Below are positions 1 through 64,000 of a stretch of DNA of 64,000 nucleotides, in pieces. The position numbers were made by a program, and so were the translations under genes. Source of the DNA: Actinomycetospora straminea (GTDB taxonomy: Bacteria > Actinomycetota > Actinomycetes > Mycobacteriales > Pseudonocardiaceae); assembly GCF_028737255.1 (NCBI RefSeq), contig NZ_JAQZAN010000002.1:248001-312000 (forward strand). The letters are read 5' to 3'. Position 1 is the first letter of the stretch. Every line of letters begins with the position of its first letter. Below the pieces are notes generated by a model. The model saw only the letters and a program-made list of their open reading frames with translations, searched no databases and was not told where the DNA came from.

Positions 1-514
1 GGGCCTCCCGCTCCGCCTGCTCCCGGGCCCGCCGCTCGACCTGCTCGCGGAAACGGCGCTCGGCGAACTCGCGGGCCCGGCGCTCGGCATGCTCGCGCGC
101 CTCGCGCTGCGCCTGCTCGCGGGCCCGGCGCTCGGCCTCTTCGCGGGCCTGGCGTTCGGCCTGCTCGCGGGCCTGGCGTTCGGCCTCTTCGCGGGCCTGG
201 CGTTCGGCCTCTTCGCGGGCTTCGCGTTCGGCCTCCTCGCGGGCCTGGCGTTCGGCCTCTTCGCGGGCTTCGCGTTCGGCCTGTTCGCGGGCCTCGCGTT
301 CGGCCTGCTCACGGGCCTGGCGTTCGGCTACCTCACGCGCCTCGCGCTCCGACGTCTCCCGCGCCTCGCGCTCCGCCTGCTCGCGCGCGGCGGCCGCGGC
401 GTCGTCGGGTGACTCGCGGGGCTCGGGCGCGATCGTCACCTCGTCGGGACCGCCCCACACGTCGGCGCCCATCTCGGCCTCGGTCCGACGCCACCACCGG
501 GTGCCCACCGCCAC
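1..514 (-). CDS. Charged octad-repeat helical protein (3' end outside window)
   Basis: The reading frame runs off the window edge, so only the N-terminal ~171 residues are visible. I start it at GTG 514, because a strong Shine-Dalgarno (GGAGGGGAGG, 521-530) sits 6 nt upstream. About 40 residues of ordinary sequence (two Trp, acidic, Pro-containing) come first. After that the protein is built of near-identical 8-residue units of the type REEAERQA/REQAEREA, encoded by 24-bp tandem repeats from about 410 down to the window edge. Acidic and basic residues alternate as in single-alpha-helix or coiled-coil rods, with an octad rather than heptad period. A TACCGT -10-like box lies near 573-578 on this strand. 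No family recognised. A structural or scaffold role is inference only. Confidence 0.7.
   Translation of the reverse strand, partial: MAVGTRWWRRTEAEMGADVWGGPDEVTIAPEPRESPDDAAAAAREQAEREARETSEREAREVAERQAREQAEREAREQAEREAREEAERQAREEAEREAREEAERQAREEAERQAREQAERQAREEAERRAREQAQREAREHAERRAREFAERRFREQVERRAREQAEREA
90..410 (-). repeat. 24-bp tandem coding repeat
   Basis: Imperfect 24-bp units (plus-strand core GGCCTGGCGTTCGGCCTCTT and variants with GGGCTTCGCG) repeat about a dozen times and fade into more degenerate copies toward position 1. Each unit is exactly eight codons, so copy-number change would keep the frame. The repeat is inside the coding region of the charged helical protein; there are no spacers, so it is not a CRISPR array. 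Confidence 0.85.
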
Positions 515-701
515 GTGCCACCTCCCCTCCGCCGCCGGGGCGCGACGCCGCACACGGCGCGCGGGATGCACGGTAGGCGGACGCCCGCCCGGATCCGGCG
601 CGCCGCGCCAGGACACGCGCGGATCCGTCCTCCCCGTCACGCCCGCGACCGGCACCGATCCCGCTCGAGACGCGGGTCCGTCGGCGGAGAACCGACCGGG
701 C

Positions 702-1793
702 TCAGGCCAGCCCGAGCACCGCCAGCGTCGTCCGGGCCGCGTCGCCGCCCTCGGTCTCGGCGACGTCGAGGGCGCCGGGGACGTCGAGGTCGTCGAGCAG
801 CCGCTCGAGCACCGCGCCTCCCGCGGCCTCGCTCCCGCCGTACCGGGCCGCGGCGCCGTAGAGCCGCTCCAGCCGCGCCGCAGCGTCGTCCAGCGCGGCC
901 GTGGTGACGTCCCACGGCTGCGCCCACGGCCGGTCGAGCAGCAGCAGGCGCACGGCCGCGGCCGGGTGGGTCTCGAGGAGCTCGCCGACCAGCAGCAGGT
1001 TCCCGGCCGACTTCGCCATCTTCTCCCCGTCGACCCGCACCGTCCCCACGTGCAGCCGCGCCCGGGCGAAGGGCGCGACGCCGGTGACGGCCTCGGCCAG
1101 GGCGGCCTGGGTGGTGTGGTGGGGGTGGCGCAGGTCGGCGCCGCCGACGTGCAGGTCGACGGCGGGCCCGAGGACGGTCAGGGCCATCGCCGCGCACTCC
1201 GCGTGCCACCCCGGCCGCCCCTCGCCCCACGGGCTCGGCCAGGCCGCCTCGCCGGGCTGGGCCGGGCGCCAGACCAGCGCGTCGCCCGGGTCGTCGGCGC
1301 CGGGCCAGGGCGCCTCGCTCGACGTGTCGGCGTCCCGGCTGCCGGCGGCGGGCTCCACCGACGGCAGGCGGGAGGCCGGGAAGAGCACCGCCCCGTCCCG
1401 CTCGTACGCGGCGCCGCGCTCGAGCAGCGCGGCGGCGAGGGCGACGACGCCGTCGACGTGGTTGTGCGCGCGGGGCTCGTGCGTCGGCGGCCGGACCCCG
1501 AGGGACGCCATGTCGTGGTCGAAACGGAACTGCCCGACCGCCGCGAAGCTGTCGAACCGGGCCCCGGCCCGCTCGGCCGCGGCGTCGAGCACGTCGTCGA
1601 CGTCGGTGACGTTGCGGCAGCTCACGACCTCGATGCCGGTGCGGCGCAGCACCCGCGCGGCGACGTCGGCCCAGACGAACGTCGAGGCGTGGCCGAGGTG
1701 GGTCGTGTCGTACGGCGTGATGCCGCAGATGTACGCGCGGGCGCGCCCGACCAGCGGCAGGGGCGCGCCGGCGAGGCGGAGCGACGGGGTCAA
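702..1793 (-). CDS. mshC: MshC-like cysteine ligase (class I synthetase family)
   Basis: This 363-residue protein is related to cysteinyl-tRNA synthetase but carries the MshC-type signature CGITPYDTTHLGHAS (residues 23-37). MshC joins L-cysteine to glucosaminyl-inositol with ATP, the penultimate mycothiol step. Visible features: the HLGH nucleotide motif, Cys23 and the GWHAEC and PHH motifs expected for zinc and cysteine binding, and a KMAKS loop (usually KMSKS). There is no C-terminal tRNA-binding domain, which fits MshC. It is ~50 residues shorter than typical MshC, mostly at the N-terminus. The start is TTG 1793: TTGA overlaps the stop of the LapA-domain gene, with GGGAGGA 5 nt upstream, implying translational coupling. 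A CysS paralogue with another substrate is possible. Mycothione reductase at 9.3 kb agrees with mycothiol use. Confidence 0.65.
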   Translation of the reverse strand: MTPSLRLAGAPLPLVGRARAYICGITPYDTTHLGHASTFVWADVAARVLRRTGIEVVSCRNVTDVDDVLDAAAERAGARFDSFAAVGQFRFDHDMASLGVRPPTHEPRAHNHVDGVVALAAALLERGAAYERDGAVLFPASRLPSVEPAAGSRDADTSSEAPWPGADDPGDALVWRPAQPGEAAWPSPWGEGRPGWHAECAAMALTVLGPAVDLHVGGADLRHPHHTTQAALAEAVTGVAPFARARLHVGTVRVDGEKMAKSAGNLLLVGELLETHPAAAVRLLLLDRPWAQPWDVTTAALDDAAARLERLYGAAARYGGSEAAGGAVLERLLDDLDVPGALDVAETEGGDAARTTLAVLGLA

Positions 1794-2257
1794 CGGGTCC
1801 TCCCGGTGCGCTTGGCCGCCCGACGCCACTGCACCATCCGCCCGAGGCCGGGGATGGCGAGCAGCAGCACCCCGGCGATCGCGGCGAAGAGCAGCCAGAT
1901 GCCGAGCGGCAGGGTGGCCTCCAGCCCGAGGAACACGACGCGGGCCGGGTCGAGGTTCTGGAGGATGAAGACCAGCAGGAACACGAGCACGACGGCCCCG
2001 AGGATCATCCCGATCCAGAAGCCGCCGATCCGCGTGCGCCCCGGCGACACCCGGGCGCGGGGGCGGGCGGCGGCCGCGCCGTCGGGGATCGTCGGGTACT
2101 CCGCCGGGGCGCCGGGCAGCGGTCCGGAGGGCGGCCCCGTCGCTGCCTGCCGGTCGCCGGCGAGCTCCGCCCGCGAGATCGCGCCCGTGCCCGGCGTGGT
2201 GGGCCCGTCGGCGGGCGACGGCGCGCCGTACCGGGGCTCTTCGCTCATGCCCGTCAT
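1790..2257 (-). CDS. LapA-domain (DUF1049) membrane protein
   Basis: A protein of ~155 residues with a Pro/Ala/Thr-rich, probably cytoplasmic N-terminal half. Two hydrophobic helices follow (around GFWIGMILGAVVLVFLLVFI and PLGIWLLFAAIAGVLLLAI), joined by the short NLDPARVVFLGLEATL hairpin typical of LapA/DUF1049. A basic tail (RRAAKRTGRTR) ends the protein. LapA was named in enterobacterial lipopolysaccharide assembly; its role in Gram-positive actinobacteria is unknown. Two in-frame ATGs (2257 and 2248) are possible and neither has a strong ribosome site. Its stop overlaps the TTG start of the MshC-like gene. Confidence 0.75.
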   Translation of the reverse strand: MTGMSEEPRYGAPSPADGPTTPGTGAISRAELAGDRQAATGPPSGPLPGAPAEYPTIPDGAAAARPRARVSPGRTRIGGFWIGMILGAVVLVFLLVFILQNLDPARVVFLGLEATLPLGIWLLFAAIAGVLLLAIPGLGRMVQWRRAAKRTGRTR

Positions 2258-2340
2258 CTTCGCGCGTCCGCGGCTCCGGCGTGGATCACGGGGGCGACGC
2301 CACGCCGACGGCGCAGCACGGGCTCGGCAGCCACTCGCCG

Positions 2341-3366
2341 TCAGACCGCGACGGCCTCGAGCAGGTGGCGGGTCGGCCCGACCGGCGTCGACCCGAGCAG
2401 GCCGAGCCCGGCCCGGGCGACGAGGTCCTGCCACTCCGGCCCCGTGCGCTCCCGGCCGCCGGCGGACACCAGCATCATGAGGTCGAGGAACTTCGTCAGC
2501 GGGTCCTCGCCGGGCGGCCCGACCACGGCGTCGACGATGAGCACGCGCCCGTGCGGCCCGAGCGCCGCCCGGACGGTGCGCAGGATGCGGACGGCCTCGT
2601 CGTCGGGCCAGTCGTGGAGGATCCGCACGAGCAGGTAGGCGTCGGCGCCGCGGGGCACGCGGTGGAAGAAGTCGGCGGGCGCGATCGTCACCCGGTCGGA
2701 GACCCCGGCCTCGCAGAGCACCGCCGGGGCACCGGCCACGACGTGCTCCTGGTCGGCGAGCACGCCCCGCACCCCGGGGTGCGCGGCGAGCACCGCGGCG
2801 AGGACGGCGCCGGTCCCGCCGCCGACGTCGGCGACGCACCCGTAGCGGCCGAAGTCGTGGGCGGCGACCAGGCGCGCGGAGTCGGCGCGGGAGAACGTCC
2901 GCATGGTGGCGTCGAAGATCGCGCCGTGCTCTGGGTGGCGGCGCCGGTACTCCCACACGTCGACGCCGAGGGCGTGCTGGGCGGCGGTCTCGCCGGTCCG
3001 CACGCTGTGCGGGAGGTCGCCCCAGGCCCGCCACTCGTAGTCGGCACCGAACATCCGCGCCGGCGGGTCGACCGACAGCGGGTGGTCGCGGCGCAGGTAC
3101 TCGCCCATCGGCGTCAGCGAGAACCGGCCGTCGTCGTCCTCGGCGAACACCCCGATCGCGGCGAGCGCGCGCAGCAGGCGGTAGAGCGTCGGGGCGTGGC
3201 TCTCGGTGGCGGCGGCCAGCCCGGCGACGTCCCGCGGGCCGTCGCGCAGGAGGTCGGCGATCCCGAGCTCGGCCGCGACGGTGACCGCCCGCGAGCGCTC
3301 GTAGCCCCGCACGATGCCGAGCAGCGCGTGGTACTCCGGTGTCAGCTGGTCGGCCTGCCCGGTCAT
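2341..3366 (-). CDS. SAM-dependent O-methyltransferase, dimerising type
   Basis: 341 residues with the plant/actinomycete small-molecule O-methyltransferase layout. An N-terminal winged-helix dimerisation domain (about 1-110, with TLYRLLRALAAIGVF) is followed by a Rossmann SAM domain with motif I as VADVGGGTGAVLAA (about 180), an acidic residue after the next strand (LADQEHV), and the HDWPDDEAVRILR motif near 250. That last motif holds the His used as catalytic base in this family. Such enzymes methylate hydroxyl groups of aromatic or polyketide metabolites; the substrate here cannot be read. ATG 3366 has GGAGGGGG upstream. It is flanked by cobalamin and mshC genes, and no biosynthetic cluster surrounds it. 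Confidence 0.85.
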   Translation of the reverse strand: MTGQADQLTPEYHALLGIVRGYERSRAVTVAAELGIADLLRDGPRDVAGLAAATESHAPTLYRLLRALAAIGVFAEDDDGRFSLTPMGEYLRRDHPLSVDPPARMFGADYEWRAWGDLPHSVRTGETAAQHALGVDVWEYRRRHPEHGAIFDATMRTFSRADSARLVAAHDFGRYGCVADVGGGTGAVLAAVLAAHPGVRGVLADQEHVVAGAPAVLCEAGVSDRVTIAPADFFHRVPRGADAYLLVRILHDWPDDEAVRILRTVRAALGPHGRVLIVDAVVGPPGEDPLTKFLDLMMLVSAGGRERTGPEWQDLVARAGLGLLGSTPVGPTRHLLEAVAV

Positions 3367-3438
3367 CGGCGTCCCCCTCCGTCGGACCGACCAGCATCCA
3401 CCCGCGGCCCGATCAGCGGCACCCCTCCGGGTGCGGCC

Positions 3439-3786
3439 TCAGCGCGCCACGGCGAGGGTGACCCCGCGGCCGCGCTGCTTCGCCACCACGAGCACGCCCT
3501 CGCCGACCTCGCGGGCGGCCAGGACCGCGGCGGCCTCGGCGACGCTGCCGGTGCCGGTCAGGCGGCGGACGACGGGCGAGGGGTGCGGGACGTCGACGGT
3601 GTCGAGCTCGCGGGCCGGGTAGGTGCGCAGGGTCCGGCCGGCGGCGAGGGCCACGACGGCGGGCTCGGCGGCGCGGGTGTCGATGGTGGCGACGACGGCG
3701 AACCCGGCGAGGTCCAGCGCGTCGACGGCGTCCTGCAGGTGGGCGAGCGGCGTGCCCGGCTCGATCCCGACGCCGAGGACGGTCAC
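3439..3786 (-). CDS. cobE: CobE/CbiG C-terminal domain protein
   Basis: A 115-residue single-domain protein matching the C-terminal domain of CbiG (CobE of the aerobic route), with the VLGVGIEPGTPLAHLQDAVDAL opening and a RGVTLAVAR end. CbiG opens the lactone ring of cobalt-precorrin-5A. The free-standing domain occurs in aerobic cobalamin operons and its exact role is poorly defined. The GTG start (3786) overlaps the cobB stop as GTGA, so it is the last gene of the chlID-cobO-cobB-cobE unit and probably translationally coupled. Confidence 0.75.
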   Translation of the reverse strand: MTVLGVGIEPGTPLAHLQDAVDALDLAGFAVVATIDTRAAEPAVVALAAGRTLRTYPARELDTVDVPHPSPVVRRLTGTGSVAEAAAVLAAREVGEGVLVVAKQRGRGVTLAVAR

Positions 3787-5141
3787 CGACCCGCCACGTG
3801 GCGCAGCCACCGCGCCACGCCGGCCGGGCGGCCCGCCGGGTGGGTGTGCAGGTAGGAGGCGTGCACCCCGGCCGCGACGAACCCCTCGGGCTCGGCGCCG
3901 TCCCACCGCCACGCCGGGGCGGTCCCGGCGCGCGGGGTGGTGACGGTGCGGTGGAACTCGTGGCCGGTCACGGTCTCGCCGGCGGCGGCGAGCGGGGAGT
4001 CGGCGGTGGCGGTCGCCGTCCGGTAGCCCAGGGCGAGGCGCGGGCCCATCGCGGCGTCGGCGTCGAGCACCCCGCACATCGGGGCCCCGTCCAGCGACCG
4101 CGCCAGGTAGAGCAGCCCGCCGCACTCGGCGTGCACCGGCGCGCCCGACGCCGCGAACGCGTGCACGGCCGCGCGCAGCGGGGCGTTGGCGCTCAGGGTC
4201 GCCGCGTGCTCCTCGGGGAAACCGCCGGGCAGCACGAGCCCGGCCGTGCCGGCGGGCAGGGCCTCGTCGTGGGCGGGGTCGACGGTGACGACCTGCGCCC
4301 CGCCCGCGGCGAGGAGCTCGGCGTGCTCGGGGTAGCCGAAGGTGAAGGCCGCTCCCCCGGCGACGGCGACGACGGGCGCGCCCTCGACGACCGTGCCCAC
4401 CGCCTCCGCCGGGTCCCACGCCGTCGCGGGCGTCGGGGGCGCGGAGCGGGCGAGGGCGGTGACGGCATCGAGGTCGACGTGGTCGGCGACGAGGCCCGCC
4501 ATGGCGTCGACGGCGGACCGGGCGGCGACGCCGTGCTCGGCGGCGGTGACGAGCCCCAGGTGGCGGGAGGGGACGGCCAGCTCGGCGTGGCGCGGGAGCA
4601 CGCCGAGCACCGGCAGGCCGACCTCGGCGCAGGCGGCGCGCAGGACCTCCTCGTGGCGGTGCGACCCGACGCGGTTGAGGATCACCCCGCCCAGGCGCAG
4701 CCGCGGGTCGAAGTCCCGGAACCCGGCGAGCAGCGCGGCGACCGAGCGGGACTGCCCGCGCGCGTCGACCACCAGCACGACGGGCGCGTCGAGCAGGCGG
4801 GCGACGTGAGCGGTGGAGCCGTCGGACTCGGGGTCGCGGCCGATCCGCCCGTCGAAGAGCCCCATGACGCCCTCGACGACGGCCAGCTCCGCGCCCCGGG
4901 CGCCGTGGACGACGAGGCCGGGCAGGGTCGCGGGGTCGACGAGGACGGGGTCGAGGTTGCGGCCCGGGCGGCCGGCGGCCAGCGCGTGGTAGCCGGGGTC
5001 GACGTAGTCGGGGCCGACCTTGAACGGGGCGACGGCGGTGCCCCGCGCGGCCAGCGCGCCGAGCAGGCCGGTCGTCACGGTGGTCTTGCCGCTGCCCGAG
5101 GACGGGGCCGCGACGACGACCCGGGGCGGCAGGGCTACCAC
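3783..5141 (-). CDS. cobB: (Hydrogeno)cobyrinic acid a,c-diamide synthase
   Basis: 452 residues. An N-terminal dethiobiotin-synthetase-like ATPase domain starts with the P-loop APSSGSGKTT (near residues 11-20) and has a KVGPDYVDPGYH motif. A C-terminal class I glutamine amidotransferase domain has its nucleophile Cys340 in HAECGGLLYL. The enzyme amidates the a and c carboxylates of (hydrogeno)cobyrinic acid with glutamine and ATP. The start is GTG 5141, just inside the end of cobO (cobO stop 5135-5137), with AAGGGG upstream. An ATG is absent in this stretch and the P-loop must be kept. Aerobic (CobB) and anaerobic (CbiA) forms cannot be told apart by eye. Confidence 0.93.
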   Translation of the reverse strand: MVALPPRVVVAAPSSGSGKTTVTTGLLGALAARGTAVAPFKVGPDYVDPGYHALAAGRPGRNLDPVLVDPATLPGLVVHGARGAELAVVEGVMGLFDGRIGRDPESDGSTAHVARLLDAPVVLVVDARGQSRSVAALLAGFRDFDPRLRLGGVILNRVGSHRHEEVLRAACAEVGLPVLGVLPRHAELAVPSRHLGLVTAAEHGVAARSAVDAMAGLVADHVDLDAVTALARSAPPTPATAWDPAEAVGTVVEGAPVVAVAGGAAFTFGYPEHAELLAAGGAQVVTVDPAHDEALPAGTAGLVLPGGFPEEHAATLSANAPLRAAVHAFAASGAPVHAECGGLLYLARSLDGAPMCGVLDADAAMGPRLALGYRTATATADSPLAAAGETVTGHEFHRTVTTPRAGTAPAWRWDGAEPEGFVAAGVHASYLHTHPAGRPAGVARWLRHVAGR

Positions 5142-5749
5142 TCGATCCCCTTCTGCCCCTTCTGCCCCGCGTCCATCGGGTGCTTGATCTTCGTCATCTC
5201 GGTGACGAGGTCCGCGGCGTCGATCAGCGCGTCCGGGGCGTCGCGGCCGGTGACGACGACGTGCTGGTGGCCGGGCCGGTCGCGGAGCACCGAGACCACC
5301 TCGTCGACGTCGATCCAGCCCCACTTGAGCGGGTAGGTGAACTCGTCGAGCACGTAGAAGTCGTGCGCGCCGGCCTCGAGGCGGCGCCGGATCTCCGCCC
5401 AGCCCTCCCGCGCGGCCGCCGCGTGGTCCTCCTCGGACCCCTGCTTGCGCGACCACGACCAGCCCTCGCCCATCTTGTGCCACTCGACGGGCCCGCCCTG
5501 GCCGGTGTCGCGGTGGAGGTCGCCGAGCGCGCGCAGGGCGGTCTCCTCCCCCACGCGCCACTTCGCGCTCTTGACGAACTGGAACACCGCGATCGACGAG
5601 CCGGCGGTCCACTGCCGCAGCGCGAGCCCGAAGGCCGCGGTCGACTTGCCCTTGTTCACCCCGGTGTGGACGACGAGCAGCGGGCGACGGCGCCGCTGGC
5701 GCGTCGTCAGCCCGTCCTGCGGGATCGTCGTCGGGACTCCCTGCGGCAC
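5135..5749 (-). CDS. cobO: Corrinoid adenosyltransferase CobO
   Basis: 204 residues of the CobO/BtuR/CobA family. The P-loop HTGVNKGKSTAAFGLALR lies near residues 29-46, with FQFVKSAKWRVGE and FYVLDEFTYPLKWGW motifs characteristic of the family. It transfers the 5'-deoxyadenosyl group of ATP to cob(I)alamin or a,c-diamide in the cytoplasm. The start is GTG 5749 with AGGAGG directly upstream. A 40-bp perfect hairpin (5769-5808) lies between it and the upstream chlID gene and ends only 19 nt before the start codon. Confidence 0.95.
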   Translation of the reverse strand: MPQGVPTTIPQDGLTTRQRRRRPLLVVHTGVNKGKSTAAFGLALRQWTAGSSIAVFQFVKSAKWRVGEETALRALGDLHRDTGQGGPVEWHKMGEGWSWSRKQGSEEDHAAAAREGWAEIRRRLEAGAHDFYVLDEFTYPLKWGWIDVDEVVSVLRDRPGHQHVVVTGRDAPDALIDAADLVTEMTKIKHPMDAGQKGQKGIEW

Positions 5750-5768
5750 GTCTGCCCTCCTTCCGTAT

Positions 5769-5808
5769 GTGAGCGCTTGTCACGGCTGTAGCCGTGACAA
5801 GCGCTCAC
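5769..5808. terminator. 19-bp perfect hairpin between chlID and cobO
   Basis: The arm GTGAGCGCTTGTCACGGCT (5769-5787) is followed by a 2-nt centre and its exact reverse complement (5790-5808). It overlaps the chlID stop codon and is followed at once by the cobO Shine-Dalgarno. There is no T-run on either strand. It may be an I-shaped terminator, an attenuator or an mRNA processing/stability element. Confidence 0.6.
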
Positions 5809-7925
5809 GAGGCCCGGAACTGCTCCACCACGCCCGCCACGGACTCGCCGGTCAGCTCGTCGAGGGTCACGACGGCGCCGCCGGCGACGCGGGCCACGCG
5901 ACCCGCGAGCCCGAGGCGCACGGGACCCGACTCGCAGTCGACGACCACCGTGCACATGCTCGCCCCGCGCCCCGCCGCCCCCGCGTCGCGGGCGAGCCCC
6001 CGCGCGGCGACGAGGGCGGCGTCCAGGCCCCCCGACGCCGTGGCGCGCCCGTCGGTGAGCAGCACGAGCAGGCCCCGGCGGCGCGGGTCGCGGGTGCGCT
6101 CGGTGCGCAGGACCGCGCGGGCGGTGCGCAGGCCCTCGGCGAGCGGGGTGCGCCCGCCGGTGCGCAGGTCGTGCAGGCGCGCGTGGGCGGCGTGCACCGA
6201 CGTCGTGGGCGGGAGGGCCACCGTCGCCGACGACCCCCGGAACGTCACGACACCGACCCGGTCGCGGCGCTGGTAGGCGTCGCGCAGCAGGGCCGCGACG
6301 GCCCCGGTCACCGCGGACATCCGCCGGCGCGCCGCCATGGAGCCCGACGCGTCGACGCAGAACAGGACGAGGTTGCCCTCGCGGCCCTCCCGGACCGCGT
6401 GCCGGAGGTCGTCGTGCGCGACGCGACGGCCCCGCCCGGCCGCCGCCAGCACCGTCGCCGGGACGTGCAGCGTCGTGTCGTCGCGGCGATCGGGCACCGC
6501 GCGCACCACCCGGCCCTGCCGCCCCCGCGCCCGCGAGCGGCGGCCCGGCGCACCCTCTCCCGTGCCGCGGACCTCGAAGCGCCGGGCCTTCAGGCGCGTC
6601 CGCGCCGGCGCGCCCACGGGCACCCCGGCGGGCTCCGGCTCGGGCGAGGGCTCCCGCGACGGCGGCTCCTGCGGCGACCCCTCGGACGTCCCTTCCGACG
6701 ACCCCGGCGGTGTCCCGTCCGACGTCCCCGGCGGCGTCCCCTCCGACGAGCCCCCGCTCGGCGGTAGGCCCGGCGCCCCGCCGCCCGGTCCCCCGCCGCC
6801 GTCGTCCGGACCCTCCGGTCCGTCGGGCCCGCCGTCGTCGGGGCCCTCGTCCCCGGGACCGCCGTCGCGGCCCTCCGGCGGCTCGGGCGGTTCCGGGTCC
6901 GGCTCGGCCTCCTGCGCCGCCTCGTCCGCGCGCTGCATCGCCTCGTCGAGCTCGTCGTCGCCGAGGTGGGGCTCGTCGAACGGGTCGCGGCGGCGCCGGT
7001 GGGGCAGGGCGAGGCGGGCGGCGGCGCGCACGTCGGTCGCGTCGACGGCCTCGGCCCCGCGCCAGGCGGCGTGGGCGACCGCGGTCCGGGCGAGCACGAC
7101 GTCCGCGCGCATCCCGTCGACCTCGACCTCCGCGCACAGCGCCGCGATCCGCACGAGCTCGGCGTCGGGCAGGGAGACCGCACCGAGACGGGCCCGCGCC
7201 ACTACCAGCCGCGCCCGCAGCGCGTCCTCGTCCCCGGCGTACCGCCCCGCGAACCCCGCGGGGTCGGCGTCGTGCGCCAGGCGCCGCCGCACCACCTCGG
7301 TGCGCTCGGCGACGTCGCGGGAGGCGGTGACGTGCACGGTCAGCCCGAACCGGTCGAGGAGCTGCGGGCGGAGCTCGCCCTCCTCCGGGTTCATGGTCCC
7401 GACCAGCAGGAACGCCGCGGGGTGGGTCAGCGAGACGCCGTCGCGCTCGACGGTGGCGCGGCCCGTGGCGGCGGCGTCGAGCAGCAGGTCGACGAGGTGG
7501 TCGTGCAGGAGGTTGACCTCGTCGACGTAGAGCAGCCCCCGGTGCGCGGCGGCGAGCAGGCCCGGGCGCACGGTGGCGCGGCCGTGGGCGAGGACCTCCT
7601 CGAGGTCCAGCGACCCGATCACCCGGTCCTCGGAGGCCCCGACGGGCAGCTCGACGAGGCGCACGGGGCGCCGTTCGCGCGGGGCGTCGGCGGCGAAGGG
7701 GCCGTCGGGGCTCTCCTCGCCGGCGGCGGTGTCGACCGAGAACCGGTCCCCGGCGACGACCTCCACCGGCGGCAGCAGCGTGGCGAGCGCGCGGACGATC
7801 GTCGTCTTCGCCGTGCCCTTCTCCCCGCGCACCAGCACGCCGCCGATGCCCGGGTCGACCGCCGTGAGCATGAGGGCCAGTCGGAGGTCCTCGTGGCCGA
7901 CCACGGCCGAGAACGGGAAGGCCAA
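5805..7925 (-). CDS. Fused ChlI/ChlD-type AAA+ and VWA metallochelatase subunit
   Basis: 706 residues, resembling mycobacterial Rv2850c. An N-terminal AAA+ ChlI-like ATPase has Walker [10 protein letters not shown] near 34-42, Walker B LLYVDEVN and an arginine-rich lid. A ~100-residue acidic Pro/Gly/Ser/Glu-rich linker follows (about 325-430). The C-terminal VWA (ChlD-like) domain has a MIDAS motif DASGSM near 510. Such fusions are thought to power cobalt insertion by CobN in place of CobS/CobT; no cobN is in this window. The start is TTG 7925 with GAGG 8 nt upstream; a TAGGGT box lies near 7966 on this strand. It heads the cobO-cobB-cobE block, which supports a cobalt rather than magnesium role (inference). 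Confidence 0.85.
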
Positions 7926-8019
7926 GGAAGGTCCTCAGGATCGAGAGCGGGAGGGACGGCCGACCCTAACCCACGACATCTGAGCGACCGCTGAGATGAA
8001 GGTGACGCCGGCTCCGCGG

Positions 8020-8061
8020 AGCGGGACCCGGACCCGGGGGCAGGTGGGTCCGGGTCCCGCT
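8020..8061. terminator. Hairpin terminator downstream of the protease gene
   Basis: Perfect 16-bp arms (AGCGGGACCCGGACCC at 8020-8035 and its complement at 8046-8061) with a 10-nt loop. It lies about 60 nt past the stop of the leftward protease gene and before the chlID promoter. There is no U-tract, as in many actinobacterial terminators. Confidence 0.6.
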
Positions 8062-8120
8062 TCCGTCTCGTCGGACCGGTCTGCCCTCCGGTCCGGACGT
8101 GTGGGGTCGGGCGGGTGGTG

Positions 8121-8972
8121 TCAGGCGAGCTGCGCGCTCAGCAGCGGGCCGACGGCCGCGACGCGCACGTAGTAGCCGGGGCGCCCGGCGCGGGCGCAGC
8201 CGTCGCCGAAGGACGTGACCCCGATGAGCTTGCCGGCGGCGACGAGCGGGCCGCCCGAGTCGCCCTGGCAGGAGTCGACGCCGCCCTGGTCGAAGCCGGC
8301 GCAGGTCAGGCGGCGCGGGTCGAAGCCGCGGTCGCCGGCGCGGCAGTAGTCGTCGCCGCGCATCGGCACCGTCGCGGTCAGCAGGTAGCGCGAGGGCGTG
8401 GCGTTCTCGGCGGTCGCGCCCCAGCCGTAGACCTGGGCGGCGCGCCCGTCGGCGTAGAGCGCCTCGTCGCCGGCGCCGGCGAGCGGCAGCGGGGTGCGGG
8501 CGCTCGGGGCGTCCAGCGTCAGCACGGCGAGGTCGGCGCCCCGCCCGACGCCCTCGAACTCGGGGCTGACCCAGACCGACCGCACGCCCGCCGTCTCGCC
8601 GGTGGTCGACTGCTTGTCGTCGCGGCCCGCGACCACCCGGACCTTGTCGGCCGTCGTCGTCGCCATGCAGTGGGCGGCGGTGAGCACCTTGGTCGGCGCG
8701 ACGAGCGTGCCGCCGCAGAACTGGAAGCCCGCGGCGTCGGTGAGGAACACGGCCCAGGGGTGCTCGTCGGTGGTCGTGCGCGCCCCGCCGACCACCCGCG
8801 TCCCCGCGTCGACGACGACCGTGCCGCCGTCGCCGGCGTCGTCACCGCCCTCCGTCGCCCGCGCCGTCCCGACGGCACCGACGGTCCCGGCCAGCGCGAG
8901 CAGGAGGGCCACCCCGAGGAGCACGAGCGCCCGTCGACCCGTGACCAGTCCCTCGCGCACGCCGTTCGTCAT
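8121..8972 (-). CDS. Secreted trypsin-like serine protease (S1)
   Basis: 283 residues. An N-terminal export signal (basic GRR, then ~20 hydrophobic residues ending near ARAT, residue 40) precedes an activation site TRVVGG (cleavage after Arg59 would create VVGG). The catalytic triad is complete: His101 (TAAHC), Asp147 (DLAVL) and Ser239 (GDSGGP). Asp233, six residues before the serine, predicts trypsin-like cleavage after Arg/Lys. Six cysteines fit the S1 disulfide pattern. It is probably exported by Sec and active outside the cell; the physiological target is unknown. It is divergent from mtr across a 353-bp gap. Confidence 0.9.
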
Positions 8973-9325
8973 CCGGTCCGCCCCTCCGCTGCTCGGCCGT
9001 TCGGCGCGCTCCCCGTGTGCCGTTCGGCTCAGCGGTCAGCTGCCTTGGCCGGAGACGACAGCAGCCGCAACGCCGCCCGACAAGGCGGACGCGGGCAGGT
9101 TCGCTCCGCCGAGCGACGACGAACGGTCGATTTTCGTCGGTAAACGACACCGACGGATGGTCGGACAGCCGACGAGCGGTCGTCGATCAGCGACGAGCGG
9201 AGATCGTCGCGACCGTCCGTCGCGCGGGCCGCGCGCCCGGGGCGGGTGGTGACGTCGTGGGTGACGCCGGGTGCACCTCGCGGACGCGGACCGCACCCGC
9301 TCCGATGGCGCACTACCGTGGGGGC
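8973..9325. promoter_or_regulatory. Divergent intergenic region, protease / mtr
   Basis: This 353-bp gap holds no credible gene. It is locally less GC-rich around 9125-9150 and contains the inverted repeat CGTCGGT-N7-ACCGACG (9135-9155), an operator-like 21-bp site. The TACCGT box for mtr lies at its right end. I cannot place a convincing -10 for the protease gene. Confidence 0.45.
9314..9319 (+). promoter_or_regulatory. -10 box of mtr, leaderless type
   Basis: TACCGT lies 6 nt before the GTG start of mtr. There is no purine-rich ribosome site other than a G-run, so transcription probably begins at the start codon. Confidence 0.5.
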
Positions 9326-10708
9326 GTGCCCCACCACGACCTCGTCATCATCGGCACCGGGTCCGGCAACACCATCCCGGACGAGCGGTTCGCCGACATG
9401 GACGTGGCGATCGTCGAGCACGGCGTCTACGGCGGGACCTGCCTCAACGTGGGCTGCATCCCGACGAAGATGTACGTCTACGCGGCCGACGTCGCCGAGA
9501 CGATCCGGCACGCCGGCACCTACGGCGTCGACGCCAGCATCGACAAGATCCGCTGGGCCGACATCCGCGACCGGGTCTTCGGGCGCATCGACCCGATCTC
9601 CGCGGGCGGGCAGCGCTACCGGCAGGGCCAGACGGGCACCACGGTCTACCTGGGCCACGCCCGCTTCACCGGCGACCGCACGCTCGACGTGGCGCCGACC
9701 GACGGCGGCCCGCCGGTCACGGTCACCGGTGACCGGGTGGTCGTCGCCGCCGGGGCCCGCCCCGGCATCCCGGAGATCATCGCCTCGAGCGGCGTGCCCT
9801 TCCACACCTCCGACGACGTCATGCGCCTCGACGAGGTCCCCCGCCGTCTGACGATCATCGGCGGCGGTTACATCGCCGCCGAGTTCGCGCACGTCTTCTC
9901 CGCGCTGGGCGCCGAGGTCACCATCGCCACCCGCGGGCCGGCGCTGCTGCGCGAGCAGGACGAGGAGATCTCGGGGCGCTTCACCGAGCTCGCCGCGCGA
10001 CGCTGGACCGTGCTGCTCGAGGCCGCGCCGACCGCCTCGCCCGAGCAGCGGCCCGACGGCACGATCCTCGTGCACTGCCGGCACGGCGCGATCGAGGGCG
10101 ACGCCCTGCTCGTCGCCACCGGCCGCATCCCCAACAGCGACCACCTCGACGCCGCCGCCGGCGGGCTCGCGCTGCACCCCGACGGCCGGATCGTCGTCGA
10201 CGAGCAGCAGCGCACCACGGCGCCGGGCGTCTGGGCGCTCGGCGACGTGAGCTCCGAGCACCAGCTCAAGCACGTCGCCAACCACGAGGCGGCCGTCGTG
10301 CGGCACAACCTGCTCCACCCCGACGAGCCGCGCCGGACGAACAACGCCCACGTCCCGTCGGCGGTGTTCACCGACCCGCAGATCGCGTCGATCGGCCTGC
10401 GCGAGCAGGACTGCCGCGACCGCGGCATCCCCTACGTCACCAAGGTCCAGCGCTACGGCGACGTCGCCTTCGGCTGGGCGATGGAGGACACCACCGGCGT
10501 CGTCAAGCTCGTCGCGAGCCCCGACGGGACGCTGCTGGGCGCCCACCTCATGGGCCCCGAGGCGTCCTCGCTGATCCAGCCGCTGATCCAGGCCATCACG
10601 TTCGGCCTCGACGCCCGGACCATGGCCGAGAAGCAGTACTGGATCCACCCGGCCCTGCCCGAGGTGATCGAGAACGCGCTGCTCGGGCTCCCGCTCGACC
10701 GCGTCTGA
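9326..10708 (+). CDS. mtr: Mycothione reductase
   Basis: 460 residues of the pyridine-nucleotide disulfide oxidoreductase family. The N-terminal FAD site IIGTGSGN is followed by the redox disulfide GGTCLNVGCIPTK (about residues 35-47), the NADPH-binding IIGGGYIAAEFAH near 180, and a C-terminal dimer-interface His-Glu region (HPALPEVIE). The opening IIGTGSGN with Ser-Gly-Asn matches mycothione reductases rather than lipoamide or glutathione reductases. It reduces mycothiol disulfide with NADPH. I start at GTG 9326 (an upstream in-frame ATG at 9305 also exists), because this gives the family N-terminus and follows the TACCGT box. It pairs functionally with the MshC-like gene at 0.7 kb. Confidence 0.92.
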   Translation: MPHHDLVIIGTGSGNTIPDERFADMDVAIVEHGVYGGTCLNVGCIPTKMYVYAADVAETIRHAGTYGVDASIDKIRWADIRDRVFGRIDPISAGGQRYRQGQTGTTVYLGHARFTGDRTLDVAPTDGGPPVTVTGDRVVVAAGARPGIPEIIASSGVPFHTSDDVMRLDEVPRRLTIIGGGYIAAEFAHVFSALGAEVTIATRGPALLREQDEEISGRFTELAARRWTVLLEAAPTASPEQRPDGTILVHCRHGAIEGDALLVATGRIPNSDHLDAAAGGLALHPDGRIVVDEQQRTTAPGVWALGDVSSEHQLKHVANHEAAVVRHNLLHPDEPRRTNNAHVPSAVFTDPQIASIGLREQDCRDRGIPYVTKVQRYGDVAFGWAMEDTTGVVKLVASPDGTLLGAHLMGPEASSLIQPLIQAITFGLDARTMAEKQYWIHPALPEVIENALLGLPLDRV

Positions 10709-10712
10709 CCCG

Positions 10713-11588
10713 TCACTCGGTCCGGCGGAAACGCCACACGGTCAGGGTCATGAGCACGACGCAGAACCCCACCGTCATGAGGATCTGCACCCCGACCGGG
10801 ACCGGCCACGTGCCCCAGACGATGCCCGGGTCGAAGCGCGCGCGGGCGGCGGCGTCGACGTCGAGGTGGTCGAACACCACCGAGCGCAGGGGCTCGACGG
10901 CGTAGGTCATGGGGTTGACGAGCGTGAGGACGGCGAGCCACGTCGGCAGGCCCGAGAGCGGGAAGAGCGCCCCGGACAGGAACATCAGCGGCGTGATCAC
11001 GAGCTGGACCAGGGGCATCGCCGACTGGATCTGGCGCACGCGCGCGGCCAGCAGCAGGCCCAGCGTCGTGACCATGAAGGCCATGAGGAAGATCAGCCCG
11101 ATCATGGCCAGCAGCATCAGCGGGTCGTAGGGCACCCCGACCAGACCGGCGAGCGCCAGCAGCACCAGGCACTGCAGCGTGGCCACCGACGCCCCGCCGA
11201 GCGCCTTGCCCACGAGGATCGACGTCGTCGAGACGGGCGCGACGAGCATCTCGCGCAGGAAGCCGAACTCGCGGTCCCACACGATGGAGATGCCGGCGAA
11301 GGCCGCGGTGAAGAGCACCGAGATCGCCATGACCCCGGGGAACAGGAACGTCGTGAACTGCACGGTCCCGCCGGTGCTGCTCCCCAGCAGCGAGCCCAGC
11401 CCGCTGCCGAGCACGAACAGGAACAGCAGCGGCTGGGCCAGCGACGACAGGATGCGCGAGCGGTCCTTGACGAAGCGGATCATCTCCCGCTGCCAGACGA
11501 CCGCCGTCGCGCGCGCCTCGGTGGCGAGGCTGCCCGCGGGGACGCGGACGGACTCGGTCGGGGTCCCGGTGGAGGTCTCGGTGGTCAT
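10713..11588 (-). CDS. ABC-2 type exporter permease (DrrB-like)
   Basis: 291 residues. The cytoplasmic N-terminus is followed by six predicted membrane helices and the ABC-2 signature stretch VNPMTYAVEPLR near the C-terminus. It resembles DrrB, the daunorubicin exporter permease. The ATG start (11588) overlaps the stop of the ATPase gene (ATGA), so the two are coupled. The substrate is unknown. The last gene of a two-gene operon controlled from the 12.6 kb divergent region. Confidence 0.9.
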   Translation of the reverse strand: MTTETSTGTPTESVRVPAGSLATEARATAVVWQREMIRFVKDRSRILSSLAQPLLFLFVLGSGLGSLLGSSTGGTVQFTTFLFPGVMAISVLFTAAFAGISIVWDREFGFLREMLVAPVSTTSILVGKALGGASVATLQCLVLLALAGLVGVPYDPLMLLAMIGLIFLMAFMVTTLGLLLAARVRQIQSAMPLVQLVITPLMFLSGALFPLSGLPTWLAVLTLVNPMTYAVEPLRSVVFDHLDVDAAARARFDPGIVWGTWPVPVGVQILMTVGFCVVLMTLTVWRFRRTE

Positions 11589-12568
11589 CAGCGCCTCATC
11601 CGCATCGCCATCGGGTGCATGTCCGGGCCCGCCTCGGCGTCGCGGATCGTCGTGCCGGTGTGGGCGAGGAAGACGTCGTCGAGGCTGGGCCGGGTGACGG
11701 TCACCGACCGGATGGCGACGCCGTGGACGCCGAGCCGGTCGAACAGCCGCGGCACGAACCCCGCGCCGTCGGGCACCGCGACCGTCACCGCGCCCTCGCG
11801 CACCGCTCCCTCGAGCCCGAGCTCGGCGCGCAGCGCGCGCAGGGCCGCCTCGTCGTCGTCGGTGGTGATCGCGACCCGGTCGGCCCCGACCTGGGCCTTG
11901 AGCGCGTCGGGGGTGTCGAGGGCGACGATCCGGCCCTCGTTCATGATCGCGATCCGGTCGCAGTGCTCGGCCTCGTCCATGTAGTGGGTGGTGACGAAGA
12001 CCGTGATCTCCTCGGTGCGGTGCAGCTGCGCGACGTAGTCCCAGATGGTGCCGCGGGTCTGCGGGTCCAGCCCGATCGTCGGCTCGTCGAGGAAGAGCAC
12101 CTGGGGGCTGTGCAGCAGGCCGCGCGCGATCTCCAGGCGTCGCCGCATCCCACCCGAGTAGGTGCGCACCTCGTCGCCGCGGCGGTCCCAGAGCCCGACC
12201 ATGCGCAGGACCTCCTCGCGGCGCGCGGGGGCGCGGCGGCGGTCGACGCCGTAGAGCTCCTGGTGGAAGCGCAGGTTCTGCTCGCCCGACATCGGGGCGT
12301 CGAGCGTCGGGTCCTGGAACACCAGCCCGATCCGCCGGCGCACGGCGGCCCGGTCGCGCACGACGTCGAGGCCGACGACCTCCGCCTGCCCGTCGGTGGG
12401 CTCGACGAGCGTGCACAGGATGTTGATCGTGGTCGACTTGCCCGCGCCGTTCGGACCGAGGAAGCCGAACGTCTCCCCCCGCGCGACCTCGAGGTCGATG
12501 CCCCGGACCGCCTCCACCGCGCCGTAGCGCTTCACCAGGCCGCGGACCGCGACCGCCGGTGTGCCCAT
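11588..12568 (-). CDS. ABC exporter ATPase (DrrA-like)
   Basis: 326 residues. Walker A GPNGAGKST (near 40), Q-loop FQDP, the ABC signature YSGGMRRRLEIARGL, Walker B VLFLDEPTIGLDP and the switch His in VTTHYMDEAEHCD are all present. A ~90-residue C-terminal domain with RPSLDDVFL (the DrrA C-terminal motif) follows. It drives drug or lipid export with the overlapping permease. ATG 12568 has GGAGG upstream. The gene is divergent from a TetR gene, a common drug-export arrangement, so induction by the exported compound is likely (inference). Confidence 0.93.
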   Translation of the reverse strand: MGTPAVAVRGLVKRYGAVEAVRGIDLEVARGETFGFLGPNGAGKSTTINILCTLVEPTDGQAEVVGLDVVRDRAAVRRRIGLVFQDPTLDAPMSGEQNLRFHQELYGVDRRRAPARREEVLRMVGLWDRRGDEVRTYSGGMRRRLEIARGLLHSPQVLFLDEPTIGLDPQTRGTIWDYVAQLHRTEEITVFVTTHYMDEAEHCDRIAIMNEGRIVALDTPDALKAQVGADRVAITTDDDEAALRALRAELGLEGAVREGAVTVAVPDGAGFVPRLFDRLGVHGVAIRSVTVTRPSLDDVFLAHTGTTIRDAEAGPDMHPMAMRMRR

Positions 12569-12579
12569 CCACGCCTCCT

Positions 12580-12615
12580 CTAACAGCGTTAGGGACGCTA
12601 CTCTGACAGCGTTCG
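12580..12615. promoter_or_regulatory. Candidate TetR operator, two copies
   Basis: CTAACAGCGTTAG (12580-12592, 5-bp inverted arms) and a partner CTGACAGCGTTCG (12603-12615) stand 23 bp apart between the divergent exporter and TetR genes. A TACTCT box (12599-12604, plus) and a TAGCGT box (12600-12595, minus) overlap them, so one repressor could shut both promoters. Confidence 0.6.
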
Positions 12616-12644
12616 AGAGGGCAAGCTCGAGGGAGCGAGGTGGC

Positions 12645-13286
12645 ATGGCGCTGACCCGCGACGACGTCGTCGACGCCGCGGTGGACCTGCTCGCCGAGGT
12701 CGGCCTCGAGGGCCTGTCGCTGCGCCGCCTCGCGCGCAAGCTGGGGGTCAGCGCACCGACGCTGTACTGGCACGTCGCGGACAAGCGCACGCTGCTCGAC
12801 CACGTCGCCGAGCGCCTGCTCGCCGACCAGTGGCGCTCCGCCCCGCCGCTCGCGCCCGGCGAGGACTGGGCGGCATGGCTGCGCGAGCGTGCGCTGTCGC
12901 AGTACCGGGCGCTGGTCACCCACCGCGACGCCGCGCTCGTCGTCGCCGGCAACCGGCCGACCGACGACGCGCTGCCCGCGGTCGAGGCGACGATGGCGAC
13001 GCTCGTCGGCGCGGGACTCGGGCCACGCGAGGCGTTCCTGACGCTCATGAGCGTCGGCCACTTCGTCATCGGCTCGGCCGTCGAGTACCACGCGGAGCGA
13101 GCGCGGGCGGCGGAGGCCAGCCCGGTGCCGCACGGCGGTCACGACGCGGCGGCGCACCCGACGCTCGCGGCGGTCGCCACGGCCATGGGGCCGCCCGACG
13201 GCGCCCGACACGAGGACGTCGTCCGTCACGGCCTGGACCTCATGATCGACGGCCTGCGGGCCCGGCTCGCCGACCCGGCGCGCTGA
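12645..13286 (+). CDS. TetR family regulator (TetR_C type)
   Basis: 213 residues. The N-terminal helix-turn-helix (about 5-50, with LSLRRLARKLGVSAPTLYWHV) is of the classical TetR kind, including the TLYWHV recognition helix end. The C-terminal ligand-binding domain has the TetR_C-like region with an internal His-rich stretch (HGGHDAAAHP). ATG 12645 has GGGAGCGAGG upstream. The position facing the DrrAB-like exporter and the CTRACAGCGTTMG repeats argues that it represses that exporter and itself. The ligand is unknown. Confidence 0.9.
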   Translation: MALTRDDVVDAAVDLLAEVGLEGLSLRRLARKLGVSAPTLYWHVADKRTLLDHVAERLLADQWRSAPPLAPGEDWAAWLRERALSQYRALVTHRDAALVVAGNRPTDDALPAVEATMATLVGAGLGPREAFLTLMSVGHFVIGSAVEYHAERARAAEASPVPHGGHDAAAHPTLAAVATAMGPPDGARHEDVVRHGLDLMIDGLRARLADPAR

Positions 13287-13295
13287 GCGCGGCCG

Positions 13296-13571
13296 TCACC
13301 CGCGGTGGCGGTACTCCTCGCCGGGGATCGGCGGCTCCTCGCGCCGGGCCGCCTCCGCGTCCGCGTCCGCGGCGGCCTCGCGCTCGCGGCGCTCGGTGCC
13401 CGGCAGCGAGGTGTCGGGGTCGGTGCCGGCGCCGGCGGACGTCGTGCGTCCGCGCCGCTCGGTGGCGGCCAGCGAGTCGTCGCGCTCGGCGGTCTCCTCC
13501 TGCTCGCGCTCGCGCCGGACGGCCTCGGGGATCGGCGGGGCCACGTGCTCCTGCTCGCCGTGCTCGGGCAT
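13296..13571 (-). CDS. Small hydrophilic charged protein
   Basis: 91 residues, almost entirely Glu/Arg/Ala/Asp, with no hydrophobic core, so probably disordered. It contains two related TERR(E/G)R segments (SLAATERRGR and SLPGTERRER) and ends PPIPGEEYRHRG. ATG 13571 is preceded by GGAAGGG. Similar short hydrophilic proteins occur in actinobacteria without assigned role. It is convergent with the TetR gene at 12.6 kb. The reading frame has the expected GC-rich third positions, which supports it being real. Confidence 0.55.
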   Translation of the reverse strand: MPEHGEQEHVAPPIPEAVRREREQEETAERDDSLAATERRGRTTSAGAGTDPDTSLPGTERREREAAADADAEAARREEPPIPGEEYRHRG

Positions 13572-13636
13572 CTCGGTGATCCCTTCCGACGTCGTCGTCC
13601 TCGACGTCGCCACCGTCCGGCGCCCGGGCCCCCGCG

Positions 13637-14320
13637 TCAAGAGTCCGGGCGACCCGCGCGGCGAGCGGGCAGACCCACCGCCGTCGCGGCCGCCTCGGCG
13701 ACGGCGTCGAAGTACGCCTCGCGGTCCTCGACGACGTTCTCGTACTGCCCGAACAGCTCGAAGCCGACGGTGCCGTAGAGCTGCGTCCACGCCCCCACCG
13801 CGGGCGTGACCAGCGCGGGCGGCACCGCGGGCAGGACGTCGGCGCGCACCACCGCGGGCCAGCCGTCGCCGGCCGCCGGGTCGCCGTGCTCGGCGACGAT
13901 GGTCGCGAGCACCACCGCGACGCGTTCGGCGGCCGGGATCGTCTCGGCCGGTGCGGCGTAGCCGGGGACGGGCGAGCCGTAGACCAGCGCGTACTCCGCC
14001 GGGTGCTCGAGCGCCCAGGTCCGCACCGCGCGCCAGACCGCGCGCCACTGCTCGCGCGGCGGCGTCTGCGGGTCGCGCGCCGCCTCGGCGCGCTCGCCCA
14101 CCGCGTCGTAGGCCTCGATGATCAGCCGGGTCAGCAGCTCGTCGCGGCTCGCGACGTACCGGTAGACCGCCGACGACACCATCCCCACCTCCCGCGCCAC
14201 CGAGCGCAGCGACAGCGCGGCCGCGCCCTGCTCGGCGAGCTGGCGGCGCGCCTCGTCGAGGATCGCGCGGGTGGTCTCGGCGCGCGCCCGTGCGCGGGTC
14301 CCGGGGGGCATGGCGGCCAT
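13637..14320 (-). CDS. TetR family regulator
   Basis: ~227 residues. The HTH lies near 12-58 (ILDEARRQLAEQGAAALSLRSVAREVGMVSSAVYRYVASRDELL), and the C-terminal domain carries a TetR_C-like WAYGSP/HPAEYALVYGSPVPGY region. Start candidates are ATG 14320 and ATG 14311, neither with a clear ribosome site. It is divergent from a deazaflavin-type reductase gene. Two copies of a perfect palindrome lie between the two genes, the expected sites for self-regulation and control of the reductase. Confidence 0.88.
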   Translation of the reverse strand: MAAMPPGTRARARAETTRAILDEARRQLAEQGAAALSLRSVAREVGMVSSAVYRYVASRDELLTRLIIEAYDAVGERAEAARDPQTPPREQWRAVWRAVRTWALEHPAEYALVYGSPVPGYAAPAETIPAAERVAVVLATIVAEHGDPAAGDGWPAVVRADVLPAVPPALVTPAVGAWTQLYGTVGFELFGQYENVVEDREAYFDAVAEAAATAVGLPARRAGRPDS

Positions 14321-14332
14321 GGTGCCATGAGC

Positions 14333-14347
14333 GAGAGCAGTGCTCTT
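14333..14347. promoter_or_regulatory. TetR operator copy 1
   Basis: GAGAGCAGTGCTCTT is one mismatch from a perfect 15-bp palindrome. It sits 13 nt upstream of the TetR start, and the second copy is centred 53 bp away. Confidence 0.7.
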
Positions 14348-14385
14348 GACGTGGCCGAGGGTCCGGGGCACACTCGGTCTCGTGC

Positions 14386-14400
14386 GAGAGCAGTGCTCTC
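14386..14400. promoter_or_regulatory. TetR operator copy 2
   Basis: GAGAGCAGTGCTCTC is a perfect palindrome whose symmetry extends three more bases on each side (14383-14403). It lies 26 nt upstream of the reductase start. Confidence 0.75.
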
Positions 14401-14425
14401 GCAACGAGTCCCCGAGGAGGACCCC

Positions 14426-14875
14426 GTGCCCACCACCCACTACCTGGCGCCCGGACTGCTGACCCGCCGTCTCATGAACCCGCTCGTCGCCGGGCTCACC
14501 CGCCTCGGCCTGCCGCTCGCCGGCTCGGCCGTGCTCGGCGTGCGCGGCCGCACCAGCGGCGAGGTGCGCACCACGCCCGTCAACCCGCTGACGTTCGAGG
14601 GCACCCGCTACCTCGTCGCGGCGCGCGGCACGACGCAGTGGGTGCGCAACCTGCGCGTCGCCGGCGAGGCCCGGCTGACCGTCGGCCGGCGCACCGAGAC
14701 CGTCCGCGCCACCGAGCTCCCCGACGCCGCCAAGGTGCCGGTCCTGCGCGCCTACCTGCGCGCCTGGGCGTGGGAGGTCGGCGCGTTCTTCGAGGGTGTC
14801 GGCGCGGACGCGAGCGACGAGGAGCTCGCGGCGATCGCGCCCCGGCACCCGGTCTTCGCGATCGAGACCGCGTGA
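14426..14875 (+). CDS. Deazaflavin (F420)-dependent nitroreductase family protein
   Basis: 149 residues of the DUF385/Ddn family: LRGRTSGEVRTTPVNPLTFEGTRYLVA (the R-T-S-G-x-x-R-x-T core) and TQWVRNLRVAGEA(R)LTVGRR. Ddn-type split-barrel proteins use reduced F420 for quinone, nitro or enone reduction; some members bind fatty acids or heme instead. The start is GTG 14426 with GAGGAGG 5 nt upstream. It is probably repressed by the adjacent TetR through the twin palindromes. A long hairpin follows the stop. Confidence 0.85.
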   Translation: MPTTHYLAPGLLTRRLMNPLVAGLTRLGLPLAGSAVLGVRGRTSGEVRTTPVNPLTFEGTRYLVAARGTTQWVRNLRVAGEARLTVGRRTETVRATELPDAAKVPVLRAYLRAWAWEVGAFFEGVGADASDEELAAIAPRHPVFAIETA

Positions 14876-14905
14876 GCGGCGGTGGGGGGCGGCGGCGTGG
14901 GCGGC

Positions 14906-14954
14906 GGTTACTGGCTCGTATCGCTCGCCGGGCGAGGGATACGGGCCAGTAACC
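14906..14954. terminator. 24-bp near-perfect hairpin terminator
   Basis: The arms at 14906-14929 and 14931-14954 differ at only two positions (one a G-U pair) and have a single-base centre. It lies between the reductase stop and the next gene. No U-tract. Confidence 0.6.
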
Positions 14955-14995
14955 CCCGAACGATCTCCGAGCCTGCCGGGGCCCGGGGCCCTCGC

Positions 14996-15001
14996 TAGGG
15001 T
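14996..15001 (+). promoter_or_regulatory. -10 box, leaderless type
   Basis: TAGGGT lies 7 nt before the ATG of the enoyl reductase-like gene. No Shine-Dalgarno lies between. Confidence 0.55.
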
Positions 15002-15008
15002 CGCGGCC

Positions 15009-16232
15009 ATGTCGGGTGATCGTGAGCACGAGCTGGTCCTGTTCGGCGCGACGAGCTTCGTCGGGGAGCTGACCGCCGCCTACCTGGCCCGCCACGCCCC
15101 CGCCGGCACCCGGATCGCGCTCGGCGGGCGCTCGCGCGAGCGCCTGGAGAAGGTCCGCGACCGGCTGCCCGCCCCGGGCGGCGACTGGCCCCTGGTCGTC
15201 GCCGACACCGGCGACCAGGACGCGCTGGCCCGCATGGCGGCGTCGGCCGACGTCGTGGCCACCACCGTCGGCCCCTACGCCAAGTTCGGCCTGCCCGTGG
15301 TCGAGGCGTGCGCCACCGCCGGCACCCACTACGCCGACCTCACCGGCGAGGTGCAGTTCGCCCGCGAGGCCATCGACCGCTGCGACGAGCCGGCCCGCGC
15401 GAACGGGGCGCGGCTCGTGCACTCGTGCGGCTACGACTCGATCCCCTCCGACCTCGCGGTCCTGCTGCTGCACAGCCGGGTGCAGGCTGACGGCGAGGGC
15501 GAGCTCGCCGACGTCACCACCGTCGCCCGCATCCGGGGCGGCGTCTCCGGCGGCACGATCGACTCGATGCGCGGGCTCGCCGACGCCTCGCGCGCCGACC
15601 GCTCGGTCTACAAGCTCATGCGCGACCCCTACGGCCTCTCCCCCGAGCGCGACGCCGAGCCCGACACCCGCCAGCCCAGCGACGTCCCCCGCCCGCACCA
15701 GGTCGAGGGCCGCTGGGTCGCGCCGTTCGTCATGGCGTCCTACAACACCCGGATCGTGCGGCGCTCCAACGCGATCGCGGGCTACGCCTACGGCAAGGGC
15801 CTGCGCTACGGCGAGGTCATGGGCGCGGGCAGCGGCCCGGTCGGCGCCGTCACCGCCGCCGGGATCACCGCGGGGCTCGGGGCGATGCTCGCCGGCCTGT
15901 CCACCCCGGGCGTGCGCCAGGTCCTCGACCGCGTGCTGCCGAAGCCCGGCGAGGGCCCGAGCGAAAAGGCCCGCGAGCAGGGCTGGTTCCGCCACGACGT
16001 CGACGCCACGACCACCACCGGCGCGCGCTACACCGCCCGCGTCTCCGGCTCGGGCGACCCGGGCTACGCCGCCACCGCGGTGATGCTCGGCGAGAGCGCG
16101 CTCTGCCTCGCCCTCGACGGCGACCGCCTGCCGGAGCGCACCGGCTCGCTCACCCCGGCCACGGCCATGGGCCCGGCGCTGGTCGAGCGCCTGCGCACCG
16201 CCGGGCACGTCTACGACGTCGCGAAGGCCTGA
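15009..16232 (+). CDS. Trans-acting enoyl reductase / saccharopine dehydrogenase-like protein
   Basis: 407 residues. The N-terminal Rossmann fold [18 protein letters not shown] (10-27) with GGRSRERL is followed by [28 protein letters not shown], the conserved block of the actinobacterial family containing Rv2449c and Rv2953. In Mycobacterium tuberculosis, Rv2953 reduces enoyl intermediates in trans during phenolphthiocerol dimycocerosate assembly. Here no polyketide synthase is near, so the substrate is unknown. ATG 15009 follows TAGGGT by 7 nt. Its 3' end overlaps the convergent cobQ stop by 22 bp. Confidence 0.85.
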
Positions 16233-17740
16233 ACCGTCGGCAGTCCCCGGGGCGCGCCCCGCTCGATGAGCCGCGCCAGGGCGTCGGTGTCCAGGTGCTG
16301 CTCGACGAGGTCGCCGAGCAGGTCCAGCTGCGCGGCGCGCACCGCCGCGTAGGACGTGTCGGGCGCGGCGGTGAAGTCCCGCCCGGCGGCCGCCGCGGCG
16401 CGGGCGAGCAGGCGCCGGCGCAGGGCGTCGTTCTCGAGCAGCCCGTGGGCGTGGGTACCGAGCACGTGCCCGGCGTCGACGCCCTCGGGCGTGCCGTCGG
16501 CGAGGGTCACGAGCGGGGTCGCGTCGGAGCGCAGCTCGCGGCCGTGGTGGATCTCGTAGAAGGCCACCGGCTCGCCCAGCGCCGTGCCCGTCGGCGTCCC
16601 CAGGTGCTTGGCGACGTCGAAGGTGACCTCGACGTCGAGCAGGCCCAGCCCCGCGACCGTGCCCGGCGCCGCCTCGACGCCGTGCGGGTCGTGGATGCGC
16701 CGCCCGAGCATCTGGTAGCCGCCGCACACCCCGAGCACCGGATGACCCGCCGCGGCGTGCGCCGCCACCGCGTCGGCGAGCCCGGTCGACCGCAGCCACG
16801 CCAGGTCGGCGACCGTCGTCTTCGAACCCGGCAGGACGACGAGGTCGGCGTCGGCGAGGCGCGACGGCTCGGTCACCCAGCGGACCGCCACGCCCGGCTC
16901 GGAGCTCAGCGCGTCGACGTCCGTGCCGTTGGACACCCGCGGCAGGCGCACCACCGCGACCCGCAGCCAGTCCCGCCCGCGCGGCGGTGCCGGGCGCCCC
17001 ACGACGCCGTCGGCGACGTGGCCCAGCGAGTCCTCGGCGTCGAGCCACAGCTCGGGGCTCCAGGGCAGGACGCCGAGGGTCGGGCGGCCGGTCAGCGCGC
17101 GCAGCTGGTCGAGGCCGGGCGCGAGGAGGGCCGGGTCGCCGCGGAACTTGTTGACCACCCACCCCGCGACCAGCGCCTGGTCCGCCGGCTCGAGCACCGC
17201 GAGGGTGCCGAACAGGTGCGCCAGCACCCCGCCGCGGTCGATGTCCCCGACGACGATCACCGGCAGGTCGGCGGCGCGCGCGAGGCCCATGTTGGCGATG
17301 TCGGTGGCGCGCAGGTTGATCTCCGCCGGCGAGCCGGCGCCCTCGCAGACCACCACGTCGTGGGCGGCGCGCAGCTCGGTGAGGGTCTGCGTGACGACCT
17401 CGAGCAGCGCCGCCTTGCGCTCGCGGTAGCTCGCCGCCGACACCGTCCCGTCGACGACGCCGCGCACGACCACCTGCGAGCTGCGGTCGCTGCCCGGCTT
17501 GAGCAGCACCGGGTTGAACCGCACGCTCGGCGCGAGCCCGCACGCCGCGGCCTGCAGGGCCTGGGCGCGCCCGATCTCCCCGCCGTCGGCGCACACCACG
17601 CTGTTGTTCGACATGTTCTGGGCCTTGAACGGCGCCACGTCGACGCCCTTGCGGTGCAGCCAGCGGCAGATGCCGGCGACCAGGACGCTCTTGCCCGCGT
17701 CCGACGTCGTGCCCGCGACGAGCAGCGCGCCGCTCACCAC
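16211..17740 (-). CDS. cobQ: Cobyric acid synthase
   Basis: 509 residues. The N-terminal ATPase domain starts [23 protein letters not shown] and has the [12 protein letters not shown] motif diagnostic of CobQ. The C-terminal glutamine amidotransferase domain has its nucleophile in [10 protein letters not shown] and a [10 protein letters not shown] histidine. It amidates carboxylates b, d, e and g of adenosylcobyrinic acid diamide. The start is one of two adjacent GTGs (17740 or 17737), the second forming GTGA with the upstream stop. It is separated by ~8 kb from cobO-cobB-cobE. Confidence 0.95.
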
Positions 17741-18309
17741 TCGGGCAGGCCCGCGAGGCCGGGCAGGCCGTCGAGCGAGTGCTGGTTCTTCCGCTGCCGG
17801 TAGTCGCGCAGCCACTCCGGGCTGTGCCGCTCGGCCCAGGAGTCGAGCAGCTCGCGGTCGCCCTCCAGCGTCATGCGCGGCACGGCGTAGCCGCAGGCGT
17901 CGGCCACCCGGGTCACGTCGACGGTGACGACGCCGCGCGCCTCGGTGCGCCGCGACGCCAGGCCCATCGCGAACGGCTCGAGCGCGGCGTCGAACCCGGG
18001 CTCGCCGTGCGTCACCACCCGCCCGCGCCCGTGGAGGCGCACGACGTTCGGGGTGCCGTCGAACGAGCAGAACATGACGCACACGCGGCCGTTCTCCCGC
18101 AGGTGAGCGATGGTCTCGACCCCGCTCGCGGTCATGTCGACGTAGGCGAAGGTGTGGTCGTCGAGCACCCCGAACGTGCCGCGCAGGCCCTTCGGCGACA
18201 CGTTGACCAGCCCGTCGCCCGCCAGCGGCGCCGTGCCCACGAAGAACACCGGCTGCTCGCCGATCCACCGCGCCAGGCGGGGCTCGATGCGTTCGTAGAC
18301 CTTGGCCAC
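17734..18309 (-). CDS. Pyridoxamine 5'-phosphate oxidase-like flavoprotein
   Basis: 191 residues with the split-barrel PPOX fold: [51 protein letters not shown] and RLHGRGRVV. This type usually binds FMN or F420 and occurs widely in actinobacteria; the physiological reaction is unknown and it is not a true PdxH. The GTG start (18309) has no ribosome site and a CACTGT box 6 nt upstream, so it could be leaderless. Its stop overlaps the cobQ start. Confidence 0.8.
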
Positions 18310-18350
18310 GCCCGCACAGTGGCACGGCGGGCCGACCGTCCGCACGTGAT

Positions 18351-18869
18351 TCAGGCGACCCCCAGCTCCACGTCGAGCAGGACCCCCCGGTCGCGGGTGC
18401 GGACGTCGAGGGCCGTGTCGCCGGCTGCCTCCCGCGAGCCGTCGTCGACCGCCTTCGGGATCGCCGAGAGGTCCCGCGCGGTCAGGGCGACCACCCGCTC
18501 CCCCGCCGTGTCCTCGCGGACGGTCTCGGTGAGCAGCCGCAGGCGCAGGATGCGGCCGCGGGTCTCGAGGCCGTCGAGGGGATCGACGACGAGGTCGCCG
18601 CGCAGGCGCACAGGGCCGGTCACCGGGCGCGGTGCGTCCCACACCGCGCGGAACCCGTCCCCGTGGAGCGCCACCGCGCCGCCGTGGGGCGTCGCGGAGG
18701 CCTCGACGACGTCGGACCAGCCCGCCGGGCGCGGGAGGTCGTCCAGGGTCGGGTTCCCGGAGCGCTCGACGAACCGCAACCGCCACGTGCGGATCTGGCG
18801 GATCGAGGCGAGCGGGCAGGCGCGGGCACGGATCACCGCGGCGGGCAGCAGGATCGGCAGCGAGCGCAC
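18351..18869 (-). CDS. Hypothetical protein
   Basis: 172 residues from GTG 18869. The middle and C-terminal parts look like a soluble beta-rich domain ([31 protein letters not shown]...). A C-terminal half rich in charged strands ends [15 protein letters not shown]. The N-terminus [10 protein letters not shown] is short and not a convincing signal. It is downstream of the RibD-like gene with a 23-bp gap, so cotranscription is likely. No family recognised. Confidence 0.6.
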
Positions 18870-18892
18870 GCCCCCACGATGACCGAGGCGGC

Positions 18893-19900
18893 CTACCGGT
18901 GCCGGTTGGGACGCCGCGCGAGCTCGACCAGCTCGGGGCACTCGACGACCTCGACGCCGGCCGCCTCCAGCCGCGCCGCCCCCGAGGGGTGGCCGACGAA
19001 CAGCGGCGGCTCGCGCCACGCCATGACCACGCGCCCGATGCCCGCGTCGAGGATGTGCTGCGCGCACGTCACCGGCCGCGACGCGCGCTGCCCGCACGGC
19101 TCGAGCGAGGTGTAGAGGGTGGCGCCGGGCAGGCGGGGGTCGGACCGGTCGACGTCGCGCAGGGCGACCTCCTCGGCATGGTCGAGGACGTCGTCGCGGC
19201 GGCTGTGCCCGGTCGCGAGGACGGTGCCGTCGGCGGCGACCACCACGCAGCCCACCGAGAACGCCGACGGCGACGGCGGGCAGCGCTCGGCCAGCGAGCA
19301 CGCCTCGGCGAGCCATCGCGCGTCGGCGGGCCCGAAGCGGTAGCGCAGCAGCACGTCGCCGCCGATCGCCCTAGTCTCGAGGAGGTGCGCCGACGCCGGG
19401 GCGCCGGTGAAGCGCGGCCCGTCGCCGACGAGGCGTGGGGCCACCGCGAGCTGCAGCTCGTCGACCACCCCGGCGCCGAGGAACGCGCGGTGCACCGCCG
19501 CTCCGCCCTCGACCATGAGCCGCACGACGCCGTGGCCCGCGAGCCGCTCGAGCACCTCGTGGGGCGTGCCGTGCAGGACCACGGTGTCGGCGACGTCACG
19601 GCCCTCGGTGAGCACGCGCGCGGCGGGGTCGACCGGGTGCGCGGAGAGCACCACGCGCAGCGGCGAGGGCCCGAGGCCGCGGGTGACGCGCTCGGCGCGC
19701 CGCGCGGGCGAGCGCACGAGCAGCCGCGGGTCGTCGGCCCGGACGGTGCCGGCGCCGACGAGGATCGCGTCCACCCCCGCCCGCTCGGCGTCGACGCGGT
19801 CGAGGTCGGCGGGCCCGGACAGCACGAGCCGCCGGGGCGACGCGTCGTCGAGGAACCCGTCGATCGACACCGCCGCCGAGGCGAGCACGTGGGGGCGCAT
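18893..19900 (-). CDS. RibD-like protein with swapped domain order
   Basis: 335 residues with both domains of bifunctional RibD in reverse order. Residues 1-~210 form the reductase (RibD_C) domain (SIDGFLDD, VGAGTVRADDPRL, VEGGAAVHRAFL). Residues ~215-335 form the cytidine-deaminase-like domain, with zinc ligands His241 in HAEE and two Cys in EPCGQRASRPVTC. Standard RibD has the deaminase first. The chemistry expected is deamination then reduction of the pyrimidine intermediate in riboflavin synthesis, but a related deaminase-reductase role is possible. No other rib genes are nearby. Confidence 0.8.
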   Translation of the reverse strand: MRPHVLASAAVSIDGFLDDASPRRLVLSGPADLDRVDAERAGVDAILVGAGTVRADDPRLLVRSPARRAERVTRGLGPSPLRVVLSAHPVDPAARVLTEGRDVADTVVLHGTPHEVLERLAGHGVVRLMVEGGAAVHRAFLGAGVVDELQLAVAPRLVGDGPRFTGAPASAHLLETRAIGGDVLLRYRFGPADARWLAEACSLAERCPPSPSAFSVGCVVVAADGTVLATGHSRRDDVLDHAEEVALRDVDRSDPRLPGATLYTSLEPCGQRASRPVTCAQHILDAGIGRVVMAWREPPLFVGHPSGAARLEAAGVEVVECPELVELARRPNRHR

Positions 19901-19904
19901 GCGC

Positions 19905-20762
19905 TCAGGGCAGGGTGAGGATCTCGCTGCCGGTGTCGGTGACGAGGATCGTGTGCTCGAACTGGGCGGTGTGGGACTTGTCCTTCGTCGTCACCGTCCA
20001 GCCGTCGTCCCAGACGTCGTAGTCGACGGTGCCGCGCGTGATCATCGGCTCGATCGTGAACGTCATGCCCGGCTCGAGCACCTCGTGCCGGGTCGGGTCG
20101 TCGTAGTGGACGACGACGAGCCCGGAGTGGAACGCGCGGCCGATGCCGTGGCCGGTGAAGTCCCGCACCACGCCGTAGCCGAAGCGGTTGGCGTAGGACT
20201 CGATGACCCGGCCGACGACGTTGAGCTCGCGGCCGGGCTTCACCGCCCTGATCGCGCGCATCGTCGCCTCGTGGGTGCGCTCGACGAGCAGGCGGTCCTC
20301 CTCGTCGACCTCGCCGGCGAGGAACGTCGCGTTGGTGTCGCCGTGGACGCCGCCGATGAAGGCGGTGACGTCGATGTTGACGATGTCCCCGTCCTCGATG
20401 ACCGTCGAGTCGGGGATGCCGTGGCAGATGACCTCGTTGAGCGAGGTGCAGCACGACTTCGGGAAGCCGCGGTAGCCCAGCGTCGAGGGGTAGGCGTCGT
20501 GGTCGACGAGGAACTCGTGCACCACGCGGTCGACGTCGTCGGTGGTCGCGCCGGGCTTGACGGCCTCGCCGCCGGCCTGCAGGGCCTGCGCGGCGATCCG
20601 GCTCGCCACCCGCATGCCCGCGATGATCTCGGGCGTCTGTACCCACGGGTCGGTGCTGCGCGACGGCGCGGGCTTGCCCACGTACTCGGGGCGGGGGATC
20701 TGGGGCGGGACCGGGCGCAGCGGCGTCTGCTGCCCCGGCCGCAGCGGAGCGCGGACCGGCAT
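19905..20762 (-). CDS. map: Methionine aminopeptidase, type I with N-terminal extension
   Basis: 285 residues. A ~35-residue Pro-rich N-terminal extension ([14 protein letters not shown]), known from the actinobacterial MapB class, precedes the pita-bread catalytic domain. Metal ligands can be placed in [19 protein letters not shown] (two Asp), GHGIGRAFH (His), FTIEPMI (Glu) and QFEHTI (Glu). It removes initiator Met from nascent proteins. ATG 20762 follows a TAGGCT box by 6 nt, with no Shine-Dalgarno, so a leaderless transcript is likely. Confidence 0.95.
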
Positions 20763-20768
20763 GTCCCC

Positions 20769-20774
20769 AGCCTA
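20769..20774 (-). promoter_or_regulatory. -10 box of map, leaderless type
   Basis: TAGGCT on the minus strand, 6 nt before the ATG of map. It overlaps the stop of the upstream DUF3054 gene. Confidence 0.5.
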
Positions 20775-21155
20775 GGCGTCGCGCCGCGACCGCGTGACGA
20801 GCCGGGCGGCCACGTGGACAGCGGCACGCCAGCCGAGCACCAGCACCCCGATCGCGACCGTGGCCACGATCGCGAAGGACAGCGGCAGCCGCCCGGTCAG
20901 GGCCGCGCGCAGGGGCAGGCCGACGACCACCGCGCCCGCCCACACCGCGAGCCCGGAGCGCCAGGCCAAGGGCGCCCGCCAGGTGCGGCCGGCGAGCGTG
21001 CCGACCGCGGCGCCGGCGACGAACGGGGCGGCGGTGAGCAGGGTGCCGGCGAGGTCCTCGGCGTGGCTCGCGCGCCCGAGCGCGGCGAAGGCCACGACGG
21101 CGACGGCGTCGAGGGCGATCCAGGCACCGCTGCGCGTCGGGGTCAGCGTGACCAT
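20772..21155 (-). CDS. DUF3054 family membrane protein
   Basis: 127 residues with four hydrophobic helices and charged loops (TWRAPLAWRSGLAVWAG and PLRAALTGRLPLSFAIVA), the pattern of DUF3054. It ends in a basic tail RSRRDA. No function is known for the family. It lies between a GNAT gene and map on the same strand. Confidence 0.7.
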   Translation of the reverse strand: MVTLTPTRSGAWIALDAVAVVAFAALGRASHAEDLAGTLLTAAPFVAGAAVGTLAGRTWRAPLAWRSGLAVWAGAVVVGLPLRAALTGRLPLSFAIVATVAIGVLVLGWRAAVHVAARLVTRSRRDA

Positions 21156-21171
21156 CAGGAGAAGCCCATGA

Positions 21172-22005
21172 TCAGAACAACACCGTCGCGAACGACCCGA
21201 CCTGCTCGAACCCGATGCGCTCGTACGCGCGCCGCGCCGGGGTGTTGAACGCGTTGACGTACAGGCTCGCGACCCGCCGGGCCCGCACGAGGTGCGCGAC
21301 GACGGCCGCGGTGCCGGCCTGCCCGAGGCCGCGGCCGCGCCAGTCGGGGTGCACCCACACGCCCTGGATCTGCCCGACCCGCGACGACAGCGCGCCGATC
21401 TCCGCCTTGAACACGACCTCGCCCTGCTCGAAGCGCACGAACGCCCGGCCGGCGCCGATCAGCTCGGCGACCCGGGCCCGGTAGCCCGCACCGCCGTCGC
21501 CGAGGCGGGGGTCGACGCCGACCTCCTCGAGGAACATGGCGATCGCGGCCGGGAGGTAGCGCTCGAGCTCGTCGGGGCGGGTCTGGCGGACCGCGGGGTC
21601 GGGGTCGATCGACGGGGCCGTCGCGGTGGCCATCAGCGGCTGGTCGGGACGGACCTCGCGGGCGGCGTCCCAGTACTCCTGCAGCTCCTCCCAGAGCGGC
21701 AGCACGAGCTCGCGGCGCCCGACCAGCGAGGAGCAGTGGCGACGCTGCCGGCGGGCACGCTCGGCGAAGTGGCGGACCTCGGTGCGCTCGCCGCGCAGGG
21801 GCACGAGGTTGGCCCCGGAGAAGCACAGACCGTCGAGCCGGCCGCCGACGCCCCACAGCTCGCCGCCCAGGCGCCAGGGCTCCACCCCGACCGTCTCGAC
21901 CCGCGACGCGACCATGCACGTGGCGACGGGATCGGCGTCGAGGGCGCTCCGCACCTTCGACCGGTCCCGGTCGTCGAGCAGCCGCGCACCGGCGGTACGG
22001 AGCAC
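21172..22005 (-). CDS. GNAT acetyltransferase with DUF4081 N-terminal domain
   Basis: 277 residues. The N-terminal DUF4081 region (about 1-120; ...ANLVPLRGERTEVRHFAERARRQRRHCSSLVGR) is followed by a GNAT fold with acetyl-CoA loop HPDWRGRGLGQAGTAAVV and the terminal YVNAFNTPARRAYERIGF. This is the counterpart of mycobacterial Rv2867c, which follows gcpE (ispG). Here an S9 peptidase gene and a repeat-bearing gap separate it from ispG. The acyl acceptor is unknown. The start is GTG 22005, with GAGAGG close upstream. Confidence 0.85.
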   Translation of the reverse strand: MLRTAGARLLDDRDRSKVRSALDADPVATCMVASRVETVGVEPWRLGGELWGVGGRLDGLCFSGANLVPLRGERTEVRHFAERARRQRRHCSSLVGRRELVLPLWEELQEYWDAAREVRPDQPLMATATAPSIDPDPAVRQTRPDELERYLPAAIAMFLEEVGVDPRLGDGGAGYRARVAELIGAGRAFVRFEQGEVVFKAEIGALSSRVGQIQGVWVHPDWRGRGLGQAGTAAVVAHLVRARRVASLYVNAFNTPARRAYERIGFEQVGSFATVLF

Positions 22006-22057
22006 CCTCTCAGCCTGCCACGTCGGGTACCCGAACTCCCAGTGGAGTCCCGTGTCG

Positions 22058-24079
22058 CTACACCAGCGACGGACGCTCGTACGGCCGGTCGAGGACGTGG
22101 TGGTCGAGGAACGCCCACACCGTGCGGTACCAGAGCTTGGCGTCCCCCGGCGCGAGCACCCAGTGGTTCTCGTCGGGGAAGTACAGGAACTGCGAGGGCA
22201 CCCCGCTGCGCTGCAGGTCGTACCAGAGCCGCAGGCCCTCGGAGATCGGGACGCGGTAGTCCTTGTCGCCGTGGATCACCAGCATCGGCGTGGTGATCGA
22301 CCGGACGTGCCGGTGCGGAGAGTGCGTGTCGTAGCGCTCGCGCTCGTCGAGCGGGTCGCCCCACTCCCGGCGCCAGTGGAACGACGCGTCGGTGGTGCCG
22401 ACGAAGCCGTCGAGGTGCCAGATGCTCGCGTGCGTGACGATCGCGGCGAAGCGGTCGGTGTGCCCGGCGATCCAGTTGGCCATGTAGCCGCCGAAGGAGC
22501 CGCCCATGGCCGCCACGCGGGTCGCGTCGACGTCGTCGCGGGCGAGCGCGGCGTCGGTGGTGGTCATGAGGTCGGTGTAGGGCAGCTCGCCCCAGGCGCC
22601 GGTGGCCGGGTCGAGGAACGCCTGGCCGTAGCCGGTGGACAGGCGCGGGTCGGGCAGCAGCACCGCCCAGCCGCGCGCGGCCATCAGCCACGGGTTCCAG
22701 CGCCACGACCAGGCGTTCCAGCTCGACAGCGGGCCGCCGTGGATCCACAGCACCAGCGGGGCGGGAGCGCTCGCCGACGCCCCGCCCGGCAGCACCAGCC
22801 AGGCGCGCAGCGGGGTGCCGTCGGCCGCCGTGGCGTGGACCTCGGTCAGCGTGCCGGGCAGCGGGTCGATCGCCGTGACGCCGCGCAGCACGCCCCCGGT
22901 CCCCACGCCGGCGGGCTCCTGGTCGGGGGCCTCGGGGTCGAGGCGCACGGGCGTCGGGGGCGCGTCGACCGCGGAGCGCAGCGCGTAGAGCGCCGAGCCG
23001 TCCCGTGCGGCGACGACGTCGGAGTAGGCGCCGGTCGCGGTGAGCCGGGTGACGGTGCCGTCGGTGATCGACACCCGGAGCACCGGCCCGTGCCCGGCCT
23101 CGTCGACGACGACGTACACGACGTCCCCGTCCGGCGCCCCGGTGACGCCGCGGACCTGCTGGGCCTCCTCGGGTAGGACGTCGCGCTCGGCGCCGTCGGC
23201 CAGCGAGCGGGCCTTGAGCGTGTGCGCCATGCCGCGGCCGGGGCGCGGGTGGCGCTCGCGCACCCAGAGCAGCCAGCGCCCGTCGGGCGTGATCACCGGC
23301 GCCTCGTGGTCGGCGCCCGGCTCGTCGCCGACGACGACGGTGCCCTCGTCGGTGTGCAGCTCGAGACGGCGGCGCCAGGACGCGGGGTCGGCGGGGTCGG
23401 GCACGTCGACGACCACCGCGACCGTGCGCCCGTCGGGGCTGATCGCCGAGCCGCCGAGGCGCTCGTCGCCGTGCGGGGCGACGTGCTCGGGCTCGCCGTA
23501 CGGGGCCTCCGGGTCGGCGGGGTCCGGGGGCGCGCAGCGCTGCAGGTGCGCGCGACCGGGGCCGAGGTCGTGGTCCCAGAAGCGCACGGGGAAGTGGGTG
23601 TGCAGGCGCGCCGACACACCCTCCTTGTCCCGGGCCTCACGCTGCTCCTCGGCGTCGCCCACCACCGGCTTCGGCGTGACGACGGTCAGCGTGCCGGCGT
23701 CGCGCGCGACGGCGAAGCCGCTGACCCCGCCCGGGCGCTCGACCACCGGGCGCGCCTCGCCGCCCGCGGCGGGCAGCTGCCAGAGCGCCGTGCGGTCCTC
23801 GGACGGCTTCTCGGCGGTCGGGTCGGCGCGGCGCGAGGTGAAGAGCAGGTCGCCCTCGGGGGTGAAGGCCGCGGACGACTCGCCGGTCGTGGAGCGGGTC
23901 AGACGCCGCGGCGCCCGGGTGCCCTGCGGATCGAGCTCCCACAGCGACGTCCCGTACTTCTTCCCGTCCGCGGAGAGCTCCGAGACGGTGGTGACCAGCC
24001 GCGTCCCGTCCGGGGACAGCGCGAGGCCGGCGCAGCGGCGGGTGGCGACGAAGGCGTCGAGGTCGTCGAACGTGCTCAC
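22058..24079 (-). CDS. S9 family prolyl oligopeptidase-like peptidase
   Basis: 673 residues. An N-terminal seven-bladed beta-propeller with repeated LSPDG/FTPEGD/ISPDGR blade motifs is followed by a C-terminal alpha/beta-hydrolase domain. The nucleophile Ser528 lies in GGSFGGYMANW, the acidic residue in IHGDKDYRVP, and the His in DENHWV. This is the acylaminoacyl-peptidase/dipeptidyl-peptidase type; no signal peptide is seen, so it is probably cytoplasmic. The GTG start 24079 opens MSTFDDLDAFVATRRCAG. It is preceded by the 607-bp repeat-bearing gap. Confidence 0.9.
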   Translation of the reverse strand: MSTFDDLDAFVATRRCAGLALSPDGTRLVTTVSELSADGKKYGTSLWELDPQGTRAPRRLTRSTTGESSAAFTPEGDLLFTSRRADPTAEKPSEDRTALWQLPAAGGEARPVVERPGGVSGFAVARDAGTLTVVTPKPVVGDAEEQREARDKEGVSARLHTHFPVRFWDHDLGPGRAHLQRCAPPDPADPEAPYGEPEHVAPHGDERLGGSAISPDGRTVAVVVDVPDPADPASWRRRLELHTDEGTVVVGDEPGADHEAPVITPDGRWLLWVRERHPRPGRGMAHTLKARSLADGAERDVLPEEAQQVRGVTGAPDGDVVYVVVDEAGHGPVLRVSITDGTVTRLTATGAYSDVVAARDGSALYALRSAVDAPPTPVRLDPEAPDQEPAGVGTGGVLRGVTAIDPLPGTLTEVHATAADGTPLRAWLVLPGGASASAPAPLVLWIHGGPLSSWNAWSWRWNPWLMAARGWAVLLPDPRLSTGYGQAFLDPATGAWGELPYTDLMTTTDAALARDDVDATRVAAMGGSFGGYMANWIAGHTDRFAAIVTHASIWHLDGFVGTTDASFHWRREWGDPLDERERYDTHSPHRHVRSITTPMLVIHGDKDYRVPISEGLRLWYDLQRSGVPSQFLYFPDENHWVLAPGDAKLWYRTVWAFLDHHVLDRPYERPSLV

Positions 24080-24686
24080 GCGCCCATCCGATCACGCATG
24101 CGCGCGCATCGCTCCGCCGGACCAGCGCCGGACGACCTGTGCCCGAGATCGCGTCGAGGCCGACGACGGCCGGCCATCGACGACCGCCGCCCGAGACCTC
24201 CGCGCATGATCGCGTCGAGACCGCCCAGGCTGCTCACGCCCGCGGGCGGCAGGCGGGTCCGGCCCGCCCTTCGCCGCCCGGGGGTCGAGGACGAGGTCCG
24301 ACACGACCTACGCGCATGATCGCGTCGAGACAGCACACCCCACCGCTCCCTGCGAAAGCTGCAGACCCCGGCCTGCCCTCGCCGCCCGGGATGCCGTACG
24401 GACCGAGGCGGGACGGGATGGTCGTGGTCGCTGCCACGTCGCCCCGATCAGCGCACCCGTCGCTCTCGACGAGATCATCGGCATAGGTCGGGGTGACGGG
24501 CTGCGCCGGTCGTGCCGCCCGGCCCCGCGCCGACCCGAGCCCCGACCGCACACCACCAGGCCGACGCGCCCGAACACACCGCGGACCCCGCCAGGAACCA
24601 CCCGCCGAGCCGGCACGTCGCGTCGCTCTCGACACGATCACGGCCATAGGTCCCGGGGGTCCTCCCCGCGACGTCGGCCGGTGCGG
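24080..24686. repeat. Intergenic region with five copies of an inverted repeat motif
   Basis: No convincing gene. Five copies of a ~27-bp motif that begins GACCT and ends with TGATCKYGTCGAGA lie at 24134-24160, 24195-24221 and 24305-24331 (plus) and at 24463-24489 and 24626-24652 (minus). The plus copies head units of ~60-95 bp that end in CGCCGCCCGG (24183-24194, 24261-24282, 24370-24390), so the second and third units are imperfect duplicates. Short frames starting M(x)I(x)SR arise inside the copies, but they are unrelated afterwards. The set looks like small dispersed elements or protein-binding sites. Confidence 0.6.
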
Positions 24687-25850
<1,164 letters not shown>

Positions 25851-25934
25851 CTCTCTCCTCGACTCATCAGAGACGACGTGGGCGCGTCACGATCCAGTCT
25901 CCCCCAGAACGCGGACACCCGCCGGTGGCGCGGC

Positions 25935-27230
25935 TTACAGCCCCAGGTCGATCGGGTTGACGATGTCCGCCACGATCACCAGCGCCCCGTAGGCCATGAT
26001 CACCGCCGCGAACCCCACGCCGATCGGCATGAGGCGGGCGAGGTCCACCGGGCCGGGGTCCGGGCGCCCGCGCAGGCGCGCGATCCGCTTCTTGACCGCC
26101 TCCCACACCGCCGGCAGCACGTGCCCGCCGTCCAGCGGGAGGAGCGGCAGCAGGTTGAGCAGGCACAGCGACAGGTTCACCGCGGCGAGCAGGTTGAGGA
26201 ACAGGGCGATCTCCACCGCGACCGGCCGTTCCTGCTCGAGCACCTGGCCGCCCATGACCGAGACGCCGACGAGGCTCACCGGCCCGTTGGCCTCGCGCTC
26301 CTCACCGAGGAACACGGCCCCGAACAGCGCCGGCACCTTCTCGGGCAGGCGCGCGATCGCGTAGACCGAGCCCTCGAGCATCTCGCCCATGCGCTCGGTG
26401 ACCTGGCCGACGCTCTGGCGCATGACCGGCTCGATCGGCGACAGCCCGAGGAACGAGGCGGTGACGTAGGTGGGGTCGGCGCCGAGCGGGGTGTCCAGGT
26501 CGGGCACCTGGTTCTCGATGAGCGTCGGGTAGAGCGTGAGCTGCTGCCCCTCGCGCTCGACGACCACCGGCACGGTGCCGCGGGCGTCGCGGATCGCCCG
26601 CTGCAGGCTCTCCCAGTCCGGGTAGGCGCGGCCGTCGAACGACACGATCCGGTCGCCCGCGCGGAACCCCGCCTGCGCGGCCGGCGTGGGCGGCGCCCCC
26701 GGGGGACAGCCGGGCGTGACCTGCGAGGCCGGCACGACGCACTCGCTGACCGCGCTCACCACCGGCTGCGGGGTCGCGACGCCGAAGCCCATGAGCACGA
26801 TCGCGAACAGCACGATCGCGAGCACCAGGTTCATGAACGGACCCGCCAGCATGACGATGATCCGCTGCCACGGCTTGCGGGTCCAGAACTGGCGGTCCTC
26901 GTCGCCGGGCCGGATGTCGCGCACGGAGTCGGCGCGGACGTCGTCGATCATGCCCTGGAAGGGCCCCGACCGGCGGCTGCGCCCGATCGTCTCGCCCGGC
27001 GGCGGCGGGATCATCCCGATCATGCGGATGTAGCCGCCGAGCGGGATCGCCTTGATCCCGAACTCCGTCTCGCCCCGCCGGAACGAGAGCACCGTCGGCC
27101 CGAAACCGACCATGAACTCGGGGACGCGGATGCCGAACAGCCGCGCGGTGGAGTAGTGGCCGAGCTCGTGCCACGCGATGGAGAGCAGCAGCCCCAGCGC
27201 GAAGAGCACGATCCCGAGGACGAGCATCAC
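25935..27230 (-). CDS. rip1: Site-2 metalloprotease RseP/Rip1
   Basis: 431 residues. The first membrane helix holds the zinc motif HELGH (His21, Glu22, His25). A PDZ domain (about 170-260, GFRAGDRIVSFDGRAYPDW) and the second metal motif LLPLDGGHVLPA in a late helix follow, with a final helix at the C-terminus. It performs regulated intramembrane cleavage of anti-sigma factors; mycobacterial Rip1 acts on several. It lies between dxr and ispG, as in Mycobacterium. Start GTG 27230 or the adjacent ATG 27227. Confidence 0.95.
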   Translation of the reverse strand: MMLVLGIVLFALGLLLSIAWHELGHYSTARLFGIRVPEFMVGFGPTVLSFRRGETEFGIKAIPLGGYIRMIGMIPPPPGETIGRSRRSGPFQGMIDDVRADSVRDIRPGDEDRQFWTRKPWQRIIVMLAGPFMNLVLAIVLFAIVLMGFGVATPQPVVSAVSECVVPASQVTPGCPPGAPPTPAAQAGFRAGDRIVSFDGRAYPDWESLQRAIRDARGTVPVVVEREGQQLTLYPTLIENQVPDLDTPLGADPTYVTASFLGLSPIEPVMRQSVGQVTERMGEMLEGSVYAIARLPEKVPALFGAVFLGEEREANGPVSLVGVSVMGGQVLEQERPVAVEIALFLNLLAAVNLSLCLLNLLPLLPLDGGHVLPAVWEAVKKRIARLRGRPDPGPVDLARLMPIGVGFAAVIMAYGALVIVADIVNPIDLGL

Positions 27231-27297
27231 GGACGACGACGGTAGCCCCGACCTCCGTGTGCCCGACGTGGGGCCCGCGACCGACCCGCTCCGGAGC

Positions 27298-28485
27298 TCA
27301 CCCCACCGGCGAGGACAGCCGCTCCCCCGCCGCCCGCCGCGCCCAGGCCTCGGCGGCGTGCACGTCCGCGACGTCGCGGGGGTCGGCGGCCCAGTCGCCG
27401 GCGTCGTCGAGCACCGCGGCGAGGGTCTCGTCGATCCCGGTCCACGCGCAGCGCCCGGCGAGGAAGGCGGCGACGGCCTCCTCGTTGGCGGCGTTGAACA
27501 CCGCCGGCAGGCACCCGCCCGCCGTGCCCGCGGCCCGGGCGAGCTCGAGGGCGGGGAAGGCCTCGGTGTCGACGGGCTCGAAGGTCCAGCTGGTCGGGTC
27601 GGCGAAGGTCTCGGGCCGGCTCGCCCCCGCGAGGCGCTGCGGCCAGGCCAGGGCCAGGGCGATCGGCATGTGCATGTCCGGCGGGCTGACCTGCGCGATC
27701 GTGGCGCCGTCCACGTAGGTGACCATCGAGTGGATCATCGACTGGGGGTGCACGACGACGTCGATGCGCGCGTACGGGATGCCGAACAGCAGGTGGGCCT
27801 CGATGAGCTCGAGGCCCTTGTTGACCAGCGTCGACGAGTTCAGCGTCACCACCGGTCCCATCGCCCAGGTCGGGTGGGCGAGGGCCTGCTCGACGGTCAC
27901 CGCGGCGAGCTCGGCGCGCGGGCGGCCGCGGAACGGCCCGCCGGAGGCGGTGAGGACGAGGCGCGCGACCTCCTCGGGCAGCCCGCCGCGCAGGCACTGC
28001 GCGAGCGCCGAGTGCTCGGAGTCGACCGGCACGATCTGCCCGGGCGTCGCCGTCCGCGTCACGAGCGGGCCGCCGGCGACCAGCGACTCCTTGTTCGCGA
28101 GCGCCAGCGTCGACCCCGCGGCCAGGGCGGCCAGGGTCGGCGCGAGCCCGCGGGAGCCGTCCATGGCGTTGAGCACGACGTCGGCGCCGGTCCCGGCGAG
28201 CTCGGCGGCGGCGTCCGGGCCCGCGAGGACCTCGGCCCCGCTGCGCCCGCGCAGGTCCGGGGCGGCCGCGGGGTCGGCGACGGCGAGCGTCGGGACCCCG
28301 AACTCGGCGGCCTGCTGCGCCAGCAGGTCGGGGCGCCCGCCGCCGGCGGCGAGGCCCGTCACGACGAAGCGGTCGGGGTGCGCGCGGACGATGTCGAGGG
28401 CCTGGGTGCCGATCGACCCGGTGGAGCCGAGGACGACGAGCCGGCGGGGGTCGGACGACCCGGACGGCTCGGTGGGTGTGCTCAT
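27298..28485 (-). CDS. dxr: 1-Deoxy-D-xylulose 5-phosphate reductoisomerase
   Basis: 395 residues. The NADPH site [23 protein letters not shown] lies near 14-36; substrate and metal motifs [17 protein letters not shown] and [10 protein letters not shown] are all intact, followed by the C-terminal helical domain. It makes methylerythritol phosphate, the committed MEP pathway step. ATG 28485 is divergent from the DUF2631 gene; the first gene of the dxr-rip1-ispG cluster. Confidence 0.97.
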
Positions 28486-28549
28486 CGCGAGCCATCATCA
28501 CGGGCGCGCGCGGCGTGCGACACCCACGGCGCGGCGGCCGGGGGCGCGG

Positions 28550-28555
28550 TAGGTT
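28550..28555 (+). promoter_or_regulatory. -10 box upstream of the DUF2631 gene
   Basis: TAGGTT on the plus strand about 37 nt before the GTG start. No clear -35. CAGGAG provides the ribosome site in the leader. Confidence 0.4.
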
Positions 28556-28592
28556 GGGCGCGCCCGCACGAGCGATCCCTCCAGGAGTCACC

Positions 28593-28898
28593 GTGGCCAC
28601 GAACAGCCCCGCCCGCCAGAACCAGGGCGGCGGTGGTGTCGCCCACCGCGACGAGGCCGGCGTCGTGGTCAACGGCGTGTCCTCCGATCAGGAGCCCTCG
28701 GTCGAGTGGGGCTGGCACGGCCACTACCCGAAGGTCGCGCGCCTCTCGGGCTTCCTCGTCGCCGCGATCCTGCTGGTGATGCTCTGGGGCAACCACGAGG
28801 GCCGCCAGGAGGAGATCTGGCTGGTGGCCCTGGCCGTCGGTTTCTTCGCGCTCTCGCTCGGTGCCATCATCCGTTCCCGGACGTCCTGGCGGCGGTGA
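28593..28898 (+). CDS. DUF2631 family small membrane protein
   Basis: 101 residues. A polar N-terminus ends in [13 protein letters not shown], the DUF2631 hallmark, followed by two membrane helices ([17 protein letters not shown] and [20 protein letters not shown]) and a basic tail. DUF2631 genes regularly neighbour dxr in actinobacteria; the function is unknown. The start is GTG 28593 with CAGGAG 5 nt upstream. Its TGA stop overlaps the GTG of the permease gene, so the two are probably translated together. Confidence 0.8.
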
Positions 28899-30874
28899 GC
28901 GCCCCACCGGCCGCGCCTCCCGAGGGTCGGGGCCGGTCGACCTCGGCGCTCCGCCGGTGGCTCCTCGATGGCCTCGCCGACCGCAGCGCCCAGTACTCCG
29001 GACCGCACGCGCGTCCGGCACCCGAGCACGAGGGCAAGCCGTGGTGGCGCGTCATGTGCCTCACGGGCGTCGACTACTTCTCCACCCTGGGCTACCAGCC
29101 GGCCGTCGCCGTCGTCGCCGCCGGGCTGATCTCGCCGATCGCGACGCTCGTGCTCGTCGTGCTGACGCTGGCGGGCGCCCTCCCGATCTACCGCCGGGTC
29201 GCGCGCGAGAGCCCCCACGGCGAGGGCTCCGTGGCGATGCTCGAGCGGCTGCTGTCGTACTGGTGGTCGAAGCTGCTGGTGCTCGTGCTGCTCGGCTTCG
29301 CCGTCACCGACTTCCTCATCACGATCACGCTCTCCACCGCGGACGCCACGGCCCACATCGTCGAGAACCCCCTGGTCGGCAGCGCCCTGCACGGGTGGGA
29401 GGTGCCGCTGACCTGCGCTCTCGTGATCCTGCTCGGCGTCGTGTTCCTCATGGGGTTCGCCGAGGCCATCGGCATCGCGGTGGTCGTCGTCGGCGTGTTC
29501 CTGCTGCTCAACCTCGTCGTCGTCGCCGGGGCGCTCTACCGCGTCGCCACCGAGCCGACGCGCGTCACCGATTGGGGCGACGCGCTGCTCACCCAGCACG
29601 GCAACCCGCTGATCATCGTGGGCATCGCGCTGATCGTGTTCCCCAAGCTCGCGCTCGGCCTGTCCGGCTTCGAGACCGGCGTCGCGGTCATGCCGCTCGT
29701 GCGGGGCGCGCCGGGCGACACGCACAAGGACCCGGCCGGACGCATCGCCGGGGCGCGCAAGCTGCTCACCGCCGCCGCGCTGATCATGAGCGCGTTCCTC
29801 GTCACGTCCAGCTTCGTGTGCACGCTGCTCATCCCGCTCGAGCAGTTCGGCCCGGACGGCCAGGCCAACGGGCGCGCCCTGGCCTACCTCGCGCACGAGC
29901 AGTTCGGGCCGGTGCTCGGCACGGCCTACGACCTGTCGACGATCACCATCCTGTGGTTCGCCGGGGCCTCGGCGATGGCGGGGCTGCTCAACCTCGTCCC
30001 GCGCTACCTCCCCCGCTACGGCATGGCGCCGAACTGGGCGCGGGCCGTGCGGCCGATGGTGCTGGTGTTCACCACGCTCGGCATCGTCATCACGATCGCC
30101 TTCGACGCCTCGGTCGACGCGCAGAGCGGCGCCTACGCCACCGGCGTGCTCGTGCTCATCACCTCGGCCTCGATCGCGGTGACGCTCTCGGCGCGCGCCA
30201 AGGGCCAGCGGGCGGCGACGATGGGCTTCGGGGCCATCGCGATCGTCTTCGTCTACACCACCGTGGCGAACATGATCGAGCGCCCGGAGGGCCTCAAGAT
30301 CGGCCTGATGTTCGTGGCGGCGATCTTCGTCGTGTCGTTCGCCTCGCGGGCCCTGCGCAGCACCGAGCTGCGGATCTCCGACGTGCACCTCGACAAGACC
30401 GCGCGCCGCATCGTCCGCGAGGCCCGCGAGGAGGACCCGCACGCGACGATCCGGCTGGTCGCCAACGAGCCGGGCCGGCGCGACCGCCGCGAGTACGAGG
30501 AGAAGGAGCTCGAGGAGCGCCTCGACCACCACATCCCGTCCGGCGACGTCGTGATCTTCGTCGAGATCACCGTGGACGACCCCTCGAACTTCGAGAGCGA
30601 CCTCTACGTCCTCGGCGAGGAGCGCCACGGCTACCGCATCCTGCGGGCCCGCAGCGCGACCGTCCCGAACGCGATCGCGGCGCTCCTGCTGCACCTGCGC
30701 GACGTCACCGGCCGGGTGCCCCACGTCTACTTCGAGTGGGACGAGGGCAGTCCGGCCACCAACCTCGCGCGCTTCCTGCTCTTCGGCGTCGGCGAGGTCG
30801 CGCCCGTGACCCGCGAGGTCCTCCGCGAGGCCGAGCCCGACCGCGACCGCCGCCCCGCCGTCCACGTGGGCTGA
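28895..30874 (+). CDS. APC-superfamily permease with cytosolic C-terminal domain
   Basis: 659 residues. About 12 membrane helices (60-540) begin with [27 protein letters not shown], an APC-type unwound first helix. A ~120-residue soluble C-terminal domain ([23 protein letters not shown]...[54 protein letters not shown]) follows. This architecture recalls the KUP/KimA-like and amino-acid branches; potassium or amino acids are the likely substrates, and I cannot decide. It overlaps DUF2631 by GTGA. A 22-bp hairpin follows the stop. Confidence 0.8.
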
Positions 30875-30878
30875 CGCC

Positions 30879-30924
30879 CAGGTGAGCAGAAAGAAGTGCT
30901 GGAGCACTTCTTTCTGCTCACCTG
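30879..30924. terminator. 22-bp perfect hairpin, bidirectional terminator
   Basis: The arms at 30879-30900 and 30903-30924 are exact complements around a GG centre. It lies between the convergent permease and oxidoreductase genes. On both strands the arm has a short A/T-richer core (AGAAAGAAG). There is no U-tract after the stem. Confidence 0.75.
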
Positions 30925-30937
30925 CGCGGAGCGCACC

Positions 30938-32320
30938 TCAGACCGGCGAGGCGGGGACCTCGCCCTGGACCTTCTTGGCCGCCTTGCGGGCCGCGACGAG
31001 CACGGCGTCCCAGACCGGCGAGAACGGCGGGGCGTAGGAGAGGTCCATGAACGTCATCTCCTCGACGGTCATGCCGTTCCAGATCGCGGTGGCGAAAACG
31101 TCGATGCGCTTGCCCGACCCGGCCCGGCCCACGATCTGCGCGCCCAGCAGGCGCCCGGTGCGCTGCTCGGCGAGCACCTTCACCGTCATGGTCTCGGCCC
31201 CGGGCCAGTAGCCGGCGGTCGTCGTCGACTCGACCGTGGTCGCGACGTACCCGAACCCGACCTGCTGCGCCTCGCGCTCGCTCAGGCCCGTGCGCCCGAT
31301 CTCGAGGTCGCAGACCTTGCTGATCGCGGTGCCGATGACGCCCGGGAAGGCGCCGTAGCCGCCGGCGATGTTGGTGCCGATGATCCGGCCGTGCTTGTTG
31401 GCGTGGGTGCCGAGCGCGATGTGCACGCCCTTGCCGGTCAGGCGGTGGTGCACCTCGGCGCAGTCGCCGCCGGCCCAGACGCCGGGCGCGGCCTGCATCC
31501 GCACGTCGGTGACGATGCCGCCGGACGGCCCGATCTCCAGGCCGGCGTCGGCGGCGAGCTGCGCGTTCGGCTTGACGCCCAGCCCCATGATCACGATGTC
31601 GGCGGGGTAGACGGCGTCGCCGGCACGCACCGCGCGCACGCGGCCGTCCTCGCCGACGTCGAAGCCGTCGACCGCGACCCCGGTGACCACGGTCATGCCC
31701 TCGCCCTCCATGGCGTCGCGGATCAGCGCGCCCATGTCGGGGTCGACCTGCGTGAACGGCTCGGGCGCGTGCTCGATGACCGTGGTGTCGATGCCGCGCA
31801 CGACCATCGCCTCGGCCATCTCGACGCCGATGTAGCCGGCGCCCACGACCACGGCCTTCCGGCGGTCGCCGTCGGCGAGATCCTTGACGATCTCCTCGCC
31901 CTGCTCCAGCGACTGCACCCCGAAGATGCCCTGCGCGTCCGCGCCCTCGAGCGGCGGCACCGTCGGCACCGCGCCGGTGGCGATGACGAGCTCGTCGAAC
32001 CCGAGCTCGTAAGTGGCGCCGTCGTCGAGCCCGCGGACGCTGACCGACTTCTTCTCCAGGTCGATCGCCGTGGCCTCGGTGCGCATCCGCACGTCGATGC
32101 CGGCCCGGCGGTGCTCGTCGGGCGAGCGCGCGATGAGCTGGTCCCCGTCCTCCACGTGGCCGGAGATCCAGTACGGGATGCCGCACGCGGAGTACGACGT
32201 GTAGTGCCCGCGCTCGAGGACGACGACCTCGAGCTCGCCGTCCCCGGCGTGGCGCAGGGCGGTCGACGCGGCGGACATGCCGGTGGCGTCGCCGCCGAGG
32301 ACGACGATCCGCTTGCTCAT
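30938..32320 (-). CDS. NADH oxidase / CoA-disulfide reductase family flavoprotein
   Basis: 460 residues. FAD-binding VVLGGDATGMSAAS is followed by the single redox Cys in TSYSACGIPYWISG (near residue 44), the NAD-binding VVVGAGYIGVEMAEA near 155, and the second FAD motif GVWAGGDCAEV. The C-terminal dimerisation domain is complete. The family reduces CoA disulfide, persulfides or O2 with NAD(P)H. The start is ATG 32320 with GGAG upstream. It is divergent from the LigD-type polymerase gene across 51 bp. Confidence 0.88.
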   Translation of the reverse strand: MSKRIVVLGGDATGMSAASTALRHAGDGELEVVVLERGHYTSYSACGIPYWISGHVEDGDQLIARSPDEHRRAGIDVRMRTEATAIDLEKKSVSVRGLDDGATYELGFDELVIATGAVPTVPPLEGADAQGIFGVQSLEQGEEIVKDLADGDRRKAVVVGAGYIGVEMAEAMVVRGIDTTVIEHAPEPFTQVDPDMGALIRDAMEGEGMTVVTGVAVDGFDVGEDGRVRAVRAGDAVYPADIVIMGLGVKPNAQLAADAGLEIGPSGGIVTDVRMQAAPGVWAGGDCAEVHHRLTGKGVHIALGTHANKHGRIIGTNIAGGYGAFPGVIGTAISKVCDLEIGRTGLSEREAQQVGFGYVATTVESTTTAGYWPGAETMTVKVLAEQRTGRLLGAQIVGRAGSGKRIDVFATAIWNGMTVEEMTFMDLSYAPPFSPVWDAVLVAARKAAKKVQGEVPASPV

Positions 32321-32359
32321 GGGGCTCCGTTCGTGCCGGGGATCGGGCCGCCGCGGCGG

Positions 32360-32365
32360 TATGGT
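32360..32365 (+). promoter_or_regulatory. -10 box, leaderless type
   Basis: TATGGT lies 6 nt before the GTG of the LigD-type polymerase gene. No Shine-Dalgarno lies between. Confidence 0.5.
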
Positions 32366-32371
32366 GCCGCC

Positions 32372-33316
32372 GTGGCGGACGCTGCGGAGATCGAGGTGGA
32401 CGGCCGGACCGTGCGGCTGACCAACCCGGGCAGGGTGTACTTCTCGGCGCGGGGGGAAACCAAACTCGATCTCGCGCACTACTACCTCGCCGTCAGCGAG
32501 GGCATCGTCCGCGCGCTGCGCGAGCGGCCGTGCATGATGCACCGCTTCCCCACCGGCGTCGACGGCGAGAAGGTGCACCAGAAGCGCCTGCCCAAGGGCG
32601 CGCCCGACTGGGTGCGCACCGTGCGCGTCCACTTCCCCCGCTACAACCGCACCGCCGACGAGCTGTGCGTGACGAGCCCGGCCGACGTGATCTGGGCTGT
32701 GCAGATGTCGACGGTGGAGTTCCACCCGTGGAACACCCGCGCCGCCGACGTCGAGACGCCCGACGAGTGGCGCATCGACCTCGACCCGATGCCCGGCGTC
32801 GAGTTCCCGACGATCCGGCGGGTCGCCGCCGTCGTCCACGAGGTGCTCGACGAGCTCGGCGCCGTCGGCTTCCCCAAGACCTCCGGCGGCAAGGGCCTGC
32901 ACGTCTACGTGCGCATCCGCCCCGAGCACTCCTTCACCGAGGTGCGGCGCGCGGCGCTGGCCTTCGCCCGCGAGGTCGAGCGCCGCGCCCCCGACCTCGT
33001 CACGACCGCCTGGTGGCGCAAGGACCGCGCGCCCGGGACGGTCTTCCTCGACTGGAACCAGAACACCCGCGACCACACGATCGCCTCGGCCTACTCGGTG
33101 CGCGGGACGCCCGAGGCGCGGGTGTCGGCGCCGCTGCGGTGGGACGAGGTCGACGACGCCGAGCCCGGCGACTTCACGATCGCGACGATGCCGGCCCGCT
33201 ACGCGCGGGTCGGCGACCTGACCGACGGCATCGACGAGGCGGTGTTCGACCTGCGCGCCCTGCTCGAGTGGGCCGACCGCGACGATGGCGTGCCCGACGA
33301 GCCGCCCGAGGTCTAG
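32372..33316 (+). CDS. ligD: LigD-type NHEJ polymerase/primase domain protein
   Basis: 314 residues corresponding to the LigD polymerase domain (AEP superfamily) alone: RVYFSARGETKLDLAHYYL, FHPWNTR, the metal-binding pair in EWRIDLDP, and TSGGKGLHVYV. No ligase or phosphoesterase domain is attached. Stand-alone members (PolD1/PrimPol-like) add or fill in nucleotides at DNA breaks, usually with Ku; no ku gene is in the window. GTG 32372 lies after TATGGT. Its TAG stop overlaps that of the convergent Eis-like gene by 2 bp. Confidence 0.9.
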   Translation: MADAAEIEVDGRTVRLTNPGRVYFSARGETKLDLAHYYLAVSEGIVRALRERPCMMHRFPTGVDGEKVHQKRLPKGAPDWVRTVRVHFPRYNRTADELCVTSPADVIWAVQMSTVEFHPWNTRAADVETPDEWRIDLDPMPGVEFPTIRRVAAVVHEVLDELGAVGFPKTSGGKGLHVYVRIRPEHSFTEVRRAALAFAREVERRAPDLVTTAWWRKDRAPGTVFLDWNQNTRDHTIASAYSVRGTPEARVSAPLRWDEVDDAEPGDFTIATMPARYARVGDLTDGIDEAVFDLRALLEWADRDDGVPDEPPEV

Positions 33317-34575
33317 AAGCGGATCCCGTTCCAGGGCACGCTCGGCGCGGCCAGCAGCCGCGCGAGGCGGCCGGCGGCGCCGGGCGTGCGCTCCTCCAGC
33401 CGCCCGGCCCGGGCGAGCACCCGCGGGTCGACGCCGCCGAGGTAGAGCGCGCCGAGCGTCGCGGCGTCGAGGGCGACGTCGGGCTCGTCGGTGGTGCTCG
33501 ACGCGCGCGGCGCGACCGGGTCGGTGGTGTCGAGCGCCCAGGTGCCCGCGGCGTACCGGGCGGGGTCGTCGACCGCGAGCACGACCCGGTCGGTCACCGG
33601 GTAGCGGCGGGCACCCAGCGCGGCCGGGACGTCGAGGATCCGCAGCCAGAGCATCTCGCGCGTGGTGCCCGCGGTGACGGGGCGGTGGTCGTCGAGCAGC
33701 CACGGCAGCGGCTCGTCGACCGAGGCGTCCGACCAGGTCACCGACCCGACGAGGTCGAGCGAGGCGAGGTGGCGCCACAGCTCGCGGTAGGACTCGGGCG
33801 TCGTGGCCTGCAGGTCGAGCACCGCGATCTCGCCGCCGTCCTCGGCGACCCAGTCCCGCGCGACGCGGTAGACGACGTAGCCGCCCGGCCGGCCGGTGGC
33901 GTCGGACCACAGCACGGCGTGCCGGCCACGGTCGGGCACCATGCCGGAGAAGGTGTTCAGGCCGGTCATGAGCGCGGACCACGAGTGCCCGACGCGGTCC
34001 ATCGAGCCGGGGTGGCGGCGCCGGGCGCGGTCCTGCACGGGCGCCGCGGCCGAGGGCAGGGTCGCGACGTCGAGGGTGCGCAGCCGGCCGGTGGGCTCGG
34101 GCACGCGGAACCGCGCGGCGCGGGCGTCGAGGCGCAGCGACCGCGTCCAGGAGGCGAGCCCGAACCCGAAGCGCTCGTAGAGCGCACCCTGGGTGGAGGT
34201 CAGCGCGGCGACGGGCGTGCCGGCGCGCGCGGCCTCGGCGAGGTCGTCGACGAGCACCGCCCGCAGCAGCCCGCGGCGGCGGTGGGTGGAGCGCACGCCG
34301 ATCGAGGTGACGGCGTCGACGGTGACCTCGCCGCCGGGCACCGTCATCTGCGAGTCCCACGAGCGCAGCGTCACGACCGGGGCCGGGTCGCCGGTCTCGT
34401 AGACCCCGCGCAGCCGTTGTCCGGCGTAGGACGCGGCGGCCCGCGCCAGGTCGGCGGGCTCGACCCGCGGGCGCAGGAAGGCCGCCGTCATCGCCCGCGC
34501 CCACGTCACCGTGTCGGCGTCCGCGACGCCCTCGACGACGTGCGGGACGAGGCGGCGGACCTCCGGGGTGCTCAC
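33313..34575 (-). CDS. Eis-like GNAT N-acetyltransferase
   Basis: 420 residues with the Eis layout. The first GNAT domain (VTSIGVRSTHRRRGLLRAVL acetyl-CoA loop, about 88-107; TSTQGALYERFGFGLASW) is followed by a second degenerate GNAT domain and a C-terminal SCP2-like domain. The C-terminus WNGIRF supplies the free carboxylate used as general base in Eis. Mycobacterial Eis acetylates aminoglycosides at several amines and also protein lysines; natural substrates here are unknown. The ATG 34575 is directly upstream of the rlmN stop region on the same strand. Confidence 0.88.
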   Translation of the reverse strand: MSTPEVRRLVPHVVEGVADADTVTWARAMTAAFLRPRVEPADLARAAASYAGQRLRGVYETGDPAPVVTLRSWDSQMTVPGGEVTVDAVTSIGVRSTHRRRGLLRAVLVDDLAEAARAGTPVAALTSTQGALYERFGFGLASWTRSLRLDARAARFRVPEPTGRLRTLDVATLPSAAAPVQDRARRRHPGSMDRVGHSWSALMTGLNTFSGMVPDRGRHAVLWSDATGRPGGYVVYRVARDWVAEDGGEIAVLDLQATTPESYRELWRHLASLDLVGSVTWSDASVDEPLPWLLDDHRPVTAGTTREMLWLRILDVPAALGARRYPVTDRVVLAVDDPARYAAGTWALDTTDPVAPRASSTTDEPDVALDAATLGALYLGGVDPRVLARAGRLEERTPGAAGRLARLLAAPSVPWNGIRF

Positions 34576-34594
34576 GCGGCGATCATGCCGGGGG

Positions 34595-35776
34595 TCAGGG
34601 GCGGGCGGTGGCCGCGAGCTGGCCGCAGGCCGCGGCGATCTCCCGGCCGCGGGTGTCGCGGACGGTGCACGCCACGCCGCCGTCGCGCACCCGCCGGACG
34701 AACTCGGCCTGCACCGGCGCCGGGCTCGCGTCCCACTTGCTGCCCGGCGTCGGGTTGAGCGGGATGAGGTTGACGTGCACCAGCCGGCCGAGGTGCTTCG
34801 AGGCCAGCTTGGCGAGCAGGTCGGCGCGCCACGGCTGGTCGTTGACGTCGCGGATGAGCGCGTACTCGATGGAGATGCGCCGCCCGGTGACGTCGGCGTA
34901 GCGGCGGGCGGCGCCGAACACCTCGGCGACCGGCCAGCGCTGGTTGACCGGCACGAGGCTGTCGCGCAGCTCGTCGTCGGGCGTGTGCAGCGAGACCGCG
35001 AGGGTCACCTGCAGGCCCTCGTCGGCGAGGCGGTGGATCGCCGGGACGAGGCCGACCGTCGAGACGGTGACCGAGCGCTGCGAGAGCCCCAGCCCGGCGG
35101 GCGGCGCGTCGCACAGGCGGTGCACGGCGTCGACGACCCGGCGGTAGTTGGCCAGCGGCTCGCCCATGCCCATGAACACGACGTTCGAGAGCCGGCTGAG
35201 GTCGCGACCGAGCGCCCCGTCGCGCACGACGGCCGCCGCCGAGCGGACCTGCTCGACGATCTCGGCGGTGGACAGGTTGCGCTCCAGGCCGTTCTGGCCG
35301 GTGGCGCAGAACGGGCACGCCATGCCGCAGCCGGCCTGGCTGGAGATGCAGACGGTGGCGCGGTCCGGGTAGCCCATGAGGACGCTCTCGACGAGCGCGC
35401 CGTCGTTCGCCCGCCACAGCGTCTTGCGGGTGGCGCCGCCGTCGCAGTCGACCACCGAGGTGGGCGTGAGCAGCTCGGGCAGCAGCGCCGGTCCGAGCGC
35501 CTCGCGGGCGGCGGCGGGCAGATCGGTCATCGCGTCGGCGTCGGCCTCGAGGCGCGTGAAGTAGTGGCGGGAGAGCTGGTCGGCGCGGAAGGCGGGCAGG
35601 CCGAGCTCGGCGACGGCCTCGCGGCGCGCGGCCGGGTCGAGGTCGGCGAGGTGGCGCGCCGGGCGCGTGCGCCGGGTGCCGCGCGGGGAGAGGGAGAGCA
35701 CCGGGCCGGGGGTGTCCTGCGCCTCCGGCGCCTCGGTGGCCTCCGGCGCTCCCGGTGCCGTGACGGGCTCGGTCAT
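34595..35776 (-). CDS. rlmN: 23S rRNA (A2503-C2)/tRNA methyltransferase RlmN
   Basis: 393 residues. An Ala/Pro/Glu-rich N-terminal tail (about 1-45) precedes an accessory domain and the radical-SAM core with the cluster motif [24 protein letters not shown] and the C-terminal catalytic Cys in [12 protein letters not shown] are present, which complete the two-cysteine mechanism. It methylates A2503 of 23S rRNA and A37 of some tRNAs. The ATG 35776 overlaps the stop of the upstream membrane gene (ATGA). In Mycobacterium the equivalent gene lies directly after cdsA; here ~8 kb intervene. Confidence 0.95.
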
Positions 35777-36369
35777 CGCGCCCGGTCCCGCAGCATCTCG
35801 ACGAGGCCGACGCGGTCGGCGGCCGACAGCAGCAGCAGCACGCCGGCGAGCAGGCCGAGCAGCCCCTGGGAGACGAACCCGCCCGCGGTGGCCGTGGTGA
35901 TCAGCGCGGAGAGCACCCCGGCGCCGACGAGCACGAACCCGAGCCAGCGCGTCGGCCGTTGCCCGGTCGAGCGGCTGAGCAGCACGAACGCCACGCCCGT
36001 GGCGATCAGCGCCAGCCCCGGCAGGAACGCCGAGGCGCTGATCAGCCCGAGCACGATCGACGCGACGATCACGAGCACGATCACCGCGCCGCCGAGGCGC
36101 AGCACCTCGTTCGAGCGTGTCGTGTCGAACGGGCGCGGCCCGCGCCGGCGGTTCTCCACACCGATGCCGATGGCCACGGCGATGCCCACCGCGAGGATCA
36201 CCGTGCCCACGCCGTCGGCGCCGAGGCCGATCGTCCCGGCCGCGAGCCACACCAGCCCGGCCCCGATCTCGACGAGCACCGGGTCGAGGCGGACGGCACG
36301 CCCCCCGCGCGGCGGCGGGGAGCCCTGGAAGCCCCGCCCGGGCGGGCGCGGCGGCGGGTACGCGGACAC
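35773..36369 (-). CDS. Hypothetical multi-pass membrane protein
   Basis: 198 residues. A Pro/Gly-rich N-terminal segment of ~30 residues ([19 protein letters not shown]) precedes about six hydrophobic helices in pairs with short loops. It is not recognised as a named family. I start at GTG 36369, because TACCGT (36377-36382, minus strand) lies 7 nt upstream with no Shine-Dalgarno. Its stop overlaps the rlmN start, so it probably leads an rlmN operon. Confidence 0.65.
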
Positions 36370-36376
36370 GACATCC

Positions 36377-36382
36377 ACGGTA
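36377..36382 (-). promoter_or_regulatory. -10 box, leaderless type
   Basis: TACCGT (minus strand) 7 nt before the GTG of the membrane protein that precedes rlmN. Confidence 0.5.
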
Positions 36383-36434
36383 ACGCGGGCGCGCGCGGGC
36401 ACCCGACGCCAGCCCCACCCTTGTCAAGCCCCGG

Positions 36435-37394
36435 TCACGTCCCGGCGCGCCGCCGGATCTCGGCCACCACGGCCGGCAGCACCTCGTGCACGTCGCCGAT
36501 CACCGCCCACGTCGCCCGGCGCACCATCGCCGCCTCCGGGTCGGTGTTCACCGCGAGGATCGACCGCGCCGACATGCAGCCCACCCAGTGCTGGGTGGCG
36601 CCGCTGATGCCGCAGGCCACGTAGAGGTCGGGGCTGATCCGGGTGCCGGTGAGCCCCACCTGGTCGGCGTGCGGGCGCCAGCCGTTGTTGGTGGCGACGC
36701 GCGAGCACCCCACGGCCCCGCCGAGCAGGCCCGCGAGCTCCTCGAGCACGGCGTAGCCCTCGGCGCTGCCGACCCCGCGCCCGCCCGAGACGACCACCGG
36801 CGCCGTCGCCAGCGTCATGCCCGACGCCCGCGCCCGGTGCTCGACCAGCCGGGCCCGCGGCAGCGTCGGGTCCAGCTCGGGGACGACGACCTCGACGCCC
36901 ACCTCCGGCGCCGGCGCGGTCTCGCCCGTCGTCCGCGCGCCGCCGGTGAGGGTGGCGAGGTGGACCGGGGCGTCGAGCACCGCGTCCTCGAGCAGGATGC
37001 CGCCGGCGCGCTCCCGGGTGACCTCCCACGGCTCGCCGGGACGAATCCCGGTGCAGGCCGTGGCGAGCGGCACACCGAGCGCCGCGGCCGCCCACGCCAG
37101 CACCTCGGTGCTCTCCGGGGTCGCCGCCGCGAGCACCGCCGCGGGCCCGCGGGCCGCCGCGAGCCCGGCGAGCGCCTCGCCGACGGTGGCCGGCTCCGCG
37201 TCGGCGAGCAGGTCGTGCCGGAGCAGGACCAGGTGCGCGACGCCCTGCTTGGCGAGGTCGTCGGGCAGGTCGCCGGGCTCGCCGACCGCGACCGCCGTGA
37301 CCTCGGCGCCCAGCTCCCGCGCCGTGGCGAGCACCTCCCCCGCCGCGGCGGTCGGGCTGCCCTGCGCGTCCCTCTCGATCCACGCGAGCACCAT
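36435..37394 (-). CDS. etfA: Electron transfer flavoprotein alpha subunit
   Basis: 319 residues. The FAD-binding C-terminal domain is clear: [30 protein letters not shown], and [20 protein letters not shown]. The ETF heterodimer takes electrons from flavin dehydrogenases and passes them to ETF-quinone oxidoreductase. The ATG start (37394) overlaps the etfB stop as ATGA. It is the last gene of the demethylation operon, and etfBA are probably dedicated to the upstream DMGDH-like enzyme (inference). Confidence 0.93.
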
Positions 37395-38149
37395 CAGCGC
37401 ACCACCCCCAGCTCCGCCAGGACGTCCACCACCGCCGGCGCCGCCCCGGCCCCGTGCCCGAGCAGGACGGTCTCCGCGCGCGCCTCGGGCCGGTGGCGCA
37501 GCCGCAGCGTCCGCAGGCCGCTCGTCGCCGCCGGGCCCGCGAGCACCCGGACCGGCGCCTTCTTCGCCCGCAGCCGCCCCTTGATCGTCGGGTAGCGCGG
37601 GAGGTTGAGGCCCTCGAGCACCGCGGCCACCGCGGGCAGCGGGGCCTCGTGGACCTCGACGCCACCGCCGGCCTCGCGGCGCAGGGTCACGTGCTCCTCG
37701 CCGACGTCGATGCCCTTGACCCCGCCGACGATCGGGCGGCGCAGCGCGCACGCGACGCGGAAGCCGACCTGCGCGTGCCCGGCGTCCGCCGACGCCTCCC
37801 CGAACAGCACGAGGTCGTAGGGCGGCAGCTCCCGCAGCGCGCCCGTGATCGCGGCCGTGGTGACCTCGGGCTCCGGGTCCGCGACGGGCGCCTCGACCCG
37901 GATCGCGTGGTCGGCGCCCATCGACAGCGCGTAGCGCAGCTGCTCCTCGGTCTCGGGCGGCCCGACCGTCAGCACGCCCGCGCGGCCGCCCGTCCGGTCG
38001 GCGAGGCGCACCGCCTCCTCGACCGCGCACTCCTCGTGCGGGCCGATGGTGAAGCCGAGGTGGCGGGTGTCGACCGCCGTCGCGTCGGCCGTCAGCGCGA
38101 TCTCGGCGCCCACGGCGGGCACGCGCTTGATGCAGACCAGGACGTCCAT
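37394..38149 (-). CDS. etfB: Electron transfer flavoprotein beta subunit
   Basis: 251 residues. Features of the AMP-binding beta subunit are CIKRVP at the N-terminus, GPHEECAVEEAVRL, and LPRYPTIKGRLRAKKAPV, the family C-terminal signature. It is coupled to etfA by ATGA and starts 7 nt after the stop of the DMGDH-like gene, with GAGG upstream of ATG 38149. Confidence 0.94.
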   Translation of the reverse strand: MDVLVCIKRVPAVGAEIALTADATAVDTRHLGFTIGPHEECAVEEAVRLADRTGGRAGVLTVGPPETEEQLRYALSMGADHAIRVEAPVADPEPEVTTAAITGALRELPPYDLVLFGEASADAGHAQVGFRVACALRRPIVGGVKGIDVGEEHVTLRREAGGGVEVHEAPLPAVAAVLEGLNLPRYPTIKGRLRAKKAPVRVLAGPAATSGLRTLRLRHRPEARAETVLLGHGAGAAPAVVDVLAELGVVR

Positions 38150-38156
38150 GCCGGCC

Positions 38157-40649
38157 TCACCCGCGCATCCGCGTGTCGTCGGGGTCGAACAGCGGCGTGC
38201 GCCCGGCCCGCGCGACCGTCACCGGGTACCGCTCCCCCAGGTACTCGACGAGCAGGCCGGTGCCCTCGACCGCGTGCCACGGCGGGAGGTACGCGAGCAC
38301 CAGGTGGGTGCCCAGCGAGGGCGCCGTCCCCGCGCTCGTGACGTACGACGGCCGGCCGCGGCGGTCGGTGATCCGGGCCCCGTCGGGCGTCAGGATCGGC
38401 TCGCCGCCCTGCGGGACGCGGGTCGTCCCGTCGAGGCGCAGCGTGCACAGCGTCGCCTCGGGCTCGCCCTCGCGCGCCTTGGTGTACGCGGCCTTGCCGA
38501 CGAAGTCCGCCTCCTTGAGCCGGGGCAGCGCGAGCCCGGCCTCCACCGGCCCGTGCTCGGCGTCGAGCTCGTGGCCCATGAGCCGGTAGCCCTTCTCGAG
38601 GCGCGCCGTGGTGCCGTAGACGCCGATGCCGGCCGGCACGATCCCGTGCGGCGCGCCGGCCGCGGCGACCGCGTCCCAGAGCCGCAGGCCGTGCTCGGTG
38701 GCGGTGTGCAGCTCCCACCCGAGCTCGCCGACGTACGACAGCCGCAGGGCGAGCACCGGGATCGAGCCGACGTGCACGGTCCGCGCCGTCGCGAACGGGA
38801 AGGCGGCGTCGGTGACGTCGTCGTCGGTGATCTCGGCGAGGACGTCGCGCGCCCGCGGGCCCCACAGCCCGAGGGTGCACACCGCCGACGTGACGTCCTC
38901 CAGGGCGACCGACCCGTCGGCCGGCAGGTGCCGCCGGAACCACGCGAGGTCCCGCGCGCCGTCCGACGCGCCCGTGACGACGCGGAACGCGTCGTCGGCG
39001 AGCCGCACCACCGTCAGGTCGCTGCGGAAGCCGCCGTCGGGCCCCAGCACCGGCGTGTAGATCACGCGGCCCACCGGCCGGTCCATCTGCGCGACGCACA
39101 GGTGCTGGAGGTAGGCGAGCGCGCCCGGGCCGTGCACGGCGAACTGGGAGAAGGCGCTGAGGTCGATCATCGCCACGCCGCGCCGCATCGCGAGGTGTTC
39201 CGCGCTCGTGATCGGCGACCACCAGCGCGCGTCCCACTCGTGCGACCGGTCCTCGACGCCGAACTCGGCCACCAGCGGCTCGTTGGACCGGTACCACTGC
39301 GGGCGCTCCCACCCCGCGACCTCGAAGAACTCCGCGCCGAGCGCCTCCTCGCGGGGGAAGAACGGCGAGCGGCGTGCCCCGCGGTCCGAGCTCCACTGCT
39401 CGCGCGGGTGGATGATCCCGTAGGTCTTGTTGAAGCCCTCGGCGGCGCGGGCGCGCACGTGGGCGCGGGTGCGCTCGTGCGGGGCGAACCGGGCGACGTC
39501 CGACGCGTGCGGGTCGATCTCCGGCGCGCCGCACGTCATCCACTCCGCGACGAGCCGCCCGACACCGGGCCCCTCCTTGATCCACACCGCGGCGGCCGAC
39601 CACAGGCCCCGCACCTCGGGGAGCTCGCCGAGCAGCGGGTGCCCGTCGGGGGTCAGCGACAGGAGCCCGTTGATGGCGTGGCGGATGCCCGCGTCCGGCC
39701 GGTCGAGGATGCCGCCGAAGAGCTCGAGCGCCGCCTCCATCTGCGGGTCGAAGTCGTCGGGGGTGAACGGCAGCTGCGTCGGCGAGAGCGCCGCGGCCGC
39801 GATCGACGGGATGTCGTCGGGGTCGCAGAGGATCGGCCGGTGGGCGTACGACCCGATCTCCAGGTCGGGGCCGCTCTGCCGCTCGTACATCAGCGGGTCC
39901 ATGTCACGGATGATCGGGAACGCGATCTCCCGCCCGGTCGCGGCGAGCTCGGCGATGGGCCCGACGTCGATCATCTGGTGCACGGCCGGCGTCAGCGGGA
40001 TGGTCGCGCCGGCCAGCGCCGCGATGCGCGGGCTCCACACCCCGCACGCGATCACGACGTACTCGGTCTCGACGTCGCCGCGGTCGGTGCGCACCCGCCG
40101 GACACGGCCGTCCTCGGTGTCGATGCCGAGCACCTCGGTCAGGGCCGACACCGTCAGCGCCCCGGCCGCCGTGGCGCGCTCGCGCATCAGCTCGCCGGCC
40201 CGCAGCGGGTCGACGACGGACACCGAGGGCGTCCAGAACCCCGCGAGCACCACCGACGGGTCGAGGAAGGGGACCTTCTCGGCCACCTCCGCCGGGCTGA
40301 TCATCTCGGCGTCGATGCCCCACGCCGTCGCCGACGACATCCGCCGGTGCAGCTCCTGGACCCGCTCCTCGGTGCGCGCGACCTCGATGCCGCCGCAGGT
40401 CGTCAGCGTCCCGAGCTCGGTGTACTGGCGCGCCGAGTCGGCGGTCAGCAGCGTGATCTCGCGCGAGTGGTCCACCGGGAACACGAAGTTCGACGCGTGC
40501 CCGGTGGAGCCGCCCGGGTCGGGCAGCGGCCCCTTGTCGACGAGCAGGACGTCGCGCCACCCCAGGCGGGCGAGGTGGTGCACGACGGCGTTGCCGACGA
40601 TGCCGGCCCCGATGACGACGACCTGGGCCCGGTCCGGGAACGGTGTCAC
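38157..40649 (-). CDS. Dimethylglycine/sarcosine dehydrogenase-like FAD-THF enzyme
   Basis: 830 residues. An N-terminal DAO-type FAD domain (VVVIGAGIVGNAVVHHLARLG near 10) has GSTGHAS, whose His matches the covalent-FAD His of dimethylglycine dehydrogenase. A FAO linker domain and a C-terminal GcvT-like folate-binding domain (from about 440; RRGVAMIDLSAFSQFAVHGPGALAYLQ, ...LEKGYRLMGHELDAEHGPVEAGL) follow. The family oxidises N-methyl groups and traps the carbon on tetrahydrofolate, passing electrons to ETF. The substrate is not readable: dimethylglycine, sarcosine or another N-methyl compound. GTG 40649 has GGGAGGA upstream. It is central to the five-gene operon. Confidence 0.88.
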   Translation of the reverse strand: MTPFPDRAQVVVIGAGIVGNAVVHHLARLGWRDVLLVDKGPLPDPGGSTGHASNFVFPVDHSREITLLTADSARQYTELGTLTTCGGIEVARTEERVQELHRRMSSATAWGIDAEMISPAEVAEKVPFLDPSVVLAGFWTPSVSVVDPLRAGELMRERATAAGALTVSALTEVLGIDTEDGRVRRVRTDRGDVETEYVVIACGVWSPRIAALAGATIPLTPAVHQMIDVGPIAELAATGREIAFPIIRDMDPLMYERQSGPDLEIGSYAHRPILCDPDDIPSIAAAALSPTQLPFTPDDFDPQMEAALELFGGILDRPDAGIRHAINGLLSLTPDGHPLLGELPEVRGLWSAAAVWIKEGPGVGRLVAEWMTCGAPEIDPHASDVARFAPHERTRAHVRARAAEGFNKTYGIIHPREQWSSDRGARRSPFFPREEALGAEFFEVAGWERPQWYRSNEPLVAEFGVEDRSHEWDARWWSPITSAEHLAMRRGVAMIDLSAFSQFAVHGPGALAYLQHLCVAQMDRPVGRVIYTPVLGPDGGFRSDLTVVRLADDAFRVVTGASDGARDLAWFRRHLPADGSVALEDVTSAVCTLGLWGPRARDVLAEITDDDVTDAAFPFATARTVHVGSIPVLALRLSYVGELGWELHTATEHGLRLWDAVAAAGAPHGIVPAGIGVYGTTARLEKGYRLMGHELDAEHGPVEAGLALPRLKEADFVGKAAYTKAREGEPEATLCTLRLDGTTRVPQGGEPILTPDGARITDRRGRPSYVTSAGTAPSLGTHLVLAYLPPWHAVEGTGLLVEYLGERYPVTVARAGRTPLFDPDDTRMRG

Positions 40650-40682
40650 GGTTCCTCCCGCGTCACTGGCTGGGGTGGAGGG

Positions 40683-41549
40683 TCAGGCGGCCGCGCGGCG
40701 GGCCCGCGAGAGCCACCGCACGGTCGGTGCGACCTGGTTGAACGTGTAGAGGTGCAGCCCGGCGAGGTCGGCGCCGGCCGCTGCACCCGCGGCGAGGCCG
40801 GCGACCAGCTCGTCGGGGGTGTGGCGGCCGGGCCGCAGCAGCGATCCCGCCGTCCCGCGGTGCGAGCGCGCGAAGCGGGCGGCGTCGGCGACCCCGATGC
40901 GCACCGAGAGCCGCAGCAGCCGCGCGGCGTCGACGACGCCGGGCACCCCGGCGATCACCGGCAGGTCGATCCCCCGCGCCCGGGCCTCCCGGGCGAAGCG
41001 GCCGACGAGGTCGGCGTCGAAGCACAGCTGCGTGACGGTGTAGTCGGCGTGGAACTGCTTGACCCGCAGGTCGGCCCACAGCACGTCGTCGTCGATGCGG
41101 TGGTGGCCGTCGGGGTACGACGGCACGCCGACGCGCGGCGGGCGCCGGCCGAGCTCCTCCATCACCCGCAGCAGCGCCAGGCCGTCGGGCAGCTGCCCCG
41201 CGGCCTCGCGGGCGTCGCCGCCGACGACGAACACCTCGCGCACCCCGGCCGCGGCCAGCCGGTCGAGGTGCTCGGCGAGCTCGGCGCGGTCGCGCAGGCT
41301 GCGCGCCGCGAGGTGGGGCACGGCCGCGAAACCGCGGGCGGCGAGCGCCTCGGCGGCGGCGACGGTGGCGGCCACGCCCCGCCGCGGGGTGGTCGTCACC
41401 GTCACCGTGGCGCCGGCGGGCAGGTCGGACGCGAGGTCCAGCACGTCCGCCGTCGGCGCCACCTCGAAGCGCGGGTCGGCGAGCAGGGCGGCGAGGGTGG
41501 TGCGGGCTCCCGCACCACCCTCGCCGGCTCCGTCCGTGAGGTGGTCCAC
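40683..41549 (-). CDS. MetF-like methylenetetrahydrofolate reductase
   Basis: 288 residues, TIM-barrel MTHFR type. Alignable segments are VPHLAARSLRDRAELAEHLDRLAAAGVREVFVVGGD (equivalent to the FAD/folate-binding APHL...RGD of MetF), VGVPSYPDGHH, VTQLCFDADLV (the folate-contacting Gln) and the terminal HLYTFNQV. In this operon it most likely oxidises 5-methyl-THF made by the demethylase to 5,10-methylene-THF (inference); a FAD-independent mode as reported for some mycobacterial homologues is possible. GTG 41549 starts 7 nt after the preceding stop, with a weak ribosome site. Confidence 0.8.
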   Translation of the reverse strand: MDHLTDGAGEGGAGARTTLAALLADPRFEVAPTADVLDLASDLPAGATVTVTTTPRRGVAATVAAAEALAARGFAAVPHLAARSLRDRAELAEHLDRLAAAGVREVFVVGGDAREAAGQLPDGLALLRVMEELGRRPPRVGVPSYPDGHHRIDDDVLWADLRVKQFHADYTVTQLCFDADLVGRFAREARARGIDLPVIAGVPGVVDAARLLRLSVRIGVADAARFARSHRGTAGSLLRPGRHTPDELVAGLAAGAAAGADLAGLHLYTFNQVAPTVRWLSRARRAAA

Positions 41550-41556
41550 GAGCCGG

Positions 41557-42780
41557 TCAGCCCTTGGGCGTCTGCTTGCGCGGGTCGACGAACGGCTTCT
41601 CGACGACGACGCCGTCGCGCACGTCGTCGAGCGTGGCGATCTGCAGCGTCGTCCCCAGCGGTGTCGACGGCGTCGCGACCATCGCGAGGCCGATGTTGCG
41701 CTCGAGCCGCGGCGACCAGCACGCGCTGGTCACCGTGCCGACGACCTCACCCGCCTCGTCGCGCACCGTGAACGGCTCGATCATCGACCCGTCGTTGAAC
41801 GACCCCAGCCGCGCGCCGCCGATCTCGACGCCCACCATCGACCGCGACAGGCCCCGCTCCTTCGCGCGGATCAGGGCGTCCTTGCCGACGAAGTCGGCCT
41901 CCTGGTGCAGGTCGACCATCCACGTGTAGTCGTAGCCGACCTCGAGCGGGTTGGTGTCGAGGGTGATGTCGCAGCCGTAGGCGAGCATCCCGCCCTCGAT
42001 GCGGCGGATGTGGCACGGCCCGATCGGGCGCATCCCGTGCGGCCGCCCCGCCTCCCACACGCGGTCCCAGAGCCGGCCCGCGTTGCGGACGGCGTCGTGC
42101 AGGTAGATCTCGTAGCCGATCTCGGCGCTGTAGCCGGTCCGGCTGACGACGACCTCCATGTCGTCGATGACCGCGTGCCGCAGGTGGTAGTACGGCATCT
42201 CGGCGACCTCGGCCCCGACCAGGTCGGTGACGACGGCCTTCGCCTTCGGCCCCTGGACCTGCACCGGGGCGACGTCGATCTCGCGGACCTGCACGTCCCA
42301 CCCGCCGGCGTGCGCCAGCGCCCGGCACCAGAGCCCGACGTCGGAGTCGGCGAGCGAGAGCCAGAAGCGGTCGGACTCGACGCGCAGCAGGACCGGGTCG
42401 TTGATGATCCCGCCGTCGGGCGCGGTGAGGAACACGTACTTGCACTGGCCCACCGCGCACTTGTTCAGGTCGCGCGGCACGAGCGAGTTCGTGAACGCGA
42501 AGGCGTCCGGGCCCGCGATCTCGATCTGGCGCTCGACGCCGACGTCCCAGAGGGTCACGTCCTCGAGCAGCGCCCAGTACTCGGCGATCGGGTCGCCGTA
42601 GTGGCGCGGGTGGTACGTGTGGTTGTAGACGCTGTACATCGCCACGCCGTGCGCGCGCGACTTCCAGAAGTACGGCGACTTCCGCAGCCGCGGGTAGAGC
42701 AGGATCCCCGGGCTCACCACCGTCGACGACGGCTCCGGCGCGAGATCCACCGCCGTTCGGCCGGGCAGGACGTCCGTCAT
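41557..42780 (-). CDS. GcvT/DmdA-like THF-dependent demethylase
   Basis: 407 residues of the aminomethyltransferase fold. ALLEDVTLWDVGVERQIEIAGPDAFAFTNSLVPRDLNKCAVGQCKYVFLTAPDGGIINDPVLLRV, VSRTGYSAEIGYEIYL and a C-terminal GcvT_C barrel (VGVEIGGARLG...) are visible. It resembles the DMSP-demethylase-like branch more than true glycine cleavage T protein, having a ~25-residue N-terminal extension and GGIIND where GcvT has GGxxDD. It would move a methyl group from an S- or N-methyl substrate to THF. The ATG 42780 has GAGGTG upstream; first gene of the operon, 57 nt downstream of the IclR-type boxes. Confidence 0.82.
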   Translation of the reverse strand: MTDVLPGRTAVDLAPEPSSTVVSPGILLYPRLRKSPYFWKSRAHGVAMYSVYNHTYHPRHYGDPIAEYWALLEDVTLWDVGVERQIEIAGPDAFAFTNSLVPRDLNKCAVGQCKYVFLTAPDGGIINDPVLLRVESDRFWLSLADSDVGLWCRALAHAGGWDVQVREIDVAPVQVQGPKAKAVVTDLVGAEVAEMPYYHLRHAVIDDMEVVVSRTGYSAEIGYEIYLHDAVRNAGRLWDRVWEAGRPHGMRPIGPCHIRRIEGGMLAYGCDITLDTNPLEVGYDYTWMVDLHQEADFVGKDALIRAKERGLSRSMVGVEIGGARLGSFNDGSMIEPFTVRDEAGEVVGTVTSACWSPRLERNIGLAMVATPSTPLGTTLQIATLDDVRDGVVVEKPFVDPRKQTPKG

Positions 42781-42836
42781 CAGCACCTCACTTCGTCGTG
42801 CGTCCGGCGGCCCCCCGAGCCGGCATGCGGACGTTC

Positions 42837-42872
42837 GTTGCGCTTCAGGCAACTTGTTTCCCTGAGCGCAAC
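42837..42872. promoter_or_regulatory. Tandem IclR-type operator boxes
   Basis: GTTGCGCTTCAGGCAAC (42837-42853) and GTTTCCCTGAGCGCAAC (42856-42872; its complement reads GTTGCGCTCAGGGAAAC) are two copies of a GTTGC-N7-GCAAC palindrome, 19 bp centre to centre. They lie 57-92 nt upstream of the demethylase operon. No regulator gene is adjacent. Confidence 0.65.
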
Positions 42873-42942
42873 CAGCGTGCGACCGTGACCGAGATCACGT
42901 CAAGGGATCCCGATCAGTGGCTTTCTGGAGCGGTGCAGTACC

Positions 42943-43665
42943 TCAGGGCCGGACGAGCCCGGACGGCTCGCGGCGGGTGTGCACCCGGTACGCGACGGGG
43001 AGCGCGAGGCCCGGGGTGCCGTCCAGCGCCCGCTGCGCCACGGCCGGCGTGAACTCGATGCGCAGCACGTCGCCGAGCGTCGCGCGGTCGGCGAAGCGCC
43101 ACAGCGTGTCGACCCGCCGCACCGCGAACCCCTGCTCGGCGAAGAAGCGCTCGGCGGCGCCCGGGTCGTAGCGCGGGGCCGAGGCGCGCATCCAGGTGCC
43201 GTAGGAGTGCCGGGTGGCGTCGAGGTCGACGACGACCAGCACACCGCCCGGGCGCAGGACCCGCGACGCCTCGGCCAGGCCGGGCTCGCAGCCGGGGCCG
43301 AAGAAGTAGGCGGTGCGGGCGTGCACGACGTCCGCGCTGTCGTCGGCGAGCGGCAGGGCGGCCGCGCTCCCCTGCTCCACGCGGCACGACGGGAGCCCGG
43401 CGACCCGCTCGCGGGCGCGGGCCACCAGCGGCGCGTGGGGCTCGACGCCGACGACCGTGCGGGCGCGCTGGGCGAACCGGGGCAGGTGGTAGCCGTCGCC
43501 GCACCCGACGTCGACGACGTCCGCGCCGTCGTACGGGGCCAGCTCGGCGACGGTGTCCCACAGCGCGCCGGTGGCGTCCTGCGCCTCGTTCTCGCGCTCG
43601 TAGACCTCGGGCCAGCGCCAGATGTTCGGCGACTCGACGACGTCGCCCTTGCGGAAGCGCGTCAC
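42943..43665 (-). CDS. Class I SAM-dependent methyltransferase
   Basis: 240 residues of the Methyltransf_11/25 type. Motif I is VVDVGCGDGYHLPRF (near 50-64), with acidic VVGVEPHAPL and post-motif VHARTAYFFGPG and LRPGGVLVVVDLD. The start is GTG 43665, overlapping the cdsA stop as GTGA. It is therefore part of the pyrH-frr-cdsA transcription unit rather than of the downstream demethylation operon, which has its own regulatory gap. The substrate is unknown. The N-terminus (NIWRWPEVYERENEAQDATGALWD) is typical of uncharacterised actinobacterial members. Confidence 0.85.
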   Translation of the reverse strand: MTRFRKGDVVESPNIWRWPEVYERENEAQDATGALWDTVAELAPYDGADVVDVGCGDGYHLPRFAQRARTVVGVEPHAPLVARARERVAGLPSCRVEQGSAAALPLADDSADVVHARTAYFFGPGCEPGLAEASRVLRPGGVLVVVDLDATRHSYGTWMRASAPRYDPGAAERFFAEQGFAVRRVDTLWRFADRATLGDVLRIEFTPAVAQRALDGTPGLALPVAYRVHTRREPSGLVRP

Positions 43666-44606
43666 CCGTGGACGGGGACGAGCAGGAAGAGCAGCAGCCA
43701 GGCGACCGGCGCGGAGGTGACCAGAGAGTCCAGGCGCTCCATCAGCCCGCCGTGCCCGGGCAGTACCGAGCCCATGTCCTTGATGCCGAGGTCGCGCTTG
43801 ACCAGCGACTCCACGAGGTCACCGGTGACGGCGGTGGCGACGAGCAGCGGCCCGACGACGAGGCCCCACCACCACCGGTCGCCGAGGAGCAGGGCGATCG
43901 ACAGGCACGCCCCCAGCGAGCCGAACAGGATCGAGCCCGCGAAGCCCTCCCAGGACTTCTTCGGGCTGACCTTCGGGGCCATCGGGTGCCGGCCGATGAG
44001 CGCGCCCACGGCGTAGCCGCCGGTGTCGGAGCAGATGACGACGATGAGGAAGGTCAGCACGCGCGCGGCGCCGTCGGCGGGGACGACGAGCATCGTCGCG
44101 AACGCCATGAACAGCGGGATCCAGCACAGCACGAGCATCGACGCGCCGACGTCGCGCACGAAGCCCGCGGCGCCGAGGCGCATGCGCCACAGGAAGCAGC
44201 CGAGGACCGTGACGAGCAGGCCGCCGAGGATGCCCTCGGTGCCGAACGGCCAGGCCAACCAGATCATCGCCTGGCCGCCCACCAGCACGGGGACCCGCGA
44301 GAGCCGGATGCCCGCGGCACGGTGCAGCGCGCCGAAGAGTTCCCACGTGCCGATCACCGCGCAGATCGCGACGATGCCGATCCACGCCTGCCGCACGGTG
44401 AGCAGCGCGACCAGGACGACCGCGCCCATCGCCAGGCCGACGCCGATCGCGACCGGCAGGTTCCGTCCGGCCCGCGACTTCGGCTTCTCCGGGGCCGGCG
44501 GCGCGGGCTGCTCCTCCGCCGGCGCGGACGCGGAGGCGTCCAGGGTCGCGCCCGGGGCGGACGCGTCCGGTGCCGGCCGGCGGGGCCGCGATGCGGAGGA
44601 GGGCAT
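43662..44606 (-). CDS. cdsA: Phosphatidate cytidylyltransferase
   Basis: 314 residues. A disordered Ala/Pro-rich N-terminus of ~48 residues precedes about eight membrane helices and the CDP-alcohol synthesis signature (DTGGYAVGALIGRHPMAPKVSPKKSWEGFAGS and GDLVESLVKRDLGIKDMGSVLPGHGGLMERLDSL). It makes CDP-diacylglycerol for phospholipid synthesis at the membrane. The conserved frr-cdsA order is kept. The ATG 44606 has GGAGGAGGG upstream. Confidence 0.96.
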   Translation of the reverse strand: MPSSASRPRRPAPDASAPGATLDASASAPAEEQPAPPAPEKPKSRAGRNLPVAIGVGLAMGAVVLVALLTVRQAWIGIVAICAVIGTWELFGALHRAAGIRLSRVPVLVGGQAMIWLAWPFGTEGILGGLLVTVLGCFLWRMRLGAAGFVRDVGASMLVLCWIPLFMAFATMLVVPADGAARVLTFLIVVICSDTGGYAVGALIGRHPMAPKVSPKKSWEGFAGSILFGSLGACLSIALLLGDRWWWGLVVGPLLVATAVTGDLVESLVKRDLGIKDMGSVLPGHGGLMERLDSLVTSAPVAWLLLFLLVPVHG

Positions 44607-44617
44607 GGCTCCAGACC

Positions 44618-45175
44618 TCAGACTTCGAGGAGCTCGGCTTCCTTGTTCTTCACCAGGTCGTCGACCTGGGCGACGTAGCGCGAGGTGACGCTCTCCAGCT
44701 CCTTCTCGGCGCGGGTCGTCTCGTCCTCGCCGGCCTCGCCGTCCTTGACGATGCGCTGCAGCTCGTGCATGGCGGTGCGGCGCACGTTGCGGATGGACAC
44801 CTTGGCGTCCTCGCCCTTGCTGCGCGCGACCTTGACCATGTCCTTGCGGCGCTCCTCGGAGAGCTGCGGGAACACGACCCGGATGATCTGGCCGTCGTTG
44901 CTGGGGTTGACGCCGAGGTCGGAGTCGCGGATCGCGCGCTCCATGCTCTGGAGCTGGCTGGCGTCGTACGGCTTGATGACGGCCATGCGGGCCTCGGGCA
45001 CCTGGACCGAGGCGAGCTGGTTCAGCGGGGTCCACGCGCCGTAGTACTCGACGGTGATGCGGTTGAACATCGCGGGACTGGCCCGGCCGGTGCGGACACC
45101 GCCGAGGTCGTCCTTCGCGACGCTGACCGCCTTCTCCATCTTCTCCTCGGCGTCGAGGAGCGTTTCGTCGATCAT
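44618..45175 (-). CDS. frr: Ribosome recycling factor
   Basis: 185 residues, full length. [38 protein letters not shown] and [22 protein letters not shown] are characteristic of RRF. It dissociates post-termination ribosomes with EF-G. It lies 14 nt after pyrH with GGAGGAGGCGACCC upstream of ATG 45175. Confidence 0.97.
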
Positions 45176-45189
45176 GGGTCGCCTCCTCC

Positions 45190-45954
45190 TCAGGAGCCGG
45201 ATGGGGTGTGGACGAGCGTGCCGATCCTCTCACCCCGCACGGCTCGTGCGATGTTCCCCTCGACCAGCAGGTTGAACACCATGATCGGCATCCGGTTGTC
45301 CATGCAGAGGCTGAAGGCGGTGGCGTCCGCGACCTTGAGGCCCTTCTCCAGCACCTCGCGGTGGGAGATCTCGTGGTACATCGTCGCCGTCGGGTCCAGC
45401 TTGGGGTCGGCGGTGTAGACGCCGTCGACGCCCTTGGCCAGCAGCACGACCTCGCACTCGATCTCCAGCGCGCGCTGGGCGGCCGTGGTGTCGGTGGAGA
45501 AGTACGGCATGCCGACGCCCGCGCCGAAGATGACGACGCGGCCCTTCTCGAGGTGGCGCATCGCGCGGCGCGGGATGTACGACTCGGCGACCTGGCCCAT
45601 CGTGATGGCGGTCTGCACCCGGGTGTCGATGTGGTGCTCGCGCTCGAGGAAGTCCTGCAGGGCGAGGCAGTTCATGACCGTGCCGAGCATGCCCATGTAG
45701 TCCGCGCGCTGGCGCTGCATGCCGTAGCGGTGCAGCTCCTCGCCGCGGAAGAAGTTGCCGCCGCCGATGACCACGGCGATCTGCACGCCGGTGGCGACCA
45801 CGTCGGCGATCTGGCGGGCGACGGTCTGCACGACGACCGGGTCGACCCCGACCCCGCCACCGCCGAACATCTCGCCGCCGAGCTTGAGGAGGACCCGGCG
45901 GTGGCCGGACCGCGCCTCGGGGCCGGCGTCCGACACGGTCTGGGGACTGGCCAC
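45190..45954 (-). CDS. pyrH: UMP kinase
   Basis: 254 residues of the amino-acid kinase fold. [40 protein letters not shown]-like and ADPKLDPTA with YTADP near 170 are visible. It phosphorylates UMP to UDP. It is separated from tsf by a terminator-like hairpin, so it may have its own promoter in the 99-bp gap. Start GTG 45954 with GGGAGGAACA upstream. Confidence 0.96.
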
Positions 45955-46015
45955 GCTGTTCCTCCCACCGCCGATGGTGTGCTCGGCGCGACGGCTACCG
46001 GAGTGGACCCGGGCG

Positions 46016-46046
46016 GGGGCGGGACCGGGTGCTCCGGTCCCGCCCC
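46016..46046. terminator. Hairpin downstream of tsf
   Basis: Perfect 13-bp arms (GGGGCGGGACCGG at 46016-46028 and complement at 46034-46046) with loop GTGCT. They lie just after the tsf stop and before pyrH. No U-tract. Confidence 0.65.
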
Positions 46047-46053
46047 GCAGGGC

Positions 46054-46878
46054 TCAGGGCTGGCCGACCTCGAAGCGCGCAAAGGTGCGGACCGAGACGC
46101 CCGCCTCCTCCAGCACCTTGCCGACCGTCTTCTTCTCCACCGACACCGAGTCCTGCTCCACGAGGACGGTGTCCTTGTAGTAGCCGTTGAGGCGACCGTC
46201 GACGATCTTGTCGATGATCTTCTCCGGCTTGCCCTCCTCGCGGGCGGTGGCCTCGGCGATGCGGCGCTCGTTCTCCACCACGTCCGAGGGCACCTCGTCG
46301 CGGGAGGTGTAGAGCGGGCGCGCCGCCGCGACCTGCATGGCCGCGCCGCGGGCCGCCTCGGCCGCGTCGTCGCCGTCGCCGTCGTAGGCGACGACCACGC
46401 CGATGGCCGGGGGCAGGTCCGAGGACCGGCGGTGCAGGTAGGTGGCGGTCGGGCCGTCGAGCACGGCGACGCGGCGCAGCTCGAGCTTCTCGCCGATGCG
46501 CGCCGAGAGCTCCTGCACCTTGTCGTCGACCGTGCCCTCGCCCAGGCTCGCGGCCTTGAGCGACTCGAGGTCCTCGGCGCCGGTCTCGAGCGCGACGCCG
46601 AGGATGTCGTCGGCGAGCTGGACGAAGTCGGCGTTCTTGGCGACGAAGTCGGTCTCGGAGTTGAGCTCGATCATCGCGCCGTCACGGGCGGCCACCACGC
46701 CGTTGGCGGTGGTGCGGCCGGCCCGCTTGCCGACGTCCTTCGCACCCTTGATGCGCAGGGCCTCGACGGCCTTGTCCATGTCGCCCTCGTTCTGCTCGAG
46801 GGCCTTCTTGCAGTCCATCATCCCGGACCCGGTGAGGTCCCGGAGCTTCTTCACGTCCGCAGCGGTGTAGTTCGCCAT
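46054..46878 (-). CDS. tsf: Elongation factor Ts
   Basis: 274 residues. The N-terminal UBA-like domain ([48 protein letters not shown]) and the [15 protein letters not shown] motif are intact. It regenerates EF-Tu-GTP. It follows rpsB by 60 nt in the universal rpsB-tsf operon. Confidence 0.98.
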
Positions 46879-46938
46879 GGTGCGGCTCTCGTCCGTCCTC
46901 GTGTCGTGGGGTGCTGGCGGTCCGGCGTCGGCCGACCG

Positions 46939-47961
46939 TCAGCCCGCCCCGCCCTGCGGGGTCGGGGCGCCGTTCTGCTGGCCGGCCTCCGGGGCGGCGG
47001 CGATCGCGTTGTCGTCGCTCTCGGAGTCGGCGTCGACGGTGCCGCCGGTGCGCTCGGGGCGGCTGGTCGGCGTCGTGTCGTCGCCGATGGCGTTGGTCGT
47101 GGCCTCGGCCTCCGGCGAGGCGACCGGCATGTCGCCGGGCGCGTCGGCCGCGGAGCTGGTGCTGCCCTGCTCCAGGCCGGTCGGCGCGCTGGCGCCGTCG
47201 CCGCCCTGGGCCATGAGCTCCTGCTCCCACTCGGCCAGCGGCTCGTCCTCGCCGCGCTCGCCGCCGTCGCGCTGGCCGCGGGCCTGCAGGCCGTCGGCGC
47301 ACGCCTGGGCGACCACGCGGGTCAGCAGCGCCGCCGAGCGGATGGCGTCGTCGTTGCCCGGGATCGGGTAGTCGACCTCGTCGGGGTCGCAGTTGGTGTC
47401 GAGGATGGCGACGACCGGGATGTTGAGCTTCCGGGCCTCGCCGACCGCGATGTGCTCCTTCTTGGTGTCGACCACCCACACCGCGCTGGGCACGCGGCCC
47501 ATGTCGCGGATACCACCGAGCGTCTTCTCGAGCTTGTCGTGCTCGCGGGTGAGCATGAGGATCTCCTTCTTGGTGCGACCCTCGAAGCCCCCGCTCTGCT
47601 CCATGGCCTCCAGCTCCTTGAGGCGCTGGAGACGCTTGTGCACGGTGGTGAAGTTGGTGAGCATGCCGCCCAGCCAGCGCTGGTTGACGAACGGCATGCC
47701 GACGCGACGCGCCTGCTCGTCGATGGCCTCCTGGGCCTGCTTCTTCGTGCCGACGAAGAGCACCGTGCCGCCGTGGGCGACGGTCTGCTTGACGAACTCG
47801 TAGGCGCGATCGACGTAGGACAGCGTCTGCTGCAGGTCGATGATGTAGATGCCGTTGCGCTCGGTGAAGATGAAGCGGCGCATCTTGGGGTTCCAGCGGC
47901 GGGTCTGGTGACCGAAGTGGACACCGGAGTCCAGCAGCTGGCGCATCGTGACGACGGCCAT
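46939..47961 (-). CDS. rpsB: 30S ribosomal protein S2, long C-terminal tail
   Basis: 340 residues. The normal S2 body ([42 protein letters not shown]... [21 protein letters not shown]) ends near 230. It is followed by a ~105-residue acidic, Ser/Thr/Gly/Ala-rich disordered extension that is much longer than in E. coli. S2 sits at the 30S head-body junction. The ATG 47961 is preceded by a ~240-nt leader rich in hairpins. Confidence 0.97.
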
Positions 47962-48260
47962 GCGGTGGAACTACCTCTCTCGGCGGTCCGGCGCTCTGCG
48001 GCCAGGCCTGGCGGTTGTCGCGACGGTCCCGGCCGGGCCGCCGCCCTGGTGCCCTCGTGGAACCGATCCCGGAACCCGCTGCTCGCAGCGGGACCGCCCG
48101 GGTGCTGGCAGCGTCCGCGGGGCGGGCGCTTGGAGGGCACGCGAAGTCGGCCCGTCCGGCTCCACGCGGACGAGGAGTCGACGGACCGCTGGTCACGAGT
48201 GTACTCGCGCCCCCGCCGCCCTCTCCCGCGCCCTCACTCCCTCACGTCCGTGGTGCCACG

Positions 48261-48292
48261 AGCGATGCGGCATCGCTGGCGTCTGACGCCAG
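48261..48292. promoter_or_regulatory. Two overlapping perfect 17-bp palindromes
   Basis: AGCGATGCGGCATCGCT (48261-48277) and CTGGCGTCTGACGCCAG (48276-48292) share two bases. Each has 8-bp arms and a one-base centre. They lie between the rpsB promoter and the M23 gene. Confidence 0.55.
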
Positions 48293-48386
48293 GATCGCCA
48301 CATCCTCGCCGGCGCGACACGCCGGGGTGGGCGGTGCTCGGCCTTTCGCGGCGGGTGGCGGGGAGCAGCACGCCGGCGGCCGCGGA

Positions 48387-48446
48387 GATCAGGAGGGCGT
48401 GACGCACCTCGAGGCGCCGCCCGGGGTGCCTGAGGTCCTCCTGATC
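48387..48446 (+). promoter_or_regulatory. Leader hairpin upstream of the M23 gene
   Basis: GATCAGGAGG (48387-48396) pairs exactly with CCTCCTGATC (48437-48446). Inner complementary segments (CACCTC / GAGGTG-like) could extend the stem. It lies 77 nt before the gene start, so it may be an mRNA leader structure; I cannot match it to a known riboswitch. Confidence 0.4.
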
Positions 48447-48522
48447 TTCCGCGGCAGGCGGTGCGAGCGGCGGATCCCGACATCGACGGAGCCGATGGGG
48501 CGCCGGCTGCGTCGAACCCGGT

Positions 48523-49104
48523 GTGACGTGTTCCCGCGCGAGGGGTCTCGCGGTCCTGCTGCTGCTCGTGGTCGCGCTCGCCGGCACCCCGGCGCGCGCC
48601 GCGCCCGCTCCCCCGCCCGTGGTGCCGGCCGGGGCGTTCGGCTGGCCGCTGGCGGGGGTGGCCGGCGACGGCGCCCCGGCGACGGCCGGCGCGCCGGGCG
48701 CGGTGACCCGGCTGTTCGACCCGCCCCCGCACTACTACGGCCGCGGCCACCGCGGCGCCGACGTCGCCGGGCACCCGGGACACGCGGTGGTGGCCGCCGG
48801 CGACGGGACCGTGGTGTTCGCCGGGCGCCTCGCCGGGCGCGGCGTGGTCTCGGTCGAGCACGCGGCGGGCCTGCGCACCACCTACGAGCCGGTCACGGTC
48901 GCGGTGGTGCCGGGCGCCGCCGTCCGGCGCGGCGACACCCTCGGCGCGCTCGAGCCCGGGCACCGCGGCTGCCCGGTGGCGGCGTGCCTGCACTGGGGCC
49001 TGCGCCGGCCGTCGGCCGACCCGGCGGCGGGCGCGCTGGAGTACCTCGACCCGCTCCTGCTGCTCGGCCTCGGGCGGGTACGGCTGCTGCCGACCGACCC
49101 GTGA
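48523..49104 (+). CDS. Secreted M23-family (LytM) peptidase
   Basis: 193 residues. A Sec signal peptide (LAVLLLLVVALAGTPARAAPA, cleavage near 26) precedes a small M23 domain with zinc ligands His76 and Asp80 (HRGAD) and His157 in CLHWG. The usual first His of the HxH motif is Cys155, which is the general-base position in LytM, so peptidase activity needs testing. Family members cut peptidoglycan cross-links or activate other hydrolases. The divergent rpsB-M23 pairing recurs in actinobacteria. Start GTG 48523. Confidence 0.8.
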   Translation: MTCSRARGLAVLLLLVVALAGTPARAAPAPPPVVPAGAFGWPLAGVAGDGAPATAGAPGAVTRLFDPPPHYYGRGHRGADVAGHPGHAVVAAGDGTVVFAGRLAGRGVVSVEHAAGLRTTYEPVTVAVVPGAAVRRGDTLGALEPGHRGCPVAACLHWGLRRPSADPAAGALEYLDPLLLLGLGRVRLLPTDP

Positions 49105-49107
49105 TCC

Positions 49108-50241
49108 TCAGGCGTGCTGGAGCTCGGCGAGCCGGGCGCGTAGCCGCATCACCGCGCGGGTGTGCAGCTGGCAGACCCGCGACTCGGTGACCCCGAGGAC
49201 CCGGCCGATCTCGGCCAGCGTCAGGTTCTCGAAGTAGTAGAGGCCGACCACGGTGCGGTCGCGCTCGGCGAGCTGCCCGACGGCCTCGGCGAGCAGGCGC
49301 CGCGTCTCGCGGTCCTCCATCGCCGAGAGCGGGTCCTCCGCGTCGGCGTCGGGCAGCGAGTCCGCGAGCGAGGGGGCCGTGGCGCCGTCGACCGAGCCGC
49401 CGCCGCGTCCGGCCGCGACGAGCTCGTCGAGCGCCGCGACGCTGGTCATCGCGATCTGCCCGAAGGTGGAGCGCAGGTCGTCGGTGGACGTGTCGAGCTC
49501 GGCGGCCAGCTCGGCGTCGCTGACCGAGCGCTGCTCGCGGCCCTCGAGGCGCTCGATGGCGCGCTCGATCTCGCGGGCGCGGGACCGCACGGAGCGCGGC
49601 ACCCAGTCCTGGGAGCGCAGCTCGTCGAGGATCGCGCCGCGGATGCGCTGCATCGCGTAGACCTCGAACTTGCGGCCGCGGTCGGGCTCGAAGCGCTCGA
49701 TGGCGTCGACCAGGCCGAAGATGCCGCACTGGATGAGGTCCGCGACGTCGACGTGCGCGGGCAGGCCGGTGCCGACGCGGCCGGCGACGTACTTGACCAG
49801 CGGGGCGTAGTGCAGCACCAGCCGGTCCTTCGTGGACTTGCGCGGATCGTCGGCGTACGCGGCCCAGAGCTCGGCGATGCCGGCCTCGACCATCGCCTCC
49901 TCGTCCGCGCTGCCCGAGGGCGCGCGGCCGAGCGTGGCAGGCAGGGGGTGGACCTCGGCGGGCGCCGACCAGTCGCCGCGGGTCCCGTCGGCCGGTGCCG
50001 GCACGGGGGCGAGCGCCGTGGCGCCCTCGGTGGCCGGCGGCTCGCGGCGTTCCGGCGCCCGACGGCGCGGGGTGCGGGCGGCGACCCCGGCGGCGCGCAC
50101 GGCGGCGTCGGAGTCGGAGCCGGGCAGGGCGGGCAGCGGGCCGGTGCTCGGGAAGCGGTCGGACCCGCCGGCCACGGTGGCCGTCGACATCCCGGAGACG
50201 CCGTCCCGCCCGGGCTCAGGCACGGGGGTGGGCGGTGTCAT
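49108..50241 (-). CDS. whiG: WhiG/FliA-family sigma factor
   Basis: 377 residues. A ~115-residue low-complexity N-terminus precedes sigma region 2 ([75 protein letters not shown]), region 3 and region 4 ([29 protein letters not shown]). WhiG directs early sporulation genes in Streptomyces. The ATG 50241 has TGAGGG 6 nt upstream and overlaps the end of xerC by 26 bp; ATG 50190 is a shorter alternative. No anti-sigma gene is adjacent. Confidence 0.9.
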
Positions 50242-51463
50242 GGATGGCCCTCAGTCGCTCGGCGGACACGTGGGTGTACAGCTGGGTCGTCGCCGGTGAG
50301 GCGTGACCCAGTAGTTCCTGGACGCTCCTCAAGTCCGCTCCCCCCTCGAGCAGGTGTGTGGCCGCCGAGTGCCGCAGCCCGTGCGGTGCGATGTCGGGCG
50401 CGCCCGGCACCGCGCCCGCCGCGTCGTGCACGACCTTGCGCGCGATCCGCGGGTCGAGCCGCCCGCCCCGCGCGCCGAGCAGCAGCGCCGGTGGCGACGA
50501 CGGGACCGCGAGCGCCGGGCGGCCCTCCCGGCGCCAGGTGTCGAGCGCGGCCGCGGCCGGCGCGCCGAAGACGACGGTGCGCTCCTTGGCGCCCTTGCCG
50601 AGCACCCGCAGCGTGCGCCGCCCGTCGTCCACGTCGTCGACGTCGAGGCCGCAGAGCTCGGAGACGCGCACGCCGGTGGCGTAGAGCAGCTCGAGCAGCA
50701 GGTGGTCGCGCAGGGCGACGGGGTCGCCCTCGGCGGCCCCGGACGCCGCGGCGGCCAGCGCGGCGGCGGCCTGGTCGGTACGCAGGACCTCGGGCAGGCG
50801 GCGGTGGGCGCGCGGCGACGCGAGGCGCGCGCCGGCGTCGGTGGGCGCGCGCCCGGTGCGGGCCGCCCAGGCCGTGAACGTGCGCGCCGCGGCCGCCCGG
50901 CGCGCGAGCGTCGTGCGGCTCGCGCCGCGGCCCCGCTCGTCGGCCAGCCAGGCGCGCAGGCCCGCGAGGTCCAGGGCGTCGAGCTCGAGCGGCGCGTCCT
51001 CGGCGAGGTCCGGGCCGCGCAGGTGACCGAGCAGCGAGCCGACGTCGCCGACGTAGGCGCGCACGGTGTGCGGGGAGAGCGCCCGCTCGTAGCGCAGGTG
51101 CGACGCGAAGGCGGCGAGGTGCGCGGCGGCGGTGGCCGCGGCGGCGGTGGCCGCGGCGGCGGTGGCCTCGCCGGCGGTGCTCCCGCCGGCGGTGTTCTCG
51201 CCGGCGCTGGACTCGGCGGCGGGCGCGTCCCGGTCCCGCGGTGTCGGCACGGCCGCGGATCGGTTGTCCACGACGTCACGCGCGGCACCCGGACCGGCGG
51301 TCGCGGCGGGCCGCGGACCCCGCGCTGCGTCCGTCTCGGTGAACGCGGAGCGTGACGACGTGACCGGGTAGAAGGGGAACTCACGAGAGGCCCCTCGACC
51401 AGGTGACCGGGACGCCCGCACAGGGCGTCCGGTCGAGCCGTCGGGAGAGAACGTGCCGGTCAT
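50216..51463 (-). CDS. xerC: Tyrosine recombinase XerC
   Basis: 415 residues, ~110 longer than typical XerC. An Ala/Thr/Gly low-complexity N-terminus (with a 15-bp repeated stretch at 51123-51170 encoding ATAAA units) precedes the SAM-like core-binding domain ([27 protein letters not shown]). The catalytic domain has Arg in [10 protein letters not shown], Lys in [18 protein letters not shown], the GHAS His and Tyr in TQLYTHV. It resolves chromosome dimers with XerD at dif. ATG 51463 is the first start, but a start near GTG 51274 would give a more usual length. Confidence 0.9.
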
Positions 51464-51592
51464 CGCGGTGAAGACTCCCGATCAGGGCGCCGACGGTCAA
51501 GCACCGCCACGACGCGTTCGGTGACCGTGGGCCACCGTCGGGGAGCGGTTCCACTCGTCGCGCTCTGCAACCGTTCGTCGCGCTGTGCCTGT

Positions 51593-52828
51593 TCACCCGG
51601 GTCGGCGTCGCCACCGCCCACCGTCCTGCGAGACGAGTCCACGGGTCTCGAGATCGCTCAGGTGGGTGGTGACGTCCGCGGGGTCGACGCCGGCGTCGTG
51701 GGCCAGACGCGCGGCTGTGCGCGCCGCGCGGAGGGGCAGCGCTTCACGCACACGGAGCGCATCCGGGTCAAGACCGTCCGTCGGACGCGAGGGGGTCCCC
51801 GGTGGAGCGGCGAGGCCGTCGCCCACTTGACTCACCTCCTCGACCACGTGGTCCACGCGCCCGGCGACCGAGATCGCGGGCCGGCGGGCGAGTTCGTGGC
51901 ACCCCAGCGACATCAGCGACGTCACCGGCCCCGGCACCACCATGACCGCCCGCCCGAGCGCCTCGGCGACCAGCGCCGTCCGCATCGCCCCCGACCGCGC
52001 CGCGGCCTCGACGACGAGCGTGCCCGCGGTGAGTGCCGCGATGAGGCGGTTGCGCACGAGGAACCGGTGGCGCGCCGGGTTGGCGCCCGGTGGGTACTCG
52101 GTGACCACGAGGCCGTGACGGGCGACGTGCTCGAGCAGCGTGGCGTGCTTCGGCGGGTAGGCGCGGTCGATGCCGCAGGCGAGCACCGCGACGGTGGGGC
52201 CGCCCACCGCCAGCGCTCCGCGGTGCGCCGCCCCGTCGATGCCCAGCGCCGCCCCGGAGACCACCGTGATGCCCCGGTCGGCGAGCTCGGCGGACCAGTC
52301 GCGGGCGACCCAGAGGCCGTAGTCGGACGCCGCCCGCGCCCCGACCACGCCGGCCCAGCGGATCGGCCCGCCGTCGAGGCGCAGCGGCCCGCGCACCCAC
52401 AGCGCGAGCGGCTCGGCGGCCCCGTCACGCCCGGCGGGGCCGTCGAGCCCCGGCGCCCCGTCGGGCCCGGCCACCAGTCCAAGGCCGGCGAGCGCCGCCG
52501 CCGGCCACTCCGGGTGCTCGGGGACGAGCAGCCGCCCGCCCCGTGCGGCGAGCAGGGCGAGGTCGGCCTCCGCCCGGTCGGTGCCCCGGCGCGCCGCGGT
52601 CTCCTTCGCGACCCCGGGCGGCAGCGCGCCCGGCCCCTCGGTGACCCCGTCGCGAACCCGCCGGGCGGCCGCGACCGGCCCGATCTCCTCCACCAGCGCC
52701 GCGAGGGCCGGGGCCGGCGGCTCGGCGACCCGTGAGAGGTAGGCGCGGGCGCGCAGGACCGCCGGGTCGACCGGCGCGACGGCCGCGGGGACCGTGGCGG
52801 GGACCGCGGCGGGGACGGTGGCGCTCAC
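51593..52828 (-). CDS. dprA: DNA processing protein DprA
   Basis: 411 residues. An N-terminal SAM-like region, the Rossmann-type DprA core (GVVGARAASDYGLWVARDWSAELADRGITVVSGAALGIDGAAHRGAL, ...ANPARHRFLVRNRLIAALTAGTLVVEAAARSGAMRTALVAEALGR) and a C-terminal winged helix follow in order. DprA loads RecA on incoming single-stranded DNA. It is coupled to comM by a GTGA overlap. In actinobacteria without a full competence set its role is unclear. Confidence 0.95.
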   Translation of the reverse strand: MSATVPAAVPATVPAAVAPVDPAVLRARAYLSRVAEPPAPALAALVEEIGPVAAARRVRDGVTEGPGALPPGVAKETAARRGTDRAEADLALLAARGGRLLVPEHPEWPAAALAGLGLVAGPDGAPGLDGPAGRDGAAEPLALWVRGPLRLDGGPIRWAGVVGARAASDYGLWVARDWSAELADRGITVVSGAALGIDGAAHRGALAVGGPTVAVLACGIDRAYPPKHATLLEHVARHGLVVTEYPPGANPARHRFLVRNRLIAALTAGTLVVEAAARSGAMRTALVAEALGRAVMVVPGPVTSLMSLGCHELARRPAISVAGRVDHVVEEVSQVGDGLAAPPGTPSRPTDGLDPDALRVREALPLRAARTAARLAHDAGVDPADVTTHLSDLETRGLVSQDGGRWRRRPG

Positions 52829-54426
52829 GCGACCTCCTCGTCGCTCGTGAGCGACCCGGGGTCGAGCGCCTCGACGGCCCGCTCCGGCCCGTTCTCGTCC
52901 ACGAAGCCCTTGTAGGCGACGGCCTCCTCGATGTCGGCGGTCCCGGGGCTCGGCGCACCCCGCAGGTCGGCGATGGTCCACCCGACCCGCAGCGCGCGGT
53001 CGGCGCCGCGGGCGGTCATGGCGCCGCTGCGCAACTGGCGCTCGAGCACCGCCGCCGCCTCCACCGGCAGGCGCGAGCGCCGGCGCAGCTCCGGGCCGGG
53101 GACCTCGGCGTTGGTGCGCCAGCCGGCGTCGAGCCAGCGCTCCCGCGCCGCGGCCCGCGCCGCCAGCACCCGCGAGCGGACCGACGCGGTGTCCTCGGGG
53201 ACCTCCTCGAGCGCCGCGGCGACACCGCTCGCGAACGTCAGCTCCTCGACCGCCCGCAGCGTCACCTGCAGGTCGACGCGGTCGAGCATCGGGCCGGAGA
53301 GCCGCAGCTGGTAGCGGCGCTTCTCGAGGCTCGTGCAGCGGCAGTCGGTCGGCCGCGGCGGCGCGCAGGGGCATGGGTTGGCCGCCATCACCAGCTGGAA
53401 GCGCGCGGGGTAGCGCACGACGCCGTCGGTGCGGGCCAGGCGCACCTCGCCCTCCTCCAGGGGCGTGCGCAGCATCTCGAGCACGTGCGGCCCGAACTCG
53501 TAGATCTCGTCCAGGAAGAGCACTCCGCGGTGGGCCAGGGACACCGCGCCCGGCCGGGCGAGCCCGCTCCCGCCGCCGACGAGCGCCGCCGAGGACACCG
53601 AGTGGTGCGGCGCGACGAACGGCGGCGCGGCCGGTAGCGCCTCCTGGGGATCCGTGGCGCCCGCCAGCGAGCGCACCGCGGCGACCTGCAGCGCCGCGTC
53701 ACCGTCGAGGTCCGGCAGCAGGCCGGTCATCCGCCGCGCGAGCATCGTCTTGCCCGAGCCCGGCGGGCCGACCATCAACAGGTGGTGCCCGCCCGCCGCG
53801 GCGACCTCGACCGCCCGACGCGCGGCGCGCTGTCCCACCACGTCGGCGAGGTCCTCCCGCGGGCCGCCGTGGCGCGCGCGGGTCCCCGAACCCACCGGCC
53901 GCAGCCGGCCCCGGTCGCCGCGCAACCACGCCAGGACGTCGGAGAGGTGCTCGGCGCCGAGCACCTCGAGCCCGTCGACCAGCCCCGCCTCCACCGACGC
54001 CGCGGCCGGCACCACCGCCTGCTCCACCCCGAGGCGCCGGGCCGCCAGCAGCGCCGGCAGCACGCCCCGCACGCCGCGCACCCGGCCGTCGAGCGCCAGC
54101 TCCCCGAGCAGCACCACCCCGCGCAGCGCCGCCACCGGCACCGCCCGCGCCGCGGCGAGCACCGAGCAGGCGAGGGCCAGGTCGTAGCCGCTGCCCTGCT
54201 TCGGCAGGGTCGCCGGGGACAGCGCGAGAGTGATCCGCCGCGCCGGCCACGTCTCCCCCGAGTTGACCACGGCCGCGCGCACCCGGTCGCGCGACTCCGC
54301 CAGCGCCGCGTCGGGCAGGCCCACCAGCGAGACACCGGGCAGCCCCTGGCCGATGTCGGCCTCGATCTCCACGACCTCGCCGTCGACCCCGCGCAGCCCG
54401 ATCGCCCACGCGCACGCGAGCGCCAC
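52825..54426 (-). CDS. comM: ComM-like AAA+ ATPase (YifB family)
   Basis: 533 residues. The N-terminal Lon-like ChlI domain (GLPGVSLVGLPDAALAESRDRVRAAV, TLALSPATLPKQGSGYDLALACSVL) precedes the AAA+ core with Walker A VGPPGSGKTMLARRM and Walker B GVLFLDEIYEF. A cysteine cluster CPCAPPRPTDCRCT is present, followed by the C-terminal helical domain. ComM is a helicase promoting branch migration during transformation. GTG 54426 abuts the yraN stop. Confidence 0.94.
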   Translation of the reverse strand: MALACAWAIGLRGVDGEVVEIEADIGQGLPGVSLVGLPDAALAESRDRVRAAVVNSGETWPARRITLALSPATLPKQGSGYDLALACSVLAAARAVPVAALRGVVLLGELALDGRVRGVRGVLPALLAARRLGVEQAVVPAAASVEAGLVDGLEVLGAEHLSDVLAWLRGDRGRLRPVGSGTRARHGGPREDLADVVGQRAARRAVEVAAAGGHHLLMVGPPGSGKTMLARRMTGLLPDLDGDAALQVAAVRSLAGATDPQEALPAAPPFVAPHHSVSSAALVGGGSGLARPGAVSLAHRGVLFLDEIYEFGPHVLEMLRTPLEEGEVRLARTDGVVRYPARFQLVMAANPCPCAPPRPTDCRCTSLEKRRYQLRLSGPMLDRVDLQVTLRAVEELTFASGVAAALEEVPEDTASVRSRVLAARAAARERWLDAGWRTNAEVPGPELRRRSRLPVEAAAVLERQLRSGAMTARGADRALRVGWTIADLRGAPSPGTADIEEAVAYKGFVDENGPERAVEALDPGSLTSDEEVA

Positions 54427-54813
54427 CTAGAACGCCCCCTCGTAGTGCTCGACCTCCGGCGCCCCACCTGGCCGGACGAGCACCGCGAGCACGTCGAAGC
54501 GCACCTCCGCGAAGCCCCTGCCCCCGGCGGCGTGCCGCTCGGCGAGCCAGCGCTGCGCGAGACGCCGGATGCGGGCGGCCTTCACGCCGGTCACCGCCTC
54601 GGCGGGCACCCCGAACCCCGTGCCCGAGCGCGTCTTCACCTCGGCGACGACGAGCCGCTCGCCCTCGGCCGCCACCAGGTCGAGCTCGCCCTCGCGGCAG
54701 CGCCAGTTGCGGTCGAGCACCGTCAGCCCGCGGGCTGCGAGGTGCTCGGCGGCGACGTCCTCACCCCGGCGCCCGAGCACCCTCCGATCGGGCGTCCCGT
54801 GTGTCGTGACCAT
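54427..54813 (-). CDS. yraN: YraN/UPF0102 family nuclease-like protein
   Basis: 128 residues from ATG 54813, which has GAGGGGG 6 nt upstream; a longer frame to 54912 lacks a good start. RRGEDVAAEHLAARGLTVLDRNWRCREGELDLVAAEGERLVVAEVKTRSG is the UPF0102 core, with the E...D...ExK residues of a Holliday-junction-resolvase-like fold. The function is not settled. Conserved rnhB-(DUF2469)-yraN-comM-dprA order. Confidence 0.92.
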   Translation of the reverse strand: MVTTHGTPDRRVLGRRGEDVAAEHLAARGLTVLDRNWRCREGELDLVAAEGERLVVAEVKTRSGTGFGVPAEAVTGVKAARIRRLAQRWLAERHAAGGRGFAEVRFDVLAVLVRPGGAPEVEHYEGAF

Positions 54814-55042
54814 GTCCGGCCCCCTCGTCCTCGCCGGACGCTCCGGCGGCAGGGACGAGCCTGCGGCGGGCGCGGGCCGCGGCGGGAGCACACGCTGCGC
54901 GCCTGGGGACAACTCGCGGGGGTGGGGACGGACCGGTGCCGTACCCGGCGCGATCAGCCGCCGGACGGGTCAGCGGCGACGGCCGGGCGGCCGTGGACAC
55001 CGACCCGCCGACCGGCCAGGGGCCGAGCCGCCGCGACAAGTG

Positions 55043-55363
55043 TCAGCCGTTGAACGGACCCTCGTCGAGCCGCAGATCCGGCTTCTCGAGCTCCTCGACG
55101 TTGACGTCCTTGAACGTCACCACGCGCACGTTCTTGACGAAGCGGGCGGGCCGGTACATGTCCCAGACCCACGCGTCGGACATGGTCACCTCGAAGTAGA
55201 CCTCGCCGTCGGCGTTGCGGACCGCGACGTCGACCGAGTTGGCCAGGTAGAACCGCCGCTCGGTCTCCACGACGTACGAGAACTGGGCGACGATGTCGCG
55301 GTACTCGCGGTAGAGCGAGAGCTCCATGTCGGTCTCGTACTTCTCGAGATCCTCCGCGCTCAT
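55043..55363 (-). CDS. DUF2469 family protein
   Basis: 106 residues, very strongly resembling mycobacterial Rv2901c: [41 protein letters not shown] followed by [28 protein letters not shown]. Conserved across actinobacteria between rnhB and yraN; function unknown. The ATG 55363 overlaps the rnhB stop (55360). Confidence 0.92.
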
Positions 55364-56298
55364 CGCGGCTCTCCCCCCTCCGGCGCCACGTCCTCGGTGA
55401 GACCGGCGGGCAGGTCGCCACCGAGCTCGGTCTCGTCGAACCCGTTCTCGTCGAGGACCACGAGCTCGTCTGCCTCCCCGCTCTCGGCGGACACGTCGTC
55501 GACGGTCACGGCCCCATTGTGGCGCACGCCGACCGCGTACCCGTCCGGGCTCCGGCCCCGCGCGGCGGCGGCCACGTTGACGAAGCTGAACCGGTGGTCC
55601 TCGCACGGCCCGTGCGCAGCCAGCGCTGCGCTGTGGGTCGGCGTGCAGTAACCCTTGTGCAGGTCGAAGCGGTACTCCGGATGCTTCTCGTGCAGCTCGG
55701 TCATCAGGCGGTCCCGGGTGACCTTGGCCAGCACCGACGCCGCCGCCACGCACGCCGCCGCGAGGTCGCCCTTCGGCACGGCGAGGGACGGGACCCCGAA
55801 GCCGGAGACCCGGAAGCCGTCGGTGAGCACGTAGCCCGGACGCACGTCGAGGCGCGCGACGGCCCGACGCATGCCGTCGATGTTCGCGATGTGCACGCCG
55901 CGGCGGTCGACCTCGGGCGGGTCGACGAGGACGACGTGCCAGTCCAGTGCGCGCCGCTCGATGATCCGCGCGAACTCCTCCCGCTCGTCCTTCGTCAGCA
56001 GCTTCGAGTCGGTCAGCCCCTCGAAGCGGCGGGCGTCACCGGGTCGCAGGATGCACGCCGCGACCGCCAACGGGCCGGCGCAGGCGCCGCGTCCGGCCTC
56101 GTCGACGCCGACGACCGGCCCGAGCCCGTGGCGCTCGAGCGCCGACTGCAGCGCCCAGCTCTCGGAGCTGCGCCGGACGATCGCGCGCGGTGGCTGTACC
56201 CCGGTGCGCGGCGGCAGGGGCTTGCGACGACGGGCGGGACCCCGACCGTTCGTCCGTGCGGTGGGGCGCCGTCGGCCCGCGTCGTGTCCCGCCGTCAC
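55360..56298 (-). CDS. rnhB: Ribonuclease HII
   Basis: 312 residues, longer than usual because of a ~50-residue basic N-terminus and a ~65-residue acidic C-terminal tail. The catalytic core is intact: [18 protein letters not shown] (Asp-Glu pair), [17 protein letters not shown] and [12 protein letters not shown]. It removes RNA from RNA/DNA hybrids and single ribonucleotides. The GTG start 56298 overlaps the lepB stop (GTGA). Confidence 0.95.
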
Positions 56299-58226
56299 CG
56301 GCCGGGATCGGGGGACGGCGGTGACGCGCCGGGCTCGCGGCCCGGGTCGTCACCGGGGAGCTCGTCGGGACCGCGTACCCCGCCGCCGGACGACCACCAG
56401 CGCCGGCGCAGGCGCCGCGACACCCCGACGAGCGGGACGGCTCCCAGGACGCCGGCGGCCAGCGGCGCGGCCGAGGTCCACCCCGGCGCGCCGAGCGCGG
56501 ACACCTGGGCCTGCGGGTCGGTGTCGGGCACGCCACCCCAGCGGCCGACGGGCAGCACGATGACGCGGGCCTTGCCGATGACGTCGGTGACACCGATGGG
56601 GCCGTGCACGCGGGCGTCCGCGGAGTTGTTGCGGTTGTCGCCCATCACCCACAGCTGGCCCGCCGGGACCTGCACCGGCGCGAAGTCCGCCTGGGTGCGC
56701 CCGAGGTTGGGCTGGAAGTACAGGTAGGGCTCGTTGAGCGGCTGGCCGTCGACCGTGACCCGGTTCTGCGGGTCGCAGCACGCGACGGTCTGGCCGCCGA
56801 CGGCGATGACCCGCTTGACGAAGTCCTTCTCGTCGGGCGGCGCGAGACCGATCAGCGACAGCCCGCTCTGCAGGCCGCGGACCAGCACGTTCCCCGACGG
56901 CGGGCCGCTGCCGCCGACCTCGCTGTTGTCGCCCCAGGCGGGCGGCCCGCGGAAGACGACGACGTCGCCGGGCGACGGCTCGGAGAACCGGTAGCTCAGC
57001 TTGTCGACGGCGACGCGGTCGTTCGCGCAGCCGTTGCAGCCGTGCAGCGTGCGCTCCATCGACGCCGACGGGATGACGTAGATGCGCGCGAGGAACGTCT
57101 GGATGACGAAGGTCAGGACGACCGCGACGACGATGAGCAGCGGCAGCTCGCGCCAGAAGGAGCCCTTCTTCTTCGCCTTGCCCTTGGGCTTGCCGGCGGC
57201 GCTGCCGTGCCGGCCGGGGTTGGCGCCACCGGTCAGAGCCGTGGTCGTGGCCGTCGTCGTGCTCTCGGTGCGCGGCCTCGGCGGGCGGGAGGCGAACCCG
57301 TCCGCGCCCGCGAGGCCGCTGTCGGCCGCGGACGTCGTGTCGGAGGACCCACCGGACGCCGCGGAGGAGGACGCGGAGGACGGGGCCGAGTCCGCGGAGG
57401 ACGACGTCGCCGGGGCACCGTTCGCCGGGGAACCGTTCGACGCCGTGCCGTTCGACGCCCTGCCGTTCGCCGCCGGGTCGGCGGGGCCCGAGGCCGCGGC
57501 GCCGTGCGTGCCCGGCGGCGGGGCCACCGGACGGGGGGCGTGGCCGTTGCCCGGACCGGGCACGGTCGGCCCGCCGGGCGGGGGTCCCGAGGGCCGCGGG
57601 ACCCCGAAGGGTGCGGGCGGCGGCGCGGCGGCCCAGGGCGGTCCCGAGGGAGCCGGCGGGGCCACCGGCGTCGCGGCCGGGTACGCCGCCCGGCCGCCGT
57701 CGTCGGGCCGGCCGGACGGACCCGGCGGACCCTGCTGTCCGTACGGCCCCGGCCACCCGGCCGGCGCGCCGGGCGAGCCCGGCCGCGACCCGTTCAGGCC
57801 GTCCGGACCGGAGGAGAGCCCGGAGGCACCGAACGAGCTGCCGTACCCGGGCGCGCCGCGGCCCGCGTCGGGCGCGCCGTACGCCTCGCCGTAGGGGTCG
57901 CCGTACGGATCGCTGTGCCGGCCGTTGCCGGAGGTGCCGTGGCCGTTGCCGGAGGGGTCGCCCACGGAGCCGTACCCCGGGTCGGGCCGGAAGTCGTCGC
58001 CGGGCCGGTCGGACCCGCTCCATCCCGACGCGCCGTAGGGCGCCTGCACGCCGCCGGCCGTCCGGGCGGGCACGTCGCCGTACGGGTCGGCGGGGTGCTC
58101 GTCGTCGGGCCGGGCGTGCGCCGGCGCGCGGCCGCCGTAGCCGTCGGACCCGCCGTCGCGACGGGTCGTCTCGCCGCCCGCTCCGGGGTTCCGGAACGGG
58201 GGGCCGTGGGGCTCCTGGGGGCGCAC
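56295..58226 (-). CDS. lepB: Type I signal peptidase with very long N-terminal tail
   Basis: 643 residues. The first ~345 are a Gly/Pro/Ser/Tyr/Asp-rich disordered cytoplasmic tail. A membrane helix near residues 355-380 ([19 protein letters not shown]) leads to the catalytic domain with the Ser in [12 protein letters not shown] and the Lys in [10 protein letters not shown], then [16 protein letters not shown]-terminal hydrophobic segment and tail follow. It cleaves Sec/Tat signal peptides at the outer membrane face. The start is GTG 58226, with TAACCT 7 nt upstream and no Shine-Dalgarno. Confidence 0.93.
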
Positions 58227-58233
58227 GCGGTTC

Positions 58234-58239
58234 AGGTTA
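58234..58239 (-). promoter_or_regulatory. -10 box of lepB, leaderless type
   Basis: TAACCT on the minus strand, 7 nt before the lepB GTG start. Confidence 0.5.
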
Positions 58240-58259
58240 GGAGACCGGGGCGGGTCGGC

Positions 58260-58619
58260 TCAGGAGGCCGGCGTGGTCTCGCGCTTCTCGCGGATCTTCG
58301 CGGCCTTGCCCCGACGCTCACGGAGGTAGTAGAGCTTCGCGCGCCGGACGTCACCGCGGGTGACGACCTCGATGTGGTCGATGTTGGGCGAGTGCACCGG
58401 GAAGGTGCGCTCCACCCCGACGCCGAAGGAGACCTTGCGGACGGTGAACGTCTCCCGCAGGCCGCCACCGTGGCGGCGGATGACGACACCCTGGAAGACC
58501 TGTACACGAGAGCGTGAACCCTCGATGACCCGGACGTGCACCTTCACGGTGTCCCCGGCGCGGAAGTCGGGGATGTCGGAGCGCAGCGACTTGGCGTCGA
58601 GCTCGTCCAGGGCGTTCAT
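58260..58619 (-). CDS. rplS: 50S ribosomal protein L19
   Basis: 119 residues. [67 protein letters not shown] is the L19 core, and the end is [18 protein letters not shown]. It is 100 bp from trmD; L19 and TrmD are often cotranscribed. Confidence 0.98.
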
Positions 58620-58718
58620 CGTCAGCGTCCTCGCGGTCTCACGGGCCGGCGCCGGAGCCCGCGGGGACGGGCGTCCGAGTGCAGCCGGCCAAGGCGGTTC
58701 TCGGGCGGCGGGCGGCTC

Positions 58719-59567
58719 TCACCGGCCTCCATCGGGCCGTGCACCGTCCGCGGCAACCTCCCCAGTCTGCCATGCCGCCGACCGTGCTCCTCCGGCCGGG
58801 TCGTACCCGCACGCGGCGAGCACCTCGCGGTCGCGGGCATCGAACGCCGCCGCGCCGTGGCGGGCGAGCAGCGCGTCGAGCAGGTCGGGGCGCACGGCGG
58901 CGGTGCGCTCCAGCGAACGGTCGCGGCGCCAGCGGTCGACGACGGCGTGGTTGCCGCCGCGCAGGACCTCGGGGACGTCGAGGTCGCGCCACCGCTCGGG
59001 ACGCGTGTACGCCGGGGCCTCGAGCAGACCGCCCGTCCCTTCCGCGAAACTGTCCAGCTCCGCCGACGCCGGGTTCCCGAGCACCCCCGGCACCAGCCGC
59101 GACACGGCCTCGACCACCACGAGGGCCGCGACCTCCCCGCCGGCGAGCACGTAGTCGCCCAGCGAGACCTCCTCGACCGGCATCCGCCGGCGCGCGTCGT
59201 CGAGGACCCGCGCGTCGATGCCCTCGTAGCGCCCGCAGGCGAGCACCAGCCACGGCTCCGACGCCCAGCTCGCCGCGCGGCGCTGGGTCAGCGGCGCGCC
59301 AGCGGGCGTCGGCACGAGCAGCCGGGGCACGCCCTCCCCGGATCCGGCGACCTCGTCGAGCGCCGCGCCCCACACCGGTGCCGTCATGAGCATCCCGGGG
59401 CCGCCGCCGTACGGGGCGTCGTCGACGGCCTTGTGCACGCCGGTGGCCCACCGCCGCAGGTCGTGCACCCGGACGTCGAGCAGCCCGGCCCGCCGCGCGC
59501 GCCCGACGAGCGCCTCGTCGAGCGGAGCGAGGTAGGCCGGGAAGATCGTGACGACGTCGATGCGCAT
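58719..59567 (-). CDS. trmD: tRNA (guanine-37-N1)-methyltransferase
   Basis: 282 residues. The SPOUT-knot motifs are in place: MRIDVVTIFPAYL, the SAM site LACGRYEGIDARVL...EEVSLGDYVLAGGEVAAL and LVPGVLGN, followed by the C-terminal helical domain with PEVLRGGNHAVVDRWRR. It methylates G37 of tRNAs reading CCN/CUN/CGG. The ATG 59567 is now divergent from an mgtC-family gene, so trmD needs its own promoter; CAGGAT ends 8 nt before the ATG (59576-59581, minus). Confidence 0.96.
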   Translation of the reverse strand: MRIDVVTIFPAYLAPLDEALVGRARRAGLLDVRVHDLRRWATGVHKAVDDAPYGGGPGMLMTAPVWGAALDEVAGSGEGVPRLLVPTPAGAPLTQRRAASWASEPWLVLACGRYEGIDARVLDDARRRMPVEEVSLGDYVLAGGEVAALVVVEAVSRLVPGVLGNPASAELDSFAEGTGGLLEAPAYTRPERWRDLDVPEVLRGGNHAVVDRWRRDRSLERTAAVRPDLLDALLARHGAAAFDARDREVLAACGYDPAGGARSAAWQTGEVAADGARPDGGR

Positions 59568-59606
59568 CGGGCACGATCCTGCCCCGGCACCGGGAGAGGA
59601 GGGGAC

Positions 59607-60323
59607 GTGGGCCTCAACGAGTTCATCGCGTACGGCGACCAGTGGGCGCTGCTCGCGCCGCTGGGTCTCGCCCTCGTGCTCTGCTCGCTGGTCGGCATCG
59701 AGCGCGAGCTCGCGGCGAAGAGCGCGGGGCTGCGCACGCACACGCTGGTCGGGGTCGGCGCGGCCGCGTTCATGCTCATCTCGAAGTACGGCTTCGACGA
59801 CCTCCTCGAGCGACCCGACGTCACGCTCGACCCGTCCCGTGTCGCCGCCCAGATCATCGCCGGCCTCGGCTTCATCGGCGGCGGTCTGATCTTCGTCCGG
59901 CGCGACGCGGTCCGCGGCCTCACGACGGCCGCGACGATCTGGACGGTGGCCGCGGTCGGCATGGCGGCGGGCGCCGGGCTCCCGGTGCTGGCGGTGGCCG
60001 GGGTCGCCGTGCACTACCTCGTGACCCGCGGCTTCCGGCCGCTCTCGCGGCTGCTCTCGCGACGCTCGGGGGCGGCGCGCCCGGTGCACGTCACCTACCA
60101 GGACGGTCGGGGCGTGCTGCGCTCGGTGGTCACCGCCTGCACCGAGAGCGGCTTCGCGGTGGCCGGCATGCACGTCGACCGCGAGGACTCGGGCGCGGGC
60201 ACGGCGTCGGTGACGCTGTCGGTGACCGGGCGGGCCGACCTCGCCGCGCTCTCGGGCGAGCTCTCCGAGATCGACGGCGTGATCGCCGTCAACGTCGACA
60301 CCGACGAGGAGACCGCGGACTGA
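59607..60323 (+). CDS. MgtC/SapB family membrane protein
   Basis: 238 residues. An N-terminal membrane domain of about five helices (LAPLGLALVLCSLVGIERELAAKSAGLRTHTLVGVGAAAFML, and AAQIIAGLGFIGGGLIFVRRDAVRGLTTAATIWTVAAVGMAAGAG) has the MgtC signature. A soluble ACT-like C-terminal domain (about 155-238, VTYQDGRGVLRSVVTACTESGFAV...) follows. MgtC proteins aid growth at low Mg2+ and in hosts, in some cases by restraining F-ATPase. It is inserted in reverse between rimM and trmD. Start GTG 59607 with GGAGGGG upstream. Confidence 0.9.
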   Translation: MGLNEFIAYGDQWALLAPLGLALVLCSLVGIERELAAKSAGLRTHTLVGVGAAAFMLISKYGFDDLLERPDVTLDPSRVAAQIIAGLGFIGGGLIFVRRDAVRGLTTAATIWTVAAVGMAAGAGLPVLAVAGVAVHYLVTRGFRPLSRLLSRRSGAARPVHVTYQDGRGVLRSVVTACTESGFAVAGMHVDREDSGAGTASVTLSVTGRADLAALSGELSEIDGVIAVNVDTDEETAD

Positions 60324-60326
60324 CCG

Positions 60327-60857
60327 CTACTCCTCGAGCAGGCCCTCCGGCGGGTCCAGGACGAGCCGGCCGCCCGCCAGGTCGACCTCGGGGACGATCG
60401 CGGCGACGAACGGGACGAGCGCCTCGCCGCCGTCCGGGCGCTCGATCGCCAGCAGCTCGCCGCCCGCGCCGTGCAGGACGGCGGTGACGGTGCCGACGGT
60501 CGTCCCGTCGGCGAGGACCGCGGCGAGGCCCTCGAGCTGGTGGTCGTGGAACTCGTCGGGGTCCTCGGGGTCGGCGTCGAGGGCGGGTGCGGTGAGCTCG
60601 GCGCTGCGCAGGGCGTCGGCCGCGTCGCGGTCGGCGACCTCCTCGACGGTGACGAGCAGCCGGTCGCCGTGGCGGCGCGCGGCGGTGATCGTCAGGCTCC
60701 GGGCCCCGGACGCGCGCGAGCCCCGCACCGACAGCACCGCACCCGGGGTGAACCGGGCGTCGACGTTGTCGGTGCGGGGCTCGACGACGAGCTCGCCGCG
60801 CAGGCCGTGGGCCTTGACGACCCGACCGACCACGCGCTCGTCGGACGGCGTGCTCAT
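60327..60857 (-). CDS. rimM: 16S rRNA processing protein RimM
   Basis: 176 residues. The N-terminal RimM beta-barrel (RVVGRVVKAHGLRGELVVEPRTDN) and the C-terminal PRC-barrel (FHDHQLEGLAAVLADGTTVGTVTAVLHGAGGELLAI) are present. It assists 30S head maturation by binding S19. I start at ATG 60857, 4 nt after the KH stop; an in-frame start at 60890 would overlap the KH gene. It is convergent with the mgtC-family gene, 3 bp apart. Confidence 0.95.
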   Translation of the reverse strand: MSTPSDERVVGRVVKAHGLRGELVVEPRTDNVDARFTPGAVLSVRGSRASGARSLTITAARRHGDRLLVTVEEVADRDAADALRSAELTAPALDADPEDPDEFHDHQLEGLAAVLADGTTVGTVTAVLHGAGGELLAIERPDGGEALVPFVAAIVPEVDLAGGRLVLDPPEGLLEE

Positions 60858-60861
60858 GTCC

Positions 60862-61101
60862 TCAGCGGTCGGTGTCGACGACGTCGACACGGACGCCGCG
60901 GCCGCCGATACCGCCCACGACGGTGCGCAGGGCGGTGGCCGTGCGGCCGTTGCGGCCGATCACCTTGCCGAGGTCGTCGGGGTGGACCCGGACCTCGAGG
61001 GTGCGACCGCGACGGTTGGTGACGAGGTCGACCGCCACCTCGTCGGGGTGCGCCACGATCCCGCGCACGAGGTGCTCGAGCGCCTCGGCCAGCTCGCTCA
61101 C
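60862..61101 (-). CDS. khpA: KH-domain RNA-binding protein (KhpA type)
   Basis: 79 residues: a single KH domain with [22 protein letters not shown] (the GxxG loop). The genomic place between rpsP and rimM is that of KhpA (mycobacterial Rv2908c). It binds RNA, often with KhpB. The start is GTG 61101, overlapping the rpsP stop as GTGA. Confidence 0.95.
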
Positions 61102-61454
61102 TCGGCCGAGCCGGTGACCTTGGCCAGCTCCTCGTTGAAGCGGGCCTGCTTGTCGACCTTCTCGGGCTGCGGCTGCAGCTTGCCCTCGGCGCCGGGGAGG
61201 CCCTTGAACTTCTGCCAGTCGCCGGTGATCTTGAGCAGGCCGTGCACCGGCTCGGTCGGGATGGCGCCGACGCCCAGCCAGTACTGCGCGCGCTCCGAGT
61301 CGATCTTGATGTCGCTCGGCTGGCTCTTGGGGTGGTACTCGCCGATCTGCTCGATGACGCGCCCGTCGCGACGGTTCTTGGCGTCCGCGACGACGACGCG
61401 GTAGTGCGGCTCGCGGATCTTGCCCATGCGCGCCAGCTTGATCTTGACAGCCAC
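61098..61454 (-). CDS. rpsP: 30S ribosomal protein S16
   Basis: 118 residues. The S16 body is [77 protein letters not shown] ~35-residue charged C-terminal extension, common in actinobacteria, follows. It leads the rpsP-khpA-rimM block. GTG 61454. The upstream gap has a hairpin (61546-61567). Confidence 0.97.
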
Positions 61455-61545
61455 TGCTCTGAGTGCTCCTCGGTCGATGGTGCTCGGGGCCGCCCTGCTG
61501 GGAGGGACCCGGGACGGCGTGCCCGCTCGTGCGCGGCCGCGACCT

Positions 61546-61567
61546 CCCGCCCGGGCGTCCGGGCGGG
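61546..61567. terminator. Hairpin between pxpA and rpsP
   Basis: Perfect 9-bp arms CCCGCCCGG (61546-61554) and complement (61559-61567) with loop GCGT, 36 nt past the pxpA stop. A CACAAT box just upstream on the minus strand (near 61580) could be the rpsP promoter, in which case the hairpin would be in the rpsP leader. Confidence 0.5.
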
Positions 61568-61602
61568 CTCACGGCAACTCGACGATTGTGCCAGACAGGC
61601 CC

Positions 61603-62355
61603 TCAGGCGAAGGGGCCGAGGGTGACCCCGGCGTCGCGGAGGGCCTCGGCGACGCGGCGTGCGGCGTCGACGGCGTCCGGGCTGTCGCCGTGCAGGCACA
61701 GCGAGGCGGCGTCGACGGGGATCTCGGTGCCGTCGACGGCCACGATCACCTGGTCGACGGCCAGGCGGCGGGCGCGCTCGACGACCGCGTCGGCGTCCGG
61801 CAGCAGGGCACCGGGCTCGCTGCGGGGCACCAGCGTGCCCTCCGGCGTGTAGCCGCGGTCCCCGAACGCCTCGGCGTAGGTCGTCAGTCCGGCTTCCTGC
61901 GCACGCGCCAGGAACCGCGAGCCGGGCAGGCCGAGCACCGGCAGACCCGCCTCCCGCGCGGCCGCGACCACCGCACGGGCCTGGGCGTCGTGGTGCACGA
62001 CCGCGTTGTAGAGCGCGCCGTGGGGCTTGAGGTAGGCGACCTCGCCGCCCGCCGCGCGCGTGAACTCCCGCAGCGCGCCGACCTGGTAGAGCAGGTCCGC
62101 GGTCAGCTCGTCGGGGTGGGCGTCGATGAACCTCCGCCCGAAGCCCGCGAGGTCGCGGTAGGAGACCTGTGCCCCGACCGCCACGCCCCGCTCGACGGCC
62201 GCCGTGCACACCCGCCGCATCGTCGCCGGGTCGCCCGCGTGGAAGCCGCAGGCGACGTTCGCCGAGGTCACGACCTCGAGCAGCGCGTCGTCGTCGGTCA
62301 GCGACCAGGTGCCGAAGCCCTCGGCGAGGTCCGCGTTGAGGTCGAGGCGCGCCAC
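61603..62355 (-). CDS. pxpA: 5-Oxoprolinase subunit A (LamB/YcsF family)
   Basis: 250 residues. DLNADLAEGFG at the N-terminus, SANVACGFHAGDP, GAQVSYRDLAGFGRRF, YLKPHGALYN and LCLHGD are all family signatures. PxpA works with PxpB and PxpC to hydrolyse 5-oxoproline with ATP; no pxpB/C gene is adjacent, though they may lie elsewhere. GTG 62355 follows TAGGCT by 6 nt with no Shine-Dalgarno, again a leaderless pattern. Confidence 0.9.
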   Translation of the reverse strand: MARLDLNADLAEGFGTWSLTDDDALLEVVTSANVACGFHAGDPATMRRVCTAAVERGVAVGAQVSYRDLAGFGRRFIDAHPDELTADLLYQVGALREFTRAAGGEVAYLKPHGALYNAVVHHDAQARAVVAAAREAGLPVLGLPGSRFLARAQEAGLTTYAEAFGDRGYTPEGTLVPRSEPGALLPDADAVVERARRLAVDQVIVAVDGTEIPVDAASLCLHGDSPDAVDAARRVAEALRDAGVTLGPFA

Positions 62356-62361
62356 GGTGCC

Positions 62362-62367
62362 AGCCTA
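62362..62367 (-). promoter_or_regulatory. -10 box of pxpA, leaderless type
   Basis: TAGGCT on the minus strand, 6 nt before the pxpA GTG. Confidence 0.5.
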
Positions 62368-62418
62368 GGACCCGCGCTCCCTTGACCTCGATCGCACTCG
62401 AAGGCGCACGCTGTAGGA

Positions 62419-63900
62419 GTGAGTGATCCGCGGCCGTCGACGGTCGAGCCCCGCCCCGAGGACGGTCCGCCCCCCGAACCGGTCATCCCGGAGCCCACCC
62501 CCGGGCCCGCCCCGGAACCGCCGGTCCGCGTCGGCCTGCTCCTCGGCGTGCTGCTGGTCGCGGTCGCGACGGCCGTGCTGGCCAACAGCATGGTGCTCGT
62601 CCTCGTCCCCGAGATCGGCCGGGACTACGCCGCCTCGCCGGGCGGCCTCGCGTGGGTGGTGACGGCGTTCTCGCTCAGCTTCGCGGTCGCCACCCCGCTC
62701 TACGGACGGATCGCCGACGTGTTCGGGGTGCGGCGGGTGTTCGCCGCCGGGCTCGCGATCTTCATCGTCGGCTCGGTGCTCGCGGGCCTCGCGCCCGGGA
62801 TCGGCCTGCACCTGGTCGGCCGGGTGCTGCAGGGCCTCGGCAGCGCCGCGGTGCCCGCCCTGGGATCCGTGGCCGTCGCGCGCTCGCTGCCGCCGGGCCG
62901 GCGGGGCTTCGGGTTCGGCATCGTCGGCACCGGCGTCGGGGCCGGGCAGGCGCTCGGGCCGCCCCTCGCGGGGTTCGTCGCCGAGGCCGCCGGCTGGCGC
63001 TGGCCGTTCCTCGGCGCCGCGCTGCTCGTCGCCCCCCTGCTGGTCATCGCGCCGCGGGTGCTGCCCGACGGCCGCCCGGACACCCCGGGGTCGTGGCGCC
63101 AGGTCGACCTCGTCGGCGGCGTCCTGCTCGGCGGCGCGGTCGGCCTCGGTCTGTTCGGGCTCACGCGCGCCCAGCAGGTCGGGCTCGGCGCGTCGACGTC
63201 GTGGGGCGCGATCGTGGCCGCGGCCGTGCTCGCCGTCGGCTTCACGCTGTGGATCCGTCGCACGCCGCAGCCGTTCGTGCCCCCGGCCCTGCTCACGCAC
63301 GGCCCGTTCGTCACCGCGGTCGGCATCGGTTTCCTCGCGATGTTCGGCTACCTGGGCACGATCCTGCTCGTGCCGCTGCTCGTCGCGACGGTCAACCGGC
63401 TCGGCGTCGGGCAGGTCGGCCTCGTGCTGCTGCCCGGCGCAGTCGCCGTCGCCCTGCTGTCGTCGCTCGCCGGGCGGCTCTCCGACCGCTTCGGCCCGCG
63501 CACCCTCGTCGGCCTCGGCCTCACGCTGCTGCTCCTCGCGGTGGCGACGCTCTCGAGCGCGGCAGGCGGGTCGGCGGTGCTGCTGTCGGCGGTGACGTTC
63601 CTCGTCGGCGTCGCGCTCGCGACGATCACCTCGCCCCTGATCAACGCCGTCGCCGCGGCCGTGCCCGACGAGCACGCCGGCGTCGGGATCGGGCTCTACC
63701 AGGGCGCGTTCTTCCTGGGCGGCGGCACCGGCGCGGCGGTGCTCGGGACCGTGCTCGCGGCCCGCACCACCGGGGGCGCCGGCTCGTGGAACCCGCTGCA
63801 CGACGGCGCGGGCGCGCCGTTCTCCGACGCGCTGCTGGTCGTGGCCGGCGTGCTGGTCGTGGCCATCGCGCTGTCCCGGCGCCTGCCCCACCGGACGTGA
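62419..63900 (+). CDS. MFS drug exporter, 14-helix DHA2 type
   Basis: 493 residues. A Pro-rich ~35-residue N-terminus precedes about 14 membrane helices. Motif A is LYGRIADVFGVRRV, motif C GTGVGAGQALGPPLAG is the antiporter motif, and the second-half motif A is LAGRLSDRFGPRTL. These mark proton-driven multidrug exporters of the EmrB/QacA group. The substrate is unknown. GTG 62419 has TAGGAG almost abutting, so the true start could differ by a few codons. Confidence 0.85.
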   Translation: MSDPRPSTVEPRPEDGPPPEPVIPEPTPGPAPEPPVRVGLLLGVLLVAVATAVLANSMVLVLVPEIGRDYAASPGGLAWVVTAFSLSFAVATPLYGRIADVFGVRRVFAAGLAIFIVGSVLAGLAPGIGLHLVGRVLQGLGSAAVPALGSVAVARSLPPGRRGFGFGIVGTGVGAGQALGPPLAGFVAEAAGWRWPFLGAALLVAPLLVIAPRVLPDGRPDTPGSWRQVDLVGGVLLGGAVGLGLFGLTRAQQVGLGASTSWGAIVAAAVLAVGFTLWIRRTPQPFVPPALLTHGPFVTAVGIGFLAMFGYLGTILLVPLLVATVNRLGVGQVGLVLLPGAVAVALLSSLAGRLSDRFGPRTLVGLGLTLLLLAVATLSSAAGGSAVLLSAVTFLVGVALATITSPLINAVAAAVPDEHAGVGIGLYQGAFFLGGGTGAAVLGTVLAARTTGGAGSWNPLHDGAGAPFSDALLVVAGVLVVAIALSRRLPHRT

Positions 63901-63912
63901 GCCTCAGCGCTA

Positions 63913-64000
63913 TCAGCGCAATGACGTCCCCGCCCGCAGCACGAGCTCGGGCGCGCGCAGGGTGTCGGTGACGACGCGCGGGTCCTCGGTGGTGACGACG
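63913..64000 (-). CDS. C-terminal end of an unidentified protein (partial)
   Basis: The last ~28 codons of a leftward gene that enters from beyond the window: VVTTEDPRVVTDTLRAPELV, then LRAGTSLR and TGA at 63915-63913. The ending looks like the beta-sandwich tail of a cytosine-deaminase or amidohydrolase, but this is a guess from very little sequence. It is convergent with the MFS gene. Confidence 0.4.
   Translation of the reverse strand, partial: VVTTEDPRVVTDTLRAPELVLRAGTSLR

Follow-up and report, generated by a model that had tools for sequence, protein, structure and literature searches.

The window analysed here, a 64,000-nucleotide stretch of DNA from the soil actinobacterium Actinomycetospora, carries five adjacent genes on the minus strand (36435–42780), which we call demA, metF-like, dmgdhA, etfB and etfA. 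Judging from sequence comparison, we slightly favour reading this operon as an oxygenase-free and cobalamin-free betaine demethylation module, most likely for glycine betaine (GB), a widespread osmolyte.

Organisation of the operon

The first gene, demA (42780–41557, minus strand), starts with ATG and encodes a protein of 407 aa with the GcvT/DmdA fold, a putative betaine:THF methyltransferase. It is followed on the same strand by the metF-like gene (41549–40683; 288 aa, GTG start), encoding a divergent methylene-THF reductase and proposed 5-methyl-THF oxidase, and by dmgdhA (40649–38157; 830 aa, GTG start), encoding a DMGDH-like FAD/THF flavoprotein, referred to as type A. The last two minus-strand genes, etfB (38149–37394; 251 aa) and etfA (37394–36435; 319 aa), encode the beta and alpha subunits of an electron transfer flavoprotein (ETF). 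The etfA start used in the scans (37397) adds one residue. The intergenic gaps from demA to etfB are 7, 33 and 7 nt in turn, and etfB and etfA overlap by 1 nt. The tight five-gene operon of the initial annotation holds for all genes and for the gaps of 7–33 nt, but the etfB/etfA junction reads TGATG and is not an ATGA overlap.

The operon had also been placed between cdsA and rlmN. A cytidylyltransferase gene (cdsA type) does lie upstream and a radical-SAM/RlmN-type gene downstream, but a methyltransferase ORF (43665–42943) separates the cdsA-type gene from demA. These three flanking genes were found together in 8 of 11 Actinomycetospora loci but not in the others (L042, L044 and L046). No transporter gene adjoins the operon in the window, and the operon contains neither gcvH or gcvP nor dmdBCD. 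With regard to riboswitch control, the window had no Rfam match. Three tRNAs and one SAM riboswitch (L078, ~6 kb beyond demA) were the Rfam matches in eight relatives.

Family assignment of DemA

In Pfam, DemA consists of GCV_T (PF01571, 150.5 bits) and GCV_T_C (PF08669), with no further domain. The GCV_T domain would also suit a standard T protein of the glycine-cleavage system flanked by housekeeping genes. This identity, which the initial annotation had raised together with gcvH/gcvP partners, is contradicted by the results and has a negligible probability. DemA scored 157.6 bits against GcvT (TIGR00528; cut-off: 235.85 bits), and a separate GcvT, the best GCV_T match of the genome, is encoded at C53:157183. 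We rejected the identity on the score, this separate gene, the tree and the gene context, which lacks gcvH/gcvP.

The best solved relative of DemA is the SAR11 DmdA (3tfh, 218 bits), and its best NCBIfam match is also DmdA (NF009133), with 312.5 bits, which is below the cut-off of 410 bits. DmdA is described as moving a methyl group from DMSP to THF, yielding 5-methyl-THF (PMC5395565, PMC7487153). In a quick tree with long branches, the window and 78 locus rows formed one group (SH 93), and four DmdA-type rows formed their own (SH 98). L075 gave no demA row. The row of L116 was broken (two separate tblastn pieces) and made an artefact branch in the first demA tree; the later tree left out L116, GcvT and the TMAO demethylase.

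DemA has a Tyr where SAR11 DmdA has Trp197. One DmdA description names W171 as key for DMSP (PMC7487153); judged by its spacing, this residue would be W197 of 3tfh. The tryptophan was dropped as a diagnostic because two of the four DmdA-type rows lack it as well, having Tyr.

If DemA were a DMSP demethylase, the flavoprotein of the operon would be unrelated to its product. Besides the DmdA matches, Loktanella and Phaeobacter fit this idea: their relatives, at 47% identity, adjoin acyl-CoA synthetase and enoyl-CoA hydratase genes. We nevertheless consider it very improbable, and the identity with DmdA was rejected on the score below the cut-off, the separate tree group and the gene context: dmdBCD are missing from the operon, and the frequent partner is an N-methyl flavoprotein unsuited to DMSP.

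The second-best solved match of DemA is a TMAO demethylase with a GcvT fold (155 bits). The same chemistry could act on another trimethylammonium substrate (carnitine, butyrobetaine, beta-alanine betaine or TMAO), but we hold this to be improbable. DemA has the GCV_T domains only and lacks the other half of the TMAO demethylase, and the neighbours of its relatives are enzymes of dimethylglycine, sarcosine, choline and betaine.

MetF-like protein, type A flavoprotein and ETF

The metF-like product matched the Pfam family MTHFR (PF02219) with 52.4 bits, weakly yet above the cut-off of 24, and scored 61.9 bits against the equivalog TIGR00676, below its cut-off of 293.7 bits. Its best solved relative is 7xg9 (107 bits). 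Of the 65 aligned rows, 64 keep E29, 64 keep D112 and all keep Q174; these correspond to the catalytic Glu, Asp and Gln of E. coli MetF.

Type A comprises DAO, FAO_M, GCV_T and GCV_T_C in Pfam, and its best solved relative is the Arthrobacter DMGO (1pj5, 550 bits). The equivalents of the FAD-site His, His225, Tyr259 and Asp552, the catalytic residues of DMGDH/DMGO flavoproteins, were kept in all 67 rows. By architecture and catalytic residues, type A belongs with the DMGDH/DMGO flavoproteins, with dimethylglycine as its predicted substrate. One branch (SH 100) set type A apart from DMGO-like rows; the flavin-site motif is HASNF in type A vs HAPGL in DMGO, and the identity to the DMGO of the Actinomycetospora genome itself is ~40%.

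The remaining two products fit an ETF by their domains, with PF01012 in both subunits (110 bits in EtfB, 69 bits in EtfA) and PF00766 in alpha (106 bits). Type A often has etfBA after it, which hints at a dehydrogenase.

Conservation of the module

The best 80 of 97 demA loci were kept, and genes were counted within the fetched flanks. Gene starts in these loci come from a simple gene caller and may be off. A metF-type gene accompanied demA in 67 of these best 80 loci and was undetected in 13, some of which are short; fhs (formate-THF ligase) was present in 48. A DMGDH-type protein was found in 66 of the best 80: type A in 50 (including a fragment in L075, which is not counted among the type A genomes below) and the DMGO-like type B (53–59% identity to the genome's DMGO) in 16, never together. 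The recurrence of metF-type and DMGDH-type genes speaks against a chance linkage in the Actinomycetospora genome. The initial annotation had allowed for the genes being unlinked in relatives, and the loci show them linked. Judging by their names, many of the demA-bearing actinobacteria come from saline habitats.

The two types differ in their company. In the same set (best 80 of 97), etfBA was found in 30 of the 50 type A loci. Sarcosine oxidase was found in 14 of the 16 type B loci, which points to a route from dimethylglycine via sarcosine to glycine, vs none of the 50 type A loci. The type B sarcosine oxidases are of the soxBDAG type or monomeric. Across the best 80 loci, we counted IclR in 32, sarcosine oxidase in 17, serine dehydratase in 3 and a BCCT gene in 2 (L102 and L107, both type B).

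Gene contexts in informative relatives

In Pseudonocardia acaciae (L049/L163), whose demA falls inside the 34-row group of the window in the demA tree, demA-metF lies inside a choline/betaine-type cluster on one 19.9-kb stretch. This stretch has a GMC oxidoreductase nearest to choline dehydrogenase, a betaine-aldehyde-dehydrogenase-like gene, IclR, Rieske ferredoxin, reductase and oxygenase genes, metF, demA, serine dehydratase, soxGADB and SHMT. Pseudonocardia ammonioxydans has demA-metF-fhs-type A-etfBA plus soxBDAG and serine dehydratase; DMGO is present only as a 43-aa remnant (L162), and no Rieske match was found at 1e-40. A supply of sarcosine by type A would account for this gene set.

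Type A and etfBA were together in the three haloarchaeal plasmids examined, and two haloarchaeal plasmids have them with demA-like, metF, fhs and BCCT transporter genes. H. hispanica has type A-etfBA alongside two DMGO-like proteins, and in H. marismortui a ring-hydroxylating oxygenase adjoins DMGDH-type genes and demA. The haloarchaeal demA-like gene is, therefore, not the sole candidate there.

The lack of a linked Rieske oxygenase, transporter or regulator had been taken as a sign against GB. This argument is weakened by the IclR, fhs, sarcosine oxidase, serine dehydratase and BCCT genes in the best 80 of 97 loci, by the haloarchaeal BCCT genes and by the P. acaciae cluster. The substrate, which the initial annotation had left unnamed, can be narrowed by these contexts to a betaine, most likely GB.

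Genome-wide company of demA

Genomes were searched for 50 named loci among the 80; with L109 and L087 left out, this gave 48 genomes, 37 of them with type A. In 21 of the 37, some of which are possibly incomplete drafts or MAGs, SoxA, DMGO and the Rieske oxygenase of the Actinomycetospora genome were all missing, and 14 of these also had no match to monomeric sarcosine oxidase. With GB as substrate, type A would have to handle sarcosine too in these genomes, or an unseen enzyme would. A Rieske-type betaine route was also present in 14 of the 37. The Actinomycetospora genome itself has such a cluster elsewhere, with DMGO and soxGADB; its GbcA-like Rieske protein (228 bits; cut-off: 670) is named from this context. 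The operon would be redundant in this genome and, likewise, in the 14 type A genomes. The fhs of the Actinomycetospora genome is on contig C5. Among its 13 own IclRs matching a demA-linked IclR, the one beside the Rieske cluster ranks second, near the first, which lends weak support to a tie between this cluster and the demA module.

These distributions would also suit a betaine with two removable N-methyl groups, such as stachydrine (proline betaine), from which DemA would form N-methylproline and type A proline. No sarcosine oxidase would be required, in line with the 21 and 14 genomes without the respective enzymes and with the absence of sarcosine oxidase from type A loci; the HASNF motif and the 14 genomes already equipped with a Rieske-type route point the same way. 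However, P. acaciae and P. ammonioxydans tie the demA group and type A to betaine and sarcosine genes, and no proline-catabolism gene was recognised among the annotated neighbours in a locus survey run without such a query. We regard a two-methyl betaine of this kind as an unlikely substrate, albeit one to be taken seriously.

Five genomes with type B and sarcosine oxidase (G089, G099, G102, G106 and G107, the last with a monomeric enzyme) had no homologue with ≥60% identity to the Actinomycetospora Rieske oxygenase and would need another first step for GB. In G089, the DMGO-like gene is in two pieces and was counted as type B, and a partial 42% Rieske match was counted as absent. The cobalamin-related MttB family (PF06253) was found in none of the 48 demA-bearing genomes, a search made on relatives of the window genome.

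Proposed pathway

The genes, their domains and conserved catalytic residues, their linkage and their contexts are observed; from them we infer which reactions take place, on what substrate, which way the MetF-like enzyme runs and how the electrons flow. DemA would take one N-methyl off the quaternary ammonium group of GB and load it onto THF, leaving dimethylglycine and 5-methyl-THF, and the MetF-like enzyme would oxidize 5-methyl-THF to methylene-THF. Because this oxidation is uphill with NAD+, the flavin of the MetF-like enzyme may donate its electrons to the ETF of the operon. Type A would turn an N-methyl of dimethylglycine into an iminium on FAD; its GCV_T half would then load the one-carbon unit onto THF, and the electrons would go via ETF to the quinone pool. 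Methylene-THF could then yield formate and ATP via folate enzymes and formate-THF ligase. The two-methyl THF/ETF scheme of the initial annotation fits the domains, the conserved catalytic residues and the recurring gene company, and the pathway itself is a prediction.

A bolder version is speculative and, in our view, rather doubtful: demA-metF-(fhs)-dmgdhA-etfBA would be a self-sufficient, B12- and oxygenase-free betaine oxidation common to actinobacteria and haloarchaea. Type A would take both remaining N-methyls, the MetF-like enzyme would feed the same ETF, the quinone pool would pull methyl-THF oxidation, and each methyl would give ATP via formate-THF ligase.

Comparison with known systems

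DemA shares with DmdA of SAR11 and Ruegeria the fold and, as predicted, the transfer of a charged onium methyl to THF. It differs by its score below the family cut-off, its own tree group, the Tyr for Trp197 of SAR11 and its partners (metF, fhs, DMGDH and ETF instead of dmdBCD). Type A has the full-length DAO and GCV_T architecture of Arthrobacter DMGO and animal DMGDH and keeps their FAD-site and catalytic residues, but it differs in its separate tree group, in the motif HASNF instead of HAPGL and in the etfBA genes that often come next. The Rieske GB monooxygenase GbcA would share with DemA the step from GB to dimethylglycine; GbcA is oxygen-dependent, and the GbcA-like gene of the window genome is outside the demA operon.

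In SAR11, a DmdA-like protein (SAR11_1265) adjoins metF, recalling demA-metF, and SAR11_1303 has been postulated to act in GB metabolism, the role we propose for DemA; their substrates are given as unproven (PMC3160333). Both are proteins different from DemA, and an operon with DMGDH and ETF is not described in the accessible part of that report.

MtgBCD and MetF2 of marine bacteria are described as passing a GB methyl to THF, with a MetF paralogue and THF-linked oxidation (PMC12478193), features that the demA module is proposed to share. That system is cobalamin-dependent, whereas in the demA module a single GcvT-fold protein would suffice; PF06253 was absent from the 48 genomes searched. The first methyl removal from GB in aerobes without GbcAB is presented there as an open question, answered for marine bacteria by the cobalamin system (PMC12478193). 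The demA module predicts a second, cobalamin-free answer in actinobacteria and haloarchaea. If true, it would explain many 'aminomethyltransferase' annotations.

Operon layout and genomic site

The window lies on contig 22 (bases 248001–312000) of the 6.3-Mb genome. The operon (window 36435–42780, minus strand) runs in the order demA, metF-like, DMGDH-like (dmgdhA), etfB and etfA, and Pfam gave a conflict-free assignment for each gene. The tight five-gene arrangement described in the initial annotation is present: the first three intergenic gaps measure 7, 33 and 7 nt, and etfB and etfA overlap by 1 nt, but this last junction reads TGATG and not ATGA. The location between cdsA and rlmN was confirmed: a cdsA-type gene and a downstream RlmN-type gene flank the operon, but a methyltransferase ORF (PF08241; window 42943–43665, minus strand) intervenes between the cdsA-type gene and demA. 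This ORF was found at 8 of the best 80 of 97 demA loci, all eight from Actinomycetospora and with cdsA and rlmN genes too. The three flanking genes were present at 8 of 11 Actinomycetospora loci. They were looked for and not found at loci L042, L044 and L046, and therefore the operon is sited elsewhere in these three. At L044 (Actinomycetospora sp. TBRC 11914), which is not at the cdsA–rlmN site, no metF-like gene was found between demA and dmgdhA; the remaining operon was kept. The demA of Actinomycetospora lemnae was 96–97% identical to that of the window.

Identity of the operon proteins

DemA has the GcvT fold. Its nearest solved structure was 3tfh (SAR11 DMSP demethylase, 218 bits), followed by TMAO demethylase and GcvT. 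Assignment as DmdA was rejected (312 bits vs an NCBIfam cut-off of 410; tree group apart from the DmdA rows). An ordinary glycine-cleavage T protein, which would have undermined the initial reading, was rejected as well, as DemA scored 158 bits vs a cut-off of 236 and the GcvT of this genome is a distinct gene (contig C53:157183, 275 bits). In a tree of 93 rows, the window and 78 locus rows formed one group (SH-aLRT 93), apart from DmdA rows and from alphaproteobacterial and haloarchaeal relatives; the deep branching order is unsure because of the quick method and several long branches.

Some relatives had other neighbours. On Phaeobacter and Loktanella plasmids (L120, L138, L139), DemA relatives (47% identical) with the Trp of SAR11 DmdA were found beside acyl-CoA synthetase and enoyl-CoA hydratase genes, with OsmC in two of the three; perhaps they are an unrecognised DmdA-type branch. 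On a Lichenihabitans psoromatis plasmid (L119), a relative (48%) was flanked by metF and purU–folD, with an FAD oxidoreductase, an aminotransferase and ABC transporters. This is likely another methyl-to-folate catabolic cluster.

The MetF-like protein was divergent (52 bits; top solved match 7xg9). Glu29, Asp112 and Gln174, which we take to be catalytic by analogy with E. coli MetF, were kept in 64, 64 and 65 of 65 aligned rows, respectively. The flavoprotein aligned over its full length with Arthrobacter dimethylglycine oxidase (DMGO). Equivalents of the FAD-site His, His225, Tyr259 and Asp552, the presumed catalytic residues, were retained in the window protein and in 67 of 67 aligned rows.

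Two types of flavoprotein partner

The linkage was conserved, as the initial annotation had proposed to check: a DMGDH-type partner was present at 66 of the best 80 of 97 demA loci. Partial genes included, 50 of these 80 loci had type A (window-like), 16 had type B (DMGO-like), 14 had neither and none had both. In the same best 80 of 97, etfBA lay beside type A at 30 of 50 loci and beside type B at 0 of 16, and sarcosine oxidase was found at 0 of 50 type A and 14 of 16 type B loci. Among 61 full-length locus rows, 46 were type A, with the motif HASN and 60–97% identity to the window protein, and 15 were type B, with HAPG and 53–59% identity to the DMGO of this genome. One branch with support of 100 split the types in a 72-row tree, although long branches meet there. 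The demA tree needed only two A/B switches across the 65 rows with a partner.

Folate genes and betaine-linked contexts

Type A loci of Pseudonocardiaceae and Jiangellaceae outside Actinomycetospora read demA–metF–fhs–dmgdhA–etfB–etfA, and an IclR gene came next in several. The fhs product is a formate–THF ligase (PF01268, 846 bits). No fhs lay beside the operon at the 11 Actinomycetospora loci; the window genome has one, on contig 5, adjoining an FTCD_C (cyclodeaminase-type) gene. FTCD_C-type genes also occurred at L066 and L106, and a folD-type gene at L095. Six loci of Nocardiopsidaceae type had a further, second kind of MetF gene (metF2). At one of them, L165 of Nocardiopsis potens (12788–14331), a small MTHFR C-terminal gene (PF12225) immediately preceded metF2, divergent from demA–DMGO–sox.

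At type B loci, demA occurred together with DMGO and sarcosine oxidase, and in two (L102, L107) with a BCCT gene. In Pseudonocardia acaciae (L163), demA and metF lay within a 19.9-kb choline/betaine-type stretch. It contained a GMC oxidoreductase (top NCBIfam match choline dehydrogenase, 407 bits vs cut-off 605), a betaine-aldehyde-dehydrogenase-like gene (612 vs 669), a GbcA-like oxygenase named from context (208 vs 670), IclR, Rieske ferredoxin, reductase, serine dehydratase, soxGADB and SHMT genes.

Haloarchaeal demA-like genes (40–43%; five plasmids examined) had metF and DMGDH-type genes as neighbours at L121 (Halobellus), L144 (H. marismortui), L140 (Haladaptatus), L158 (Halomicrococcus) and L159 (H. 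hispanica); the last three loci also had fhs and ilvA. Three plasmids, those of Halomicrococcus, H. hispanica and Halobellus, carried type A–etfBA (53–55% identity). It lay with demA and a BCCT gene within 35–44 kb in the first two and ~65 kb from demA in Halobellus. The top NCBIfam match of the haloarchaeal BCCT was the betaine BCCT, under its cut-off; the BCCT subfamily cut-off was exceeded. DMGO homologues near BCCT transporters are already noted in a ten-haloarchaea comparison (PMC3102087). The plasmid loci L140, L158, L159 and L160 carried C1/betaine sets with demA-like, metF, fhs, ilvA and DMGDH-type flavoprotein genes; some also had formate dehydrogenase, folP, BCCT and type A–etfBA, and one gene at L158 bears the annotation trimethylamine methyltransferase family.

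Proposed pathway

From the observed genes, domains, catalytic residues, linkage and contexts, DemA would transfer a betaine methyl group to THF, the MetF-like enzyme would re-oxidise the methyl-THF, type A would oxidise an N-methyl group with electrons passing to ETF, and fhs would yield formate and ATP. Re-oxidation of methyl-THF is uphill with NAD+; we propose that the MetF-like enzyme could feed electrons to ETF.

Several observations count against this pathway. No metF was detected at 13 of the best 80 of 97 loci, H. hispanica has two DMGO-like proteins in addition to type A–etfBA, and in H. marismortui the stretch with demA also includes a ring-hydroxylating oxygenase. Moreover, a Rieske-type betaine cluster lies ~100 kb from the operon in the window genome itself (L130, G000:C22:384000–403999). 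It comprises genes for a GbcA-like Rieske oxygenase (228 bits for GbcA vs cut-off 670; named from context), Rieske ferredoxin, reductase, a ProP-like transporter, IclR, a formyl-THF hydrolase-type protein, serine dehydratase, GntR, DMGO and soxGADB. Hence, betaine use in this genome would not require the operon, unless the operon has a role under other conditions, e.g. low oxygen.

In the open-access literature, covered mostly at the level of titles and abstract openings, we recognised no description of a GcvT-fold cobalamin-free betaine demethylase or of this operon. Among the nearest precedents are SAR11 aminomethyltransferases without an assigned substrate, of which one adjoins metF and another has been postulated for betaine (PMC3160333), and the MtgBCD–MetF2 route, in which MtgBCD needs cobalamin, whereas the demA module is proposed to be cobalamin-free (PMC12478193). 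The cobalamin MttB family (PF06253) was found in none of the 48 demA-bearing genomes searched.

Presence and absence across genomes

In these 48 genomes, a Rieske homologue was defined by at least 60% identity to the oxygenase of the window genome. Type A was present in 37. Fourteen of the 37 had a Rieske homologue, and all 14 also had DMGO and SoxA. The remaining 23 had no Rieske match at 1e-40 and no DMGO; SoxA-type genes occurred in two of them, P. ammonioxydans and N. sphaerica, those of N. sphaerica being only 36–45% identical to the sox queries. Eleven of the 48 lacked an intact type A. Five of these had type B and no Rieske homologue of at least 60%, and four of the five had SoxA.

The demA operon thus occurred without the standard set (Rieske oxygenase, DMGO, SoxA) in 21 genomes, some of them drafts or MAGs. 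Monomeric sarcosine oxidase had no match at 1e-30 in 14 of these 21. A further point against the proposed pathway is that, in the stand-alone genomes, either type A must take sarcosine too, or the substrate has two removable methyl groups, e.g. stachydrine.

The sarcosine oxidase cluster of P. ammonioxydans retains soxBDAG, serine dehydratase and GntR genes. Between gntR and soxG (L162:5804–5932), there is a 43-aa C-terminal DMGO remnant (70% identical); the corresponding gene of the window genome encodes a DMGO of 827 aa. No Rieske match and no other DMGO match were found in the P. ammonioxydans genome, which also has demA–metF–fhs–typeA–etfBA (L054). This is what one would expect if, in P. 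ammonioxydans, steps one and two of betaine degradation had passed to demA and type A.
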